NCBI GenBank assembly: GCA_026996295.1
Contig: JALWLL010000014.1
Location: forward strand, 1 to 64,000
Source of the DNA: Sulfurimonas sp.
Lineage (GTDB): Bacteria > Campylobacterota > Campylobacteria > Campylobacterales > Sulfurimonadaceae
Direction: 5' to 3'
DNA length: 64,000 nucleotides
Shown: in pieces, positions 1 to 64,000 of the stretch
Layout of the letters: the number at the start of each line of letters is the position of its first letter
Numbering within the stretch: the stretch's first letter is position 1
Program-made: the position numbers and the translations under genes
Notes under the pieces: model-generated
What the model was told of the DNA's origin: nothing
The model's input: only the letters and a program-made list of their open reading frames with translations
The model's database searches: none

Positions 1-988
1 TAACGATATTGATAAGTGCATTTTGAAGTGTATCATTTAAACGCTCAACAACACCACTCTCTTTTAAGAAGTTACCAAACATAAATGCACCGATAAGCGG
101 TGTTGATTCCGGAAGAACCAAAATAGCCAACACAAGAACCATGATCGGGAAGATCAACTTCTCTAAACGAGACACATGACGAAGTGTAGTCATTTTAATC
201 TTACGCTCTGCATCAGTAGTTAAGGCTTTCATAATCGGAGGTTGAATAATCGGCACCATAGCCATGTAACTGTATGAAGCAACGGCAATCGCTCCTAAAA
301 GTTCAGGTGCAAGTTTTGTAGCAATAAAAATAGATGTCGGTCCATCCGCTCCACCAATAATAGAGATAGCACTTGCCTGTTGGAGTGTAAAGTCAACAAA
401 GCCCATTTGGGATAATGCTACAGCTCCAACAAGTGTTCCAAAAATACCAAACTGTGCAGCTCCACCAAGAAGTGCCGTTTTAGGATTTGAGAGAAGCGGA
501 CCAAAATCTGTCATCGCTCCAACACCCATAAATATTAAAATAGGAAAGAGTTCATTTGAGAGACCCATATTGTAAATAACACCTAAAAAACCGTGCTCTC
601 CAGCAATTCCTGCAACAGGAATATTGGCTAAAAGTCCACCAAAGGCGATAGGGAGCAGTAAAAGGGGTTCAAACCCTTTTCTAATAGCCAACCAAAATAG
701 GAAAAAAGTCAGAAGAATCATGATCACACGACCCCATGACTTATGAAATTCGCTCATTTGTTCACCCTGAGCATTTAACTCATCAGGGTCTGGATTGATC
801 AAGGCACTGACCCCTGTAGATTTTAAAAATCCACCAATCATCTCGCTAAGAGGTTTTGTTTGATAACTTTCCTCTTTATGTGTTGCAAGAGCTTCTGTCG
901 CTTCTGTGTGGTGTACTTCAGCGCTTGCATGCAAAGTAGCAAAGCCAAAAAGTATAAGCGCTAATAATTTTAATACAAAAATTTTCAT
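1..988 (-). CDS. oadB: Oxaloacetate decarboxylase beta subunit OadB, 3' part cut by the window edge
   Basis: Membrane subunit of the sodium-pumping oxaloacetate decarboxylase; it decarboxylates carboxybiotin and couples this to Na+ export. I translated it by hand, since the ORF track misses it because it runs off the window. It starts MKIFVLKLL with a hydrophobic segment, then a charged stretch (HHTEATEAL), then a chain of membrane helices carrying the family motifs [30 protein letters not shown] and [12 protein letters not shown], the last holding the conserved Asp region of the sodium site. It starts 5 bases after the oadA stop, so oadG-oadA-oadB is one operon. About 329 codons are visible of a usual 375 to 440. 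Identity is secure; the C-terminus is not visible. Confidence 0.95.
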
Positions 989-992
989 AAGC

Positions 993-2783
993 TTATCCTA
1001 GTACTGCTACAACTTGACCTTCTACTACCTTGTCGTTAGTTGCAACATTGATAGATTTAACCACACCACCCCTTGGTGCTACAACATCTATCTCCATTTT
1101 CATAGACTCTAAAATCATGATAACGTCACCCTCTTGTACACTTTGACCCGGGTTTGCAACCAGCTTCCAAACATTACCCGGTAAAAGAGCTTTTATAGAG
1201 ATATCATCACCGCTTGCCGCAGACGCTGGAGCGGAGGTCTCCGTACTCTCACCATTTACTGCCGTTACTTGAATATCTGCATCACCCTCTGCCACTTGAA
1301 CACTAAATTTTTGACCATCTACTACTACTGTATAATTTCCGCTACCCATATTTGAACTTCCTTCTTTTTGCATTTCTGATTTTTTACGTACATTTACCTC
1401 TGCCTCACCTTTTAAGAAAGTGATACCTTTTTCCTGACAAGCCGCTGCAATAAAAATATTTTCCTCTGTTGTCTCAATACCTTCTTCTTCGAGTTTCTTC
1501 GTCCAATGAGCTAAAGATTTCGTCTCATCAGCATCAGCAAGGTCAAGTGCTTTTTCGCTTGTCGGCTCCAGTCCTAGCTTCTCAGAAGCGATCTTTACAA
1601 CCTCAGGATCCGGAGCTACAGGAGTTTTTCCAAAATAACCAAGCACCATTTTTCCATAACCCGGAGCAATAGCTTTCCACGGTCCCTGCATAACATTGTT
1701 GAGTGCCTGCTGGAAATAAAACTGAGAAACCGGTGTTACAGATGTACCGTATCCACCTTTTTCAACAACCTCACGCATAGCGTCAATAACATCGGGAAAT
1801 CTCTCTAAGATATTGTTATCACGCATCATTTGAGTATTGGCAGTAAGTGCGCCACCCGGCATAGGTGAAAACGGAATAAGAGGAGAAACCATAGTCGCCT
1901 CAGGTGGCATAAAATAGTCATCTAAAGCTGCCTGCACCTCTTTTTCATATGTAAGAATTTTCTCAATCTCCAAGCCACCAAGATCATAATCCATACCTTT
2001 TGTTGCATGAAGCATCGTTAGTATATCCGGTTGGGAAGTACCACCGCTTACAGGGGCTGCTGCCATATCTATACCATCTATACCTGCATCAAGCGCTGCC
2101 ATATATGCCGCCACGGAAACACCGGCTGTCTCATGTGTATGTAAACGCAGGTGTGTACCCTCTGGCACCAAAGTACGAGCCATTTTAATGGTTTCATACA
2201 CTTTCTTAGGGCTTGATGTCCCGGATGCATCTTTAAAACAGATACTGTTATAAGGAATACCGCTATCTAAAATATCACGAAGTGTTTTTTCATAAAACTC
2301 TACATCATGAGCACCTGTACATCCAGGTGGAAGATCCATCATAGTGACAACTATCTCATGTTTTAAACCATGGTGAGAGATACGTTCGCCTGAATATTTT
2401 AAATTTTCTATATCGTTTAAAGCATCGAAGTTACGGATAGTCGTTGTACCATGTTTTTTAAACATTTTCGCATGAAGATCAATCAACTCTTTTGAGCCGG
2501 TATCAAGCATAACAGTGTTTACACCACGAGCAAGTGTCTGAAGATTTGCATCAGGCCCTACGATCTCACGGAATCTGTCCATCATCTCAAAGGCATCTTC
2601 ATTCAAGTAAAAGTAAAGTGATTGAAATCTTGCACCACCACCAAATTCAAAGTGGGTAATACCCGCTTCCTTGGCAGCCTCAACTGCAGGAAAAAAATCA
2701 TCCATCAGTACACGACCACCAAACACCGACTGGAAGCCATCTCTAAAAGTTGTGTCCATTATATCTATAAATTTTTTAGCCAT
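993..2783 (-). CDS. oadA: Oxaloacetate decarboxylase alpha subunit OadA (biotin-carrying carboxyltransferase)
   Basis: Cytoplasmic subunit that moves the carboxyl group from oxaloacetate to biotin. The HMGL/pyruvate-carboxyltransferase barrel begins with [10 protein letters not shown] (about residues 10-19), where the Asp helps bind the metal. The conserved carboxylase domain follows, and the biotinyl domain ends the protein with ESMKMEI, whose lysine (about residue 562) is the biotin site. Its 596 residues are normal for OadA. AAGGATTAATATG gives a good ribosome site. It lies between oadG and oadB, which favours the Na+ decarboxylase over the soluble pyruvate carboxylase B subunit (PycB) that some relatives have; PycB is the main alternative name. 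Confidence 0.95.
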
Positions 2784-2791
2784 ATTAATCC

Positions 2792-3022
2792 TTAAGCTTG
2801 TCTATGATGAGCTATCGCTGCTGTAATGGCTGCGACAATTTTTTTGTTATCTTGTTTAGAATCCACATCCGGAGTTACCCCGGGTTGCGGTTCTGGAAAA
2901 TACTTATGTAAAATAGCTGACATCGCATTCATACACACTATCAGTATTATGAGAAAAAGAAAAACCGTTCCCATCCCTAGAGCCATAAACTTAAAGCCCT
3001 CTGCTATAAGGTTAGTTTCCAT
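2792..3022 (-). CDS. oadG: Oxaloacetate decarboxylase gamma subunit OadG
   Basis: Small 76-residue membrane subunit that assembles the alpha and beta subunits. One N-terminal membrane helix (about residues 10-32, rich in F, L and I) is followed by a Pro/Asp-rich linker and a C-terminal IAAAIAHH-type segment, as in other OadG/MMDD-like subunits whose His residues bind Zn. It is the first gene of the oad operon, 8 bases upstream of oadA. AAAAGG sits 7 bases before the ATG. The family has little sequence conservation, so the name rests on size, topology and place. Confidence 0.85.
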   Translation of the reverse strand: METNLIAEGFKFMALGMGTVFLFLIILIVCMNAMSAILHKYFPEPQPGVTPDVDSKQDNKKIVAAITAAIAHHRQA

Positions 3023-3242
3023 AAATCTACCTTTTTTTTATATTTGTCATGCAGTATAGTATAAACATGTTTAAAAGAGTTTTTAACGCATTTATATATT
3101 TGCAAAACGAATTCAAATGTTACTTTTTGATTATACAAAACTTTAAATTACAGAGCATAAAATAGATTAAACAAAACTGTTTAACATCTATTATGAAAAG
3201 AAGTGATAGAATTTCAAAAATTTTTCAAGAAAGAGAAAAACT

Positions 3243-3533
3243 ATGGTACAAGACAGCATAAAAAAATTTAGACAAATCGGAACAATCGAAGGTTATTCCT
3301 ACCTTATATTGCTATTTATAGCGATGCCTCTAAAGTATATATTTGACTATCCTATGGCGGTAAAGATCGTTGGTATGACACATGGAGTATTGTTTATACT
3401 CTTTTGTATGCTCCTCGTACTTGCTTGGAGACAGGCAGAATGGTCACATAAAGAGAATGCTCTTTTCTTTGCAGCCTCTTTAGTACCGTTTGGAACATTT
3501 TTTACAGAGAAAAAAATTAAAACATATGAGTAA
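3243..3533 (+). CDS. DUF3817-family small membrane protein
   Basis: A 96-residue protein with three probable membrane helices. The pattern GTIEGYSYLILL near the start, then MPLKY and later THGVLFILF, is that of the DUF3817 (YdzA-like) family of small integral membrane proteins with no known function. It is divergent from the oad operon. AAGAAAGAGAAAAACT precedes the ATG. The end KKIKTYE is charged and probably cytoplasmic. The family call is fairly secure; no function can be given. Confidence 0.75.
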   Translation: MVQDSIKKFRQIGTIEGYSYLILLFIAMPLKYIFDYPMAVKIVGMTHGVLFILFCMLLVLAWRQAEWSHKENALFFAASLVPFGTFFTEKKIKTYE

Positions 3534-3594
3534 AAAATCTGCAAGTTAGATTTTGATAAAATACTCTAAAATATAGTAAAGGATTTCATAAGTT

Positions 3595-3891
3595 ATGATT
3601 GCAGGAATGTACGAACAGGATTTTGCAGCTTATATGATCTTCGGGCTTGTGCTGAATTTTCTTTTTTCTATACTTTTTGGTATATATTTGAGTAAAAACA
3701 TCGGCATGCAGGAGATGATAGAATCTAAAGGGGACAAACAACAGTCTCTTCTTGTAAGTTTGAGTCTTTTTATCCCTTATGCAAAAATGTTAATCACTCT
3801 TTACAGAGTCGCCATACTACAACTTTACTTCTTAAATAAAGGCTATTCGCATAAGGAATTTTGGGTATATATGACCCATAAAAATGACTAA
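3595..3891 (+). CDS. Hypothetical membrane protein, 98 residues
   Basis: I do not recognise this protein. It has a hydrophobic helix at about residues 12-32 (AAYMIFGLVLNFLFSILFG) and a second at about 50-75, with a KGDKQQS loop between, so probably two membrane spans. It ends with an aromatic-rich tail (GYSHKEFWVYM). AAAGGATTT lies 11 to 14 bases before the ATG. It may be co-transcribed with the DUF3817 gene 61 bases upstream, and it stops just before a strong shared terminator hairpin. Confidence 0.6.
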   Translation: MIAGMYEQDFAAYMIFGLVLNFLFSILFGIYLSKNIGMQEMIESKGDKQQSLLVSLSLFIPYAKMLITLYRVAILQLYFLNKGYSHKEFWVYMTHKND

Positions 3892-3893
3892 CA

Positions 3894-5135
3894 CTATAAA
3901 GAGTTTTTCAACTCTTTATATATCTTTCTCTCTACTACAAACGATACCATAAACATCACCACATAACTTGACACCAAAGCTATAATGACAGATATAATAC
4001 TTTGTGAGATGAACAAATAGATGATATAAAAAATACTTACCAAAGATACAACTCCCAACAAGCGTATAAAAAGTGCCGTTAAAAAAGCGCCACTTGCTTT
4101 AATGAAAGCAACCTGATACGCATTTATAATGAGAAACACAAAGAAAAATGAGAGGTGCTTGATCATCAAAGAGGCATCTGCATACTCAGGTGGAAACAAA
4201 AGTGCAACAATCTCATCGGCATACAGCAAAGAGAGCGCAACAAAAGCAGCACTCACCCCAAAGGCATACTTGTATATCCATTTTTTAATTTTCTCTATCT
4301 CTTGAATATTTTTTTCATTGACAAGTTTTGAGAGTTCGGGCAATATAAACCTAAAAATCGGAAAAACAAAAAGCATGACCATATAGGAAAATATCGGCTT
4401 GCTTACAACCTGAAAATCACCAAGTTCATCAACGGTAAAATACTTCATCATCAAAAGAACAACCATATACAGCAACACTATTCCTGAGCCAAACTCTATC
4501 GTTGAGATAACAGAGTTTTTAATAAACTTCAATGCTTTCTCATCAAATACGGGCTGTTTTAATGATACTGCCTTATAATGCTCCCTTTTCATCACATATA
4601 TAAATAAACTAACCAAAAAAGAACTCATAATCGTTGCGATAAAAAGAGGCTGTGTCCCTTCAATGTGAAACATATAGTAGGCTATGACAAACCACATAAG
4701 CACAAATAACGGCTCAAGCACAGTCACATAGTTGATCACCGTATAAAGCCTGTACATTGCGATGATATTTGAGAAGTAAAGACTCGATGCAAGCCCCAAT
4801 ACCGTAGCGACCAAATACCAGTAATGTACATCAACCCCTATTTTATGTTTTAAAAAAGGTATGACAAACGCCCATACGGCTAATATAATGACAACAAGTA
4901 CACCTCGAAATACATTGATGATCATTAAAGCATTCTTCATTTGGGCAAAGGCTACAACCATAGATGAGCGAAAACCGACCAAAACCAAAAGTGTCAGGGT
5001 AAATATATCTATAGCAGTAAAATAAAGTGTCAACGTCGCCTTATCAATGACACTTGCCGCAAGCACTTTGAAACTAAAGTTTAAAACAATACTGAGCAAA
5101 CTAACTAAGATACCGTTATAAAAGATTTTTTTCAC
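3894..5135 (-). CDS. Polysaccharide/O-antigen flippase-like (Wzx/MATE-like) membrane protein
   Basis: About 413 residues with 12 or so membrane helices and charged loops, the layout of the Wzx/polysaccharide_synt family that moves lipid-linked sugar units across the inner membrane. The ORF track starts 19 codons earlier (MEGECNST) inside the upstream gene. A GTG at 5135, giving VKKIFYNGIL, follows the upstream stop by 5 bases and has AAGGA 9 bases before it, so I prefer that start. No glycosyltransferases lie nearby, so the substrate is unknown. The family assignment rests on topology and general look rather than a diagnostic motif. Confidence 0.65.
   Translation of the reverse strand: MKKIFYNGILVSLLSIVLNFSFKVLAASVIDKATLTLYFTAIDIFTLTLLVLVGFRSSMVVAFAQMKNALMIINVFRGVLVVIILAVWAFVIPFLKHKIGVDVHYWYLVATVLGLASSLYFSNIIAMYRLYTVINYVTVLEPLFVLMWFVIAYYMFHIEGTQPLFIATIMSSFLVSLFIYVMKREHYKAVSLKQPVFDEKALKFIKNSVISTIEFGSGIVLLYMVVLLMMKYFTVDELGDFQVVSKPIFSYMVMLFVFPIFRFILPELSKLVNEKNIQEIEKIKKWIYKYAFGVSAAFVALSLLYADEIVALLFPPEYADASLMIKHLSFFFVFLIINAYQVAFIKASGAFLTALFIRLLGVVSLVSIFYIIYLFISQSIISVIIALVSSYVVMFMVSFVVERKIYKELKNSL
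3895..3920. terminator. Bidirectional terminator hairpin between convergent genes
   Basis: TATAAAGAGTT, a TTTC loop and AACTCTTTATA form a perfect 11-bp stem. It begins 4 bases after the plus-strand stop at 3891 and lies within the last codons of the minus-strand flippase gene, so it can serve both strands. The run after the stem is only moderately T-rich (TATCTTTCTC). Confidence 0.7.
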
Positions 5136-5140
5136 TTGGG

Positions 5141-5656
5141 CTATTCCTTGTAAAGTGCATTGATACATTGTACTATTGCACTCTCCTTCCAAATACCTTT
5201 TTTAGCCATCTTCGCATTAAGTTGTGCTTTATTGTATGCATAAATAAATTCATCATCATGAAACAGCGGTTTAACAACAGCTAAACCTTTTTCAAGTAAA
5301 AGTTCTGCCAATGACTTCTCCCCTTTTACATAGAGTACAGATCTATCACCTTTAAATTCCATATGGTATAACTGCTTTATTTTTAAATACTCAGAAGAAA
5401 AATGTTCCAATAACGGGTTCTTTGTATAAAAATTTTCCAAAGTTTTTTTACAACCTTTATTGAGTGAGGCATTTTCATATAAGTTTTGCAAAGTTAAAAT
5501 GCCATAGGGTCGAGAGTAAAAACTATAATTGCCAAGAGTAAACTTCTGCACCCCATTGGAGAGTACCGCATTAAGGGTCACCAAAGTGGGCTCTTTTGCG
5601 CTGAGCATAGTAGATATAAAAAGCTGTAGAAGTAAAAAATATATGATTTTATGCAT
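5141..5656 (-). CDS. Secreted staphylococcal-nuclease-like protein, active site apparently lost
   Basis: The product has a signal peptide (MHKIIYFLLLQLFISTMLSA) and a C-terminal half of SNase type: GDRSVLYVKGEKSLAELLLEKGLA, then YNKAQLNAKMAKKGIW, which matches the usual 'GR.LA...G..vn..Lv..GlA' and 'A..AK....GiW' signatures. The N-terminal half lacks the catalytic D.PE motif expected there, so nuclease activity is doubtful. The track start at 5671 adds five residues before the signal peptide; I use the internal ATG. It lies directly upstream of the flippase-like gene, probably in one transcript. Confidence 0.6.
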   Translation of the reverse strand: MHKIIYFLLLQLFISTMLSAKEPTLVTLNAVLSNGVQKFTLGNYSFYSRPYGILTLQNLYENASLNKGCKKTLENFYTKNPLLEHFSSEYLKIKQLYHMEFKGDRSVLYVKGEKSLAELLLEKGLAVVKPLFHDDEFIYAYNKAQLNAKMAKKGIWKESAIVQCINALYKE

Positions 5657-5707
5657 AAAGTATTTTAACATGTTATAATAAATCTAAAAAAAGGCAATAG
5701 GTAAAAT

Positions 5708-5875
5708 ATGGATGATTTTAAGCTCAAACTTTTTCTGAGTGTACTTGGAGGCATAGTTTTTTCATTTGTTTTTATTTTACTCGCCTTTGCCCTGCCTCTT
5801 GATAAGAAACAAGAGATCATTAAAAAACCGAAAAACAAGTTAGAGCATGTTGCAAAATCTATGAGAGAGAGATAG
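5708..5875 (+). CDS. Small single-TM protein, 55 residues (not in ORF track)
   Basis: Hand-translated ORF beginning MDDFKLKLFLSVLGG with one hydrophobic helix (about residues 8-31) followed by a Lys-rich tail (DKKQEIIKKPKNKLEH). AATAGGTAAAATATG gives a weak ribosome site. It is divergent from the SNase-like gene and convergent with the next. Short hydrophobic ORFs can arise by chance, but the helix plus basic tail and the fit between flanking genes support it as real. Function unknown. Confidence 0.5.
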   Translation: MDDFKLKLFLSVLGGIVFSFVFILLAFALPLDKKQEIIKKPKNKLEHVAKSMRER

Positions 5876-5881
5876 ATTTTT

Positions 5882-6391
5882 TTAAATATTATTTTTTATA
5901 TTTATAAGTTGCATCGTCTCATATGCACACTCAGGGCTAAGTTTTACGGCGCACGCTTCCAAGACATCCAAACACAACATAAGATACTTAAGATCATCTT
6001 TACTCAGAAGCTCAGTTAAGAGTTTTTGGGCATCTAAAATACGGAGATTTTTAGCAACACCAAGATTTTTGTGGGCTAATTCTCTTAAGAGTTTATAATC
6101 TCCGGGCAGATCTTTTTGCCCTGCATCTTCCAGATCTTTTATATACTCCATAAACTGTGCTTTGGATTTAATGATTTGTACCACATAATCATCTATGAGT
6201 TGATAGATAAGTTCCTCATCAAGACCCAGTTCATTGACCGCAACATCAACAGTATAGTTATAGTTATATATATGCAGGTGTTGCAACTCTTTGCTAGAGA
6301 GTTTTTTGCATACTACTTTTGCTTTTTCCAAAAAGTTTTGAATCTTTTTTTCTTTTGATAATTCATTATTTGTCAGATACTTTGTAAACAT
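5882..6391 (-). CDS. Hypothetical helical protein, 169 residues
   Basis: I do not recognise this protein. It is soluble, with no signal peptide or membrane helix, and appears wholly alpha-helical with many Leu, Lys and Glu (KKLSSKELQHLHIYNYNY; LRELAHKNLGVAKNLRIL). It could be a small regulatory or DNA-related helical protein, but nothing visible fixes this. No clear Shine-Dalgarno sequence precedes the ATG. It stops 6 bases after the end of the small TM gene on the other strand and is followed upstream by htpG in the same direction. Confidence 0.55.
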   Translation of the reverse strand: MFTKYLTNNELSKEKKIQNFLEKAKVVCKKLSSKELQHLHIYNYNYTVDVAVNELGLDEELIYQLIDDYVVQIIKSKAQFMEYIKDLEDAGQKDLPGDYKLLRELAHKNLGVAKNLRILDAQKLLTELLSKDDLKYLMLCLDVLEACAVKLSPECAYETMQLINIKNNI

Positions 6392-6492
6392 GAGGATAAA
6401 ATATCATAATTTTGTGATATTTTACACTATTTTTTCATTTATTGAGAGAGATTATGTATGAGTGCTACCTAAGCACCCATAATAATAAAAAT

Positions 6493-8385
6493 TTATACTG
6501 CTTTGCTCATAATTCTGTTGAGTCTTGAGATAAACTCAGCAGTATCATCAAGTTCTTTTCCTTCAAACAGCTTTGCTTGATCAAAGAGAACATATGCTGC
6601 ATCTTCTATAAGATTTTGATCTGCAGAATCTTTAAGCTTTTTCAAAAGCTCATGATTAGGATTTATCTGTAAAATCGGTGCAGGTTCCGGTGCATCTGTT
6701 TGTTGCCCCATCTGTTTCATCATTTGAGCCATCATATATGCCGGATCTTCTTTATCCTCTTTGAGCTTAACAGGTGACTCCACAAGATCAGAAGTTGTCT
6801 CAACACTTTTTACTTTCTCACCAAGGATATCTTTAAACTCTTTTACTAAACCTTCATAAGACTTGGCTACTTCCTCTTGAGCCTTTTTCTCCTCTTCATC
6901 GAGTTCAAATTTCGCATCATCTACAGAAACAAGTTTATACTCTTTATATTCTGTAACCATTGGGAATATGATTGTATCTACCTCTTCATTTAAAATCAGT
7001 ACATCGATCCCTTTTGCTTTAAATCTATCAAGTGAGGGTGCATTTTTTAGCTGAGATACAGACCCCTTTGCAGCGATATAATAGATCTCTTTCTTCTCTT
7101 CATCTACATTTTTAACAAAATCCTCTATCATCACTTTTTCGTCTGAGTTGAGTGTATTGAACTGCATAAGTTCAAGTATCTTCTCGCGATTTGCAAAATC
7201 ACTGTAAAGCCCCTCTTTGAGAACATTTCCAAACTCTGCAAAAAATTTGTCATATTTTTCTTTATCTTTTTTAGACATTTTTGCAAGCTCTGAGAGTACT
7301 TTTTTCACAGAAGCATTTTTGATCTTTGCCATCACGGCATTTGACTGCAAAATCTCACGAGAAACATTTAAAGGAAGATCTTTAGAATCAATCACACCAC
7401 GTAAAAACCTCAAATATGTCGGCATCAACTCTTTCTCATCATCTGTGATGAACACACGGTTGATATAGAGCTTAATCCCAGGCTGATAATCTACTCTGTA
7501 GATATCCATAGGTGCCTTGCTTGGGATATAAAAAAGTGTCGTATATTCTATCGCTCCCTCTGCTTTGTGGTGCATCCATGTTAAAGGTTCTTCGTTTGAG
7601 TGTGCTATGGTCTCATAAAAGGCTTTATAATCTTCATCTTTTATCTCCGTTTTTGGCAGTGTCCACAAAGCATTTGCACTGTTGATTTGAACATTTTCAA
7701 TCTCTGTACGAGAAGGCTCTGTCTCTTTGCCCTCATCATCCGTTACAGCTGGTATAAACTTCTCTTTATCCATAAAGATAGGAAACGGTATATGATTAGA
7801 GTATTTTTTAATAACAGCTTCTATGCGATGAGTTTCTAAAAATTCATCTTCATCATCATTCAAATAAAGTACAATCTCCGTACCGTGTGCATCTTTAGTT
7901 GTCTCTTGTATCTCAAATTCACCATCACCGTTACTTACCCATTTGTATGCTTTTTCTTCCCCCGCTTTTTTTGTTGTTACTTCCACTTTCTTTGCAACCA
8001 TAAAACAAGCATAAAAACCGACACCAAACTGACCGATAAGGTTAGAGTCCTCTTTTTGATCGCCTGTTAAGTTTTCTAAAAATGCTTTTGTACCACTTTT
8101 TGCGATAGTACCAAGGTTGTTCATAAGATCTTCTTCGTTCATACCTATACCGCTATCGGCTATTGTCAGTGTTTTTGCATCTTTATCTATTTTTATATCT
8201 ATACGTGGATTAAAATTTATATCTTTATATTTTTCATCAGTTAAAACCAACAAGTTAAGTTTATCAAGTGCGTCAGAAGCGTTAGAGACCAACTCACGTA
8301 GAAAAATCTCTTTGTTTGAATAAAGTGAGTGAATCATTAAGTTTAGTATTTGATTTGCTTCTGTTTGAAATTGATGTTTTGCCAT
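6493..8385 (-). CDS. htpG: Hsp90-family chaperone HtpG
   Basis: ATP-dependent cytosolic chaperone. The GHKL ATPase domain is clear from ELVSNASDALDKL, DSGIGM and GQFGVGFYA (N, G1 and G2 boxes); the middle domain has the catalytic Arg region PLNVSREILQ; and the C-terminal dimerisation domain ends in SRLNRIM. Length is about 630 residues, as usual. The track starts two codons earlier (MKMAKHQ), but AAGGA lies 7 bases before the second ATG, so MAKHQFQTEAN is the likely start. It is probably monocistronic, with no flanking gene close by in the same direction. Confidence 0.97.
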   Translation of the reverse strand: MAKHQFQTEANQILNLMIHSLYSNKEIFLRELVSNASDALDKLNLLVLTDEKYKDINFNPRIDIKIDKDAKTLTIADSGIGMNEEDLMNNLGTIAKSGTKAFLENLTGDQKEDSNLIGQFGVGFYACFMVAKKVEVTTKKAGEEKAYKWVSNGDGEFEIQETTKDAHGTEIVLYLNDDEDEFLETHRIEAVIKKYSNHIPFPIFMDKEKFIPAVTDDEGKETEPSRTEIENVQINSANALWTLPKTEIKDEDYKAFYETIAHSNEEPLTWMHHKAEGAIEYTTLFYIPSKAPMDIYRVDYQPGIKLYINRVFITDDEKELMPTYLRFLRGVIDSKDLPLNVSREILQSNAVMAKIKNASVKKVLSELAKMSKKDKEKYDKFFAEFGNVLKEGLYSDFANREKILELMQFNTLNSDEKVMIEDFVKNVDEEKKEIYYIAAKGSVSQLKNAPSLDRFKAKGIDVLILNEEVDTIIFPMVTEYKEYKLVSVDDAKFELDEEEKKAQEEVAKSYEGLVKEFKDILGEKVKSVETTSDLVESPVKLKEDKEDPAYMMAQMMKQMGQQTDAPEPAPILQINPNHELLKKLKDSADQNLIEDAAYVLFDQAKLFEGKELDDTAEFISRLNRIMSKAV

Positions 8386-8591
8386 TTTCATATCCTTTTA
8401 AAATAATTTTTGTAAGTATAACAAAAAAAGGTTAATAGTTACAAGTCACATCAATAAATATGAGTCACATAGACTAAGCTTTTCTTAGTTGCTTCTATAT
8501 TATATCCACTGTTATCAAGATATTTAAAGTATTCATGTGTATGATTAGATATAATTTTCACAGCGATACAAAAGGGATACAAGGCATAAAA

Positions 8592-8915
8592 ATGCAAAAT
8601 GATTACATAGATCTCATAGAACCTACTCCAAAACTCTACTCCAAAAAATGTAAAACGATCGCATTGTTACTGAGAATATTCTTACAATTTTCATCATACG
8701 CAGTAAGCTTGATCATATGGTTTGTGTATGATTATTTTATAGCCTTTTTCGCATTGATACTTTCTTTTATAATTGTTGGTATAATTCGTTCAAAATTACG
8801 CAACAGTGTAATACCTCCTCAACAAAGGGAGTACCAATACAACGATCAGGGCATTGCTGATTGGTACACGGCAAAAGAGCTTTGTTTGGAAGATACACAA
8901 GAAAGAAAACAATAG
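8592..8915 (+). CDS. Small membrane protein upstream of ABC-F gene
   Basis: About 107 residues with two adjacent hydrophobic helices in the middle (about residues 24-60), a short basic loop (RSKLRN) and a polar C-terminus rich in Gln, Tyr and Glu. The track start at 8535 adds 19 residues without a ribosome site; AAGG with 7 bases spacing favours MQNDYIDLIEP. Its stop codon touches the ATG of the ABC-F gene, so the two are translationally coupled. I do not recognise the family. Confidence 0.6.
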   Translation: MQNDYIDLIEPTPKLYSKKCKTIALLLRIFLQFSSYAVSLIIWFVYDYFIAFFALILSFIIVGIIRSKLRNSVIPPQQREYQYNDQGIADWYTAKELCLEDTQERKQ

Positions 8916-10856
8916 ATGGCACTCATAGATTTACAAAAAATATCTAAGCACTACTCCGCACAACAAATCCTGACAGAGGTTGATTTTCATGTCGATGAAG
9001 GTGAACGTATCGTTATTATCGGTAAAAACGGCAGTGGCAAATCAACACTTATGAAAATACTCAACGGAACACTTATGGCGGATGCCGGAGAGCGTATCGT
9101 ACGCCAAAATCTGGAGATCAAGATGCTTGCGCAAAGACCCGAGTTTAAAGAGGGTGATACTGTAAGGGAAGCCGTAGAGGCCGGTCTTGAAGAGCTCAAC
9201 TTGGCAAAACAACGTTACAACGAGCTCTCGTTAAAGCTTGCCGATGATTTTGAAAACAAGGCACTTCTGGATGAGTATGAGAAACTCTCTCGCTACATAG
9301 AGCATCATAATGCCTGGAATCTTGATGATAAAATAGAACGCATCATTCAAAATTTTCAACTAAAACAGTATGAAAATAAACCCATAACACTTCTAAGTGG
9401 AGGGGAGCAACGTCGTGTTGCCCTTGCCTCACTCCTCTTGCAAAAACCCGATATTTTACTCCTTGATGAGCCGACCAACCACCTTGATGTTTATATGGTT
9501 GAGTTTCTTGAAGAGTTGATACTCAAAGAGAAGTTCACTCTCATATTTATCTCACATGACAGATATTTTATTGACAAGATCGCGACTAAAAGTGTAGAGG
9601 TTGAAGATTGCAAACTACGTGAGTATAAAGGGGGCTATAACAACTACCTGACACAAAAAGAGGAGTATTTAAGAACCCTGCAAAAACAACATGAAAACCT
9701 TCTGGGAGTTCTCAAAAGAGAAAATGAATGGTTTGCACGTGGTGTCAGAGCGAGGCTCAAACGTAACGAGGGGAGAAAAGAGCGTTTGATGGAGCTTCGA
9801 GAAGCTGCCAAAACAAATCCGGCTAAAATACGCAAAATGTCGGTTGAGCTGCAGCGTGAAGCAAAACATTTTAACCGAGATAAAAGTGTCAATAAGCAAA
9901 AAATGCTCTTTGAGGTAAAAGATCTTGCTCTGCAACTTGGAAACAAAGAGCTGCTGCATGATTTTTCCACACGAATACTTCAAAAAGATGTCATCGCTAT
10001 AGTAGGACCAAACGGCAGTGGTAAATCGACACTTCTCAAAGCTCTTCTTGGGAGGATCGAACCAAGTAAAGGAAGTATCAAACGCGGAGAATTTAAAATA
10101 GGTTATTTTGACCAACACAGAGAGATGCTTGATGATGATAAAAACCTTATAGAAACATTTTGTCCCCATGGAGGTGACAGGGTCAATGTACGCGGAAGCG
10201 ACCTGCATGTCTATGGTTATCTCAAGAACTTTCTTTTTCCACGTGAATTTTTAGATAAAAAGATCGGTGTCCTCAGCGGCGGTGAAAAAAACCGTGTAGC
10301 ACTTGCCTTACTGTTTACAAAAGATGTAGATATCCTCATCTTAGATGAACCGACAAATGATCTTGACATCCCTACTATCAATATCCTAGAAGAACAGCTT
10401 ACAAATTTTGCCGGTGCTGTTATTATTGTCAGTCACGACAGATATTTTGTAGATAAGATCGCTAAAAAACTTTTTATATTTAAAGAGGATAAAACTATTG
10501 AGGAATCGTACCGGCAATACTCTGAATACCTTGAGCTTGAACGTGAACTCAAAGAGCTTGAAGCTATGCAAAAAGAGGTGAGTCTAAACAAACCAAAAGA
10601 GATCAAACGGGAGAAAACTAAACCGCTGAAACTGACATATAAGGAAAAAATTGCACTTGAAGAACTTCCGTTGCAAATCGATCAGCTCGAACAACAGATA
10701 GAAGAAAAAAACAATTGTCTGGCTGATCCTTTATGTTACGAAGAGATCGGTATAAGTAAACTTGCCAAAGAGCTTGAAGAACTCGAAGAGCTTTATGAGC
10801 TAAAAGTGGAAGAGTTATTAAATATTGAAGAAAAAAATGAACTCATCAATGCTTAA
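8916..10856 (+). CDS. ABC-F family ATPase, Uup-like
   Basis: A soluble protein with two ATP-binding cassettes and no membrane part. Cassette 1 has GKNGSGKST, LSGGEQRR and LLLDEPTNHLD; cassette 2 has GPNGSGKST, LSGGEKNR and LILDEPTNDLD. A basic linker joins them (about residues 245-325), and a C-terminal coiled coil (about 550-646, rich in E and L) follows, as in Uup. ABC-F proteins act on ribosomes, or for Uup on branched DNA and ribosome biogenesis. Its length of 646 and the C-terminal coiled coil fit Uup better than EttA. Coupled to the small membrane protein upstream. Confidence 0.9.
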   Translation: MALIDLQKISKHYSAQQILTEVDFHVDEGERIVIIGKNGSGKSTLMKILNGTLMADAGERIVRQNLEIKMLAQRPEFKEGDTVREAVEAGLEELNLAKQRYNELSLKLADDFENKALLDEYEKLSRYIEHHNAWNLDDKIERIIQNFQLKQYENKPITLLSGGEQRRVALASLLLQKPDILLLDEPTNHLDVYMVEFLEELILKEKFTLIFISHDRYFIDKIATKSVEVEDCKLREYKGGYNNYLTQKEEYLRTLQKQHENLLGVLKRENEWFARGVRARLKRNEGRKERLMELREAAKTNPAKIRKMSVELQREAKHFNRDKSVNKQKMLFEVKDLALQLGNKELLHDFSTRILQKDVIAIVGPNGSGKSTLLKALLGRIEPSKGSIKRGEFKIGYFDQHREMLDDDKNLIETFCPHGGDRVNVRGSDLHVYGYLKNFLFPREFLDKKIGVLSGGEKNRVALALLFTKDVDILILDEPTNDLDIPTINILEEQLTNFAGAVIIVSHDRYFVDKIAKKLFIFKEDKTIEESYRQYSEYLELERELKELEAMQKEVSLNKPKEIKREKTKPLKLTYKEKIALEELPLQIDQLEQQIEEKNNCLADPLCYEEIGISKLAKELEELEELYELKVEELLNIEEKNELINA

Positions 10857-10940
10857 AAAATAAAATTATCACCAATTATAATAACAATCTAATTTTTCTA
10901 TGTTAAACTATCTGGAAATTTACCTATATGGATTGTAATC

Positions 10941-11909
10941 ATGTTTCATACAATTTTGCAAAATATAGATCTGATTGAGAACAATCAAGATAAAATCTTA
11001 GATTCATGGATGCATCATGAAATTGTCAATCAGACACTGAGAAAAAACGGTTTTGAGGTAACTTTTTTCAAAGAGAAGTTTGCTTCTAAAGTTTTAGAAT
11101 TTGCGATCAGCGTAGTTAAATCTGAAAATAAACTTGGAAGCTGCCCGGTTATAGGGGTTATGTTACTTTTATTTAAAAAGAAAAATATTCCTCTCTCAGA
11201 TATTTTTATGATCTGTGTTCATCTTAAAAATACACTGTTGACCTTTATGCATAAAAAAGCACTTTTAGATGAGGCTATGATCGAAGAGATCGCTTTACTG
11301 ATGGATCATAACTTCAATGAGATTATCGATGAGTATGTCGCATTGTATTATAAAGACATACGAATACCCTCTAATATCAGTGCAAAAGAGGAGAATAAGA
11401 AGGAACATACCAATACCAAAAATATTCTGGTTTCAAATACACTCCAAACAACATCTGCACAAGATTATCTTCTAGAAGTAGATCTCGATATGGAAATTAT
11501 CCAAGAACTTGATGAACTTGAATCAGATACCTTAGATGCTATTGATGCAGAAAAAGAGATAACTCAAAACTCTCTTTTGGAGTCTGCCAACCTGTTTGAA
11601 AAATACGCAAAAGTTTTAAAAATGCTGTATGAATTTGATGAACTTTCATACACTTTGACAATACTTAAAGATCTTCTCACTACAACAGCTCTGGAAACTA
11701 TTGACAAGAGTATGCTAAACATGATCTCTATTTATTTAAAGGCAATTATCAGTGATCTGCAAAGTTGGAGAATGGGCATATTTATCACACAAGAAGTTGA
11801 AGATATCCACTATCTTGATAAAACTCTGATGAGCAGTATTGCACAGCTTAAAGTGCTGTTATTACCTAAAGAAAAGTGTAGCGATGAAGATGAGATAGAG
11901 TTTTTTTAA
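10941..11909 (+). CDS. Hypothetical protein with RsbRD-like helical N-terminal region
   Basis: A soluble 322-residue protein. The first 140 residues are helical and begin NIDLIENNQDKILDSWMHHEIV, which resembles the start of N-terminal sensor regions such as the RsbRD_N domain (helices with a conserved '..I...W'). A polar, acidic linker follows (about 150-200), then a second helical domain of about 120 residues. No enzyme motif, GGDEF or kinase domain is visible. It could be a stand-alone sensor or adaptor. Its 3' end encodes half of a terminator hairpin shared with the convergent DAHP synthase gene. Confidence 0.5.
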   Translation: MFHTILQNIDLIENNQDKILDSWMHHEIVNQTLRKNGFEVTFFKEKFASKVLEFAISVVKSENKLGSCPVIGVMLLLFKKKNIPLSDIFMICVHLKNTLLTFMHKKALLDEAMIEEIALLMDHNFNEIIDEYVALYYKDIRIPSNISAKEENKKEHTNTKNILVSNTLQTTSAQDYLLEVDLDMEIIQELDELESDTLDAIDAEKEITQNSLLESANLFEKYAKVLKMLYEFDELSYTLTILKDLLTTTALETIDKSMLNMISIYLKAIISDLQSWRMGIFITQEVEDIHYLDKTLMSSIAQLKVLLLPKEKCSDEDEIEFF

Positions 11910-11917
11910 ACTCTATC
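11894..11917. terminator. Bidirectional terminator inside both convergent gene ends
   Basis: GATAGAGTTT, a TTTT loop and AAACTCTATC form a perfect 10-bp stem followed by TTT. The plus gene stops at 11909 and the minus gene at 11913, so the hairpin lies over the last codons of both genes (EIEFF-stop on one strand, R-stop on the other). Confidence 0.75.
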
Positions 11918-13262
11918 TTTGTGCTTCTTTTAAGGAGTCTGCAATTAAAAATGCAAGCTCTAAAGCCTGGTCTGCATTTAAACGCGGATCACAATGTGTA
12001 TGATAACGTGAGCTCAGATCCTCTTCTGTTACGGTAAATGTTCCACCTATGCACTCTGTTACATTTTTACCTGTCATTTCAAGATGAACACCACCGCCAA
12101 ACGTTCCCTCAGCACGATGTACTTGGAAGAACTGTTTCATTTCTCTAAGAATTGCATCGACAGGACGTGTTTTATAGTTGTTTGAAGATTTTATGGTATT
12201 GCCGTGCATCGGATCACACGACCATACAACTTTCATACCTTCACGTTCAATAGCGCGGATCAGTTTTGGCATCCCCTCTCCCACTTTATCTGCACCCATT
12301 CTCACGATAATATTGAGACGTCCGGCTTCATTTTCAGGGTTTAAAGTCTGCGCAAGTCTTACAAGATCTTCAGGATCCATCGTTGGGCCTGCTTTTACAC
12401 CGATAGGATTTTTTACACCGCGTAAGAACTCAACATGTGCACCATCGAGTTGACGTGTTCTGTCACCTATCCATAGCATATGAGCAGATGTATCATACCA
12501 GTCACCTGTGATAGAGTCTTTTCTTGTGAATGCTTCTTCATACGGAAGAAGTAATGCTTCATGTGAAGTATAAAAATCTGTTTCACGCAAAGTTCTGTAT
12601 GTTTTAGAGGTCACCCCACACGCTTCCATGAAAGTCAATGATCTGTCTATATCCTCTGCAAGTTTCTCATATTTTTTACTCACTTCACTTTGGTGTGCAA
12701 AATCGAGTGTCCATTTATGAACCTGATGTAGATCGGCCAAACCTCCCGATGCAAATGCACGAAGCAAATTTTGCGTAGCAGCTGCCTGATTGTAAGCTTT
12801 TATCATACGCTCAGGATCAGGAACGCGCGCTTCTTTTGTAAACTCAACACCGTTGATGATATCTCCACGGTACGAATCGAGTGTCACATCACCCAAAGTT
12901 TCAGTGTTGCTTGAGCGTGGTTTTGCAAACTGACCGCCTAAACGACCAACTTTAACAACCGGAAGTCCTCCGGCATAGGTCATCACCACAGCCATCTGCA
13001 TAAGCGCTTTGAAGGTATCACGAATATTATCAGCATGAAACTCACTAAAACTCTCAGCACAATCTCCACCCTGAAGTAAAAATGCACGCCCCTGCGCGAC
13101 ATTACCCAATTGATTTTTAAGTGTGCGGGCTTCTCCTGCAAAAACAAGTGGAGGATAGTTTTTTAACTCCGAAAGAACACTCTTGAGCTTTTCTTCGTTG
13201 GGGTAAGTTGGTTGTTGTAAAATTGGTTTTTCTCTCCAACTTGTTGGACTCCAAATACTCAT
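11913..13262 (-). CDS. Class II 3-deoxy-7-phosphoheptulonate (DAHP) synthase
   Basis: First enzyme of the shikimate pathway: it condenses phosphoenolpyruvate with erythrose 4-phosphate. The protein is the plant/Helicobacter type (AroA-II), shown by [25 protein letters not shown] (PEP and metal site), [27 protein letters not shown] and CDPMHGNT. Length of 449 is normal. The same window also has trpE and aroE, so several chorismate-route genes lie within 12 kb but not in one operon. It is divergent from the diguanylate cyclase gene. Confidence 0.95.
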
Positions 13263-13404
13263 AATAAAACCTTAATATATATAATTTTCAGAATTTTACA
13301 TAAATATACCTAAAACTGCTCTGATTAAGCATAAATATCTTAAAGATCTCCTAGCACTTTCTTATATTTAAAACCTGCAAAAGCTTTTTTTATGCTTAAA
13401 TATG

Positions 13405-13410
13405 TATAAT
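13405..13410 (+). promoter_or_regulatory. Candidate -10 box before the diguanylate cyclase gene
   Basis: ATATGTATAATAG contains a perfect TATAAT, 29 bases upstream of the ATG. No clear -35 is seen, which is normal for sigma-70 promoters in this phylum. Confidence 0.5.
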
Positions 13411-13438
13411 AGCGAAATATTTTTTAGGAAGTCACACC

Positions 13439-14362
13439 ATGCAAAATGATGATTTAAGATCTCTTGTAAATAGCATATGTAACAATTTACTTGAACAGGT
13501 AGATGCGCATGAGGATACAACTAAAGAGCAGATTGTTAACTATTTACGGGAATCTGCCAATATCATCTCAAGTATCAAACATAGTGATGTTACTTCTATA
13601 CACAATGCAAAACTGGTATTTTCAGATGCATACAAAGATGTTGCCAAGGCAAGTTTACTTTCATATGAACATACAAATGAGAAGTTTGAAGAGCTTACTT
13701 ATTTACATGAACAGACACTCAAACACTGTATCGAAAAACAGAGTGATCTTCCAAGTATCGCAAAAACACTTGATAGTATCCACACTCAAATGCTTGATGA
13801 GATAAAAAAAGCAAACGGAACTATTGCACAGCTTACAGAACAGGTAAAAACTTTAGAAGTCAAATCAAACATTGACTCACTTACTAAAGTTTTTAACAGA
13901 CGTGCCCTTACAAGCCACCTTAACGATATCTGTAGCAAAAAAATTGCTCCTGAAAACTTTCACCTGCTTATTATAGATATTGATGATTTTAAAAAAATAA
14001 ATGATAAATATGGGCACATAGCAGGAGACAAAGTGCTAATTTTTATAGCTAACATTATGCGAAAGACTCTAAGAGACGGAGACAAGATCTTTAGGTATGG
14101 CGGTGAAGAGTTTGTTGTGATTTTAAACCGTATCAACACGAAAGACTGCCTTCGCATCACCCAAAGACTTCTCAAAATAGTCAGCGAGAACAAACTGATC
14201 TACAAAAATGAGAGTCTCAATGTAACAATGAGCGCAGGGAGCACTCTTTTAGTTGATACAGATACCCCTGACTCGCTCATAGCCAGAGCTGATACAGCTT
14301 TATACAAAGCAAAACAGAATGGTAAAAATCAAATTTTTTCGGAAAATGCACATGGAATTTAA
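13439..14362 (+). CDS. Diguanylate cyclase (GGDEF) with helical N-terminal region
   Basis: Makes cyclic di-GMP from two GTP. The C-terminal GGDEF domain (about residues 145-305) has the start motif DSLTKVFNRRAL, the metal-binding DIDDFKKIND and the active loop RYGGEEF. An RxxD inhibitory site (RDGD) lies just before it. The N-terminal 140 residues are helical and coiled, with no membrane segment or known sensor, so the signal is unknown and probably cytoplasmic. Its last 11 bases overlap the cvpA start. Catalytic activity is likely because all key residues are present. Confidence 0.9.
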   Translation: MQNDDLRSLVNSICNNLLEQVDAHEDTTKEQIVNYLRESANIISSIKHSDVTSIHNAKLVFSDAYKDVAKASLLSYEHTNEKFEELTYLHEQTLKHCIEKQSDLPSIAKTLDSIHTQMLDEIKKANGTIAQLTEQVKTLEVKSNIDSLTKVFNRRALTSHLNDICSKKIAPENFHLLIIDIDDFKKINDKYGHIAGDKVLIFIANIMRKTLRDGDKIFRYGGEEFVVILNRINTKDCLRITQRLLKIVSENKLIYKNESLNVTMSAGSTLLVDTDTPDSLIARADTALYKAKQNGKNQIFSENAHGI

Positions 14363-15017
14363 TTACTTCGACATCGTAGCTTCAATCATAATCCTACTTT
14401 TAGGATTAAAGGGGATCATCAACGGTTTTTTTAAAGAGGTCTTTGGGCTCATAGGTATTATCGGTGGTATTTTTATCGCCTCACGCGTAGGAGATGAAGT
14501 TGGGCAATACCTAAGTGAACTTATATTTAAGTTTGAGAGCAATGCTGCCATCAGCTTCACAGGTTTTTTAGCCACATTAGCCCTCTTTTGGTTTTTTATG
14601 ATCGCTGTAGGCTTTGGTTTTAAAAAGCTCTCATCCATGAGTGGACTCGGACCTGTTGATAAAATACTCGGTTTCATATTTGGTGCAGGTAAGTTCTTTT
14701 TAATCGCAGCGGTTATTGCCTATGCGATCTATAATATCAAAGCGATCAGAACAACTATAGATGAAAGTATGGATAATAGCATCTTATTCCCGATTCTTGT
14801 CAAAACAGGCGGCTACATAATGAAGCTTGACCCTGTAGAGATATCCACAGAGCTTAATACAACCATGAGCGAGAATGCTGCAGCTATGCAAAATCAGATC
14901 AATGAGACTATCAACAACTCAACACTTAAGATAGTTGAAGAAGCAAAAGAGAAGATCAAACAAAGTATGCCAGATATAACAAAAGAGATAAATGTCACAC
15001 GAGAGGAGAGTCAGTAA
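14352..15017 (+). CDS. CvpA-family membrane protein
   Basis: About 221 residues with four membrane helices in the first 155 and a C-terminal helical amphipathic tail. The N-terminus (FDIVASIIILLLGLKGIINGFFKE) is the usual CvpA pattern 'D....i.l......G...G...e'. CvpA proteins are linked to colicin V production and envelope stress; the biochemical role is unclear. The track begins 11 codons earlier inside the cyclase gene; I use the ATG at 14352, which overlaps that gene by 11 bases. It heads the block cvpA-fur-lysS-glyA known in Campylobacter. Confidence 0.85.
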   Translation: MEFNYFDIVASIIILLLGLKGIINGFFKEVFGLIGIIGGIFIASRVGDEVGQYLSELIFKFESNAAISFTGFLATLALFWFFMIAVGFGFKKLSSMSGLGPVDKILGFIFGAGKFFLIAAVIAYAIYNIKAIRTTIDESMDNSILFPILVKTGGYIMKLDPVEISTELNTTMSENAAAMQNQINETINNSTLKIVEEAKEKIKQSMPDITKEINVTREESQ

Positions 15018-15018
15018 C

Positions 15019-15498
15019 ATGCCTGATATAACGACTGATTTTAACGCCAGAACAGTTGAGTACAAACAACTTTTAAGCGATTTCAAATCACTTCTTAAAA
15101 AGAATAATTTAAAATTTACCATACAAAGAGAAGTGATTTTAGAAACACTCTATAACTCAGATGAACACCTCACTCCGGAGTCCCTCCATCATCTCATTCA
15201 AGAGAAATACCCTGACCTTAAAACAGGTATCGCTACAGTTTATAGAACACTTGCTCTTTTAGAAGACTCAAGTATGGTCACATCTCTCTCATTTGGTGCT
15301 CAAGGGAAAAAGTATGAGCTTGGTGCAAAAAACCACCATGACCATATGATATGCACAGAGTGTGGCAATATCACAGAATTTGTTGATGAGCAGATCGAAG
15401 AGAGACAACACAAAATCGCAGATGAGCTCGGTTTTAAGATGAGTGATCACTCTATGCAGATATATGGCGTTTGTAAAAAATGTCAAACACAACAATAA
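15019..15498 (+). CDS. fur: Ferric uptake regulator Fur
   Basis: Metal-dependent repressor of iron uptake genes. The winged helix has TIQREVILETLY and TGIATVYRTLALLE; the metal sites are in NHHDHMICTECG (His cluster plus CxxC) and the late CKKC. Length of 159 matches Campylobacter Fur (about 157). GAGAGGAGAG precedes the ATG, so I use MPDITTDF rather than the track start nine codons earlier. The place between cvpA and lysS is the same as for Campylobacter fur, which favours Fur over PerR or Zur. Confidence 0.9.
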   Translation: MPDITTDFNARTVEYKQLLSDFKSLLKKNNLKFTIQREVILETLYNSDEHLTPESLHHLIQEKYPDLKTGIATVYRTLALLEDSSMVTSLSFGAQGKKYELGAKNHHDHMICTECGNITEFVDEQIEERQHKIADELGFKMSDHSMQIYGVCKKCQTQQ

Positions 15499-15514
15499 AA
15501 TGAAGGAACTATAA

Positions 15515-17026
15515 TTGGCTTTTGAAAATAAATTTATACAACAAAGAATTGAAAAAGCAGAGCTTCTGAGAAAAGAGGGGATCAACCCTTATTCCAATGA
15601 CTCTCAAAGAAATACTACAATAGAAAAATACTTAAATGTAAACTCAGATATTGAAGAAAAAGAGGATAAACGTGATGAAAATCGCCACTATACAGTGAGT
15701 GGACGTATCAAACTCTTTAGAATCATGGGTAAAGCCAGCTTCATCAAGATAGAAGATGAAAGCGGTATGTTACAAATCTATGTTGCACGTGACAATCTAC
15801 CTGAAGGTTTTTATAACAATATTTTTAAAAAGAACATAGAGGTCGGTGATATAGTAGAAGTGAGTGGCTACCCTTTTGTAACCGGCAAGGGAGAGCTTTC
15901 ACTTCATGCCAATAATGTAAAACTTTTAACAAAAGCGATTGCTCCTCTTCCGGAAAAGTTTCATGGTGTTACAGACAAAGAGATCCGTTACAGAAAAAGA
16001 TATCTTGATCTTATTATGAATTCAGAAGTGAGAAAAACATTTCAGATACGCTCTCGTGTTATATCGCTTACGAGACGTTTTTTCGAAGACAAAGGATTCT
16101 TGGAAGTTGAAACACCTATGATGCACCCTATTGCAGGTGGAGCAAATGCAAAACCATTTGTTACACACCATAATGCTTTGGGAATTGACAGATATTTAAG
16201 AATCGCTCCCGAGCTTTACCTCAAACGTCTTATAGTGGGTGGTTTTGAAGCTGTTTTTGAGATCAACCGTAACTTTAGAAATGAGGGGATGGATGCTACA
16301 CATAACCCTGAATTTACTTCGATAGAGTTCTATTGGGCATATAAAACATATAAGGATCTTATAGAGATCACAAAAGAATATTTCCAGTACCTTTTTGAGC
16401 ATCTCAATCTCCCTGTATTGCTTCCATATGGTGATTTGGAAGTAAATTTTGAAAACTTCCAAGAGATTCCCCTCATTAAATCGCTCAGTACTATCGGCGG
16501 TGTACCTGAAGAGATTGTACACGACAAAGAAAAAATCATAGAGTTTTTAAGCTCTCAAAATATCACTATCAAGCCTGGTATGAACCTTGGACAGCTTCAA
16601 GGGGAACTTTTTGACGAATTTGTTGAAGAGAAACTGATTGACCCGACTTTCATCACTGAGTACCCTGTAGAGATCTCACCTCTTGCAAGAAGAAATGATG
16701 AAAACCCTGCTATCACTGAAAGGTTTGAGCTTTTTATTGCCGGTCGTGAGATCGCCAATGCATTTTCGGAGTTAAATGATCCACTGGATCAATATGAAAG
16801 ATTTAAAGGGCAAGTCGATGCAAAAGAAGCAGGAGATGACGAAGCACATGAGATGGATGAAGATTTCATAGATGCTCTCAGCTATGGAATGGCTCCAACC
16901 GCAGGACAAGGGATAGGGATAGACAGACTTGTTATGCTTCTTACAAATGAACACAGCATACGTGATGTACTACTGTTTCCGGCGATGAAACCTCTACACA
17001 GCGAAGAAAAAAATCTCGAAGAATAA
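15515..17026 (+). CDS. lysS: Lysyl-tRNA synthetase, class II
   Basis: Charges tRNA-Lys. The N-terminal OB fold (about residues 55-150) is followed by the class II core with motif 2 ([14 protein letters not shown]) and motif 3 ([12 protein letters not shown]). Length of 503 is normal. The start is a TTG with GAAGGA 6 bases before it; no nearby ATG gives the conserved N-terminus [10 protein letters not shown]. It follows fur by 16 bases and is part of the conserved block. Confidence 0.97.
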
Positions 17027-17089
17027 TTCTGTTTATTATGGGAGCTAGCCACGAAACGGCAGAGCTCTCGCTCATATAAAAGGTTATAA

Positions 17090-18991
17090 ATGTACAAACA
17101 ATTCAGTTTATTATTATCTTTTGCTACGGCTACACTTCTCTTAAGCGCCTGTGCTGCAAAAACACCAAGCAACATTGTAAAAATAGAGCAGGACAAACAC
17201 AAAAATCTTAAAAAGAACATCAAAATCACCAACACTTCCAATGCCTATGAAGCATATATAAATGATGACTATGAATTACAATACTTATGCTACAGGGGAG
17301 ATACAAACAAATGCAATTACAAACGAGAAGATCTCACTTTTTGGGTCAATGACAAAGGATACTATCCACCCATAGCACCGTCAACTTCAGGCGTACAGTG
17401 TGGGGTAGGAAGCTTATTTGGTTGGTTAGCTATTTTTCCGATGAAACCCTTTGCAGTACAAAACTATACAAAACGAAATGCTAAGATCTGCAATAATACA
17501 TTTACGACACTCGATAGCACACAAATTGGAATAAGATTTTTCTTTGGACTTATAACCTTCATGACACCCTTTGTCTCCGGAGGAACACTCCATACTGTCA
17601 AATTTGACAAAGAGGAGTTTACAGAAGCTGTCTATGTGAGTAACATAGAGAGTTTTCGCACAAAACTCTTTGAACTTACTTCATCGTTTAATATTGAAGG
17701 GGGCTTTGATATCATCTACCTCGAAGAGGGTGATATATACGATAATCTGGAAGAAAAATATGAACAACTTCTCAATGATACATCAAAAAAAGCAGGTATT
17801 ATCTTTTTAGAAAAAGAGAGCAACAAACTTCTAGCGATCAATGTTTTCAACAGATATAACGACAAAGATCTTATTACATCCATCTCTTTACAGATTCAGG
17901 ATCTTCTCAAAGATATTGCAAAAAATGATCACTATACGCTCTCTTATGATGATATAAGCCCTTATATTCCACCGGAAGTGAAACTTCCAAAGATCCCACC
18001 GGTGCCGACTCTACAAAAAGATGAGTTTGAGACAAAAGCAGAATTTGATCAAAGAGTCCAAGATGCCGTTGCATCAAGAGAAGAGCTCATCAGAGAGCTA
18101 CAAAGAAAATACTCACTGGATGTTTATGAAAGAAATACCTACATTGACAACCTTCAAAAATCTTATGAGCTCTACCTCAAGCAAACAGCCCAAAATAAGA
18201 ACAACATACGCAAAGAGCTAGAGGACTCTTTAGCTGTGCTCTCTAAAGTGTTATTTATGGAAAATGTATCAGGTTATGAAGCAAAAAACTTTAAATATGA
18301 TGCCGAAACTCAGAAGTTATACTTTAGTATATATTCACAAAGCAGAGGGTTTGAGCAAGAGGTCGTAGCTTCTGTACCTGCATCAACAGCTAGAAAAATA
18401 AAACATCAAAAAAGTTTTAAAATCATCCCAAACATTGATGCAAATGACAACAAGATCTCCCTGCTTGGTTTTGAGATACTTGAGACAAATTCCAATGAAA
18501 GCTTTCAAACTGCTTATACAAATATAGACTATAAACCCCAACAAATGAAAGTCTCAGTCCTTAGCAATAAAGAAACTATTGATAAAAAGCTCTCTAAGTA
18601 TTTTAAAAAATATAAGCAAAAAGAGAACCCGATTGTAGATACTTCCAACAAAGAGATCTGGTATGTTGATATAGCCAAAAGCATTCATGCCAAAGTTCCA
18701 AAATGGTTTAGCAACCCAACCTCTAAGAACAAAATCATCGGCTACGGTGAAGGAAAAACCCTACAAGAAGCCAAGGCAAACGCCAGAGCTGATCTTTCAT
18801 TTATGGTCAAAGTAAAAGTCAACACAACCTTTGAAAATACAAACAGTATAAACAACTTCAAAAGCTTTAATGAAGTCAAAGAGCAAACACAACAATCATC
18901 CGATATTGAATTGAGTTATAACGATTATCAAGTCTATAAACAGGACAATGTTGACAATAGATGGTATGTCGGACTTGAATATATAAAATAA
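17090..18991 (+). CDS. Large lipoprotein with C-terminal LPP20-like domain
   Basis: A 633-residue exported lipoprotein. The signal peptide ends LLLSACAAK, a good lipobox. The middle has a Cys-containing region (LCYRGDTNKCNYK) and a stretch starting LQKDEFETKAEFDQRV, a pattern common in helical periplasmic proteins. The last 110 residues read VPKWFSNP, then IIGYGEGKTLQEAKANARADL, the signature of LPP20-type lipoproteins of Helicobacter and relatives. It sits between lysS and glyA, which are normally adjacent, so it looks inserted in this lineage. Function unknown; LPP20 relatives are envelope-linked. Confidence 0.75.
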   Translation: MYKQFSLLLSFATATLLLSACAAKTPSNIVKIEQDKHKNLKKNIKITNTSNAYEAYINDDYELQYLCYRGDTNKCNYKREDLTFWVNDKGYYPPIAPSTSGVQCGVGSLFGWLAIFPMKPFAVQNYTKRNAKICNNTFTTLDSTQIGIRFFFGLITFMTPFVSGGTLHTVKFDKEEFTEAVYVSNIESFRTKLFELTSSFNIEGGFDIIYLEEGDIYDNLEEKYEQLLNDTSKKAGIIFLEKESNKLLAINVFNRYNDKDLITSISLQIQDLLKDIAKNDHYTLSYDDISPYIPPEVKLPKIPPVPTLQKDEFETKAEFDQRVQDAVASREELIRELQRKYSLDVYERNTYIDNLQKSYELYLKQTAQNKNNIRKELEDSLAVLSKVLFMENVSGYEAKNFKYDAETQKLYFSIYSQSRGFEQEVVASVPASTARKIKHQKSFKIIPNIDANDNKISLLGFEILETNSNESFQTAYTNIDYKPQQMKVSVLSNKETIDKKLSKYFKKYKQKENPIVDTSNKEIWYVDIAKSIHAKVPKWFSNPTSKNKIIGYGEGKTLQEAKANARADLSFMVKVKVNTTFENTNSINNFKSFNEVKEQTQQSSDIELSYNDYQVYKQDNVDNRWYVGLEYIK

Positions 18992-19021
18992 TTATTCAGT
19001 CTTTTATTATCAAATTTTTAG

Positions 19022-19027
19022 TATAAT
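19022..19027 (+). promoter_or_regulatory. Candidate -10 box of glyA
   Basis: TTTTTAGTATAATCTCC has a perfect TATAAT 30 bases before the glyA ATG, preceded by a T-rich stretch, as is typical of housekeeping promoters in this phylum. Confidence 0.6.
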
Positions 19028-19057
19028 CTCCGCAATTTTAACAAGGAATTTTATACT

Positions 19058-20305
19058 ATGAGTTTTTTAAAAGAGTACGACAGCGAAATTTACGACTTAT
19101 GTGAAAAAGAGCTTGAGCGCCAAACAGACCACTTGGAGATGATCGCATCTGAAAACTTCACACTTCCGGCAGTTATGGAAGCTATGGGAAGTGTATTTAC
19201 AAACAAATATGCTGAGGGTTATCCTGGCAAACGCTACTATGGTGGCTGTGAATACGCTGATGGTGTTGAACAATTGGCAATCGACAGAGCTTGCGAACTT
19301 TTTGGATGTAAATATGCAAATGTACAGCCACACTCTGGAAGTCAGGCAAACGGAGCTGTGTATGCCGGTCTTTTAAAAGCGGGTGATAAACTTTTAGGAA
19401 TGGATCTCAGCCACGGTGGTCACTTAACACACGGTTCCAAACCTAGCTTCTCAGGGAAAAACTACCACTCTTTTACCTATGGTGTTGAGCTTGACGGTCG
19501 CATCAACTATGACAGAGTTATGGACATCGCTAAAATCGTTCAACCTAAGATTATTGTATGTGGTGCATCTGCATACGCTCGTGAGATCGACTTTAAACGC
19601 TTCCGTGAGATAGCTGATGAAGTCGGTGCGATTTTATTTGCCGACATTGCACACATTGCAGGTCTTGTAGCGGCAGGTGAGCACCCTAGCCCATTCCCTT
19701 ATGCAGATGTTGTAACAACTACAACGCATAAAACATTGGCAGGTCCTCGCGGTGGTCTTATCCTGACAAATGATGAAGATATCGCTAAAAAAATGAACTC
19801 TGCGATCTTCCCTGCACTTCAAGGTGGACCACTTGTTCACGTCATCGCGGCAAAAGCGGTAGGCTTCAAGTACAACCTAAGTCCTGAGTGGAAAGAGTAT
19901 GCCAAGCAGGTCAAAGCAAATGCAAAAGTTCTTGGTGAAGTTTTTGTAAAACGTGGATACAACGTAGTAAGTGGCGGAACAGACAATCACCTTATCCTTG
20001 TAAGTTTTGTTGGCACAGATATCTCCGGAAAAGATGCTGATGCAGCGCTTGGCAATGCCGGTATCACTATCAATAAAAACACAGTTCCGGGTGAGACAAG
20101 AAGCCCATTTGTAACTTCGGGTATTCGTGTCGGTTCAGCTGCACTGACAAGCCGCGGTATGAAAGAAAAAGAGTTTGAACTTATCGCAAACAAAATGGCC
20201 GATGTCCTTGATGATATCAACAATACTGAACTTCAAGCAAGCATAAAAGAGGAACTCAAAGAGCTGGCTCAAAACTTTGTAATTTACAACCAAGCAACAT
20301 ACTAA
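19058..20305 (+). CDS. glyA: Serine hydroxymethyltransferase
   Basis: PLP enzyme that converts serine and tetrahydrofolate to glycine and methylene-tetrahydrofolate, the main one-carbon source. [14 protein letters not shown] holds the PLP lysine; [13 protein letters not shown] and [17 protein letters not shown] are family signatures. The 415 residues are normal. AACAAGGAATTT precedes the ATG, and a TATAAT lies upstream, so it probably starts its own transcript, followed closely by the DUF1882 gene. Confidence 0.97.
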
Positions 20306-20312
20306 GGTAATA

Positions 20313-20858
20313 ATGATGACTGCAATGGACTTAAAACTTATCAAAATGGTGAGCGATCACTACTGGATCAAAAGAGATACGGTCGTAGAAAAATTAACCT
20401 TTAAAGGAAGAACTTTTTACAACAAATTTGAAAAGGTGCAAGCTCCATTAACGCAGTCTATTATCTCACAACATCTCAAAGGTGATATCACGGTTGCTCA
20501 TTCATTGATCAACAAACATAACAAAGTTGAAAATATTGTTATCGACTACAACGGCAGAGATCCTGAGCGCTTTTATCATAAAACACAACTTCTGTTACGC
20601 GAAGAGGGGTATATCAACTTTACCGCTTATAAAACAAAAACAGAAGGTCATCTTCATGTGTATATCCATAAGGGGCACACAACACTGCAAGAAGCGATAC
20701 AGCTTGGTAAAATGCTCTCCATGAAGCTCGCAAGCAAACAGCCAAAACAGTGGAGAATGTTCCCCAATGCCGATATGCCAAATGAGTACAATATCCTTAC
20801 CATACCTTATGAGGTATATGCAAAAGAGCGTGGAGCCTCCTGGTCCAAACATATGTAA
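20313..20858 (+). CDS. DUF1882-type conserved protein
   Basis: About 180 residues, soluble. The order directly after glyA matches the glyA-DUF1882 pair of Campylobacter and Helicobacter. Visible features are an N-terminal [18 protein letters not shown] segment, a mixed alpha/beta core ([17 protein letters not shown]) and the tail [20 protein letters not shown]. No catalytic motif is apparent. The ATG at 20313 and those at 20316 and 20322 are all possible starts. The family name rests on synteny and general likeness; function unknown. Confidence 0.75.
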
Positions 20859-20932
20859 ATCTGATCTGCCGTCTTCTTGCTAAGTTATGAGATTTTTGGT
20901 ATTATAGAACAAATAAAGTACAGGGTAGTATT

Positions 20933-21592
20933 ATGGAAGAAAAAAACGAGCTTAACGATATTATTTTAAACAAAGGTGGCAACTCTAGCAATAACAAAAA
21001 AATCATACTTGCAGTTGCAACACTCGGTATTATTTTGATAGTTGTCATTATGCTTATGAATACTCTTGCATCTAAAGGTACTGACAACTTGCCACAGGCT
21101 GTTTTACCGCCGGAACCAAAAACAAAAGTGACCCAAGAAGTTACCGAAGAGCCACTATTTGAAGAGATAGAGGTTGTTCAAGAACAAACTCAGAGTAATA
21201 GCGATCTCGATAAAATAGCTAAAAGATTAAAAAAAGAGAGCTTGGTTGAACAAGAGAGTGCTTCTCAAGAAAAAACTCCGGCAGTGTCTGTAAAAACTCC
21301 GCAAAAACCTAAAAACATAGAGAAAAAAACTGTACAAAAAACACAGACGGCTCCGGAGGTTAACGCATACTATGTACAAGTCGGTTCATTTTCAAAATAT
21401 GAGCCAAACAAAAAATTTTTACAATCTATTACCAGCAAAGGGTATAGCTATAAATACCACAAGGTCTCTGTAAACTCAAAAACACTCAACAAGGTGCTTG
21501 TTGGTCCATTTTCAAGTGAAAAAGAAGCAAGAGGCGCGCTTAAAACTATAAGAAGCAGTATTGAACCGGGTGCTTTTTTAGTAAAACTTTAA
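20933..21592 (+). CDS. SPOR-domain cell envelope protein
   Basis: A 219-residue inner membrane protein: short cytoplasmic N-terminus, one membrane helix (about residues 22-43), a long acidic and Pro/Lys-rich periplasmic linker, and a C-terminal SPOR domain (about 145-219) starting AYYVQVGSFSK and ending GPFSSEKEARGALKTIR. SPOR domains bind peptidoglycan stripped of stem peptides at division sites, so a septal role is likely. Its place between DUF1882 and aroE is conserved in Campylobacter. A short GC-rich terminator follows. Confidence 0.85.
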   Translation: MEEKNELNDIILNKGGNSSNNKKIILAVATLGIILIVVIMLMNTLASKGTDNLPQAVLPPEPKTKVTQEVTEEPLFEEIEVVQEQTQSNSDLDKIAKRLKKESLVEQESASQEKTPAVSVKTPQKPKNIEKKTVQKTQTAPEVNAYYVQVGSFSKYEPNKKFLQSITSKGYSYKYHKVSVNSKTLNKVLVGPFSSEKEARGALKTIRSSIEPGAFLVKL

Positions 21593-21599
21593 TCACAAA

Positions 21600-21620
21600 G
21601 CTCCCTCTGGAGCAATTTTT
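21600..21620 (+). terminator. Intrinsic terminator after the SPOR gene
   Basis: GCTCC, a CTCT loop, GGAGC and then AATTTTT: a 5-bp all-GC-capped stem with a T run, 8 bases after the SPOR stop and before the TTG start of trpE. Confidence 0.6.
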
Positions 21621-21635
21621 CAACAAGGCATTATT

Positions 21636-23051
21636 TTGATATATTCTAAACAGTTTACACTTGATCAATTAGCACCTATAGCTGTATACTCAAAACTTAA
21701 GGCTCTCTTTAAAGATGAGATAACATATCTTTTTGAGAGTGCCGGCCAATCAGAAGGCAACTACAGTTTTATCTGTATAGGAGCAAGAGAAAGACTTCAG
21801 TATATTAATGATAAAACGATCTATACCGATACAGAAGGTGTGGTGCATGAAAAAGATGAAAACCCTTTTGATTTTCTCAAAGAGTACTATAAAAAGATTG
21901 ACACAAATATATACAAAGAAGCGGTAAAAGAGCTTGGTGTTGGTTATGTAGATGGCTTTATTGGCTATATCGGTTATGATATGGTTAAAGTTTTTGAGCC
22001 GAAACTGCGCGCTAGTATGGATAACTTAAAAGATGAACTTCATACTCCCGACCTTGATCTTATTCTTCCAAAAATGATCCTGGTATATTCTCATAAAAAC
22101 CATCAGATCACCCTCGTGAGTACACTTAAAGAGTTTGAAGAAAAGTTCACTTTTATTCATGATGATCTCAAAGGAAGCTATACCTATAAGCACAGGGTAT
22201 TTAATATTGGAGATGATAAGGGAAATTTTGCACACTCCAAAGAGAAGTTTTTTCAAATGATCGATGATTCAAAAGAGATGATACGAAGTGGCGATGTATT
22301 TCAGATCCTTATGACCAACCGTTTTACACGAAATATCAAAGTCGATCCTTTTAGTTTCTACCGCATACTCAGAACCAAGAACCCCTCCCCCTATATGTTT
22401 TTGATGGAATATGAAGATTTCAATATAGTCGGTTCCTCTCCGGAGGTGATGGTGCGACTTACTGACGGTGAGCTTCTTCTTCGCCCCATTGCAGGAACAC
22501 GCAAACGGGGTAAAACAAAAGAGCGTGACAAAGAGCTTGAGTGTGAGCTTCTTGCCGATCCAAAAGAGTTGGCAGAACACTTAATGCTCATCGACCTTGG
22601 ACGTAACGATGTTGGGCGTGTCGCAAAAGTGGGAAGCGTCAAAGTAGAAGATATGATGCATATTGAAAGATTCTCTCATGTGATGCACATAGTCTCCGAT
22701 GTTGTTGCCCAACTTGAAGAGGATAAAGATATGTTTGATCTCTTCATGGCAACATTTACGGCAGGGACAATGACTGGAGCACCAAAGATAAGAGCTATGG
22801 AGCTTATAGCAGAGTTTGAAGGTCTCAAACGTGGGTTTTACAGTGGAAGTATAGGCTACTTTGGATTTGATGGCAATATGGACAGTGCAATCACCATCAG
22901 AAGTGCCATGGTTAAAGAGGACAAAGTAGTTCTTCAAGCGGGTGCAGGTGTGGTTGCTGACAGTGTCAATGAGCTAGAGTACTTGGAAGTTAACAATAAA
23001 CTCGGAGCCCTTATACACTCTCTTGAAGATCTTGACAAAAAAGAGTGCTAA
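21636..23051 (+). CDS. trpE: Anthranilate synthase component I
   Basis: Converts chorismate with ammonia from the glutaminase partner to anthranilate, the first step to tryptophan. The chorismate-binding domain has LLRPIAGTRKRGKTKERD, ELLADPKELAEHLMLIDLGRND and GAPKIRAMELI. Its 471 residues and the N-terminal anthranilate-synthase region fit TrpE, though PabB is a close alternative. No trpG or pabA lies next to it. The start is TTG with CAACAAGG upstream. It ends one base before the aroE start region, so the pair is co-transcribed. It interrupts the SPOR-aroE order seen in relatives. Confidence 0.88.
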   Translation: MIYSKQFTLDQLAPIAVYSKLKALFKDEITYLFESAGQSEGNYSFICIGARERLQYINDKTIYTDTEGVVHEKDENPFDFLKEYYKKIDTNIYKEAVKELGVGYVDGFIGYIGYDMVKVFEPKLRASMDNLKDELHTPDLDLILPKMILVYSHKNHQITLVSTLKEFEEKFTFIHDDLKGSYTYKHRVFNIGDDKGNFAHSKEKFFQMIDDSKEMIRSGDVFQILMTNRFTRNIKVDPFSFYRILRTKNPSPYMFLMEYEDFNIVGSSPEVMVRLTDGELLLRPIAGTRKRGKTKERDKELECELLADPKELAEHLMLIDLGRNDVGRVAKVGSVKVEDMMHIERFSHVMHIVSDVVAQLEEDKDMFDLFMATFTAGTMTGAPKIRAMELIAEFEGLKRGFYSGSIGYFGFDGNMDSAITIRSAMVKEDKVVLQAGAGVVADSVNELEYLEVNNKLGALIHSLEDLDKKEC

Positions 23052-23052
23052 G

Positions 23053-23844
23053 ATGAAACTTTTTGCAATCTTTGGTGATCCTATCACACACTCACGAAGT
23101 CCTTTGATGCACAACAATGTATTTACAAATCTCAACTACAAAGGGTGTTATACGAGAGTTCACCTCACAGACGGCTCTAAACTCAAGCAGGTTTTTTTCG
23201 ATCTTAAACTCAGCGGTGCCAATGTCACGGTTCCACATAAAGAGGAAGCTTACCATGCATGTGATGAAGTGCGAGGATTTGCGAAAAAAGTTGGTGTAGT
23301 CAACACACTCATCAACGAAAACGGCCGCCTTATAGGCTATAACACCGATGCGGATGGTTTTATGTTTGCCATTGAAGAGTTTAAGAAGATCAAAAATATC
23401 CTTGTTCTTGGAGCCGGTGGAACAGCAAAAGCTTTATCAGGCAGGTTCTTAGAAGACAACCTCAATGTATCTGTACTTAACCGAAGTGAGAAAAGGCTGC
23501 AGTACTTTTTGGAACTTGGATGCAATTGCTATACGTGGGATAGTTTTGAGGCTACGAAGTATGATCTTGTTGTCAATACAACAAGTGCAGGACTCAAAGA
23601 TAAAGAACTTCCGGCACCGAAAGATATAATAGAATCTGTTTTAGACAACACTCGATATGCCGCAGATGCTATCTATGGAAAACTTACACCTTTTTTACAA
23701 CTGGCAAAAGAAAAAAATATCACCTATAAAGATGGTGCAGATATGCTTCTTGGACAAGGAGTACTGGCAAACGCACTTTTTACAAACAACACCTTAGCAC
23801 TCAATGATATAAAGCTTTCTATGCAAGAAACTTTTCAGTTTTAA
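23053..23844 (+). CDS. aroE: Shikimate dehydrogenase
   Basis: NADP-dependent reduction of dehydroshikimate to shikimate. SRSPLMHN binds shikimate; NVTVPHKEEAY holds the catalytic Lys; GAGGTAKAL is the nucleotide loop; NTTSAGLKD follows. About 263 residues. The track start 10 codons earlier lies inside trpE; the ATG at 23053, one base after the trpE stop, gives the standard N-terminus MKLFAIFGDPI. It ends 13 bases from the convergent secreted protein gene. Confidence 0.95.
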   Translation: MKLFAIFGDPITHSRSPLMHNNVFTNLNYKGCYTRVHLTDGSKLKQVFFDLKLSGANVTVPHKEEAYHACDEVRGFAKKVGVVNTLINENGRLIGYNTDADGFMFAIEEFKKIKNILVLGAGGTAKALSGRFLEDNLNVSVLNRSEKRLQYFLELGCNCYTWDSFEATKYDLVVNTTSAGLKDKELPAPKDIIESVLDNTRYAADAIYGKLTPFLQLAKEKNITYKDGADMLLGQGVLANALFTNNTLALNDIKLSMQETFQF

Positions 23845-23856
23845 TTTTTTGCTGCT

Positions 23857-24291
23857 TTATTTACTGTGACACAAAAGTGCTTTTATCTTCAATGAAAAGT
23901 CAATTGCATCTCCGTTTTTTTGCTTCCCTTTTGCAAAAAAATCACCTTTATCATAACGGTACTTCATCATAATTGTTTCAGCACCTTTTTTCGTTTTTAG
24001 CTCTATACGAAGCGTTCCCGTTCGTGGCTTCCCTTTTACCCTTTTATCTGCATCGATCTCTAAAAGCTCAATCTCTACTCCATCAGCCTTTATCAATGAA
24101 CCGATAAAAATGGTTCTGAAATTTTTCCCACTCTTTAGTATAGGAATGTAAGCAGCCTTCTCAAAATCACCTACATGTTCAATATGTAGTCTCACATCAC
24201 CAACTTGGGAAAGCTCACAACTGCCACCCTTTTGTGTATTAGCAAAAAGCATTGAGATAACAAATACAAGAGAAAAAATAATCCTCACCAT
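23857..24291 (-). CDS. Hypothetical secreted protein, about 144 residues
   Basis: Signal peptide MVRIIFSLVFVISMLFA, then a compact beta-rich domain with a Cys near each end (GGSCELSQVGDVRLHIEHVG and KIKALLCHSK) that could form a disulfide. There is some general likeness to YceI-type lipid-binding folds (alternating strands ending in charged loops), but no diagnostic motif, so I do not name it. AAAGG lies 6 bases before the chosen ATG; the track start ten codons earlier spoils the signal peptide. Confidence 0.55.
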   Translation of the reverse strand: MVRIIFSLVFVISMLFANTQKGGSCELSQVGDVRLHIEHVGDFEKAAYIPILKSGKNFRTIFIGSLIKADGVEIELLEIDADKRVKGKPRTGTLRIELKTKKGAETIMMKYRYDKGDFFAKGKQKNGDAIDFSLKIKALLCHSK

Positions 24292-24384
24292 AAAAAACCT
24301 TTTATTATAAATATTAAACATAATTCTATCGTGAATTTCTTAATTTATATCCAAGTACTACTAACGTACATTTATCACGAAAAG

Positions 24385-25272
24385 TTATCTAGAAAAACTA
24401 AAACCTACTGCAAATTTATTGACATAATTATCATAGTCTATGAGACTCTCTGTATATCCACTAAAGAGTTTTATATACAGATATACATCTTTCATAATAG
24501 GATGTGATGCAGTTACTTGAGCACAGCCAAGCCCTGTAGCGATGTTACCTCTTGCCATAAATGTAATCAGATTTTTACCAAAAAAATATGAAAGATCAAT
24601 CTCTGTAAATCCTGTATAGTCCATAAGATCGGGGTTGTCATCAAGGTCAGCACCAAAGTAAGGTATCCAAACCTTTAAGCGTGTCACAAGCGTATCGTGC
24701 CTTAAACTCAAAACAGAATAAAGATAGTTCACACTTCTGGAACGATTTCCCGGGTTAAATTCACCCGGGGCATATTCAACATCTTCATTATTGCCCTGTC
24801 CGTTTGACATATGTGCGATCCCTACTTCCAAAGACTGCAACCTAAACATGGAATCATCTTTTATGGGAAATACTACAAACCCTTCAGGGTTATAGTTCGT
24901 TTCTCGAAATGGGGATGATTTTGAATATATCTGCCAAAACGACTTCTGAGAATATGCCAAATAGTACCTTTCATTTAAACCAAAAAGGTTGTAACCAAAT
25001 TGCGACTTCAAACTAATCTGAAGCTCTGCTTCAATTCTTCTGTATTCATCACTCCTGACATATGACTTATACTTCCCATCATCAAATCTGTAGCCATAAG
25101 GCAGTAAATAGTTCACTTTATGTGGAATGAGTCCAAAGTTACCATCCATCCACTGTGTCATCGCCTTTTTAGCTTCAACATCCTTCACATCTTTAAAATC
25201 ATCAAAAAGCTGACTTTTTTCAGAAGCATAAATACTCACAACTATAACTGCAATAAAAAAATACCTTATCAA
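24385..25272 (-). CDS. pldA: Outer membrane phospholipase A1 (OMPLA)
   Basis: Calcium-dependent outer membrane lipase that hydrolyses phospholipids when the outer leaflet is disturbed. The active-site segment is plain: GIAHMSNGQ (His and Ser of the triad) and NPGNRSRSVN (Asn and the Arg of the oxyanion site). A signal peptide ends at about residue 16, and the rest has amphipathic beta strands ending in FAVGFSFSR, the usual terminal Phe-containing strand. The 295 residues are normal. It lies 4 bases after recR in an mltA-recR-pldA operon. Confidence 0.92.
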   Translation of the reverse strand: MIRYFFIAVIVVSIYASEKSQLFDDFKDVKDVEAKKAMTQWMDGNFGLIPHKVNYLLPYGYRFDDGKYKSYVRSDEYRRIEAELQISLKSQFGYNLFGLNERYYLAYSQKSFWQIYSKSSPFRETNYNPEGFVVFPIKDDSMFRLQSLEVGIAHMSNGQGNNEDVEYAPGEFNPGNRSRSVNYLYSVLSLRHDTLVTRLKVWIPYFGADLDDNPDLMDYTGFTEIDLSYFFGKNLITFMARGNIATGLGCAQVTASHPIMKDVYLYIKLFSGYTESLIDYDNYVNKFAVGFSFSR

Positions 25273-25276
25273 AACA

Positions 25277-25846
25277 CTATACCTTTACTCTGTCTTCAAG
25301 TGCCCTGGTAAGCGAAAGAACATCAATATTTTCTAAACTCACTCCCGTTGGTACACCTTGTGCAATTTTACTAAAATGAACCTTAAACGGTGTAAGTTTA
25401 TCTTCAATGTATAGTATTACTGCATCATTGGCTATCGAAGGTGTTAAAGCAAAGATCACCTCTTTTACACCTGCTTTGACCATATTTTCCAAATGCGTTA
25501 TACTCAACTCTTCGAGTGATTCAAGAACAAAATACTTTCCATCAAAAAGAGCATTTTCTTCCAAAAGGAGTATATCTTTTGCATTTTCCAAAATACACAG
25601 CTGCTCAGAGTTACGACTTTCATCAGAACATATAAAACAGAGTTCATCTTCACTCATGCCTCCACATACCCTGCATTTTCTTAGACTACCAAGGGCATCT
25701 TCTATGGCATGGGATATTTTCATCCCTACAAAACTCTCTTGCATCACCATATGATACGCAATCCTTGTTGCCGACTTTTTTCCAATGCTCGGCAACTCCT
25801 GCAGTGCATCTACAAGACGGTTGAACTTCTCTAAAGAATGTTTCAT
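25277..25846 (-). CDS. recR: Recombination mediator RecR
   Basis: DNA-binding ring protein for gap repair with RecO. It has the helix-hairpin-helix LQELPSIGKKSATRIAYH, the zinc finger CRVCGGMSEDELCFICSD, a Toprim core (LCILENAKDILLLEE) and a C-terminal Walker-like end. The 189 residues fit. The start ATGA overlaps the mltA stop by 4 bases, so translation is coupled. Confidence 0.95.
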   Translation of the reverse strand: MKHSLEKFNRLVDALQELPSIGKKSATRIAYHMVMQESFVGMKISHAIEDALGSLRKCRVCGGMSEDELCFICSDESRNSEQLCILENAKDILLLEENALFDGKYFVLESLEELSITHLENMVKAGVKEVIFALTPSIANDAVILYIEDKLTPFKVHFSKIAQGVPTGVSLENIDVLSLTRALEDRVKV

Positions 25847-27021
25847 GAGCTCTCTTTTTTATAATTTTGTTTTGGAAGCAATATCCAAAGTTTCAAAGGA
25901 GCCTTCAGCTCACCGGCGATTTTCATAGCATCTTTGCCATAGCCCAAAAAGAGATCTGCACGCACAGCACCCTTGATGGCCCCACCCGTATCTTGAGCCA
26001 GCACCAAGGAGCAAAATCTTTTCTCCCTCATATCTGCATCAACATAGAGCATACTTCCAAGAGGAATATAGCGCCTGTCAACGGCAACAGATCTTTTTGG
26101 AGTCAACACCACGCCTAAAGAACCGGTAGCAGGTTGTTGTTTCTCTTTAAAAAATACAAGTGATTTGTTATAGTTTAAAACCTCATCCACTCTTTTTGGA
26201 TTGTCATGTAGCCATCTTCTTATACTTTGCAAAGAGACCTCTTGCAGTTTCAATGCCCCTATGGAGACAAGGTACCTTCCTATCGCTCTGTACCTGTGGC
26301 CGTTTTGATTGTCGTAGCCCAAATACATAGTTTTTCCATCTCGAAGCGTTACTCTTCCCGAACCTTGGATCTCTAAAAAGAAACGATCTATCTTAGAATC
26401 TACATAGCACAGTACCTGAGCTCTAAGGTGTTTTGATTTACTCTGCTTCCTTGTATAGTAAGGCACAAGTTTGTTCCCCTCTAAACGTCCACGAAGTCTA
26501 TAGTTTTTCAGATCCGGATAGATCTCACTCAAATCAACCACAATAAGATCAAGCGGTGTTTTGTAAATCGGATATTTATATCTTGAAGTTCTTACTAAAG
26601 AACCATGAAGATGGGGCTCATAGTATCCTGTAAGCAGCCCTTCATCGTTCCCCTCATCGGTGTTGATGGCATAGGGAGAAAACTCCGTTTCCAAGAACTT
26701 TTTTGGATCTTTGGTATGCTTTGCTTTTGCGCACAACTCTTTATACATCGCTTGCGTTCTTGGAGTACGGCAACTCTCCACAAAAGAGCTTAATGCCGAT
26801 TCATAATTTTCTGCATTCCAGTTTGGAAGTTTTGAGAAGTCACTCTCTAGCAGATGGGTCTTTGGCAGTGACTCAAACAAGATTTTTGCTTCTATCTCAG
26901 GTTTTGTCTCACACACTGTTTTGTTGAGCTCTTGGGAGGGCTTTATGTGAGGGGTGTCGCACTTCTGAGAACAGGCACTTAGAAGTATCATAATTGTTGA
27001 AAAATAGATAAATGATTTCAT
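25843..27021 (-). CDS. mltA: Membrane-bound lytic murein transglycosylase A
   Basis: Outer membrane lipoprotein that cleaves peptidoglycan glycan strands to anhydro-muropeptides. Signal peptide and lipobox are MKSFIYFSTIMILLSACSQ. The MltA domain has GLLTGYYEPHLHGS and the long YPIYKTP region; the C-terminal 3D domain has AQDTGGAIKGAVRADLFLGYG with the catalytic Asp residues. The 392 residues are normal. A -10-like TATAAT on the minus strand is only 8 bases from the ATG and there is no Shine-Dalgarno sequence, so the mRNA may be leaderless. Confidence 0.92.
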   Translation of the reverse strand: MKSFIYFSTIMILLSACSQKCDTPHIKPSQELNKTVCETKPEIEAKILFESLPKTHLLESDFSKLPNWNAENYESALSSFVESCRTPRTQAMYKELCAKAKHTKDPKKFLETEFSPYAINTDEGNDEGLLTGYYEPHLHGSLVRTSRYKYPIYKTPLDLIVVDLSEIYPDLKNYRLRGRLEGNKLVPYYTRKQSKSKHLRAQVLCYVDSKIDRFFLEIQGSGRVTLRDGKTMYLGYDNQNGHRYRAIGRYLVSIGALKLQEVSLQSIRRWLHDNPKRVDEVLNYNKSLVFFKEKQQPATGSLGVVLTPKRSVAVDRRYIPLGSMLYVDADMREKRFCSLVLAQDTGGAIKGAVRADLFLGYGKDAMKIAGELKAPLKLWILLPKQNYKKESS

Positions 27022-27028
27022 AAAAGCT

Positions 27029-27034
27029 ATTATA
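27029..27034 (-). promoter_or_regulatory. Candidate -10 box very close to mltA start
   Basis: On the minus strand TTTTAAGTATAATAGCTTTT holds TATAAT, whose 3' end is 7 bases from the mltA ATG. A transcript from it would start at or next to the ATG. Confidence 0.35.
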
Positions 27035-27058
27035 CTTAAAATTAAACTACAAAAACGG

Positions 27059-27064
27059 TATAAT
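27059..27064 (+). promoter_or_regulatory. Candidate -10 box of dnaJ
   Basis: ACGGTATAATTGC has a perfect TATAAT 30 bases before the dnaJ ATG; the T/A-rich stretch upstream is shared with the divergent mltA promoter region. Confidence 0.55.
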
Positions 27065-27094
27065 TGCGAAAAAATTTTATAATGTAGGACAATA

Positions 27095-28219
27095 ATGGAA
27101 GATTTAAGCTATTATGAAATTCTAGAGATCTCAAGAGATGCGGATAAAACAACCATAAAAAAAGCATATAGAAAAATGGCTAAAAAGTATCATCCAGATA
27201 AAAATCCTGGAGACAAAGAGGCAGAACACAAGTTCAAACTTTGTAATGAAGCATATCAATGCCTGAGTGATGATCAACAAAGAAGTATTTATGATCGTTA
27301 CGGTAAAGAGGGTCTGCAAGGCATGGGTGGAGGATCACGCCGTTCATCTGCTGGTTTTGATGACCTTAGCTCAATGTTTGAAGAGATGTTCAATGGATTT
27401 GGCGGCTCAACAAGACGTCGTCAAAATCCGGCAGATATGGAAAAGTACCCACTTGATCTCAATGTTGAGATGTATGTCAGCTTCCATGAAGCAGTCTTTG
27501 GATGTGAAAAAGATGTAGAGTTCACATACAAAAAATCTTGTGAAAAATGTAAAGGCACCGGAGCGAAAAACGGTAAACTCTCAACATGTAAACAGTGTAG
27601 CGGACAGGGTCAAGTCTATATGAAACAGGGCTTTATGACATTTTCTCAAACATGCCCGGCTTGTCATGGAACAGGAAGTGCAGCTACAGAAAAATGCTCC
27701 AGCTGTCACGGACAGGGATATGAAGAGCAAACCGAAACTGTCTCTATAAAAGTTCCAAAGGGGATCGATACAGACAACCGCCTAAGAATTTCGGGTAAAG
27801 GAAATATTGGTAAACGTGGAACACGAGGTGATCTCTATGTTACTTTTACAGTACAAGCCGATAAACATTTTATAAGAAACGGCAACGATGTCTATATTGA
27901 AATTCCCGTCTTTTTTACACAGGCAGTTGCGGGTGAGACGTTAAGTATTCCATCACTTACGGGTGAGCTTGAACTTAAACTTGATGTTGGAACAAAAGAC
28001 AAACAACATTTTACATTTAGGGGTGAGGGGATCGATGATGTCCACGGCCACGGCAAGGGTGATCTTATAGCACAGGTAAATATCACCTATCCGAAAAAAC
28101 TCAACGACGAACAACGTGAACTTCTTGTAAAACTTCAAGAAAGTTTTGGCATAGAGTCCAAGCCTCATGAAGGTGTCTTAGAGTCTGCTATAGAAAAAAT
28201 GAAAAGCTGGTTCAAGTAG
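27095..28219 (+). CDS. dnaJ: Chaperone DnaJ
   Basis: Hsp40 partner of DnaK. The J domain has YHPDKNPGD with the HPD motif; a short Gly/Phe linker follows ([16 protein letters not shown]); the zinc-binding region has four repeats ([36 protein letters not shown]); then come the two C-terminal substrate domains. The 374 residues are normal. It stands alone from dnaK and grpE here. TGTAGGACAATA precedes the ATG. Confidence 0.97.
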
Positions 28220-28223
28220 AGTT

Positions 28224-28400
28224 ATGCTGAAATTCTCTTTTGTTTTACTCTTTTTAACCATACCGTTTCTAGGCTCTGATGTTTATTACGGTGTGCCTCT
28301 ATGGGCATATGCTTCCATCGGTTTTACGGTACTGTATGCCTTGGCTCTTGTATATCTTATAGAAAAAAAGTGGAATACTCTCAAAGGTAAACATGAATGA
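28224..28400 (+). CDS. 58-residue membrane partner of the sodium:solute symporter (not in ORF track)
   Basis: Hand-translated ORF MLKFSFVLLF... with two hydrophobic stretches, DVYYGVPLWAYASIGF and VLYALALVYLIEKKW. The pattern 'G.P.W.y.s....vlya....yl....W' is that of tiny proteins encoded next to PanF-like and other SSS symporters (DUF997/YhdT type). Its last 8 bases overlap the symporter start, giving translational coupling, and it begins 4 bases after dnaJ. I infer an auxiliary subunit. Confidence 0.6.
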   Translation: MLKFSFVLLFLTIPFLGSDVYYGVPLWAYASIGFTVLYALALVYLIEKKWNTLKGKHE

Positions 28401-29835
28401 TTCTGCCCTCTTAAGTGAAGGGGGAACATGGTTTTTAGTTCTCTATCTAGCCTCACTTATACTTATCGGTTTTGCAGGAAAATTTGCTTCCAAAGAGGAA
28501 TCTATGAAGGATTTTTATCTTGGAGGAAGCAGCTTTGGTGTAGGCATACTGTTTTTAACAATGTATGCAACACAATATAGCGGAAACTCCCTCATCGGTT
28601 TTGCCGGAAGCGCTTATAGAAACGGTTGGTTCTTTCTCGTAGGCGTTACCTTTATGATAGCCGTCGTTGGAGGGTACCTGTTGTATGCCCCAAAGCTCTA
28701 TGCTCTGAGTAAAAAACACAACTTCATTACTATTGGTGATTATATCAACCTTAGATATACGCATCAACTTCTCACCTATCTTATAGTTGCAATCGCCATA
28801 TTGGCACTGAGTAACTATATGCTTACAAACCTTAAGGCTATAGGTTATATTATGGAGTATGTCACCGGCGGAGGGATTGGTTTTACAGAAGGGATCATCT
28901 TTATGTCCCTTATCATGGTGATCTATGAAACGCTCGGTGGTATGCGATCTGTTGCATGGACCGATGCTATACAGGGTGTTTTACTTTTTATCGGTGTTAT
29001 TATTATCTTTAGTGTTGTTATGATCCACTATGGATCTTTAGATGAAAACACTGCTCTTTTTTTGCAAAACAGACCTCAGCTATTTGCAGATATCACACTT
29101 GCCAACCAGATCACCTGGCTGAGCGTAGTGATCTTGATCTTTTTTGGTATCTCTGTCTATCCACAGGCTATACAAAGAATATACTCTGCTAAAAATGAGC
29201 ACACGCTACGTCGATCTTTGAGTCTTATGGTTGTTATGCCGCTACTGACAACGCTGCCGCTTATTATCATAGCTATTATCGGTTCAGCTCATTTTCCGGA
29301 TCTTGACAAAACCTCAAGTGAGCAGATCATTTTACTTATGCTCTCCAAACTCACTGCCATCGAGGGTATGAGTATCGTCATCACCATTTTTGTAGCAGCT
29401 GCCATCGCTGCAATTATGTCAACGGTAGACTCGGCAATGCTTGCTATTGCTTCACTTTTCACCCAAGATATCTATCACAAAAAAAATCCTAACGCTTCTC
29501 AAAAAAAACTTACCTATGTAGGAAAAGTTTTCTCATGGGCTATCATGGCGTTTATGGTTGTTCTTGCAATTAATCTGCCATCAACCATTTGGTGGTTAAT
29601 CCAAATAAAACTGGAGATACTCGTACAGATCGCTCCGGCGATCATGCTTGGTGTTCATTTTAAGCACATTGATGCTAAAAGTATCCTCTATGGCTTACTT
29701 GTCGGTATATCCATAACACTTCTGTTTTTGCTCTCCCCTGCTCTTCCATCAAAGCCATTTGGTTTTCATGCCGGTGTTTTAGGACTACTTTGTAACTTCG
29801 CCACCGTATATATACATCATAAATTCAAAAGATAA
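28393..29835 (+). CDS. Sodium:solute symporter, PanF-like
   Basis: Inner membrane carrier with about 13 helices in 480 residues. The N-terminus FAGKFASKEESMKDFYLGGSSFG and the following MYATQYSGNSLIGFAG are the SSS family start. ETLGGMRSVAWTDAIQGVLL is the helix 5/6 signature, and AAAIAAIMSTVDSAMLAIASL the Na+ site helix. Among SSS members the length and small upstream partner fit pantothenate permease PanF best, but the substrate cannot be read from sequence. Confidence 0.8.
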   Translation: MNDSALLSEGGTWFLVLYLASLILIGFAGKFASKEESMKDFYLGGSSFGVGILFLTMYATQYSGNSLIGFAGSAYRNGWFFLVGVTFMIAVVGGYLLYAPKLYALSKKHNFITIGDYINLRYTHQLLTYLIVAIAILALSNYMLTNLKAIGYIMEYVTGGGIGFTEGIIFMSLIMVIYETLGGMRSVAWTDAIQGVLLFIGVIIIFSVVMIHYGSLDENTALFLQNRPQLFADITLANQITWLSVVILIFFGISVYPQAIQRIYSAKNEHTLRRSLSLMVVMPLLTTLPLIIIAIIGSAHFPDLDKTSSEQIILLMLSKLTAIEGMSIVITIFVAAAIAAIMSTVDSAMLAIASLFTQDIYHKKNPNASQKKLTYVGKVFSWAIMAFMVVLAINLPSTIWWLIQIKLEILVQIAPAIMLGVHFKHIDAKSILYGLLVGISITLLFLLSPALPSKPFGFHAGVLGLLCNFATVYIHHKFKR

Positions 29836-29884
29836 GTTATGTTACACTAATGCTAATTTATTTTACTGTATTTGAGATTTTCTA

Positions 29885-30475
29885 ATGAACAAACTAAGAC
29901 TTAAAACACAACTCTCTACCTTGGCGTTATCTATGTTCCGAAAAGATTTTTTTGGGATTTTTCATGGTTCTTTGTCTGCAAAAACAGAGTCTAACAGGTT
30001 TATCATCAACACCAAAGAAGCTGTCTTTGATGCACTGGGGGAGGATTCTCTCATAGAACTTTATTTTAAAAAAGATTATCGCTGGAACCAGGCGAGTATA
30101 GATGCAAAAATTCATTTTAGCATCTACTCACAAATCTCTGATGCCAAATATATCTCTTTTTCTATGCCCCCTTTTACCACCGCTTATTCACTTGAACATA
30201 ACCTCATATGTCCAAAGGATTATTTTGGGTATAAAGAGATCGGTTCTATTGAGATCATTGATCCTAAACAGTTTGATGATTGGTATGACAGAGCCCAAAG
30301 TGAAATAACACTCTATTTTCAAACAAAAAAAACCAATATCATGGTCATTCGAGGCTATGGAGTATATGCATTTAACAGAGATCTTCATGAAATGGCCAAA
30401 CAACTTGCCATACTTGAGAAAAGCTGCCGACTCCTTATGCTCGATAGTGGGAAGAATGATTTTAACTTTGACTAG
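29885..30475 (+). CDS. Class II aldolase/adducin-fold protein, zinc ligands apparently lost
   Basis: About 196 residues with the class II aldolase layout: an N-terminal FFGIFHGSLSAKTESNRFIINTK (compare 'GtsGNlS.R....ilITP') and a central AYSLEHNLICPKDYFGYKEIGSIEII, then VIRGYGVYAFNRDLHEMA (compare 'l..hG....g..l.eA'). The paired His of the zinc site is replaced by FSM in ISFSMPPFTTAYS, so a normal aldolase reaction is unlikely. It follows the symporter by 49 bases. Function unknown. Confidence 0.6.
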   Translation: MNKLRLKTQLSTLALSMFRKDFFGIFHGSLSAKTESNRFIINTKEAVFDALGEDSLIELYFKKDYRWNQASIDAKIHFSIYSQISDAKYISFSMPPFTTAYSLEHNLICPKDYFGYKEIGSIEIIDPKQFDDWYDRAQSEITLYFQTKKTNIMVIRGYGVYAFNRDLHEMAKQLAILEKSCRLLMLDSGKNDFNFD

Positions 30476-30598
30476 TATTGAGATGTAATAGATAATATTA
30501 ATAGGTCTTTAAGAACATTTAGACCACAATACGATCGTGATTTATTACATTTTTAACATTTTTTTATAATTTTTAATACTAAAACTGGAGTGTCGTTT

Positions 30599-31012
30599 TT
30601 GATTAGGTTTATAGTTGTCTTTTTTACATTATTTCTTTATACGCATGCTGATGACAAGCAGCTTGCTTCATCCTTGCTTTATAAAGTAGCACAAGCTGTT
30701 ACAAATAAACAAGCACCAAATATTTACTTACATCATAGAGAAAAAATAAGGTTTGACTTTGATTTTACTAAATTCAATATTGTAAACAACTGCAAAGAAG
30801 CTGATGTCGTTATACTTCCAAGCACAAAAAGGCTACAAAGAGAGTGTAGAAAAAAAATCCTTTTAGGGACAAATACCAATACTCTTAAAAGCAGGCGTGT
30901 GATAGGGGCTTTTTTTTGGCAAAAGGGACGCCCAAACATAATCTTTTACAAGAAAAGATTACAAAAAAAACATATAAAGCTTGACAAAAGCTTTAATAAA
31001 TATATAGAGTAG
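30599..31012 (+). CDS. Small periplasmic protein paired with a c-di-GMP receptor
   Basis: About 137 residues. I choose TTG at 30599 because GGAG lies 8 bases before it and it yields a clean signal peptide (IRFIVVFFTLFLYTHA); the track's GTG at 30590 overlaps that ribosome site. The mature part is basic, with two Cys (NCKEADVVILPS and RECRKK). This size, a Cys pair and a stop 2 bases before a membrane GGDEF protein recall YfiR-type periplasmic controllers, but I see no secure family motif. Confidence 0.55.
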   Translation: MIRFIVVFFTLFLYTHADDKQLASSLLYKVAQAVTNKQAPNIYLHHREKIRFDFDFTKFNIVNNCKEADVVILPSTKRLQRECRKKILLGTNTNTLKSRRVIGAFFWQKGRPNIIFYKKRLQKKHIKLDKSFNKYIE

Positions 31013-31014
31013 TT

Positions 31015-32907
31015 ATGCGTAGATCATTCAATATGGGTAGAAGCTTTATGCTCTTTGTCATTATCTTACCGATTATGACCATTCTTTCGATTCTTTTATA
31101 TACTGAGTATGTTCAAACAAAAGATAATGTATTTAACATTTTACAAAAACATCTGCTTGATGAAAAATCAACACTTTTTAAAAACTATTCAAACTTTTTG
31201 ACCCAAAGACTTGGAGCCAACCTCGCCTCAACCATACACAAAGACAAACTGGCATATAAACATTATGAACAGGAGCTTTCTCTTTTACAAGGTAATGATA
31301 TAAAATATCTTTATTTACTTTACAAAGACAAATCAGGAAAATTTCGCTTTTTACTTGATGCCACAAAAAACCCTCAGGATAAAGCCTTCTTCAAGCAAAA
31401 ATTTGATCCACAAACCGATATATGGGAAAAAGCATACAGATCAAAAAAACCACAAATCACAAAACAAGATAATCTTGACACCCTATGGATGACAATCGCC
31501 TATCCCTTAATAGTAGACAATAAAGTTGTTGCTGTTTTGGGTGCAGATTTTACTTACGATGTTTACGACAAAATTGTCAATACCCTCAAACCGATGGAAA
31601 AAATACACTATTATGTTTCTCTCTTTATGGTCATTATGCTTGTTGTTGCTTACATACTGATCTATCTCTATTATATCAACAGAAAAAAGAGTTTTATAGA
31701 CCCTTTGACACAGGTTTATAACCGCCAATACCTTTATGAGTTTTTAAAAACCTCCTCGCTGCAACATTATCAGCTTATGATGATTGACCTTGATCATTTC
31801 AAACAGATCAATGATACATACGGACATGATGTTGGTGATATGGTCCTTATCAGCGTAGTCAAGGAGATCAAAGCCAATATTAGAAAAAATGATCTTCTTA
31901 TCCGCTTTGGCGGTGAAGAGTTTTTAGTTTTAACGTACAAACAAGACCTTAAGGGGTGTGTATCTGTTGCCAGTCGTATCAAAAATGCGATAATGATACA
32001 TAAAATGAAGTTTTCTCAAAGAGAGATTCTCATGACCATATCTATCGGTATCAACCCTTTCCCTTTTCACTCAAAAAACTTTGATGAAGCCATAAAAATT
32101 GCCGATGAACAACTCTATAATGCAAAAATTTCAGGTCGTAACTGTATAAAAGTTTCACAAAAAGGCACTACGGAGCAAACACAAAGTTCAAAACGGATCA
32201 TTGATGTTAACTCAGCACTAGAAGAAGATAGAATCAAATGTGCCTACCAGCCTATTTTATGCGTTAAAACTAATAAAATAGTCAAGTACGAAATGCTCTT
32301 ACGCCTTGTTGACAAGAATAAGTCTGTAACACTCCCTATGGATTTTCTGCCATCCATCAGACACACAAATATATATGTCAACATTACCAAGATAGTTTTG
32401 GACAATGCTATACAAACTCTTCGAGAAAACAACTTTGAACTCACAATCAATCTTGATCTTCAAGATATTATGAATGATGACATAGTAAAACTTCTGAGTG
32501 ATAAATTTAAAGATCACAGAAAACTGGCTGAAAGGCTTTATATTGAGATATTGGAGCACGAAGAGATAACCAATTTCAGAACAATCACCAAACATATCGC
32601 TATCCTCAAAAACCTTGGTTTTAAAATTGCTCTTGATGATTTTGGAAGCGGTTTTGCCAATTTCAAGTACCTTATCCATTTAGACATAGATGTACTTAAA
32701 ATTGATGGTAGTCTCATAAGAGATGTTCATACAAATAAACGAACATATCATATCATAGAGACCATCTCAACCTTTGCAAAGAAAATGAACATCAAAACTG
32801 TTGCTGAACAGATCGAAACCAAAAATGAATTTGAAACGCTTAAAGCTCTTGGCATTGACTATCTACAAGGTTATTATATAGGCAAACCTTATCTTAAATA
32901 CTCATAA
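31015..32907 (+). CDS. Membrane GGDEF-EAL protein with periplasmic sensor
   Basis: A 630-residue c-di-GMP protein. Helix 1 (about residues 8-30), a periplasmic Cache-like domain (about 30-195, with LYKDKSGKFRFLLDAT and KVVAVLGADFTYD), helix 2 (about 197-220), GGDEF with IRFGGEEF and an RxxD site (RKND), then EAL. EAL key residues look intact: YEMLLR, TINLDL, YIEILE, LDDFGSGF, LKIDGS, TVAEQIE and LQGYYIGKP. Both cyclase and phosphodiesterase activities are thus possible. Co-transcribed with the periplasmic protein upstream. Confidence 0.88.
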   Translation: MRRSFNMGRSFMLFVIILPIMTILSILLYTEYVQTKDNVFNILQKHLLDEKSTLFKNYSNFLTQRLGANLASTIHKDKLAYKHYEQELSLLQGNDIKYLYLLYKDKSGKFRFLLDATKNPQDKAFFKQKFDPQTDIWEKAYRSKKPQITKQDNLDTLWMTIAYPLIVDNKVVAVLGADFTYDVYDKIVNTLKPMEKIHYYVSLFMVIMLVVAYILIYLYYINRKKSFIDPLTQVYNRQYLYEFLKTSSLQHYQLMMIDLDHFKQINDTYGHDVGDMVLISVVKEIKANIRKNDLLIRFGGEEFLVLTYKQDLKGCVSVASRIKNAIMIHKMKFSQREILMTISIGINPFPFHSKNFDEAIKIADEQLYNAKISGRNCIKVSQKGTTEQTQSSKRIIDVNSALEEDRIKCAYQPILCVKTNKIVKYEMLLRLVDKNKSVTLPMDFLPSIRHTNIYVNITKIVLDNAIQTLRENNFELTINLDLQDIMNDDIVKLLSDKFKDHRKLAERLYIEILEHEEITNFRTITKHIAILKNLGFKIALDDFGSGFANFKYLIHLDIDVLKIDGSLIRDVHTNKRTYHIIETISTFAKKMNIKTVAEQIETKNEFETLKALGIDYLQGYYIGKPYLKYS

Positions 32908-32919
32908 CCCAAAGTATAA

Positions 32920-34218
32920 CTACAGTGTACAAATAGCGCTATAGGCAACCTCCATCATAATGTCTATCTCTTCATGCGTGATCACATACGGAGGCATAAA
33001 ATATATGATATGCCCAAGTGGTCTCAAAAGAACACCGTGATCTAAACCATAACGGTAAACTTTTAAACCTACTCTTTCTTTTGCATCATACCCCTGAAGC
33101 TCTACAACACACACCATACCTGTTTGCCTTATGGACGCTACATTTTTAAGTGTTTTAAATTTTTGAAGTTTTTCACCCATATATTTTGCCGTATGTTTGT
33201 TTTTTTCTATAATATTTTCATTTTCAAAAATATCCAAAGTTGCATTTGCCGCACTACATGCCAAAGCATTTCCTGTATAGGAGTGAGAGTGTAAAAATGC
33301 TTTATGCTCACTATAATCACAATAAAACTTCTGATATATCTCATTCCTTGTCAAAACAACTGAAAGGGGTAAATATCCTCCGGTTAAACCTTTTGAAAGC
33401 ACTAAAAAATCAGGCGTTATATTTGCGTGTTCACAAGCAAAAAGTTTGCCTGTTCTTCCAAAGCCAACCATCACTTCATCTGCAATAAGGTGAACATTGT
33501 ATTTAGTGCAAATTTCACGGACAAGTACCAAATAACGGGGATGATACATATGCATATACCCTGCCCCCTGTATAAGAGGTTCAAGTATAAGGGCACTTAT
33601 CTTATCTGCTTTCTCAGCACAAAGCTTCTCAAATGCATCAGCCGCCGCTTCTGCACTCTCTAGCGTCATATCTTCTGGTACAGGAGTTTGTATAGTGCTA
33701 AGTAAAAGTGGCTCATAAGTATCTTTATACAGTTCTACATCACCGACACTAAGCGCGCCTATGGTTTCTCCATGATAGGAGTTTGTAAGTGAAACGAAAA
33801 TATTTTTCTCTTTGTTAGCGTCATTTTTATGTGCATGATAACTCATTTTCAAAGCGACCTCTACCGCGCTTGAACCATTATCGGAATAAAAACACTTCTC
33901 TAAACCCTCTGGAGTCAGTGCTACGAGTCTTTCTGAGAGTCTAACAACCTGCTCATGAGTAAAACCTGCAAGTATCACATGTTCAAGTGTATCTAGCTGC
34001 TCTTTGATCTTAGTGTTGATATATTCATTTGTATGCCCGAACATATTAACCCACCAGCTACTGATAGCATCAATATAGCGATTTTTTTCAAAATCTTCCA
34101 AATAAACTCCATGCGCTTTCTTTATCGGGATAAGTGGCAAGGTTTCATGATCTTTCATCTGTGTGCATGGATGCCACAACACATCAAGGTCTCTGTTTTT
34201 TAACTCTACATTTTTCAT
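32920..34218 (-). CDS. bioA: Adenosylmethionine-8-amino-7-oxononanoate aminotransferase
   Basis: PLP enzyme of biotin synthesis that turns KAPA into DAPA using S-adenosylmethionine. DVLWHPCTQM at the start, SSWWVNMFGH, FYSDNGSSAVEVALKM, NSYHGET and the PLP lysine in LSKGLTGGYLPLS identify it within class III aminotransferases. The 432 residues are normal. It is alone, with no bioB, bioD or bioF beside it, though biotin is needed by the OadA in this window. Confidence 0.94.
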   Translation of the reverse strand: MKNVELKNRDLDVLWHPCTQMKDHETLPLIPIKKAHGVYLEDFEKNRYIDAISSWWVNMFGHTNEYINTKIKEQLDTLEHVILAGFTHEQVVRLSERLVALTPEGLEKCFYSDNGSSAVEVALKMSYHAHKNDANKEKNIFVSLTNSYHGETIGALSVGDVELYKDTYEPLLLSTIQTPVPEDMTLESAEAAADAFEKLCAEKADKISALILEPLIQGAGYMHMYHPRYLVLVREICTKYNVHLIADEVMVGFGRTGKLFACEHANITPDFLVLSKGLTGGYLPLSVVLTRNEIYQKFYCDYSEHKAFLHSHSYTGNALACSAANATLDIFENENIIEKNKHTAKYMGEKLQKFKTLKNVASIRQTGMVCVVELQGYDAKERVGLKVYRYGLDHGVLLRPLGHIIYFMPPYVITHEEIDIMMEVAYSAICTL

Positions 34219-34351
34219 AAAATATGCCTTAAATAATCTCTTTATAGAATCATATCGACAAAGTGTAAAAAAAGGAGTTAATCTTTATCAAGTTTAAAGG
34301 GGAATTTACATAGAATTACCCATAAATATCACACTTAAGGTTTTTACTTAC

Positions 34352-35821
34352 ATGATTACTTGGATGCAGAGACATAAAAAATGGCTCATAATTACAATTT
34401 GGATCTCTACAATCGCTTTTGTCGGCGCCGGTTTTGTTGGCTGGGGTCAGTACAGCTATGGGGATAAAGCAGGTGCAGTCGCAAAAGTCGGCAATGTCGA
34501 GATCACTATGGGAGAGCTTCAAAAATCATATTCCCGACTTTATAACCAGTACAATCAAATGTTTCAAGGTGACTTTGATGAAGAAAAAGCAAAAAGCTTT
34601 GGTCTTCAAGCTCAAGCACTGAAACAACTTACAGAGCAAGCGCTTATTTTAAATCTTGCAGAGTCTTATGACCTTAGTGTAACGGACAAAGAGCTGCTTG
34701 AAGCGATAAAATCTCAAGAGTATTTCTTTAACAAGGAGGGTGTCTTTGACAAAGATATATACAAGCAGGTGCTTAGCAGAAACAATATGACGATTAAAGA
34801 GTATGAAGAGGATCTTAGAAAAGAGCTTCTCATTCAAAAAACCTTTAACCTTCTTCCAAAAGAGGCAAACAAAAACGAGTACAAGATTTTAAACACGGTT
34901 ATGAGTATCGCTGATAAAATCAACTATAAGGTTCTCACAGATGAGCAGATAAGTGTTGACACTTCAGATAAATTTTTAAAACCTTTTTGGCAGAGCAAGC
35001 AACAAGATTTTATGACAGAAGTACTGTATGAAATCAAATACATTCAACAAAACCCTGTTTCCAAAACATATGATGATACAAAAATAAGTGAGTATTACAC
35101 AAATAACAAGACTCATTTTAAAGATGCCGAGGGAAAAATCCTGCCTTTGGATAAAGCAAAACCGGATGTGATCAAAGAGCTCGACGCAAAAGCAACAAAA
35201 GACGCAGCTCTGAGAACTTATATAGCCTACAAAAAAGGTAAGCTCTCAACTGATGCAAATATACAAAGTGCTACTATCTCCACTTCTAACAATCCCTTTA
35301 ACGAAGAAACTTTACAAAAAGTCTCTAAGCTCTCATTGGTTGCCCCTTTTATGAAGCCTGTACAGGTTGATGGCAACTACTATATCATCGAGCTTCTAAA
35401 AGTGATACCTTCTGAACCAAAGTCATACGCTCAGGCAAAAGCACTCGTACTCCCTTTGTATGTTGCACAAAAAAAGAGAGAAAAACTTCTTGAACTTGCA
35501 CAAAATTCCCTTGCTACATTTACAGGAAAGACAACAGACTTTATAACTAATACAGATGCTGTTAAACTTACAGACATGAGCATTGAAAATGCCAACAATT
35601 TTCTTGTTCAACTTTTCATGCAAGATAAAAAAAGAGGCTTTATTCCGGTGAATGATTCAACAATAGTTCTATATAACATACTGGAACAAAAATTGCTAAA
35701 TAAAGACGAGATCAAGCAAGATGATACAATTGCCAAAATCAAAAGTACTATGTTCTATGAGGGTCTGATTAAAAACCTAAACAACAAGTACCAAACAGAG
35801 ATATTTATTCAAGGACTCTAA
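34352..35821 (+). CDS. PpiD/SurA-like periplasmic folding factor
   Basis: A 489-residue membrane-anchored protein: one N-terminal helix (about residues 12-32, WLIITIWISTIAFVGAGFVGW), then a SurA_N-type chaperone region (VGNVEITMGELQKSY, ALKQLTEQALILNLAE) and a PpiC-like part whose prolyl isomerase core is poorly conserved. The layout is that of PpiD, which meets proteins leaving the Sec channel. A SurA-like gene just before ftsA is also the arrangement in Campylobacter. The next gene starts at the next-but-one base with TTG, so they are coupled. Confidence 0.82.
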   Translation: MITWMQRHKKWLIITIWISTIAFVGAGFVGWGQYSYGDKAGAVAKVGNVEITMGELQKSYSRLYNQYNQMFQGDFDEEKAKSFGLQAQALKQLTEQALILNLAESYDLSVTDKELLEAIKSQEYFFNKEGVFDKDIYKQVLSRNNMTIKEYEEDLRKELLIQKTFNLLPKEANKNEYKILNTVMSIADKINYKVLTDEQISVDTSDKFLKPFWQSKQQDFMTEVLYEIKYIQQNPVSKTYDDTKISEYYTNNKTHFKDAEGKILPLDKAKPDVIKELDAKATKDAALRTYIAYKKGKLSTDANIQSATISTSNNPFNEETLQKVSKLSLVAPFMKPVQVDGNYYIIELLKVIPSEPKSYAQAKALVLPLYVAQKKREKLLELAQNSLATFTGKTTDFITNTDAVKLTDMSIENANNFLVQLFMQDKKRGFIPVNDSTIVLYNILEQKLLNKDEIKQDDTIAKIKSTMFYEGLIKNLNNKYQTEIFIQGL

Positions 35822-35822
35822 A

Positions 35823-37181
35823 TTGAGTAGAACCGTTTTAGCCATAGATATTGGCTCTACTAAAATTTGTGCTATCACAGCTCAGATTAATGATGATGAT
35901 TCAGTTCTCATAACCGGTGCCGGAACAACCAGGGCGCAAGGTTTAAAAAAGGGAAGTATCACAAATATTGAGCTTGCTTCCAAATCTATAAAAGCAGCTG
36001 TAGCAGATGCAAAACGGGTCTCGGGAAGTGATGTAAAAAGTGCCGTTGTTACGATATCCGGAGCCTATACAAAAAGCTTAAACTCCAACGGTATTGTCAA
36101 TATTCCAAACAAAGAGATCAGTATTAAAGAGATTGAACGTGTTATGCACACCTCTTTGTATAATGCCAACATTCCAAATGAGTACGAAGTGCTGCATGCA
36201 CTTCCTTTTAATTTTAGAGTTGATGATCAGGACTTTATAGAAGATCCTCTTGGGATGAATGCTTCAAGACTTGAAGTGGAAACACATATCATAACAACTC
36301 AAAAATCCAATCTCAACAACCTCAAAAAAGCGGTTCGCGGTGCCGGAGTAGAGGTTGAGAACATAGTTCTTAGCGGTTATGCATCCTCTATAGCTACGCT
36401 CAATGAAGATGAGAAAGAACTTGGTGTCGCTCTTATTGATATGGGTGGCAATACAAGCAATATCATTATACACTCCGGCAATGCTATCAGATTCAATGAC
36501 TTTTTGGGGGTCGGTTCCAACCATGTAACAAGCGATCTTTCTATGGCGCTACATACACCACTGAGTGTCGCTGATAATGTAAAACTAAACTATGGATCCC
36601 TTTTAGTACCTAGTAATGATCTTATTGAACTTCCGATCATAGGCGATGAAAACACAACTCATGAAGTCTCTTTGGAAGTTGTTCATAATGTCATCTTTGC
36701 CAGGGTTGAAGAAACTTTAATGATTCTTGCTCAGTTTATTCAGGAGAGTGGACTTAAAGATCAGCTTGGTGCCGGTGTGGTCTTAACCGGTGGATTCTCA
36801 AAAATGGAAGGGATCAGAGATCTCGCCATCGCCACATTGGGCTCAGTGCCGGTAAGACTTGCCCGCCCTATGGAGATGAATGGTTTATTTGAAAATCTTC
36901 ATGAACCGGAATACTCCGGAGCAATCGGGCTTGTGATGTATAGTGCAAATGGTTACACAAAGTATGAAATAGATGTAAATAAAAGAGTAAGACACGCAAA
37001 TGAATCACCTATTGAACAAATTAGTGTAAACTTTAGTGAAGAGGTCGAGATTCCTGTAGCCCCGCAGTTAGAGGAAGAAACTAAAGATACTATGGTAACG
37101 CTGCCAACAAAAAAAGAGAAAAAAAATGATGAAGCCGGAACTTTTAGTAAGTTTTGGAACTGGGCTACCCAGTTATTTTAA
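35823..37181 (+). CDS. ftsA: Cell division protein FtsA
   Basis: Actin-like ATPase that ties FtsZ to the membrane. VLAIDIGSTKICAI is the phosphate-1 loop, GVALIDMGGNTSNIIIHSG the phosphate-2 loop, and GAGVVLTGGFSKMEGI the adenosine motif. The SHS2 (1C) region is present (VVTISGAYTKSLNSNG). The C-terminus FSKFWNWATQLF is the amphipathic membrane-targeting helix. The 452 residues are a little long because of an acidic linker before that helix. The start is TTG at 35823, one base after the previous stop. Confidence 0.95.
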   Translation: MSRTVLAIDIGSTKICAITAQINDDDSVLITGAGTTRAQGLKKGSITNIELASKSIKAAVADAKRVSGSDVKSAVVTISGAYTKSLNSNGIVNIPNKEISIKEIERVMHTSLYNANIPNEYEVLHALPFNFRVDDQDFIEDPLGMNASRLEVETHIITTQKSNLNNLKKAVRGAGVEVENIVLSGYASSIATLNEDEKELGVALIDMGGNTSNIIIHSGNAIRFNDFLGVGSNHVTSDLSMALHTPLSVADNVKLNYGSLLVPSNDLIELPIIGDENTTHEVSLEVVHNVIFARVEETLMILAQFIQESGLKDQLGAGVVLTGGFSKMEGIRDLAIATLGSVPVRLARPMEMNGLFENLHEPEYSGAIGLVMYSANGYTKYEIDVNKRVRHANESPIEQISVNFSEEVEIPVAPQLEEETKDTMVTLPTKKEKKNDEAGTFSKFWNWATQLF

Positions 37182-37193
37182 AGGAGTGAGATA

Positions 37194-38315
37194 ATGGAAC
37201 CATTTTCAGTTGAAGAAGCACAAAACATAAACGGAGCAAGAATCATCGCAGTTGGCGTTGGCGGCGGCGGCGGTAATATGATTGGTCATATGTTAAAAGA
37301 AGCTGTTACAGGTATAGAGATGATCATCATCAATACCGATGCACAAGTACTTTCAGAAGCAAGTGCAGCTACAAAGATCCAGATTGGTACAAAGCTGACA
37401 AAGGGTCTTGGTGCAGGGATGAAACCTTTTATAGGTAAAGATTCTGCGTTAGAGAACTATGATGAGATCAGAGCCGCTCTGGAGGGTGCAGATATAGTCT
37501 TTATCTCTGCAGGTCTTGGTGGGGGAACAGGAACAGGGGCAGCACCTGTTGTTGCTCAAATAGCAAAAGAAGTTGGTGCTTTAACCATCTCTATAGTAAC
37601 AAAACCTTTTATGTTTGAGGGTCGTAAACGTCTTAAACTTGCAGAAGCAGGTCTCGAAGAGCTTAAAAAAGAGAGTGATTCTATTGTTGTTATTCCAAAT
37701 GATAAGCTTCTCTCTATCATTGACAGAAAGTTGGGTCTCAAAGAGAGCTTCAAAATTGTTGACGGTGTTTTAGCACAAGCGGTAAGCGGAACTTCAGGAG
37801 TCATCCTCTCAAGTGGTGAAAATGATATTAACCTTGACTTTGCTGACTTACAAACTGTCATGAGTCATAAAGGTATGGCTCTTATGGGTGTGGGTGAACA
37901 CGAGGGTGAGAATGCTGCCTATGAAGCTATTAAGGCAGCTATTGAGTCTCCACTTCTTGATAATATGTCAATCAATGGAGCAATGGGCGTTTTAGTTCAC
38001 TTTAAAATGCATCCTGATTTTCCTCTCATGGAGATCTCTGATGCTATGAATGTTGTCCATGAAAGTGCTCATGAAGATGCAGAGGTGATCTTTGGTACAT
38101 CTACCGATGCTGATATGCCGGAGAACTATATTAAAATCACCATTGTTGCTACAGGTTTTGAAAAAGATCTTAATGGTGCTGAGAATAATGAAGATTTTGT
38201 AAGTGAAGCACCGGCTGCACCTAAAGCAAAAATACGCCCTAAACTTGTTGTAGGCGGTGACTTTGATAGTGATTATCTTGATATCCCAGCATATATGAGA
38301 CAGCAACAAGACTAA
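37194..38315 (+). CDS. ftsZ: Cell division protein FtsZ
   Basis: Tubulin-like GTPase that forms the division ring. VGVGGGGGNMIGHM begins the nucleotide fold; AGLGGGTGTGAAPVVA is the tubulin signature; NDKLLSIIDRKLGLKESF follows. A short linker leads to the C-terminal tail YLDIPAYMRQ, which binds FtsA. The 373 residues are normal. AAAGGAGTGAG gives a strong ribosome site. Confidence 0.98.
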   Translation: MEPFSVEEAQNINGARIIAVGVGGGGGNMIGHMLKEAVTGIEMIIINTDAQVLSEASAATKIQIGTKLTKGLGAGMKPFIGKDSALENYDEIRAALEGADIVFISAGLGGGTGTGAAPVVAQIAKEVGALTISIVTKPFMFEGRKRLKLAEAGLEELKKESDSIVVIPNDKLLSIIDRKLGLKESFKIVDGVLAQAVSGTSGVILSSGENDINLDFADLQTVMSHKGMALMGVGEHEGENAAYEAIKAAIESPLLDNMSINGAMGVLVHFKMHPDFPLMEISDAMNVVHESAHEDAEVIFGTSTDADMPENYIKITIVATGFEKDLNGAENNEDFVSEAPAAPKAKIRPKLVVGGDFDSDYLDIPAYMRQQQD

Positions 38316-38324
38316 GCAAGAATT

Positions 38325-38615
38325 TTGCACTCCTTTGAACAACTCATGAAGTCCAAAACACTCCTTGGACTTCGAGAAAAATCTACTCTTAAAGAGATAA
38401 AACAAAAATACAAAATGCTCATGAAAAAATGGCACCCCGATAAACATCCCGATGAAGTAGAAAAAGCTACCAAAATGAGTGCCAAGATCAACGAAGCTTA
38501 TAATATTATTTTAGATTACTGCAACAATTATGAATATGCCTTTGATGAAGAAAGCATAAAAAAAACTTCGTTTACTCCTCAAGAGTGGTGGAGAGATAAA
38601 TTTGGAAATCGCTAA
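38325..38615 (+). CDS. Small stand-alone J-domain protein
   Basis: A 96-residue protein that is nearly all J domain: LLGLREKSTLKEIKQKYKML, then KKWHPDKHPDE with the HPD motif that stimulates DnaK, then KINEAYNIILDYC. The short C-terminal tail (PQEWWRDKFGNR) has no known motif. It probably starts at TTG, 10 bases after the ftsZ stop; an ATG seven codons in is possible. Its place right after ftsZ suggests co-transcription with division genes. Confidence 0.75.
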   Translation: MHSFEQLMKSKTLLGLREKSTLKEIKQKYKMLMKKWHPDKHPDEVEKATKMSAKINEAYNIILDYCNNYEYAFDEESIKKTSFTPQEWWRDKFGNR

Positions 38616-38627
38616 AGCTTTAAAATA

Positions 38628-38641
38628 TTGATAAGTATCAA
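38628..38641. promoter_or_regulatory. FNR-type box before the sensor/regulator operon
   Basis: TTGATAAGTATCAA matches the full FNR consensus TTGAT-N4-ATCAA. Its centre (38634.5) is 32 bp before the centre of TACAAT at 38664-38669, the class II activator spacing (-41.5). The next gene starts at 38695. Confidence 0.8.
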
Positions 38642-38663
38642 ATACTTACATTATTTTTTCATG

Positions 38664-38669
38664 TACAAT
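38664..38669 (+). promoter_or_regulatory. -10 box of the sensor/regulator operon
   Basis: TACAAT in ATGTACAATTATTC, 25 bases before the ATG and 32 bp centre to centre from the FNR-type box. Confidence 0.6.
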
Positions 38670-38694
38670 TATTCAAAAAATAAACAGGATATAC

Positions 38695-39135
38695 ATGAAC
38701 TTAAAACATATCTTCTTCTTTGTAATGTTCACTCAGTTACTCATTGCAAATGATCCTATGAAACAAACTGGAGAATTTCCATTAAAAGAGATGCAAACAC
38801 AAAACCAAAAAATTGTAAAACTTGTTGTCGATGAACTCTCAAAAGATCTGCCCAAGGTCATAGATGCATACACAACATTCGTAGATATTCAAGCCAACGG
38901 TTCCACATTGGTTTATACATTTGAAATCAATACAGGCTCAAAAAGTGATGAAAGCGTACAAAAAGAGGATAAACAAAGGATGCAAGAAGCTGTTACACGA
39001 GGTGTTTGCAGATCTTCTAAAAGATTTTTAGACGCACAGATCAATATCTCCTATGTTTATATTAGTAAAAAGAGCAAAGCCAAACTCTTTGAATTTAACA
39101 TCACACAGCAAAAGTGTTTAGAGATAAAGAACTAG
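38695..39135 (+). CDS. Small periplasmic protein at head of nos-linked regulatory operon
   Basis: A 146-residue secreted protein: signal peptide MNLKHIFFFVMFTQLLIA, then a mixed alpha/beta domain with two Cys (RGVCRSSKRF and QQKCLEIKN) that may pair. I do not recognise the family. ACAGGATATAC precedes the ATG. It is preceded by a consensus FNR-type box and followed after 7 bases by a Crp/Fnr regulator and a membrane sensor, so it may be a periplasmic signal-binding partner for that sensor; this is inference from place only. Confidence 0.65.
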   Translation: MNLKHIFFFVMFTQLLIANDPMKQTGEFPLKEMQTQNQKIVKLVVDELSKDLPKVIDAYTTFVDIQANGSTLVYTFEINTGSKSDESVQKEDKQRMQEAVTRGVCRSSKRFLDAQINISYVYISKKSKAKLFEFNITQQKCLEIKN

Positions 39136-39142
39136 GTCTGTT

Positions 39143-39817
39143 TTGTCTATTCGAACTATTATCTCATCTTTGGATTTTTTCAAATCTCTCAATGATGAGC
39201 ATATAGAGATACTTGCAAAGATGGCAAATGTCACTGCCTACAAGCAAAATTATGTACTTCACTATGAACAACAACAGAGTAAAGCACTTCTCTTCTTAGT
39301 CAAAGGTTTGGCAAAAGCCTATAAAATAGATAAACATGATAATGAAATCTTTTTATATAATATCTATGAAAACTCCCTTTTATCAGAGATCTCAAGCATG
39401 CAAGATGAGTATTTACACTCATTTTCAAATATACAACTGATAGAGGATTCAAAAATCCTAAGCATTAATTATAGTGCCTTTAAAAAAGAGTTTTTAAGCA
39501 AACATCTATTGTGTAGTGAGTTTGCAAATGAGATCATAAATAGATCAATACAACTTCAATCGTTGGTAAATAGAGAGTTTATATTTGATTCTGTATCTAA
39601 AGTTGCTATGATGATCGATGAAGACATTGCTATGTTTAACAAGTTAAAGCGCCACGATATTTCACTCATTTTACATATTCAGCCTGCAACTCTTTCTCGA
39701 GTACTTAATCGACTCAAACGCAATAAAATAATTGACATAATTCATGGTAAAATTACGATTATTGACCATAGAGCACTTCGATCAGTTTATAAGGATGAAC
39801 ACGATGACTCATATTAA
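39143..39817 (+). CDS. Crp/Fnr-family transcription regulator, probable Nss-type regulator of nos genes
   Basis: A 224-residue regulator: N-terminal cyclic-nucleotide-like beta barrel (FFKSLNDEHIEILAKMA, FLVKGLAKAYKI), long dimer helix (about 115-150) and C-terminal helix-turn-helix (about 165-205) with recognition helix IQPATLSRVLNRL. It lacks the N-terminal Cys cluster of FNR, so it should not carry a 4Fe-4S cluster; a heme- or NO/N2O-responsive type such as the Nss regulators of Wolinella is more likely. FNR's recognition Glu is Ala here, while Ser-Arg are kept. Starts at TTG; overlaps the sensor gene by 14 bases. Confidence 0.8.
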   Translation: MSIRTIISSLDFFKSLNDEHIEILAKMANVTAYKQNYVLHYEQQQSKALLFLVKGLAKAYKIDKHDNEIFLYNIYENSLLSEISSMQDEYLHSFSNIQLIEDSKILSINYSAFKKEFLSKHLLCSEFANEIINRSIQLQSLVNREFIFDSVSKVAMMIDEDIAMFNKLKRHDISLILHIQPATLSRVLNRLKRNKIIDIIHGKITIIDHRALRSVYKDEHDDSY

Positions 39818-40772
39818 AATAGCCGGTATATTTATTTTTACCATCTCCCTTATACTTGTTGTTTTATCGAGTCATATCTCACATGAAACAAAAATATATA
39901 ACGAACTTATAGAAAGCATGAACCAAAAAAAAGCTTTTACACAGGATATCTCTAAAAATATTTTTTATCTCTATAGGAATAAAAACACTTCCAAAGTGTA
40001 TCTGGAACACTCTATTAAAAAATTTTTACAAGATATTCAAAAAAGTTCTAATCCTGAAAGTGAAACAATTTTAGACTATATACATGCAAACAACAAAAAC
40101 ATTACCAAACTCTGGAACAAATTTTATAAAGATGTACAAGAGTTTCGAGATGCTTCAGATGTAACTTCAAGCTATTCAAATATCCTTTTGGAAAAAACTG
40201 TTGCAGATATCTACAACACAAACCTTATGCTTATCATAGAGTTTGATAAGTTAACTAAAAAGTTAAAACAGGATTATTCTAACGCTTTAGAAATGTATAA
40301 GTTTCTACAATATGTTCTCTTTATTATCCTACTTTTGTTACTGATATACCTTTTTACCCAAGTGAAAACAATCATCGCTTTTGTGCATAAATTTTTAATT
40401 ATCTCAAAGAATATTATTACAAACTCAAGTATTAAAGAGCTCACACCCATTGAGCTAAAAAACAATGATTCTGAGATTACACAGGCTGTTGAAAACTTTA
40501 ACTATATTGTTAATAAAATAGATAACTCAATCGAATTTGCCCATAATTCTATTGAACACTCCTATAAATCACTTGAAATTGTTGAACAAAACATTGAGGA
40601 GCTTCTAGAGTTGCTAAATACCATGGAAGAAAATGATGCACTAGACAATGACCTTACAAAAAAAGAGGATGCTATTATACAATCTCTTGAGGAACTTACC
40701 AGCTCTGCACAACACCTCAAAGATTTAAAGAGTGATCTTCAAAAACTTATATCCTACAAAAATAACTTATAA
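39804..40772 (+). CDS. Two-TM sensor with PilJ/NarX-like periplasmic domain and no output domain
   Basis: About 322 residues starting MTHIKIAGIF (ATG with AAGGATGAACACG upstream; the track start 20 codons earlier lies in the regulator gene). Helix 1 is at about 6-24, a helical periplasmic domain at 25-165 of the NarX/PilJ_N four-helix kind, helix 2 at about 166-186, then a HAMP-like and coiled-coil cytoplasmic part to the end. There is no histidine kinase, GGDEF or chemotaxis signalling hairpin. Overlap with the Crp/Fnr gene means coupled translation, so the two proteins probably act together. Confidence 0.65.
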   Translation: MTHIKIAGIFIFTISLILVVLSSHISHETKIYNELIESMNQKKAFTQDISKNIFYLYRNKNTSKVYLEHSIKKFLQDIQKSSNPESETILDYIHANNKNITKLWNKFYKDVQEFRDASDVTSSYSNILLEKTVADIYNTNLMLIIEFDKLTKKLKQDYSNALEMYKFLQYVLFIILLLLLIYLFTQVKTIIAFVHKFLIISKNIITNSSIKELTPIELKNNDSEITQAVENFNYIVNKIDNSIEFAHNSIEHSYKSLEIVEQNIEELLELLNTMEENDALDNDLTKKEDAIIQSLEELTSSAQHLKDLKSDLQKLISYKNNL

Positions 40773-40801
40773 ACCTTAAATAAAAAAATTAATTTTTCCA
40801 T

Positions 40802-40815
40802 TTGACCTTAGTCAA
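40802..40815. promoter_or_regulatory. FNR-type box before nosZ
   Basis: TTGACCTTAGTCAA has perfectly palindromic arms (TTGAC and GTCAA). Its centre (40808.5) is 32 bp before the centre of TAAGAT at 40838-40843, matching the geometry of the other two boxes. The nosZ ATG is about 100 bases downstream. Confidence 0.8.
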
Positions 40816-40837
40816 ACTATTGCACTTATAAATAGAC

Positions 40838-40843
40838 TAAGAT
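40838..40843 (+). promoter_or_regulatory. Candidate -10 box of nosZ
   Basis: TAAGAT matches TATAAT at four of six positions and is 32 bp centre to centre from the FNR-type box; a weak -10 is expected at an activator-dependent promoter. Confidence 0.45.
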
Positions 40844-40916
40844 TACATATCATTTGAGTATTGTCATGCGCGTTAGTGCCTTGTAAGATACTTGAAAGAA
40901 GACTAAGGAGAAAAAG

Positions 40917-43514
40917 ATGGACAAGCATTTTAGTAAGCTTTCTTCACTTATTTTAGGTACTGCACTTGCTACGACAGTTGTATCAGCGAGTGGTGGTGAA
41001 CTCCAAAAAGTAATGAAGGCAAGAGGTTTAACGGAAAACGACGTTATTCGTGCTGCAAAAACATACAACCCTACCGGTGGCAGGGATGAGTTTATTGTAT
41101 TTAGTTCTGGTGGACAGTCTGGACAAGTGATTGTTTATGGCGTACCATCAATGAGAATTTTAAAGTATATTGCCGTATTTACTCCTGAACCATGGCAGGG
41201 TTATGGTTATGATGTAGACAGTCTTAAGGTTTTAAGACAAGGTAATATCCGTGGACGTGAAATCAACTGGGGAGATACTCACCACCCGGCTATCTCTGAA
41301 ACAGACGCAAAATATGATGGAAAGTGGCTGGCCATAAACGACAAAGCAAATCCACGTATCGCCATTATTGACCTTCACGATTTTGAAACAAAACAGATCG
41401 TGGTCAATCCTGTTTTCAAATCGGCTCACGGTGGGGCTTTCTTTACTCAAAACAGTGATTATATCATAGAGGCTGCCCAATACGCTGCTCCGTTTGATAA
41501 TAACTATCACCCGATTGAAGAGTACAAAGAAACATATCGCGGTGGTGTTACCATGTGGAAATTCAACCACGACAAAGGGAGAATCATAGAAAAAGATTCT
41601 TTCACTATCGAGATGCCTCCATATATGCAGGATTTAAGTGATGCCGGTAAAAATGCTTCTGATGGCTGGGGATTTACCAACTCATTTAACACAGAGATGT
41701 ACACAGGTGGTATCGAAGTGGGTATGCCGCCAAATGAAGCCGGTATGTCAAGAAATGATACTGACTTCTTACACGTATATAACTGGAAAAAACTGGCAAA
41801 ACTGGCAAAAGATAAGAAAAACTACAAAAAAGTTAACGGTATGAAAATTATACCTATGAGTGTAGCAGTTGCCAACAACGCACTTTTCTTGATCCCGGAA
41901 CCTAAATCACCGCACGGTGTTGATGTGTCTCCTGATGGAGAGTATATTACTGTTTGTGGTAAGCTAGATACTCACGCTTCTGTATATAAATGGAGTAAAA
42001 TCAAAAAGCTTATTGACACTAAACAATACGCCGGAAAAGATCCTTACGGTATCCCTATTTTGGATATGAAAAAATCACTGCATGGTCAGGTTGAGCTTGG
42101 TCTTGGGCCATTACATAACCAGTATTCAAATGTAGATGGTGAGATCTATACATCGCTGTATGTTGATTCTCAGATCGTAAAATGGAACTATAAAAAACTC
42201 AAAGTTCTTGATAAAGAGAATGTGCACTACAATGTTGGACACCTTTGTGGTATGGAAGGTAAAACTGCCGATCCTCAAGGGAAATATATCATCTCTTTAA
42301 ATAAACTTGCTATTGACAGATTTGATCCGGTTGGTCCACTGCATCCACAAAATCACCAGTTGATCGATGTAAGCGGTAAAACTATGGACCTACTTGTTGA
42401 TATGCCGCTACCTTTAGGTGAACCTCACCAAGCTGTAGCGATCAGAGCTGAGAAACTACACCCGGCTGTTAGATATAAAATGGGTACAAACTCAAAAACA
42501 GGTAAGCAACACAAAGGTAAAACTTTAGCGGGTCAGGAAAAAATTGTAAGAAAAGGGAAAAATGTATATGTATATGCAACACTTGTTCGTTCACATATCA
42601 ATCCTGAACGTATTACAGTGAACAAAGGTGACAATGTAACTATTTACATGACCAACCTTGAACGTGCCCAAGATGAAACTCACGGTTTCACAGTTGATCA
42701 TTACGATGTGCACGCTTCACTTGAACCGGGTGAAACAGCAGAGATCAACTTCATAGCGGATATTGAAGGTGTATTTCCTTTCTACTGTACAGAGTTTTGT
42801 TCTGCACTTCACTTAGAGATGATGGGCTACATGATGGTAAAAGATCCTAACAAAAAATATGTTAGTGCTCAAAAACTCAAAATGAAAACAATGTCAAAAG
42901 CAGAGCTAGAAGCTGAATACAAAAAAACTGTAGCAGTCAATGATGCTACTGATGCTGTTATTCAAAGCGTTGTAAAATTCTTGAAAGAGAACCATTTTGA
43001 AAAACATAAAGTTGTTGCTGATCTTGTAACTGATGCTTTTGATCAATACAATCAAATTCCTGCACAGAAAAAGAAAGCTGATGAAGCATACAAACAAGGT
43101 GACTTGGAAAAAGCGATCTTATTTGAAAATATGATCTGGCAACTTATGGTAAAAACTGCCGATGTTGGTATTCGTGCAAAAGATGCACTTGTTCGTATCA
43201 TCGCTACAAAACAATCTTCTGCTGCACAAGCCGGTGAGAGAGCATTTGGAGAAGGTGGTTGTTCAGGATGTCATGTTATTGGTAAAGTATCATCCGGTCC
43301 AGACTTAACAGGTGTACTTCAAAGACATGAAAATGGTGAACAATGGGTGAAAAACTTTATTATGCATCCGGAAAAAATGTACGATGATACTTATGTAAAA
43401 AGCATGATTGATTATTTTAATCTCAAAATGCCTAATCAACATATGAGTGAAAAGGAAACTGAAAACATTATCGAATATCTAAAATGGATTGACGAGAATG
43501 CAAATTTATTCTAA
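40917..43514 (+). CDS. nosZ: Nitrous oxide reductase, clade II (Sec-exported, cytochrome c fused)
   Basis: Periplasmic copper enzyme that reduces N2O to N2. The signal peptide is Sec-type (SSLILGTALATTVVSASGG), with no twin Arg. The beta-propeller has CuZ His ligands in GDTHHPA (about residue 120), KSAHGGAFF and SPHGVDVSPDG. The cupredoxin domain holds the CuA site CTEFCSALHLEM (about 623). A C-terminal monoheme cytochrome c domain has CSGCH (about 781) and a late Met. Its 865 residues fit the epsilonproteobacterial cNosZ. CTAAGGAGAAAAAG is a strong ribosome site. It appears to be its own transcription unit. Confidence 0.98.
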   Translation: MDKHFSKLSSLILGTALATTVVSASGGELQKVMKARGLTENDVIRAAKTYNPTGGRDEFIVFSSGGQSGQVIVYGVPSMRILKYIAVFTPEPWQGYGYDVDSLKVLRQGNIRGREINWGDTHHPAISETDAKYDGKWLAINDKANPRIAIIDLHDFETKQIVVNPVFKSAHGGAFFTQNSDYIIEAAQYAAPFDNNYHPIEEYKETYRGGVTMWKFNHDKGRIIEKDSFTIEMPPYMQDLSDAGKNASDGWGFTNSFNTEMYTGGIEVGMPPNEAGMSRNDTDFLHVYNWKKLAKLAKDKKNYKKVNGMKIIPMSVAVANNALFLIPEPKSPHGVDVSPDGEYITVCGKLDTHASVYKWSKIKKLIDTKQYAGKDPYGIPILDMKKSLHGQVELGLGPLHNQYSNVDGEIYTSLYVDSQIVKWNYKKLKVLDKENVHYNVGHLCGMEGKTADPQGKYIISLNKLAIDRFDPVGPLHPQNHQLIDVSGKTMDLLVDMPLPLGEPHQAVAIRAEKLHPAVRYKMGTNSKTGKQHKGKTLAGQEKIVRKGKNVYVYATLVRSHINPERITVNKGDNVTIYMTNLERAQDETHGFTVDHYDVHASLEPGETAEINFIADIEGVFPFYCTEFCSALHLEMMGYMMVKDPNKKYVSAQKLKMKTMSKAELEAEYKKTVAVNDATDAVIQSVVKFLKENHFEKHKVVADLVTDAFDQYNQIPAQKKKADEAYKQGDLEKAILFENMIWQLMVKTADVGIRAKDALVRIIATKQSSAAQAGERAFGEGGCSGCHVIGKVSSGPDLTGVLQRHENGEQWVKNFIMHPEKMYDDTYVKSMIDYFNLKMPNQHMSEKETENIIEYLKWIDENANLF

Positions 43515-43544
43515 AAATAAATTTCCTGTTTTACTTACTTCTAG

Positions 43545-43570
43545 AAGGAAAGAGTTAAAACTCTTTCTTT
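43545..43570 (+). terminator. Hairpin between nosZ and nosB
   Basis: AAGGAAAGAGTT, AA, AACTCTTTCTTT form a stem of up to 12 bp with one G-U pair, 31 bases after the nosZ stop. The 3' arm is itself T-rich. It may end nosZ mRNA or protect its 3' end, separating nosZ from the nosB unit. Confidence 0.6.
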
Positions 43571-43595
43571 CACCTTGATAATCAAAATTTTCTCA

Positions 43596-43609
43596 TTGAC
43601 ATAAATCAA
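43596..43609. promoter_or_regulatory. FNR-type box before nosB
   Basis: TTGACATAAATCAA differs by one base from TTGAT-N4-ATCAA. Its centre (43602.5) is 32 bp before the centre of TATAAT at 43632-43637. Confidence 0.8.
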
Positions 43610-43631
43610 ACTTATAAATTTATTATTATTA

Positions 43632-43637
43632 TATAAT
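43632..43637 (+). promoter_or_regulatory. -10 box of the nosB operon
   Basis: Perfect TATAAT in ATTATATAATAATTG, 32 bp centre to centre from the FNR-type box and 66 bases before the nosB ATG. Confidence 0.65.
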
Positions 43638-43702
43638 AATTGAAATTTAAAACTGAGGATTTCTACTAATCTTGAATTTTAAATTTAAAAAAAGGAATTT
43701 AC

Positions 43703-44494
43703 ATGCATCCAAGTCTGATAAAGGCAAAAATATTTGCTTCATTAGCACTCATCATTTTAACGCTTTCTTTTACTTTTCCGATGTTAGCTTTTCATGGAAC
43801 TCTCAACAAAGTTGAAGAAGGCAAGCCTGAAGAGATATCATCTCTTAGTAAATCTGTGTGGAATCTCTACAATCAAGGTCGTTATAAAAGTGTCACTACA
43901 CCTAAAGAAGCTCATAATAATTTAGAACAGATGATAGAGTCCGCTTCTGAGATCGGTGTTGCATCCTTACCTATTTGGGCAGTTTCACTTGAAGCACCAA
44001 ACTATCCAAAAGAGGCATTTCCTGAAGGAATTCCTGTTTATTTTCATTTTGACGGTTACAGTGGTGAAGTACATGAGATGAATACTATTAACCATTATGT
44101 AGGGATGGATCCTATGTGGGTAGGTGGTACGTTTGAACGCGAAATCGGTATTTATGCCCTTTTACTTCTTTCTCTTGGTATGATCTATTTTATAGCATAT
44201 GACAACAAATATCTGAACTATATCATTTTGATTCCGGCATCGTTACCCCTGCTTTTTATTGCTGATTATTCCTACTGGCTCTATTGGTTTGGACATAACT
44301 TACATGACTGGGGAGCCTTTAAGATCAAACCTTTTATGCCCACAGTATTTGGTGATGGTAAAATTGCACAGTTTGTTACACACTCTTACCCTACTATTGG
44401 GTTTTATATGTTGGTAGCCATCGGACTGCTTAGCCTTCTTGCTTTTTTTGCGAAACAAAAAGCAATGAGAGAGATGAATTCACAAGAAAAATAA
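43703..44494 (+). CDS. nosB: NosB membrane protein
   Basis: NosB is found only with clade II NosZ and is needed for N2O reduction in some hosts, though its task is not known. Here there is an N-terminal helix (about residues 9-30), a periplasmic domain of about 115 residues (IPVYFHFDGYSGEVHEMN, MDPMWVGGTFERE) and four further helices to the C-terminus with WLYWFGHNLHDWGAFK between them. The 263 residues and the place after nosZ match NosB. It opens the second nos transcript behind its own FNR-type box. Confidence 0.88.
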   Translation: MHPSLIKAKIFASLALIILTLSFTFPMLAFHGTLNKVEEGKPEEISSLSKSVWNLYNQGRYKSVTTPKEAHNNLEQMIESASEIGVASLPIWAVSLEAPNYPKEAFPEGIPVYFHFDGYSGEVHEMNTINHYVGMDPMWVGGTFEREIGIYALLLLSLGMIYFIAYDNKYLNYIILIPASLPLLFIADYSYWLYWFGHNLHDWGAFKIKPFMPTVFGDGKIAQFVTHSYPTIGFYMLVAIGLLSLLAFFAKQKAMREMNSQEK

Positions 44495-44510
44495 AGGTAT
44501 GGAAATCAGT

Positions 44511-45731
44511 ATGTTGAAAATTCTTTTTGCTTCTTACTTTTTTTTATTTAGCCAAATACTTTGTGCTAATATGCTACAAGAAGCGATAGACAAGGCGCCT
44601 GCCGGCTCTATTTTAAAACTTCCTGCCGGTATCTATAAGGGAAGCATCAACATAACAAAACCTATCTCAATCATAGGAAAAGAAGATGGCGTTATCATAG
44701 ATGGTGAGAACAGCGGTACGGTTATCAACATACACAGCTCTTTTGTCACTTTAAAAAATCTTACTATTATTGGAAGCGGTTCTCGTCACGACAAACTTGA
44801 TGCTGCCATTGCTATGAAAGAATCAAAACAGTGTGAAATTGACAACTGTGTTATTAAAGACTGCTTATTTGGCATAGACCTTGAAATGGTTAGTAACTCT
44901 ATCATCTCCAATAACACAATCACATCCAAAGATCTCGATCTTGGACTTCGAGGGGATGGACTGAGACTATGGTACTCCCATGACAATGTTGTAAAGAACA
45001 ACCACCTCTACAAATCTCGTGATATGGTAGTGTGGTACTCTCATGGGAATCAGATTGTTGCCAACAAAGGTGAATGGTGTCGTTATTCACTTCACTTTAT
45101 GTATGCCGGTAAAAACTTTGTACAAAACAACAGTTATCAATTTAACTCGGTCGGTATCTTTTTTATGTATTCTCAAGACACTATCGCCACGGGCAATACC
45201 ATAAAAAGCTCTCTTGGCGCTACAGGAATGGGTATAGGCTTAAAAGATGTTTCAAACTTTACCATCAAAAACAATACGGTTATCTACTGTGCACAAGGTA
45301 TCTATATAGACCGCTCACCGTTTGAGCCGGACACTCACAACTGGATAGAATCCAATAAGATACTCTATAATGCAGAGGCCCTGCATTTTCACTCACTCAG
45401 TGAAAATAATATCATTAAAGATAACATAATCATGGGAAATATAGAAGATATTGTCAATGACAGCAGAGGAAGTAAAACCAACGAGAATGAAATTGTTGGC
45501 AACTACTGGGACAATTACGAGGGGTTTGATAAAAATAAAGATAATATCGGCGATACACCACATAAGGTGTATCAATATGCCGACCAGCTTTGGGTCTATA
45601 ATCAAGATGTCAAGTTTTTTTATGGAAGCCCCGTGATCTCATTGCTCAACTTTTTAGCAAAACTTGCTCCATTTACAAAACCTCTTTTTTTACTGGAAGA
45701 TAAAAAACCTAAAGTTACGATAGAAGGATAG
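44511..45731 (+). CDS. nosD: Copper-site maturation protein NosD (copy 1)
   Basis: Periplasmic right-handed beta-helix protein that works with NosF and NosY in building the CuZ centre of NosZ. Signal peptide (MLKILFASYFFLFSQILCA), then repeated parallel-helix turns with N/I-rich steps (NCVIKDC, NNTITSKD, NNHLYKSRD, GNTIKSS) and the conserved end GDTPHKVYQYADQLW. I prefer the ATG at 44511, with GGA 7 bases upstream, over 44499, where AAAGG is only 1 base away. A second copy lies 7 kb downstream. Confidence 0.93.
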   Translation: MLKILFASYFFLFSQILCANMLQEAIDKAPAGSILKLPAGIYKGSINITKPISIIGKEDGVIIDGENSGTVINIHSSFVTLKNLTIIGSGSRHDKLDAAIAMKESKQCEIDNCVIKDCLFGIDLEMVSNSIISNNTITSKDLDLGLRGDGLRLWYSHDNVVKNNHLYKSRDMVVWYSHGNQIVANKGEWCRYSLHFMYAGKNFVQNNSYQFNSVGIFFMYSQDTIATGNTIKSSLGATGMGIGLKDVSNFTIKNNTVIYCAQGIYIDRSPFEPDTHNWIESNKILYNAEALHFHSLSENNIIKDNIIMGNIEDIVNDSRGSKTNENEIVGNYWDNYEGFDKNKDNIGDTPHKVYQYADQLWVYNQDVKFFYGSPVISLLNFLAKLAPFTKPLFLLEDKKPKVTIEG

Positions 45732-45733
45732 TT

Positions 45734-46471
45734 ATGAAAAAAGTACAAACAGATAGAAGAAAATTTGTTAAATACTCCACACTTGGGATTCTTGGTCTCG
45801 TTCTTGGCGGTGGTGTAATTTTTTCACCCTATGCAGTTGGGGCTGAAAATAGACTGCGCCCGCCGGGTGCTCTTGCTGAGAAAGATTTTCTTGCACTGTG
45901 TATAAAGTGTGGGCAATGTCTTCAGGTATGTCCTTACCACTCTATAAAACTCTCAGACTTCGCCAAAGGACACGGTGTAGGCACCCCTTATATAGATGCA
46001 AATGTCAGAGGATGCTATGCTTGTGAAGCAGTACCTTGTGTGCTTGCATGTCCAAGTGGAGCCTTGGAGCATACCTGTGAAAAACCTGAAGATATCCACA
46101 TGGGAGTAGCCGTACTTGAGTTTGCGGATACTTGCCTGGCTATGAGTAATACACCGGTTCCAAAAGGGTATGACCAAAAAATGATAGACTTTACAGCTTC
46201 TGTTGTCAATGTTACCCCTTTGGAGGAGAAACTTCTGGAAAAATTTAGTGGCTACGAGGGGGAACAATGTACTTTATGTGCAGATATGTGCCCACTTTCA
46301 AATCCTTTAAGTGCCATTGCTATGGTTCCTGATGAGAAAGGCGGGCATAAACCTGAGATCTATGATGGATGTATCGGCTGTGGTGTTTGTCAAGAAGTTT
46401 GTCCGACAAAAACACCTTCTATTGTAGTAAAACCAAGAGTAACTTATGAACAATATTATGCAAGTAATTAA
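45734..46471 (+). CDS. nosG: Periplasmic iron-sulfur protein NosG
   Basis: NapG-like electron carrier proposed to pass electrons from menaquinol via NosH towards the c-type cytochromes. A Tat-type signal (DRRKFVKYS) is followed by four 4Fe-4S motifs: CIKCGQCLQVCP, CYACEAVPCVLACP, CTLCADMCP and CIGCGVCQEVCP. The 245 residues match NapG/NosG; the nos context decides the name. It starts 2 bases after nosD. Confidence 0.93.
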   Translation: MKKVQTDRRKFVKYSTLGILGLVLGGGVIFSPYAVGAENRLRPPGALAEKDFLALCIKCGQCLQVCPYHSIKLSDFAKGHGVGTPYIDANVRGCYACEAVPCVLACPSGALEHTCEKPEDIHMGVAVLEFADTCLAMSNTPVPKGYDQKMIDFTASVVNVTPLEEKLLEKFSGYEGEQCTLCADMCPLSNPLSAIAMVPDEKGGHKPEIYDGCIGCGVCQEVCPTKTPSIVVKPRVTYEQYYASN

Positions 46472-46483
46472 CAGGAATAACAA

Positions 46484-47113
46484 ATGAAATATACAAAAAC
46501 AAAACAAGTTCAAAGCATATTGATAACATCTAGCTTCTTAGTCATAGCTGCTTTTAATGGATGTAGTGAAAATTCTCAAGAAGACAAACAAAAAGAGAAT
46601 ATTCAAAGAAGCTCCAACGAAACACCCCAAATTGAAGTCATAGCAAATGAAAATGCACATGAGATAAAAGTACAACAAAAACACAGTGATGCCAATCAAA
46701 GTAAATCGTACTATCTTGAATACAACATTAAAAGTGAATATGATCCAAATGCACAACCTGCAAATAAGGATGCATCTGTGCGAGTAAAGCCAAGAACATC
46801 TATTGATGCAAACATGCATGTGAGAAGCCCCTACGAAAAACTTCAGGTTTCTTTACTTGTCAATAAGCTCAGTAAAAAGTTTATTGTCAAGTGTTCTGCA
46901 TGTCATAATGATTATGCAAACGGAATTATCGGCCCTTCCCTTCTATCAAAAAGTTCTGATGAAATTTTCAACAAAATAGCAGACTTTAAAAGTGGCAAGA
47001 AATCAAATCCACTTATGAATGATCTTATAAAAATGATGAGTGATGAAGAGATTCGTGAGATAGCAGATGATATCTATGAGTTTAACAAACAAATCGAAGC
47101 GATAAGGAAATAA
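46484..47113 (+). CDS. nosC1: Monoheme cytochrome c NosC1
   Basis: Periplasmic cytochrome c of the clade II nos cluster. It has an N-terminal hydrophobic signal ending FNGCSEN, which may be a weak lipobox, a long polar linker (about residues 30-125), and a heme domain with CSACH (about 137) and later Met residues for the sixth ligand (ASNP-LMNDLIKMM). 209 residues. Probably hands electrons to the cytochrome domain of NosZ. NosC1 and NosC2 are paralogues, both with a 'DFK.G.K..PL/M..L' region. Confidence 0.88.
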   Translation: MKYTKTKQVQSILITSSFLVIAAFNGCSENSQEDKQKENIQRSSNETPQIEVIANENAHEIKVQQKHSDANQSKSYYLEYNIKSEYDPNAQPANKDASVRVKPRTSIDANMHVRSPYEKLQVSLLVNKLSKKFIVKCSACHNDYANGIIGPSLLSKSSDEIFNKIADFKSGKKSNPLMNDLIKMMSDEEIREIADDIYEFNKQIEAIRK

Positions 47114-47115
47114 AG

Positions 47116-47622
47116 ATGAAAAATATAATAGTTGGAATTTTAACGCTGCTTATTTTTGGTTTAATGGCCTGGACGGCTTCACAGGGTGGAGCATACCACG
47201 GTGGTGAGCAGAACAAGGTTATCAAAGATTTTGGAGATTCTGCGATGCAAACGGCTTCTGTTGTTGCCCCTAAAGAAAAGGATGACAGACAAAAAGAGAT
47301 GGATGAACTCAATGCCCTTAAGGATAAAGCAGGTAATACCGGTGCATTTAAGGTATCACAAGAGTATAAAAGTAAATGTTCCTCTTGCCATGGTGTCAAT
47401 GGTTCAGGTTTCCAAAATGGCAGAAAGATGATGGGTCCAAAACTTTTCGGACAAAATGAAGCCGAGATCTACAAAAAACTGAGTGATTTCAAAGATGGAA
47501 GAAAAGAAAATATGATTATGAAAGGGCTTCTAATCAAACTCAATGATGAGGACTTAAAAAGATTGGCAAAAGAGATTGGAGAATTCCCGGCTCGTGCAAA
47601 AGCACTTCAGGAAAGCAACTAA
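47116..47622 (+). CDS. nosC2: Monoheme cytochrome c NosC2
   Basis: Second small cytochrome of the electron chain to NosZ. One N-terminal membrane helix or uncleaved signal (IIVGILTLLIFGLMAWTAS), a linker, and a heme domain with CSSCHGVNGSG (about residue 88), then GPKLFGQ and LSDFKDGRKENMIMKG supplying Met ligands. 168 residues. It starts 2 bases after nosC1. Confidence 0.9.
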   Translation: MKNIIVGILTLLIFGLMAWTASQGGAYHGGEQNKVIKDFGDSAMQTASVVAPKEKDDRQKEMDELNALKDKAGNTGAFKVSQEYKSKCSSCHGVNGSGFQNGRKMMGPKLFGQNEAEIYKKLSDFKDGRKENMIMKGLLIKLNDEDLKRLAKEIGEFPARAKALQESN

Positions 47623-47645
47623 CACTCAATGAGAGGAAGTTTATA

Positions 47646-48551
47646 ATGGATAAGTATAATAATAGAGAAACGATAAGTAAAACTACTTTTTACTCCACCT
47701 TTTTTGATACAACAAGAGATGGTAAAAAAAAGTTCAGTTACAGAATGAAAAGGTGGATCCTTGTGATTGGGATCCATCTACTTTTTTTCTTATCGTTTTT
47801 TATCGACTTACAAATGTTGGAAGGAACACTCAGTGGTTCAAGATTTTTAGGTTTTCATATGATAGATCCCTATATGACCATAGAGATGTTCTTGGCAACA
47901 CACCACATGCCTGTCAATATCATCATCGGGACAACAACGATCATTATTGTATATCTCTTGGTTGGGGGTAGAAGTTACTGTGCATGGGTTTGTCCTTATG
48001 GAATCCTAAGTGAGGTGGGAGAAAAACTTCATAATACGCTTGTAACAAAAAAGATCATTAAAGAAAGAAAGTTCGACCATAGAGTACGCTACATTTTCTG
48101 GGCGATCTTTTTAATACTTTCAGCAACAAGCGGTTACTTGGTATTTGAGACTATTAATGTTGTGGGCATACTCAGTAGAATGATCGTCTATGGATGGTCT
48201 TTGGCTTTTCTTTGGGTTGTCGTTGTGTTTTTGTTTGAGGTTTTTTACTCACGCCGTGCATGGTGTACCTATATTTGTCCTATTGGCACGACCTATGGTT
48301 TCATTGGTAAGGTCTCAGCACTCAGAATCGAATGGAACGATAACTGTGATCACTGTATGGTATGTCACGATGTATGTTTTGAAAATCAGGTTTTAGAGAT
48401 TACAAAAGCAAAATATGACAAACAAAGAGAAGAAGAAGGTATTACAAGGGAGTATATTACGGGTGCAGATTGTACCTTATGCGGAAGATGTATAGATGTC
48501 TGTCACGAAGATGCTCTTAACTTTGACTTTAGACTCAAAAGTTTAATATAA
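47646..48551 (+). CDS. nosH: Membrane iron-sulfur protein NosH
   Basis: NapH-like membrane protein thought to oxidise menaquinol and pass electrons to NosG. Four helices, with CAWVCPYG and CTYICPIG motifs after helices 2 and 4 on the cytoplasmic side, and two C-terminal 4Fe-4S motifs, CDHCMVCHDVC and CTLCGRCIDVC. In the last motif His replaces the usual Pro after the fourth Cys. 301 residues. GAGAGGAAGTTTATA gives the ribosome site. Confidence 0.92.
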   Translation: MDKYNNRETISKTTFYSTFFDTTRDGKKKFSYRMKRWILVIGIHLLFFLSFFIDLQMLEGTLSGSRFLGFHMIDPYMTIEMFLATHHMPVNIIIGTTTIIIVYLLVGGRSYCAWVCPYGILSEVGEKLHNTLVTKKIIKERKFDHRVRYIFWAIFLILSATSGYLVFETINVVGILSRMIVYGWSLAFLWVVVVFLFEVFYSRRAWCTYICPIGTTYGFIGKVSALRIEWNDNCDHCMVCHDVCFENQVLEITKAKYDKQREEEGITREYITGADCTLCGRCIDVCHEDALNFDFRLKSLI

Positions 48552-48559
48552 AGGTTTCT

Positions 48560-49201
48560 ATGATGATAAAAGTCTCTAATCTTACGAAAAAATTTGGCTC
48601 ACATATCTCTTTGGATAATGTGTCATGTGAGTTTCACAAAAATGAAAGCATTGCACTCATGGGTGCAAACGGAGCCGGAAAAACCACTCTGATTCGCTCT
48701 ATTTTAGGTTATTATCATCCCAATAACGGAGAGGTGCTTATTGATGGCAGAAACCCTATCAAAGAGCGTGTAAAAGTTTTAAAAAATATCAGTTTTGTAC
48801 CGCAGTTACCACCGCCGATCAAACTAAGTCTTGATGAACTTGTTCAGTATATCAGTATCAGTGCAAATGTTGATAAAGATCTTATCTCCCATTATGCTGA
48901 TGAGATGCAACTTGACATCAAGGCAAATCTTTCAAAATCATTTTTTAAACTCAGTGGCGGAATGAAACAAAAAATGCTCATAGCGATCTCCCTTGCAAAA
49001 AAAAGCGATATCATCATCTATGATGAGCCCACTGCCAATCTTGACCCAAAAGCAAGAGATGATTTTTACAGACTTCTCAAACAAAACGAAAATGAAAAAG
49101 TACTTCTGTTTGTCACCCATAGGTTAGAAGAGGTTAAAGAGCTTGTTAACAGACAGATATATATGGATCTTGGAAAAGTTGTCTCGGATGAAATCGTTTA
49201 A
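48560..49201 (+). CDS. nosF: ABC transporter ATPase NosF
   Basis: ATPase of the NosFY exporter, which with NosD supports CuZ assembly. Walker A GANGAGKTT, signature LSGGMKQK, Walker B IIYDEPTANLD and the switch His in FVTHRLEE are all present. The 213 residues are short for NosF (often about 300) but fit the clade II form. Two ATGs in a row (48560 and 48563) are possible starts. Its end overlaps the next gene by 14 bases. Confidence 0.92.
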   Translation: MMIKVSNLTKKFGSHISLDNVSCEFHKNESIALMGANGAGKTTLIRSILGYYHPNNGEVLIDGRNPIKERVKVLKNISFVPQLPPPIKLSLDELVQYISISANVDKDLISHYADEMQLDIKANLSKSFFKLSGGMKQKMLIAISLAKKSDIIIYDEPTANLDPKARDDFYRLLKQNENEKVLLFVTHRLEEVKELVNRQIYMDLGKVVSDEIV

Positions 49202-49649
49202 ACTTTTAATGATCGTAGTGCAAAGCACCTTGTTTGGCTTACTCAGTGGTTGTCTCAGTGCCGAGAATAAATCTGTCACACTCGAAGATACAACCTGTCC
49301 AAAATGTCATATGGAGATTCCAAGCTCACATATACATACGGCTACGATAACTAGAAATAATAAGGTGTACTCCTTTGATGATATAGGCTGCATGATACTA
49401 TGGTGTTCACAAAACAGTGTCAATCTTCCAAAAGTACAGCCCAAAGTATTTACTAACGATACTAAAAAATATATAGATGCCTTTCGTGCACACTATAAAA
49501 TAAATGAAAAAACACCCATGTCCTATGGTTTTTCAGCATATGAAAACCAAACAGAAGGTACTATTGACTTTAAATCAGTCATACTAAGAATGCTTAGAGG
49601 AGAACATATGGCAAATCCAAAAATCAGAAAACAGATACTAGGGCTATAA
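49188..49649 (+). CDS. NosL-like copper lipoprotein (copy 1)
   Basis: A 153-residue outer membrane lipoprotein (MKSFKLLMIVV...LLSGCLSA). The mature part begins with CPKCHM, the CxxCxM copper(I) motif of NosL, followed by the family pattern YSFDDIGCMILW and TPMSYGFSAYE. NosL delivers copper for NosZ. The ATG at 49188 overlaps nosF; the track start 15 codons earlier lies further inside nosF and lacks the signal. It sits between nosF and nosY. Closely related in layout to the lipoprotein at 52700. Confidence 0.85.
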   Translation: MKSFKLLMIVVQSTLFGLLSGCLSAENKSVTLEDTTCPKCHMEIPSSHIHTATITRNNKVYSFDDIGCMILWCSQNSVNLPKVQPKVFTNDTKKYIDAFRAHYKINEKTPMSYGFSAYENQTEGTIDFKSVILRMLRGEHMANPKIRKQILGL

Positions 49650-50477
49650 ATGAAAAACTTATTCTTAATTGCATACCTTGACCTGAAAGAATCTCTTAGA
49701 GCGAAATGGTTTGTAGTTTACTCTCTTGTTTTTGGTGGTCTTATAGCACTATTTTTTATTGCGGGTGTAACCGAATCTCAGGTGATGGGTTTTAGTGGTC
49801 TGAGCAGACTCCTGCTTATGTATATTCAAGTCACTATAGTGATACTTCCTATCTTTATACTTATAACAACGGTACGCTCTATCTCAGGTGATCGGGACAA
49901 CCATATACTTGAGTATATGCTTTCATTCCCTATATCACTCAGACAATATTACTGGGGAAAAATCATAGGTCGCTTTATAACCGTATATATCCCTGTTATT
50001 TTTGCTATGATCATAGCCATACTCTATGGAGCTTTCAAAGGTGCTCAGATACCCTGGAGTATATTTTTCCTTTATACAGGATTACTTTTTGCTCTCTCTA
50101 GCGCCTTTTTAGGTATAGCATTTTTTATATCTTCCTTTGTAAAATCTTCTGAAATTGCTCTTGGACTCGCTTTTTTTGTATGGATATTTCTACTCGCATT
50201 TATAGATATTGCCCTCATTTCACTTATGATGCAGCAAAGATTTGATGAACAGCTCATTATTTTTATCGCTATGGCAAACCCTATGGAGATATTTAGAGTT
50301 GCCGCAATTTCACTTTTTGACCCTGAACTTACGGTGATGGGCCCTGTTGCTTTTTACATTCTTGATTCGATGAGTCAGAGCGTATTTGTGGCCCTTTCCA
50401 TTGGATATCCACTCACGTTGGGACTTATCTTTGCATACTTAGGGTTTAAAATATTTGAAAAAAAAGATTTGGTTTAA
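49650..50477 (+). CDS. nosY: ABC transporter permease NosY
   Basis: Membrane half of the NosFY transporter that supplies the periplasmic NosD/NosZ maturation path. About six helices in 275 residues; ITTVRSISGDRDNHILEYMLSFPISLRQYYWGK is the ABC-2 permease cytoplasmic coupling region (GDR motif), and AMANPMEIFRV is typical of NosY. It starts directly at the base after the NosL-like stop. Confidence 0.92.
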   Translation: MKNLFLIAYLDLKESLRAKWFVVYSLVFGGLIALFFIAGVTESQVMGFSGLSRLLLMYIQVTIVILPIFILITTVRSISGDRDNHILEYMLSFPISLRQYYWGKIIGRFITVYIPVIFAMIIAILYGAFKGAQIPWSIFFLYTGLLFALSSAFLGIAFFISSFVKSSEIALGLAFFVWIFLLAFIDIALISLMMQQRFDEQLIIFIAMANPMEIFRVAAISLFDPELTVMGPVAFYILDSMSQSVFVALSIGYPLTLGLIFAYLGFKIFEKKDLV

Positions 50478-50486
50478 GGAGAAAAT

Positions 50487-50957
50487 ATGAAAAAAATAAT
50501 CTTAGCAATGGTTCTGCTCTCAAGCTTGCTCTTTGGTGAAAGTTTACACTTTGACAACAATACGACATGTCTCGTTAGACATCTCAAGGTGTACAAAAAC
50601 CCTCAATGGGTAGCAAAAATAGAGCTTGCCAATGGGAAAGAGCTCTTTTTTTCGAGTCCAAAATCTATGTTTGAATTTTACCATAGACCCGGACGATGGT
50701 ATGATTTGGGTGTCAGAAGTGAAGAGGACTTTAAAGATATTCTTGTTACTGATTTTGACACACTCCAACCCGTGAAAGCAAAAGGAGCATTTTATGTCTA
50801 TGGAAGCAATATCACATCACCCGCCGGTGATGATCTGGTAGCTTTTGACTCCTATAAAAAGGCGCAAGAGTTTGCAAAACAACATAACGGCAAAAGAGTA
50901 CTTGGTTTTAAAGAAGTTAACTATGCACTTATAAACCTACTCAATGGAAGGATTTAA
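50487..50957 (+). CDS. nosL: NosL-family protein (copy 2), non-lipoprotein form without CxxCxM
   Basis: A 156-residue periplasmic protein with a cleavable signal (MKKIILAMVLLSSLLFGES). The NosL fold is seen in KELFFSSPKSMFEFY, VTDFDTLQPVKAKGAFYVYGS, AFDSYKKAQEFAKQHNGKRVLGF. The copper motif is reduced to a single Cys (NTTCLVRH), with His and Met residues nearby, so copper handling may differ from the other copies. GGAGAAAATATG is a good ribosome site. Confidence 0.85.
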   Translation: MKKIILAMVLLSSLLFGESLHFDNNTTCLVRHLKVYKNPQWVAKIELANGKELFFSSPKSMFEFYHRPGRWYDLGVRSEEDFKDILVTDFDTLQPVKAKGAFYVYGSNITSPAGDDLVAFDSYKKAQEFAKQHNGKRVLGFKEVNYALINLLNGRI

Positions 50958-50958
50958 C

Positions 50959-51483
50959 ATGGCAAAACCAACACCCATAGATGAAGAGATCGTACTTGAT
51001 CCTAAAAGATACATAGTAAGTGAAACAGATGAAACAGGAAAAATCACCTACTGTAATGATTATTTCATAGAAGTATGTGGCTACTCAAAAGAGGAACTCA
51101 TCGGTAAACCACACAGCATTATCCGTCATCCTGATATGCCAAAAGTAGTTTTTAAACTTTTGTGGCAGACTATATCTTCTGGAAAAAATATCAACGCAGT
51201 TGTCAAAAACCTGGCAAAAGATGGAAGATACTACTGGATCTTTACAGAATTTGAGATACGTAAAGATACCGATACAGGTAAGATCATAGGCTACCATGCT
51301 TCTAGAAAAAAGATATCAAAGCATGTTATAGAAGTGATTGCCGATCTTTATAAGGAACTTCTCAAGATAGAACAACGTGATGGCGTCGAAGCGAGTGAAA
51401 AATACCTGATACAATTCCTCAAAGACAAAGATGATGAGATAGAGTTTGCCGATATCATGGAAGAGATTCATAAATTTTACTAG
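50959..51483 (+). CDS. CetB/Aer-like PAS-domain protein in the nos operon
   Basis: A soluble protein of about 174 residues. The N-terminal PAS domain has YIVSETDETGKITYCNDYFIEVCGYSKEELIG, then IIRHPDMPKVVFKLLWQTI and KNLAKDGRYYWIFTE, the pattern of FAD-binding redox PAS domains in Aer and in Campylobacter CetB. A short helical C-terminus follows. CetB partners a membrane chemotaxis protein in energy taxis; no such partner is here. GGAAGGATTTAAC fixes the ATG one base after the nosL stop, so it belongs to the nos operon. Confidence 0.8.
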   Translation: MAKPTPIDEEIVLDPKRYIVSETDETGKITYCNDYFIEVCGYSKEELIGKPHSIIRHPDMPKVVFKLLWQTISSGKNINAVVKNLAKDGRYYWIFTEFEIRKDTDTGKIIGYHASRKKISKHVIEVIADLYKELLKIEQRDGVEASEKYLIQFLKDKDDEIEFADIMEEIHKFY

Positions 51484-51504
51484 ATATCCAAGCAAAGAGA
51501 TCCG

Positions 51505-52719
51505 ATGAAAATAACCTTCTTTCTCCTTTTTCTTCTCTCTTTGGCTTATGCGAATCCACTTCAAAATGCCATTGACAATGCGCCACCCTACTCCACATTA
51601 AAACTCTCACCGGGAGTTTACAGCGGTGGTGTTGTTATAGATAAACCACTTACACTTGAGGGAAAAGCTGATGGTGTCATCATCGATGCCAAAAATATGG
51701 GAAGTGTTATCACTGTACTCTCATCTGATGTGCATATCAAAAAACTCACCATCCAAAACAGTGGTGCCAAAATGCATACCATAGATGCTGCCATCTCCAT
51801 GAAAAATGTACGACACTGCAGTGTAGAAGAGTCTAGATTACTTAACTCCCTCTATGGTATAGATATGGCGATGGTAAGTGACTCCAACATCACCGGCAAC
51901 TACATCACTTCTAAAAAGTTTGATCTGCCTCTTCGTGGAGATGCTCTTAAAATGTACTATGCACACAACAATATTATTGCCAACAACACCATTGAAAACT
52001 CCCGAGATGTTACTCTAAACTACTCACACCATAATCTCTTTGAGAAAAACAGATTTTTGCATAACAGATTTGCAACACATCTGAGCCTGAGTAACGGCAA
52101 TAGATTTCAAAATAATCATTACTTATACAACTCTGTCTCCATTATGATTATGGGTGCAAAAAATACCCAAATCCTGCACAATCAGATACTAAGCTCCAAC
52201 GGAGCAGCCGGGATAGGTTTACTTCTCAAAGGAGTAGCGCGATGTGTATGCGAACATAACAAGATCAGTTTCAATGCCAAAGCCATCTATATTGACGGAC
52301 AAGAAAAAGCAAAAGGGATGAAGCGCTATATCAACTATAATGATATCTCTTACAACAAAGAAGCTCTCCATTTTCATGCAAGTATCAAGGACAATACTAT
52401 TACACACAACAGATTTTTTGCAAATATTGACGATATCGTCAAAGATATAGGTGGAGGTTTCTCTTCAAACAATAAAGTCGAGTACAATTTTTGGGATAGA
52501 TACGTTGGATTTGACAGAGACAATGACAATATAGGGGACACGCCCCATAAGGTGTACCAATACGCAGATCAATTATGGCACTATAACAACAAGATAAAGT
52601 TTTTTTATGCTTCCCCTACCCTGACATTGTTAAATTTTTTATCAAACTTGGCTCCTTTTATTGAGCCAAATCTTCTTATGCAGGATTCAAAACCTGTTTT
52701 TATTTACTCGGATGAGTAA
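51505..52719 (+). CDS. nosD2: NosD (copy 2)
   Basis: A second NosD of 404 residues: signal peptide (MKITFFLLFLLSLAYA), N-terminal 'LQNAIDNAPPYSTLKLSPGVYSGG', beta-helix repeats (NCV-like turns such as NNTIENSRD, HNQILSSN) and the same ending GDTPHKVYQYADQLW. It differs from copy 1 along most of its length, so the duplication is old or one copy came from elsewhere. Gene symbol is a label of mine. Its 3' end overlaps the convergent NosL-like gene by 20 bases. Confidence 0.9.
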   Translation: MKITFFLLFLLSLAYANPLQNAIDNAPPYSTLKLSPGVYSGGVVIDKPLTLEGKADGVIIDAKNMGSVITVLSSDVHIKKLTIQNSGAKMHTIDAAISMKNVRHCSVEESRLLNSLYGIDMAMVSDSNITGNYITSKKFDLPLRGDALKMYYAHNNIIANNTIENSRDVTLNYSHHNLFEKNRFLHNRFATHLSLSNGNRFQNNHYLYNSVSIMIMGAKNTQILHNQILSSNGAAGIGLLLKGVARCVCEHNKISFNAKAIYIDGQEKAKGMKRYINYNDISYNKEALHFHASIKDNTITHNRFFANIDDIVKDIGGGFSSNNKVEYNFWDRYVGFDRDNDNIGDTPHKVYQYADQLWHYNNKIKFFYASPTLTLLNFLSNLAPFIEPNLLMQDSKPVFIYSDE

Positions 52720-53164
52720 TTCTTTTAAGAACTTCATCGTAGCTTAAAATCTCTTCATTTGGCTTAATACTCTCTTTTGTTTTATGTGCACTGTATCCAA
52801 AAGACATAGGTGTCACATTGTTCGTATCATAAAAAGCTTTTTTTGCATCTATCCACTCACCGGTATCCACATCAGTGATCCAAACAACAGCTTTGTCCCT
52901 CCATGGGATATGCTCCTCATCAAGCCACAATGCCATACAACCGATATCATCAAACATATATGTTTTACCATTGTTTGGATTTTTGAGCTGAACAGTGTTT
53001 TTTCTATCACTTACAACCATCACACAACGTGTACACATATCTCTATCCCAATGCACTTCTGAAATAGCTGTTTTTGAAGTTTTTTCACAACCGTTCATGC
53101 CGGTCATAACAACTACACCAAGCACGAGCAAAGCCATTGTTTTGAGTTTGTTTTTCATCATCAT
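52700..53164 (-). CDS. NosL-like copper lipoprotein (copy 3)
   Basis: About 154 residues. I use the ATG at 53164, with GGAG 6 bases before it, giving a lipoprotein signal (MALLVLGVVVMTGMNGCEK); the track start is 38 codons upstream in AT-rich leader. The mature part has CTRCVM (CxxCxM copper motif), YMFDDIGCMALW and TPMSFGYSAHK, closely like the copy at 49188. It is on the opposite strand, tail to tail with the second nosD, at the end of the minus-strand gene group. Confidence 0.85.
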   Translation of the reverse strand: MMMKNKLKTMALLVLGVVVMTGMNGCEKTSKTAISEVHWDRDMCTRCVMVVSDRKNTVQLKNPNNGKTYMFDDIGCMALWLDEEHIPWRDKAVVWITDVDTGEWIDAKKAFYDTNNVTPMSFGYSAHKTKESIKPNEEILSYDEVLKRITHPSK

Positions 53165-53303
53165 TAAACTCTCCATTATATTTATAAAAGTAATTTTAAA
53201 AAAAATATTTAAAAATATAGCATAAAAGAAATTAAATAATAATGATTTTTTATAATTTTTATAACGAATGAGAGTCAAACTCTCAAACTCTTTAAAGAGG
53301 ATT

Positions 53304-53516
53304 TTATAAGAAGCCGAGTTCTGTAAGGATAGGTCTTATTCCAGAAGCTATTTTTATAAGCTCATCTACAAATATACCCTCTGCTTTATCTTCTAAAAGC
53401 CACTCATCTATACGCTTGATCGTATCTGTTTTTTCATCTTCGCTCAACTCTTTAGAGTTAGTAACCGCATCTTTAATTTTTTGTAAATGTTCGTGGTGTT
53501 TATGTGAACTCATCAT
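53304..53516 (-). CDS. Hypothetical small helical protein, 70 residues
   Basis: I do not recognise it. It is soluble, with a His-rich start (SSHKHHEHLQ) that could bind metal, and then three predicted helices. CTTTCC/GGAAAG-type purine stretch precedes the ATG. It follows the 69-residue gene by 9 bases and probably shares its transcript. An inverted repeat GAGAGT-CAA-ACTCTC lies about 20 bases after its stop and may end the transcript. Confidence 0.5.
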   Translation of the reverse strand: MMSSHKHHEHLQKIKDAVTNSKELSEDEKTDTIKRIDEWLLEDKAEGIFVDELIKIASGIRPILTELGFL

Positions 53517-53525
53517 CTTTCCTTT

Positions 53526-53735
53526 TTAATAATAATCATATTTTCCAGCTTCTACATCTTCTTTAATAGCGTCAATTTTTTCTTGAATAATGCTAAGTAG
53601 AAGTCTGGCTGCTTCTCTGTCATCAACTTCGGGTACATCCCAGTCACTAATTTTCATATTTGCTTTAAAGAGTAAGTCAACCTCTTTATGTATCTCTGAT
53701 TTACGACTTTGTAGTTCTTTTTCTATAGTGTTCAT
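53526..53735 (-). CDS. Hypothetical small protein, 69 residues
   Basis: Soluble, acidic and helical (MNTIEKELQSRKSEIHKEVD; IIQEKIDAIKEDVEAGKYDYY). GGTAGGAGAAGTATA gives a strong ribosome site for the ATG at 53735, so the longer track start is wrong. A TATACT on the minus strand about 20 bases upstream could be a separate promoter. No known family recognised; it is placed after the lipoamide dehydrogenase-like gene. Confidence 0.55.
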   Translation of the reverse strand: MNTIEKELQSRKSEIHKEVDLLFKANMKISDWDVPEVDDREAARLLLSIIQEKIDAIKEDVEAGKYDYY

Positions 53736-53810
53736 TATACTTCTCCTACCAAAAGAGTATACATTATTTTTTATTAAATTTACGTGACATTGGCTCTTAT
53801 AGTATGTCAT

Positions 53811-55292
53811 CTATAAAAATCTTTCAAGTTCCAATACCCCTTTTACAAAGGGGCTTTTTAGCTTCTCCTGCATGATCTCACCCATCATCTGTTTAGCTAA
53901 AACAGAAAAAGACTCAGAGAGTGTCGGGTGCGGGTGTATGGTCGATATAAGATCACTTAAACCTAAGCTTTGAGAAACTATCAAAGCAGCTTCCCCCGCA
54001 ATTGCATTTGCTTCATGGGTCATGATACTGACCCCTAAAATTTTATAGTTTTTCTTGCTTACGATAAACTTTAAATAGCCTCGCGCTTCCTCTTCAATCT
54101 GACTTTTTGCATCGATGGCATAATCATACACACCCACTAACACCTCTTCTCCCCTTCGTTGTGCCTCCTCTTTAGAGATGCCTGCCATAACGATATTTGG
54201 TTCACTAAAAAGTACCCATGAGTTTTTGTCAAAATCAACTTTAAAGAAGTTGTGCTGTAAAAAGAGGTTTTGTGCGATTGTATGGGCACCATACTGTGCA
54301 GTGTGTGCAAATTTTGGAAATTTTTCAACCACATCACCGTTGGCATAAATGTTTTTGTTACTCGTTTGAAGATGTTCATCTGTCTTTATCCCATTATGAT
54401 CAAACAGCACCTGAGCATTTTCAAGATTTAATTCAGATATATTTGCAACTCTTCCCGTTGCCACCATCACTCTTTGTGAGTGCAGCGTATGCTCTTTGAG
54501 CCCTTGCTTATATGTAAGCTCACAATCATCTTTATAGTCTATCTGCTGCACTGTGGCATTGAGAATCAGGTTTACATTTTTATTGTTTTGCAACTCCTTA
54601 AGTATATGATGTGCAAACTCTTCGTCTATATGTTTGAGTATAGACGCTCTTCGCCCAATCAAATTGATCTTAACTCCAAAACTAGAAAGTATTTGTGTAA
54701 ACTCTATGGCAATAGGACCATCACCGATAATACTCAAACTCGATGGTAATTCCATCCGCTGAAAAAAATCTTCATTCGTCCAAATCTTAGAAGCGCCATC
54801 GCCTTTATACTCAGGGATAAAAGCTTTTGAACCTGTAGCAACAACACACTTGTCAAAAACGATCTGTGATGTAGTTTCATCTTCAAATCGCACAAGAAGT
54901 TTTTCGTGATCTATAAAACTCGCCTCAGCATGAAACAGATCGATATTCTCAAAACTAAGCAAAATATTTTTGGCAGCTTCTGAACGCTTTTTTAAAATAC
55001 TCTCTTTTCTTTGAACAATCTTCTCCCACGCCAATGTATAGTGAGTCTCATCAAGAACAACACCAAACTCTTTGAGTAGTTCGAGACTTTTGACATATTT
55101 GGCGCTCACTTGCATAATTTTAGAAGGGATACACCCATCAAAGAGGCACTCACCGCCAAGAGTACCCAGTTTATCTACGAGAGCTATTTTTTTATCTTTA
55201 TACAGCTTTGCGTACTCCATCGCTACAGGGGTTCCCGCAGGCCCTCCACCGAGTACTACCAAGTCATACTCTTGAATCAAGTCATCTATCAT
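53811..55292 (-). CDS. Class I pyridine nucleotide-disulfide oxidoreductase (lipoamide dehydrogenase/mercuric reductase-like)
   Basis: A 493-residue flavoprotein. FAD loop VVLGGGPAGTPVAMEYA, redox pair in GGECLFDGCIPSK (CxxxxC), NAD(P) region SLSIIGDGPIAIEF, second FAD motif NIYANGDVVEKFPKFAH, and a C-terminal dimerisation domain with the catalytic dyad HPHPTLSE. This layout is that of lipoamide dehydrogenase and relatives; no 2-oxoacid dehydrogenase genes lie nearby, so the substrate is open (mercuric, coenzyme A-disulfide or other thiol reductase are possible). Confidence 0.85.
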   Translation of the reverse strand: MIDDLIQEYDLVVLGGGPAGTPVAMEYAKLYKDKKIALVDKLGTLGGECLFDGCIPSKIMQVSAKYVKSLELLKEFGVVLDETHYTLAWEKIVQRKESILKKRSEAAKNILLSFENIDLFHAEASFIDHEKLLVRFEDETTSQIVFDKCVVATGSKAFIPEYKGDGASKIWTNEDFFQRMELPSSLSIIGDGPIAIEFTQILSSFGVKINLIGRRASILKHIDEEFAHHILKELQNNKNVNLILNATVQQIDYKDDCELTYKQGLKEHTLHSQRVMVATGRVANISELNLENAQVLFDHNGIKTDEHLQTSNKNIYANGDVVEKFPKFAHTAQYGAHTIAQNLFLQHNFFKVDFDKNSWVLFSEPNIVMAGISKEEAQRRGEEVLVGVYDYAIDAKSQIEEEARGYLKFIVSKKNYKILGVSIMTHEANAIAGEAALIVSQSLGLSDLISTIHPHPTLSESFSVLAKQMMGEIMQEKLKSPFVKGVLELERFL

Positions 55293-55304
55293 AATGTAGC
55301 CTTT

Positions 55305-55535
55305 TTATTTATTTGAACAACGCATCACTTCTATATTTTTGATCTTTTGTAATTTGTTAGCAACCTCTTCAAGCGTTGCCATCGCTTCATCATACTCTTT
55401 TTGTATCTTTTGTTTTTGAGCCTCAACCTTGTTTATCTGATACTCAATCTCTTGCATTGGGATAGAGCAACTCTTTGCCATCTCCTCCTCTTTTTGCAGC
55501 ATCCACTCTGTAATTTTTTTCATAAATCCTTGCAT
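55305..55535 (-). CDS. Hypothetical coiled-coil protein, 76 residues
   Basis: A short helical protein with a heptad-like run (EIEYQINKVEAQKQKIQKEYDEAMATLEEVANKLQ) and two Cys (KSCSIP and MRCSNK). GGGG lies 6 bases before the ATG. It starts one base after the permease stop and ends 12 bases before the flavoprotein start, so all three are co-transcribed. No function can be given. Confidence 0.55.
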   Translation of the reverse strand: MQGFMKKITEWMLQKEEEMAKSCSIPMQEIEYQINKVEAQKQKIQKEYDEAMATLEEVANKLQKIKNIEVMRCSNK

Positions 55536-55536
55536 A

Positions 55537-56871
55537 CTATACCCCTTTTATAAATTTCTTTCCTAATTCTAGCACCTCTTGGGCAAACTGCTTCTCAATG
55601 GTTCTGTTATTTATAAGTCTTAGTAACACTTCCAATACAAAAGCAAAAATAAATGCACCCACTATATATACAGGAAAATGTTGTATAGAATCCGATGTAT
55701 AGTAAATGGCAAAACCTGCCGCACTAAAGGTACCAATGATCGCTAAAACGACCATTGCATAGTTTGCTTTGGTCTCTTTAATGACAAAAAGATGTCCCGT
55801 ATGTGTAAAACCTTGTATCAGAAGTACCGTTATAGAAGCAATTGCAGCTATTTCGCCAAGGTTAAAAAACACTATCATCGGCACTATCAAAAGCGCAGAT
55901 ATGATCAAGCCCTCAGAGTTGCGAAACACATTTCGCTCATACACTTTTGGAAGATTACCCTCTTTTGCGAGTGTATAGCCTATCTGTGTTACTGCATATA
56001 GCGTTGCATTGATCGCAGAAGCGGTTGCCAAAAGTGCAGTTGCCGCAATGATCTTAAAACCCCACTCGCCAAAAACAGGTTCAGCAGCCTGTGCCAATGC
56101 AAAGTCTTTACTTTTGATAATTTCAGCAAGTGAAAGGTTCCCAAAAACAGCTACTGTCACAGCAATATACAATACACCGACAAGGATTATGGCAAGTATC
56201 ATCGATTTTAACATCGTTTTTGATGGACTTTGCATATCTTCTACACTGTTTGTGATCACACTAAAACCCTGAAAAGCGAAAAATGTCAACCCAAGGGCAT
56301 AAAAAAGATGTATGTAACTCGGTGCTTCTGAGGGATTAAAGTTTGAAGCCTTTATAAAAAACATCGCTGAAACAGTAAAAGCCAACAAAGCAGTAAGTTT
56401 GATCACAACTATAATAGATTCTGCCTTGGCTACAAAAGATGCACCTACAAGGTTGACAACAACAAAAAATGCTAAAACACCCAGAGCAAATATGTTTGTA
56501 AAGGTTGTACTCACACCCTCGACCATATAGGTTGCAGCATACGTTCCAAAGGACTTTGCTACAGCTGCAAGAGCTACTAACTGTGCTATATAAAACAAAA
56601 CACCCAAAGCCCCTGAGAAAAAACCTTCTCCATACGACTGAACAAGATACTCAATAATTCCACCGCGACTCGGATACCTAATAGCCAACTTACTGAGTGA
56701 ATATCCACAAAGAAGAGCAATCACTCCGGCTATAAAAAATGAAACGATCACCAAATTACCCGCTATAGCACCTGCCTGACCGATAACTATAAAAATCCCT
56801 GCACCAACCATGGAGCCTATACCTAAAAATACAGCACTCCATAATCCAAACGCTTTTTTCTGTGCATCCAT
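55537..56871 (-). CDS. APC-family amino acid permease
   Basis: Inner membrane transporter of 444 residues with about 12 helices. The N-terminus has FLGIGSMVGAGIFIVIGQAGAIAG, the unwound helix-1 substrate motif of APC carriers, and a helix-6 region FFAFQGFSVITNSVEDMQSP. The substrate cannot be read; amino acids or polyamines are usual. First gene of the minus-strand group down to 53304. The spacing to yfdX on the other strand leaves a 165-base divergent promoter region. Confidence 0.85.
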   Translation of the reverse strand: MDAQKKAFGLWSAVFLGIGSMVGAGIFIVIGQAGAIAGNLVIVSFFIAGVIALLCGYSLSKLAIRYPSRGGIIEYLVQSYGEGFFSGALGVLFYIAQLVALAAVAKSFGTYAATYMVEGVSTTFTNIFALGVLAFFVVVNLVGASFVAKAESIIVVIKLTALLAFTVSAMFFIKASNFNPSEAPSYIHLFYALGLTFFAFQGFSVITNSVEDMQSPSKTMLKSMILAIILVGVLYIAVTVAVFGNLSLAEIIKSKDFALAQAAEPVFGEWGFKIIAATALLATASAINATLYAVTQIGYTLAKEGNLPKVYERNVFRNSEGLIISALLIVPMIVFFNLGEIAAIASITVLLIQGFTHTGHLFVIKETKANYAMVVLAIIGTFSAAGFAIYYTSDSIQHFPVYIVGAFIFAFVLEVLLRLINNRTIEKQFAQEVLELGKKFIKGV

Positions 56872-56997
56872 ATTGTTTATTACCTTTGCAATTGTATAAG
56901 ACGTATAAGATTATAACATCAATTACAACAACACATATATAATATAAAAAAATAAATATTATAATTTTATATTAACCGTCTATTTCTACTAGAGTGA

Positions 56998-57003
56998 TAT
57001 AAT
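56998..57003 (+). promoter_or_regulatory. Extended -10 box of the YfdX gene
   Basis: AGTGATATAATTG contains TGA-TATAAT, a perfect extended -10, 33 bases before the ATG. Confidence 0.65.
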
Positions 57004-57036
57004 TGAGATGTAAGAATTAAATTAAAGGACAAACTT

Positions 57037-58065
57037 ATGAAAACAAAAATAGTTATCTCAACCATTCTAGCCACAATCTTACTTGGTAGCGCTCTTAACG
57101 CAAATGCACTCCATGACAGCGTTGCCGCAAAAGCATCTCAAGCGATTGCAAACCCTTCTGTTCATGGAGAAGCCGCAGCACAGGCACAAGTTGAAGAAGC
57201 AGCTGACAAAGAGGCTTTTCTTGCAAAACAAAAAGAGCAGACCTTTGCACAAGATGCAAAAAAAGAAAAAGCGCAACAGGTTCGAAACAGCGTAAATAAA
57301 GAGCTTCAACACCATAGCCAAAAAGCTCCAAATGCTCCTCAGGAGGTTACAGAAGCTTTCAAATCAGTAATCACAGCTATGCAGGCTTTAAATGCTAAAA
57401 AAACAGATGAAGCAAAACAATCTCTTCAAAAAGCTTCAACACTTTTTACAAAAGCACTCAAAGACAACCCCTCTCTAGGTTTGGTTCCTGTAGCAGATGA
57501 TGTACAGGTTGATACTTTTGAGGGAGATGCAAAAGTTACAAAGCAGCTTGTAGATACTGCACAAAAACTTTTAAAAAATTATGACACACAAGCGGCAAGA
57601 GCCATTTTACTTCCAATGAAAGATGAGATGCGTGTATCTACCGAATATCTACCGATGAAAATCTACCCTTTAGCGATCAAACAGGCACAAAAAGAGCTTG
57701 ATAAAGGGGATCAAAAACGTGCGATGAGCACTTTGCTGACTGCACTAGATACCATGGTCATCAAAACTGTGACTGTACCTGTTTCACTTTTAACGGCTCA
57801 AGACCTTATCACAGTAGCCGCCAAACTTGACAAATCTAAAAAGAAAGAAGCAACTGATCTTTTAAATGTTGCAGAAGATGAACTTAAAAAGGGTGTATTA
57901 CTTGGATATGTAAAAAAACATCAAAAAGAGTATAAGATTATTCAACAACAAATCAAAGATATTAAAAAAGAGATTCAAGGAAAAAACAGAGTTGAGCAAA
58001 TGTATGATACCATCAAAACAAAGTTTAACTCACTTCTTAAAGAGATCCGAAAAGATATAAAATAA
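57037..58065 (+). CDS. YfdX-family periplasmic protein
   Basis: A 342-residue secreted protein. Signal peptide (IVISTILATILLGSALNANA), an N-terminal Ala/Gln/Lys-rich helical stretch, then a YfdX domain (about 95-290) with its typical helical pairs: ALNAKKTDEAKQSLQKA, LKNYDTQAARAILLPMKDEM, ELDKGDQKRAMSTLLTALDTM and TAQDLITVAAKLDKSKKKEA. YfdX in enteric bacteria is linked to acid and drug stress, with unclear action. AAATTAAAGGACAAACTT precedes the ATG. Monocistronic by its own promoter and terminator. Confidence 0.8.
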   Translation: MKTKIVISTILATILLGSALNANALHDSVAAKASQAIANPSVHGEAAAQAQVEEAADKEAFLAKQKEQTFAQDAKKEKAQQVRNSVNKELQHHSQKAPNAPQEVTEAFKSVITAMQALNAKKTDEAKQSLQKASTLFTKALKDNPSLGLVPVADDVQVDTFEGDAKVTKQLVDTAQKLLKNYDTQAARAILLPMKDEMRVSTEYLPMKIYPLAIKQAQKELDKGDQKRAMSTLLTALDTMVIKTVTVPVSLLTAQDLITVAAKLDKSKKKEATDLLNVAEDELKKGVLLGYVKKHQKEYKIIQQQIKDIKKEIQGKNRVEQMYDTIKTKFNSLLKEIRKDIK

Positions 58066-58068
58066 AAC

Positions 58069-58089
58069 ACCCAAGCATTATGCTTGGGT
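58069..58089. terminator. Terminator hairpin between YfdX gene and lipoprotein gene
   Basis: ACCCAAGCA, a TTA loop and TGCTTGGGT form a perfect 9-bp stem. On the minus strand it is followed by GTTTTATTTTAT, a good T run, so it best serves the minus-strand lipoprotein gene; on the plus strand only ATTTGC follows. Confidence 0.75.
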
Positions 58090-58111
58090 ATTTGCTACAC
58101 TCTCCTTGGTA

Positions 58112-61100
58112 CTATGGAGTATCAAGAACAACTTTTTCAAACGTAATCATAGGATTTACAATAGTTGGAAAATTAGATACGTCAAAAACCATATCTCCAG
58201 CCGGAGGTCCCATCTCACCGTTATAATCAGTAGATGGATCTTTTATAACCGTTAATGTTACATTAGTATCTTGAGCCGTGGCTGTATAATCACCCATCTC
58301 AAAAGCATTCCAGATATCACCTCCATCATTATAAGAAGTGGAACTATTGAGATCCATATCAGCAGTGATATACTTTCCGTTTGATTCCAAGATCAGTAAA
58401 GTGACGTTGTTAGAATTGTTTTGATCTACTGAGAGCCACGCTCCAACCCATGGAGTAGTAAGATCACCATCGTCTCTGACAAAAGTTACATTGCCATCAC
58501 CATCACTAAAACTCATAGTATCATTGAGATCATTATATACAAGCGTTCCGCCAACTGCACTGTCATCTAGGTTGGAATTGATTTTTGCCTGAAGGTCCGT
58601 CGCCTGTTTTTTATCAGCACTTAAAGTAAACCAACCAAGCTCAATTCCACCAAGGATACCGCCACTTCCGTTTGTATCTTGCATCATAAAATAACTTGCA
58701 TCATCCAAGATCGCAATATGGACACCGTAGGTTTTGTTGATCCATGATCCGATCATAGGTGTCGTTCTCTCAGGGTTCGTTGTATTTGTATCTCCTGAAG
58801 TTGTGTTGTTATCTCCTGTTGTTACATTGGTATCTCCCGGAGCAACAAAAGCACTGTAATTTTGTAAAATGTATGCTTTAATATCATTGATCGCTACATC
58901 GTTAAATACAAAGGGATATTCACCCATTTCGTACTCTAGGGAAGGTTGTCTATAATCTCCCAGCATAACGGTACCGTTTACATTTGCTATCAATGTAAAG
59001 AAATCGCCATAAGTATCATCTGTTTGTGTTGCAACAACAACAAGATCATTATTTGAGAGTTTTACGACACTCCATGTTCCAACTTTTACCTGATTACTCC
59101 ACTGAGTAGGATCTGCAGCTTCTGCAAACACTATATCACCGGTGAGACCTTCTGTAAGTGTAGTTACTTGATTTCCGTTACTGTCAATGATTGGATATTC
59201 ATGATAATAAGTATCGCTGTTGTTTAGATCTATATCGATAACAGGTGTAGCATTAAGGTCACGTTTACACCCTATACCGTATCTTCCAAAACCACCGATA
59301 TGCTGCATATATGTAACTATATCATTAAATGTTTCATTGGAATCTTCCCAGTTTGGTGCCACCATAACATGTGGAACATAATCAGCGCGATATTCCACTA
59401 AATTTTTAAACCCTAGCACATACACTTTTGCACCGCTTGAAAATGAGAGAGGTGTAGAGTTAAAATCTCGTGCTATATCATCTAAGTATGATTGTACTGT
59501 CGCATCCGGGTTAGCTAAGTCAACTTCACTTAAAAGTTTCAGTGATTCAAAACCGTCTATATCAAGAGTACCGTCTGCATTGATAACCGCACTTCCGCTT
59601 CTTTCCACCCAAGCGCCATTGACAAAACCATATTCAAAATCAGCGGTTTCCGCAGAGACAAAGGTAGTTGCGTTCATATCAAATACATATCCTTCAGTAC
59701 TCACACTATTACTTGAAATTAAATGATTTTCTATAACGATCTGAGATACTCCATCCTCTTCATCGATATAGTAACTATATACCTGCATACCATCACTAAA
59801 ACCTAGTGTAGAAGATGTAATACTGTTATCGATATCCTCTTTCATAGTCGTGATCTCTGCACGAATCGTTTTAATTTCTGCTGCTTTTTCAAGAGCACTC
59901 TGTAGATATCCTTCAAGTTTTGCTTTCTCCTGAGTTGCTGCCTCTTTGGCATCTAAAACACTAAACTCATCCAAGTTTGCTTGAGCAGCTAACGCTTCTG
60001 CATATTGTACAGATATCGCTTCAATGGAGGCATTTGCATCATTATATGCTTCCAGTGCTGCATTTGCCGAAGTATTTGCATCAGCAAATTTTTGAGCAAC
60101 TGTTTGCGCATAGGTTGGATTTGAGGCAATAGTAGTGATATAGAGCATATCTGCTTCTATCTCAGATTTGAGTGCTGAAGCATTGATATCAAAAAGTTCT
60201 TCTGCCGTATTTTTTGTAGCATTGATCTCTGATATATAAGCAGCAATTCTTGCCGCTTTTACTGCCGTTGCTTCCGCTTCTGCTTTAGCAAGAAGCGCAG
60301 TTTCTTTAAGTATTTGAGCATATAAAAGCTGTGATGAAACAACACCAACCTGTACTTCAATGGCAGTTCTTTCAGTAACAGAACTATTCACATCCGTACT
60401 GTTGGTATCTACTAAGCCCTGTAGGTTTATCAGTGCAATTTGTGCTACAAGTAAAGCATTTTGCGCCGTTGTAACATTTGCATCAATATTGATACCTGTA
60501 AGATTAAGATCACGTATCGCTGTTTGAATACCAATAGTTGTATTGACGTCCAGATCCATGCGATGGTATAAAAATGCCCCTATCTCTTTGTTGGCTTTTA
60601 CCTGTGCCTGTGCAATTGCAGCCGCTGCTTCTTGTTCTGCTGCTTCTGCTGCTGCTTGTGCTGCTGCCAAATCTGCTGCCGCTTTAGCATCTGCCACCGC
60701 TTTTTCTGCCGCTTGTGCTTCAAGTTCTGCTGCAAGCTTCTCAGCTTCTGCCTGTGCTGCTGCTGCTTGTGCTTGTGCTTCCCTTTGTGCTGCCTCTGCA
60801 GATATAGCTTTTTCTTCGGCTGCTGCCAATGCTTCAGCATCTGCCGCTGCCTGCTCTGCCGCTGCTTTTTCTGCGGCTGCTTGTGCGGCTGCTGCTTGTG
60901 CTTCTAGATAGGCTTCATATTTTGCTCTATCAGCTGCATCGGCCTCTGCTGCTGCTTTTGCGGCTGCAAGCGCTGCTTCTGCATCAGCCTGTGCCTGTTT
61001 TGCAGCTAAGATCTCTGCCTCTTTTGTTTGTTGTGCCTCTTGAAGTGCTTCTATCTCAGCAATTTTTGCTTCTGTTAGTTTTTTCGCTTCTGTAATTGCA

Positions 61101-62029
61101 TCAATAGCAGCTTGTTTGAGTTCATCTTCTGTTGCACCGTTTACTTGAGTGATCGCCGCATCAAGTTTTGCAAGTACATTGGAAGTGCTTGCTGCTTCTA
61201 TCTCCTGTGCTGCAGTATTTGCACTTGTAACTGCTGTTTGCGCTGCCGTTTGTGCGATCGCTTTACTTGCTACTTTTGCCGCAGGATTGGAAGCAAATAC
61301 AACATCAGCTGCCTTTTTTGTTGCCGCTGTTACAACAGTAGTATCAAGCTCAACCGCCGTAGTTGCTCCATCAAAATTATCTGCAATCGCATCAAATACA
61401 CTACTCATAGTTGAGTTTACCTCTGTGTTTGCATCAGCACCCGCTAATGTAACAGTAGCAGAATGTACCAGTACTTGCAGTTGCGTTTGTTTTGCCAGAA
61501 CTGCCTGAGCCTGTGATGCATTTGCCCCATCTATCTCCTCATAAGGATCAAACTGAGTAACATTTACATCACTTGGAACACCAAGCGCAGTTTTAACATC
61601 TCTCTCCGCTTCTGATGGTGTTTTTCCCTTTTCTACGAGTGATTGGATCGCAGATGTCAGTGGTGTCACCACAGTTGAACCTGCAGGTGCTTTGAGTGAA
61701 CCTGTAAATGCTGCACCAGTAGAGAGATCAGTTCCCCCTACTAAGAGCAATGGACCCGTAGCAGTTGTTGAGGCTATTGTAAACTTACCTCTTTCATCCG
61801 TAAGTGCCGAGGGTTCCCCTGCATCACACGCATTGTTTTGATTGACATCGATACACACCGTTGCACCGACGATAAGACCATCTATCCCTGTTCCGCTGTA
61901 AGATGCAGAAGTAGCAGAAGTTGTCGTATCATCATCACCACCACCACTGCTACTGCTACACGCGCTTAAGCCTAGTAAAGCAGCTACTGCCAATGAGACA
62001 GTGACACCGCTAAATTTACCCTTTATCAT
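58112..62029 (-). CDS. Giant lipoprotein with long alanine-rich helix
   Basis: A 1305-residue exported lipoprotein (VAALLGLSACSSSSGGG). Residues about 45-180 are a surface-protein-type domain: GLIVGATVCIDVNQNNACDAGEP (a Ca2+-loop-like Asp/Asn run), DERGKFTI and TPLTSAIQSLVEKG. About 320-480 is an Ala/Glu/Gln/Lys-rich, TolA-like long helix with almost no Gly or Pro. Helical and mixed regions follow to about 1000. The end has repeated strands of the kind PMIGSWI.../TPWVGAW..., perhaps lipocalin-like modules. I do not recognise the whole; a cell-surface stalk or adhesin-like role is inference. Confidence 0.75.
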   Translation of the reverse strand: MIKGKFSGVTVSLAVAALLGLSACSSSSGGGDDDTTTSATSASYSGTGIDGLIVGATVCIDVNQNNACDAGEPSALTDERGKFTIASTTATGPLLLVGGTDLSTGAAFTGSLKAPAGSTVVTPLTSAIQSLVEKGKTPSEAERDVKTALGVPSDVNVTQFDPYEEIDGANASQAQAVLAKQTQLQVLVHSATVTLAGADANTEVNSTMSSVFDAIADNFDGATTAVELDTTVVTAATKKAADVVFASNPAAKVASKAIAQTAAQTAVTSANTAAQEIEAASTSNVLAKLDAAITQVNGATEDELKQAAIDAITEAKKLTEAKIAEIEALQEAQQTKEAEILAAKQAQADAEAALAAAKAAAEADAADRAKYEAYLEAQAAAAQAAAEKAAAEQAAADAEALAAAEEKAISAEAAQREAQAQAAAAQAEAEKLAAELEAQAAEKAVADAKAAADLAAAQAAAEAAEQEAAAAIAQAQVKANKEIGAFLYHRMDLDVNTTIGIQTAIRDLNLTGINIDANVTTAQNALLVAQIALINLQGLVDTNSTDVNSSVTERTAIEVQVGVVSSQLLYAQILKETALLAKAEAEATAVKAARIAAYISEINATKNTAEELFDINASALKSEIEADMLYITTIASNPTYAQTVAQKFADANTSANAALEAYNDANASIEAISVQYAEALAAQANLDEFSVLDAKEAATQEKAKLEGYLQSALEKAAEIKTIRAEITTMKEDIDNSITSSTLGFSDGMQVYSYYIDEEDGVSQIVIENHLISSNSVSTEGYVFDMNATTFVSAETADFEYGFVNGAWVERSGSAVINADGTLDIDGFESLKLLSEVDLANPDATVQSYLDDIARDFNSTPLSFSSGAKVYVLGFKNLVEYRADYVPHVMVAPNWEDSNETFNDIVTYMQHIGGFGRYGIGCKRDLNATPVIDIDLNNSDTYYHEYPIIDSNGNQVTTLTEGLTGDIVFAEAADPTQWSNQVKVGTWSVVKLSNNDLVVVATQTDDTYGDFFTLIANVNGTVMLGDYRQPSLEYEMGEYPFVFNDVAINDIKAYILQNYSAFVAPGDTNVTTGDNNTTSGDTNTTNPERTTPMIGSWINKTYGVHIAILDDASYFMMQDTNGSGGILGGIELGWFTLSADKKQATDLQAKINSNLDDSAVGGTLVYNDLNDTMSFSDGDGNVTFVRDDGDLTTPWVGAWLSVDQNNSNNVTLLILESNGKYITADMDLNSSTSYNDGGDIWNAFEMGDYTATAQDTNVTLTVIKDPSTDYNGEMGPPAGDMVFDVSNFPTIVNPMITFEKVVLDTP
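60540..61090 (-). repeat. Low-complexity GCN-rich tract coding the alanine-rich helix
   Basis: On the coding strand the tract is dominated by GCA/GCT/GCC Ala codons mixed with GAA, CAA and AAA. It gives Cys-, Leu- and Gln-rich shadow ORFs in the other frames. No exact long tandem unit is evident. Confidence 0.65.
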
Positions 62030-62190
62030 ATCTTCTCCTTTAATATATTAAAGTTTTCACAATTCGTTTAAGCCACTATAATCATATTCATACTTTATTT
62101 AACACGAACTTAAATATGATAATATAGTTACAAATAAATTATATTTTTGTCACAATTTTACACTGATATGATGAATAGGTTTACTCTACT

Positions 62191-63108
62191 TTAACTGTGA
62201 AGTGATTTTTTAAGATAATAAAACATCGCTAACTGCCCAAAGAAAGGTCCAAATATATTAAAGACAGGAACAAAATTAAAGAGTGCCACAAGTGCACTCA
62301 TTCCCCAAAATGCTCCACGATGCTCTTTTAGTTTTTCTTTGTCTATCTCTTGCATAAGAAGTGATGCCGTATCATAAACAAAGGTATCTTTAACGAGCCA
62401 CACCCAAAGAAGTATCTGCACTAAAAAGTTCACAACAGGAACAAAGAACAAGGGGAACAAAATAGTTGATGCCACAACAAAGATCAAAGTATCTTTCAAG
62501 GTATAGCGTATGGTCTTGATCTCATTGTCCTCGACAAAATCATCATAAGGGAAATATCGCTCTTTTACCGATGTAAGAAAAGTATAGCTTAAAGCACTTG
62601 TGACAAATATCATGGTAACTATGATGGCACTGTATATAAAATAGATCCCAATCAGATAAGAAAGCCCTTTTTCTATGGTCTCAAATGGCAGCCAAGTAAG
62701 AAGTTTTAAAGACTGTGCATAAATATAATCACTTTCAAAAAACCAGACAATACCCCAGAAAAATGCACTTCCAAGCGCTACTATGATAGAGAAAGAACCA
62801 TATTTTTCTTTAGAAACACTATTTAAGATCAAGTTACCAAAAAAAGCAAATACAAGCGCAAAGGTGATAAGCACCAACTGAAACCACAAAAAAGTTGAAA
62901 GCATCCATGCACCGTTGGAGCGGATGATGGAAAAAGGAATAGCATCTAAAAAGTAACCGCTAAAAGCGATAATACTATCCCAAAAAAGATAGGCAATAAC
63001 GATCCAGACAAAGTTCACTACCACACCAACCAATAGCGCCAATCGCATAGTTTGAAAGTTAAGTATCTCTTTGAATGCAAAAATGATAGAATCGATGAAG
63101 TTTAACAT
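62191..63108 (-). CDS. EI24/CysZ-like membrane protein
   Basis: A 305-residue protein with about six membrane helices. It begins IIFAFKEILNFQTMRLALL, has a middle charged segment (SVKERYFPYDDFVEDNE) and a conserved-looking FPLFFVPVVNFLVQILLWVWLVKDTF, then FVPVFNIFGPFFGQLAMFYYL. This is the pattern of the EI24 family, which includes the sulfate carrier CysZ. No sulfur genes adjoin, so the substrate is not clear. Confidence 0.75.
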   Translation of the reverse strand: MLNFIDSIIFAFKEILNFQTMRLALLVGVVVNFVWIVIAYLFWDSIIAFSGYFLDAIPFSIIRSNGAWMLSTFLWFQLVLITFALVFAFFGNLILNSVSKEKYGSFSIIVALGSAFFWGIVWFFESDYIYAQSLKLLTWLPFETIEKGLSYLIGIYFIYSAIIVTMIFVTSALSYTFLTSVKERYFPYDDFVEDNEIKTIRYTLKDTLIFVVASTILFPLFFVPVVNFLVQILLWVWLVKDTFVYDTASLLMQEIDKEKLKEHRGAFWGMSALVALFNFVPVFNIFGPFFGQLAMFYYLKKSLHS

Positions 63109-63243
63109 ACTCCACTCCTGTAAAATGAGCTATATTTTACTTTATTATATCACTATTACCTAAATGCCTGCTAAGCTTTTTCATGCCAAATAATAAAAAC
63201 CTAAACAAAGAAGTACTACAATGAAATAGAAGAAGGAAATTGT

Positions 63244-64000
63244 ATGTTTGAGAGTTTGCCGCTTATACTGCTGTTTAAATTTTTAATGGTAATCATTTTT
63301 GGTTTTTTAACCGGGCTTGAGCTTCGAGAGTATTTATATTCCAAAAAGAAGCCTTTTGTGATGGGAACGACCCGAACTTTTACCTTTATAGCCCTTGTCG
63401 GATTTGTTTTAAATACCATCTCTGAGAGTGCCTTTTTGCTCGGTTTTGCTGCACTTTCTCTACTCTTGGTAATTTTTTACGCCAAAAAAATTCAAGAGCA
63501 TCAAAAAGGGATACTTCAGATACTCGTTGCATTACTGACGTACAGTTATGGTGCCATAGTAGAGATCTCCATCTACTTCATACCCCTTGTATATGTAAGC
63601 ATTGTTTTTACTATCTCATCAAAATCCAAAATCCAAATACTTATAGAGAAGATGGATACCAGTGAGCTTATAACTTTTTCCAAGTTTCTCATTGTTGCGG
63701 TGATTATACTTCCTTTGCTTCCAGATACCAACGTCATACCCTATGTCAGTGTCTCACCCTTTAAGATCTGGATAGCGGTTGTAGTTGTTAGCAGTATAAG
63801 CTATATCAGCTACATTCTTCAGAAGTACTTTTTGGCAAATGCCGGTATCATCGTCACTTCTATACTTGGAGGTATCTACTCCTCTACAGCCACTACCGTG
63901 GTTTTGGCCAAAAAAGCACTCAATAACCTTGTGGAAGCTTCCATAGTCTTGGCTACAGGCATTATGTATCTGAGACTTTTAGTGATCATAGCTATCTTTA
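63244..64000 (+). CDS. DUF4010/MgtC-like membrane protein, 3' end beyond window
   Basis: Hand-translated from the ATG at 63244 (GAAATTGTATG upstream); about 252 codons are visible without a stop. It starts MFESLPLILLFKFLMVIIFGFLTGLELRE, with TTRTFTFIALVGFVL next (compare MgtC-like 'G.RT..l....G'). After several helices it has AGIIVTSILGGIYSSTATTVVLAKKA, the DUF4010 signature. Function unknown; some relatives are thought to be transporters. Divergent from the EI24 gene. Confidence 0.75.
   Translation, partial: MFESLPLILLFKFLMVIIFGFLTGLELREYLYSKKKPFVMGTTRTFTFIALVGFVLNTISESAFLLGFAALSLLLVIFYAKKIQEHQKGILQILVALLTYSYGAIVEISIYFIPLVYVSIVFTISSKSKIQILIEKMDTSELITFSKFLIVAVIILPLLPDTNVIPYVSVSPFKIWIAVVVVSSISYISYILQKYFLANAGIIVTSILGGIYSSTATTVVLAKKALNNLVEASIVLATGIMYLRLLVIIAIF

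Follow-up and report, generated by a model that had tools for sequence, protein, structure and literature searches.

The operon that precedes the nitrous oxide reductase gene nosZ in this stretch of Sulfurimonas DNA is read here, with moderate confidence, as encoding a NarX-like sensor devoid of a kinase that controls its own Crp/Fnr partner, the nos form of this sensor reading a signal other than nitrate and a small periplasmic protein, hereafter called PERI, being an accessory. The features on which this reading is built are listed below; the window denotes the whole stretch of DNA that was analysed, 64,000 nucleotides in length.

38628 to 38641, no strand assigned: Crp/Fnr-type box TTGATAAGTATCAA, an exact TTGA-N6-TCAA, 67 bases 5' of the PERI start
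38695 to 39135, plus strand: PERI, a secreted periplasmic protein of 146 aa with a signal-peptide-like N-terminus, accessory member of the operon
39143 to 39817, plus strand: Crp/Fnr-family regulator, Nss/DNR-like, with a TTG start, recognised by Pfam and without FNR cysteines
39804 to 40772, plus strand: two-TM sensor with a predicted NarX/PilJ-like four-helix periplasmic domain, TM2, and a HAMP-like and coiled-coil cytoplasmic part
39921 to 39932, plus strand: altered P-box in the sensor, residues 40–43 being N-Q-K-K in place of G-K-Q-R
40802 to 40815, no strand assigned: box TTGACCTTAGTCAA, exact, 115 bases 5' of nosZ
40917 to 43514, plus strand: nosZ, clade II, Sec-dependent nitrous oxide reductase (TIGR04246, 872.6 bits), presumed target
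43596 to 43609, no strand assigned: box TTGACATAAATCAA, exact, 107 bases 5' of nosB and the accessory nos genes, presumed target

A sequence-only reading of the window had described three open reading frames separated by a 7-base gap and a 14-base overlap, placed behind a nos-type box and upstream of nosZ. All of this was found: the three frames lie where they had been placed, with the gap and the overlap as described, the exact TTGA-N6-TCAA begins at 38628, and the nosZ downstream of the operon is of clade II. The frame of the sensor is open from 39744, which would give a protein of 342 aa; the ATG at 39804, giving 322 aa, is the preferred start and is supported by comparison with relatives. 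Downstream of nosZ come, in order, nosB, nosD, nosG, nosC1, nosC2, nosH, nosF, a nosL-like gene and nosY, the names being assigned after the known Wolinella gene order (PMC8139620). The region beyond nosY (50487–52719) encodes a NosL-domain protein, a PAS-domain protein and a second NosD-like protein. The closest named relatives of the module are found in Sulfurimonas MAGs; among isolates, S. indica (L130) is one that has it.

The association of the regulator with the sensor was assessed across genomes. A sequence-alignment scan of genome contigs for the sensor yielded 80 named loci. In every one of the 80 sensors whose upstream flank is covered (the window and 79 named loci), a Crp gene lies directly 5' of the sensor gene, and the match between the types of the two partners is complete, with 48 nos–nos and 32 nap–nap pairs (80/80). 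Among the matches listed for 200 Campylobacterales genomes, a sensor gene comes next, mostly at most 30 bases away, after 62 of the 64 Crp homologues that reach 210 bits, as against 3 of the 22 more distant, Nss-type homologues at 160–180 bits. This difference indicates that the regulators coupled to a sensor form one branch of a wider Nss-like group. Close Crp homologues beside which no sensor was detected lie by napA in two genomes (G034 and G187). The sensor and Crp trees each split the nos types from the nap types with a support of 1.0, and in 32 nos loci the distances of the two proteins correlate after removal of the NosZ distance (partial r 0.66, permutation p 0.0005), a correlation that does not imply contact since neighbouring genes share their history. 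An apparent natural fusion of the two genes (G090, open frame 681) was ruled out, because an in-frame TGA separates them.

The same Crp–sensor pair precedes napA in many Campylobacterales, and it is mainly before napA that the module is found; the nos pair is a diverged relative of the nap pair. The genome under study itself carries a second Crp–sensor pair, with a canonical PilJ pocket, directly 5' of a napA-GH cluster (G000 contig 31, L034:7834-9512). A survey of gene co-occurrence, set beforehand as a refutation test of the three-gene proposal, found PERI, Crp and sensor together in 40 of 46 informative nos-type loci, with nosZ following the nos-type module in 41 of 45. The proposed three-gene nos module is therefore conserved and tied to nosZ, but its core consists of two genes, PERI being missing from six nos modules; similarly, the suggestion of an N2O-linked system is borne out by the tie to nosZ, but not as something unique to N2O, since the same pair also stands before napA. 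Nos-type pairs without a following nosZ occur at four loci (L126, L136, L138 and L142); in G063, the genome corresponding to L136, nosZ is on another contig. In other taxa, two loci (L162 and L181) have a nap-type pair in front of nosZ, the L181 sensor being split into two frames, which suggests that the pair was attached to nos as a unit more than once.

The regulator scores over the Pfam cut-offs for cNMP_binding (PF00027, 28.7 bits) and HTH_Crp_2 (PF13545, 35.5 bits), and its alignment contains no conserved N-terminal cysteine set of the FNR iron-sulphur type, as expected if it is, as had been claimed, a Crp/Fnr protein without FNR cysteines. The E-x-x-S-R recognition helix is absent from the window protein, which has A-T-L-S-R instead, and the first residue of this helix is mixed (A, E or S) among nos-type regulators; a difference in boxes between A- and E-type helices was looked for, and no clear link emerged. 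A Nitrosophilus study took TTGA-N6-TCAA as its Crp/Fnr consensus (PMC11539149). Exact copies in the 64-kb window comprise three intergenic boxes, before PERI, nosZ and nosB, and three intragenic ones, while chance alone predicts about four in total; the signal lies in the position of the boxes rather than in their number. Across the related loci an exact box is present 5' of nosZ in 40 of 45 cases, of nosB in 15 of 33, of napA in 12 of 19 and of PERI in 10 of 39, against a background of 16 of 523 other genes. The presence of predicted boxes before its own operon and before the target genes is a trait that the regulator would share with those of the Nss/DNR type.

The likeness to the Nss regulators (NssA, NssB and NssC of Wolinella succinogenes, NssR of Campylobacter jejuni) goes further: these are Crp/Fnr-family proteins without FNR cysteines, from the same phylum, with the same TTGA-N6-TCAA boxes and the same link to nap and nos. 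However, no membrane sensor is mentioned for them in PMC6682613, PMC8139620 or PMC11539149, whereas the window regulator has a dedicated one. In the Campylobacterota, FNR or NarP orthologues are reported absent in a review (PMC6682613). The Nss regulators of Wolinella respond to nitrate, NO and N2O (PMC6682613), and how they sense these compounds is a question for which a review calls for further study (PMC8139620). Since Nss-type regulators exist without a sensor gene and those of Wolinella respond to these compounds, the Crp protein could sense by itself. According to this hypothesis, the regulator is the N-oxide sensor, as is thought for the haem- or NO-sensing DNR and Nss proteins, while the role of the membrane protein is confined to tethering or dampening it. 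The response of NssB and NssC to NO and N2O (PMC6682613) is consistent with such a role, and so is the profile comparison, in which DNR (3dkw) is the closest solved structure for the regulator. Yet the paired regulators have no invariant Cys or His for a metal or haem site: their single mostly conserved His is in the DNA-binding part, and two Cys are confined to the nap types. Together with the near-obligate pairing with a sensor gene, this makes sensing by the Crp protein itself rather unlikely. The two cysteines (window residues 93 and 140) are both present in 28 of 29 nap-type partners as against 0 of 47 nos-type ones; the nos branch may have lost a thiol or metal site there.

A second alternative assigns a signalling role to PERI, which would bind the ligand or NosZ and relay the signal to the sensor in a three-part system. 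PERI has no Pfam match, but its AlphaFold model (pLDDT 88.7) is matched in Foldseek by 3npd, 6i2v and 4ftf (TM normalised to the target 0.83, 0.83 and 0.76), that is, by PA3611 (QSregVF) and the type II secretion pilotins AspS/EpsS. Pilotins bind a helix of their secretin, so that the fold itself is compatible with a relay. PERI also opens 40 of 46 nos-type modules, and its evolutionary distances follow the sensor's after NosZ is accounted for, with a partial r of 0.59, similar to the Crp–sensor value. Standalone homologues occur in other families (L090-L109), nearly confined to nosZ genomes (21 of 23; Fisher p 2e-8, kinship ignored). Several observations nevertheless argue against this alternative. 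PERI is absent from six nos modules (L114, L118, L121, L133, L148 and L150) and from the nap modules examined; its co-occurrence with nosZ is confounded by kinship; and the standalone genes mostly lack a box, which means that PERI is not tied to the box regulon. Both an obligate third part and membership of the same box regulon everywhere were rejected on these grounds, and the distribution of the standalone genes hints at a link with N2O reduction rather than at a fixed part of the sensor. A three-part relay is hence improbable, about as much so as sensing by the regulator alone. PERI, which is conserved in the genus, has two conserved cysteines (C105 and C141); it differs from PA3611 and AspS/EpsS, with which it shares a fold by comparison of the predicted structure, in having no lipobox Cys in its signal region, no significant sequence match to them and no type II secretion context. 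It is an accessory periplasmic protein, pilotin-like in fold, which may act on NosZ or modulate the sensor.

The sensor had been described as PilJ/NarX-like. Pfam PilJ does not match the window protein itself, but it strongly recognises the nap-linked relatives, which carry INIAGKQRMLTQ (G-x-x-R); the resemblance is therefore correct by homology. The protein has two membrane helices, and its AlphaFold model (pLDDT 81) is all helix, in the order TM1-H1, H2, H3, H4-TM2, followed by a cytoplasmic HAMP-like and coiled-coil part, the cytoplasmic portion spanning about residues 190–322. Foldseek aligns this model with NarQ sensor-TM-HAMP fragments over about 244 columns (TM normalised to the target 0.57–0.62, weak E-values); NarQ is the best informative structural match, 5jef giving a probability of 0.99 and a TM of 0.62 (target) with an E-value of 0.33, which is not significant. 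The family profile matches PilJ 7zjr and the chemotaxis transducer 6gcv. With NarX and NarQ of E. coli the sensor would share, on the predicted structure, a periplasmic four-helix domain between two TM helices and a HAMP-like region, but those proteins have kinase domains and a response regulator, and the sensor module has neither. Indeed, as the sequence-only reading had it, no kinase, MCP or other output domain scores over the cut-off in the window sensor; none is shared by the 70 sensors compared, and no kinase domain is among the families listed for them. CheZ was rejected as an output domain, the matches being weak and restricted to 2 of these 70 members. Longer sensors (about 440–470 aa) that lie beside a Crp gene of the same type carry two PilJ copies (L068:6994-8349, similar in L062-L065), and both copies of L068 have the G-x-x-R motif.

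NarX/NarQ-type kinases and nitrate chemoreceptors bind nitrate through the motif G-x-x-R (PMC8199190). Replacement of the R of this motif by K makes NarX and NarQ nitrate-insensitive, and NarQ R50K yielded a ligand-free structure (PMC7247690). All 28 nap-type rows of the alignment have G at residue 40 and R at residue 43. By contrast, nos-type sensors have N at residue 40 (40 of 42) and K at residue 43 (41 of 42); the window sensor has N-Q-K-K in lieu of the motif, and N-x-x-K is found in nearly all nos types, a further departure from NarX and NarQ. Since both nitrate-contacting residues are changed (G to N, R to K), the nos sensor is unlikely to bind nitrate in the NarX fashion, and nitrate is an unlikely signal for it. 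One possibility is that the pocket, once changed, has become vestigial, with the nos sensor locked so that the regulator is kept in one fixed state, much as the R to K change locks NarX in the phosphatase state (PMC7247690). However, few parts of the nos sensor are as well conserved as the changed helix, in which residues 46–55 are nearly invariant among nos types: this helix is not decayed but strongly conserved, and a vestigial pocket appears quite doubtful. The nos/nap differences in the pocket and in the Crp cysteines count as one event, since they follow a single split in the tree. Finally, it is very improbable that the sensor serves taxis or some other pathway and merely shares an operon with the Crp gene: PilJ domains are known in chemoreceptors (McpN, PilJ) and a few sensor members give weak CheZ and MCP matches, but the window-type sensor has only the PilJ sensor domain in common with McpN and the PilJ-domain chemoreceptors of Pseudomonas, the MCP signalling domain never exceeds the cut-off, and the same pairing is kept before both napA and nosZ across several families.

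The preferred reading, control of a Crp/Fnr protein by its own kinase-less sensor, can be spelled out as follows. The two proteins would constitute a two-protein signalling module, in which the NarX-like membrane sensor has lost its kinase or never had one. The sensor would exert this control through its cytoplasmic HAMP-like coiled coil, which most likely contacts the regulator directly at the membrane, with no phosphotransfer, and the regulator would then act on the TTGA-N6-TCAA boxes that stand in front of nosZ, nosB and the operon encoding it. What the data show is the gene pairing, the pocket change, the boxes, the lack of a known output domain and the fold of PERI; direct contact, the ligand, the direction of regulation and the role of PERI are inferred, contact from the fact that the two genes almost always occur as a pair, that the sensor has no output domain and that no ligand site is obvious in the regulator. 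The nos and nap modules would be two related branches of one family, the nap branch with a canonical nitrate-type PilJ pocket and the nos branch probably reading another periplasmic signal of N2O respiration, be it N2O, another N-oxide or a protein state. The nos sensor has thus probably been re-tuned away from nitrate, acting on its Crp partner by contact, and N2O is a possible ligand. A more specific proposal, that of a phosphorylation-free architecture in which a NarX-like sensor acts directly on a Crp/Fnr protein, the nap form for nitrate and the nos form for N2O or the N2O-reducing state, is put forward tentatively.

No system of such make-up was known to the author of the sequence-only reading, and no description of the Crp–sensor pair was found in the open-access literature searched, to which the primary paper on the Wolinella Nss regulators (Kern and Simon 2016) does not belong. 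The Nss regulators are described in that literature without a sensor partner, and an earlier mention in Kern and Simon 2016 is possible. The parts are of known kinds; their combination appears to be new. The module provides a concrete candidate for N-oxide sensing in the Campylobacterota, with a nap form for nitrate and a nos form for a different signal, and the equivalents of G40 and R43 are named as the key residues of the pocket. If the nos form does respond to N2O, it would be a candidate for a dedicated N2O sensor in clade II N2O reducers, organisms that matter for the removal of a greenhouse gas.
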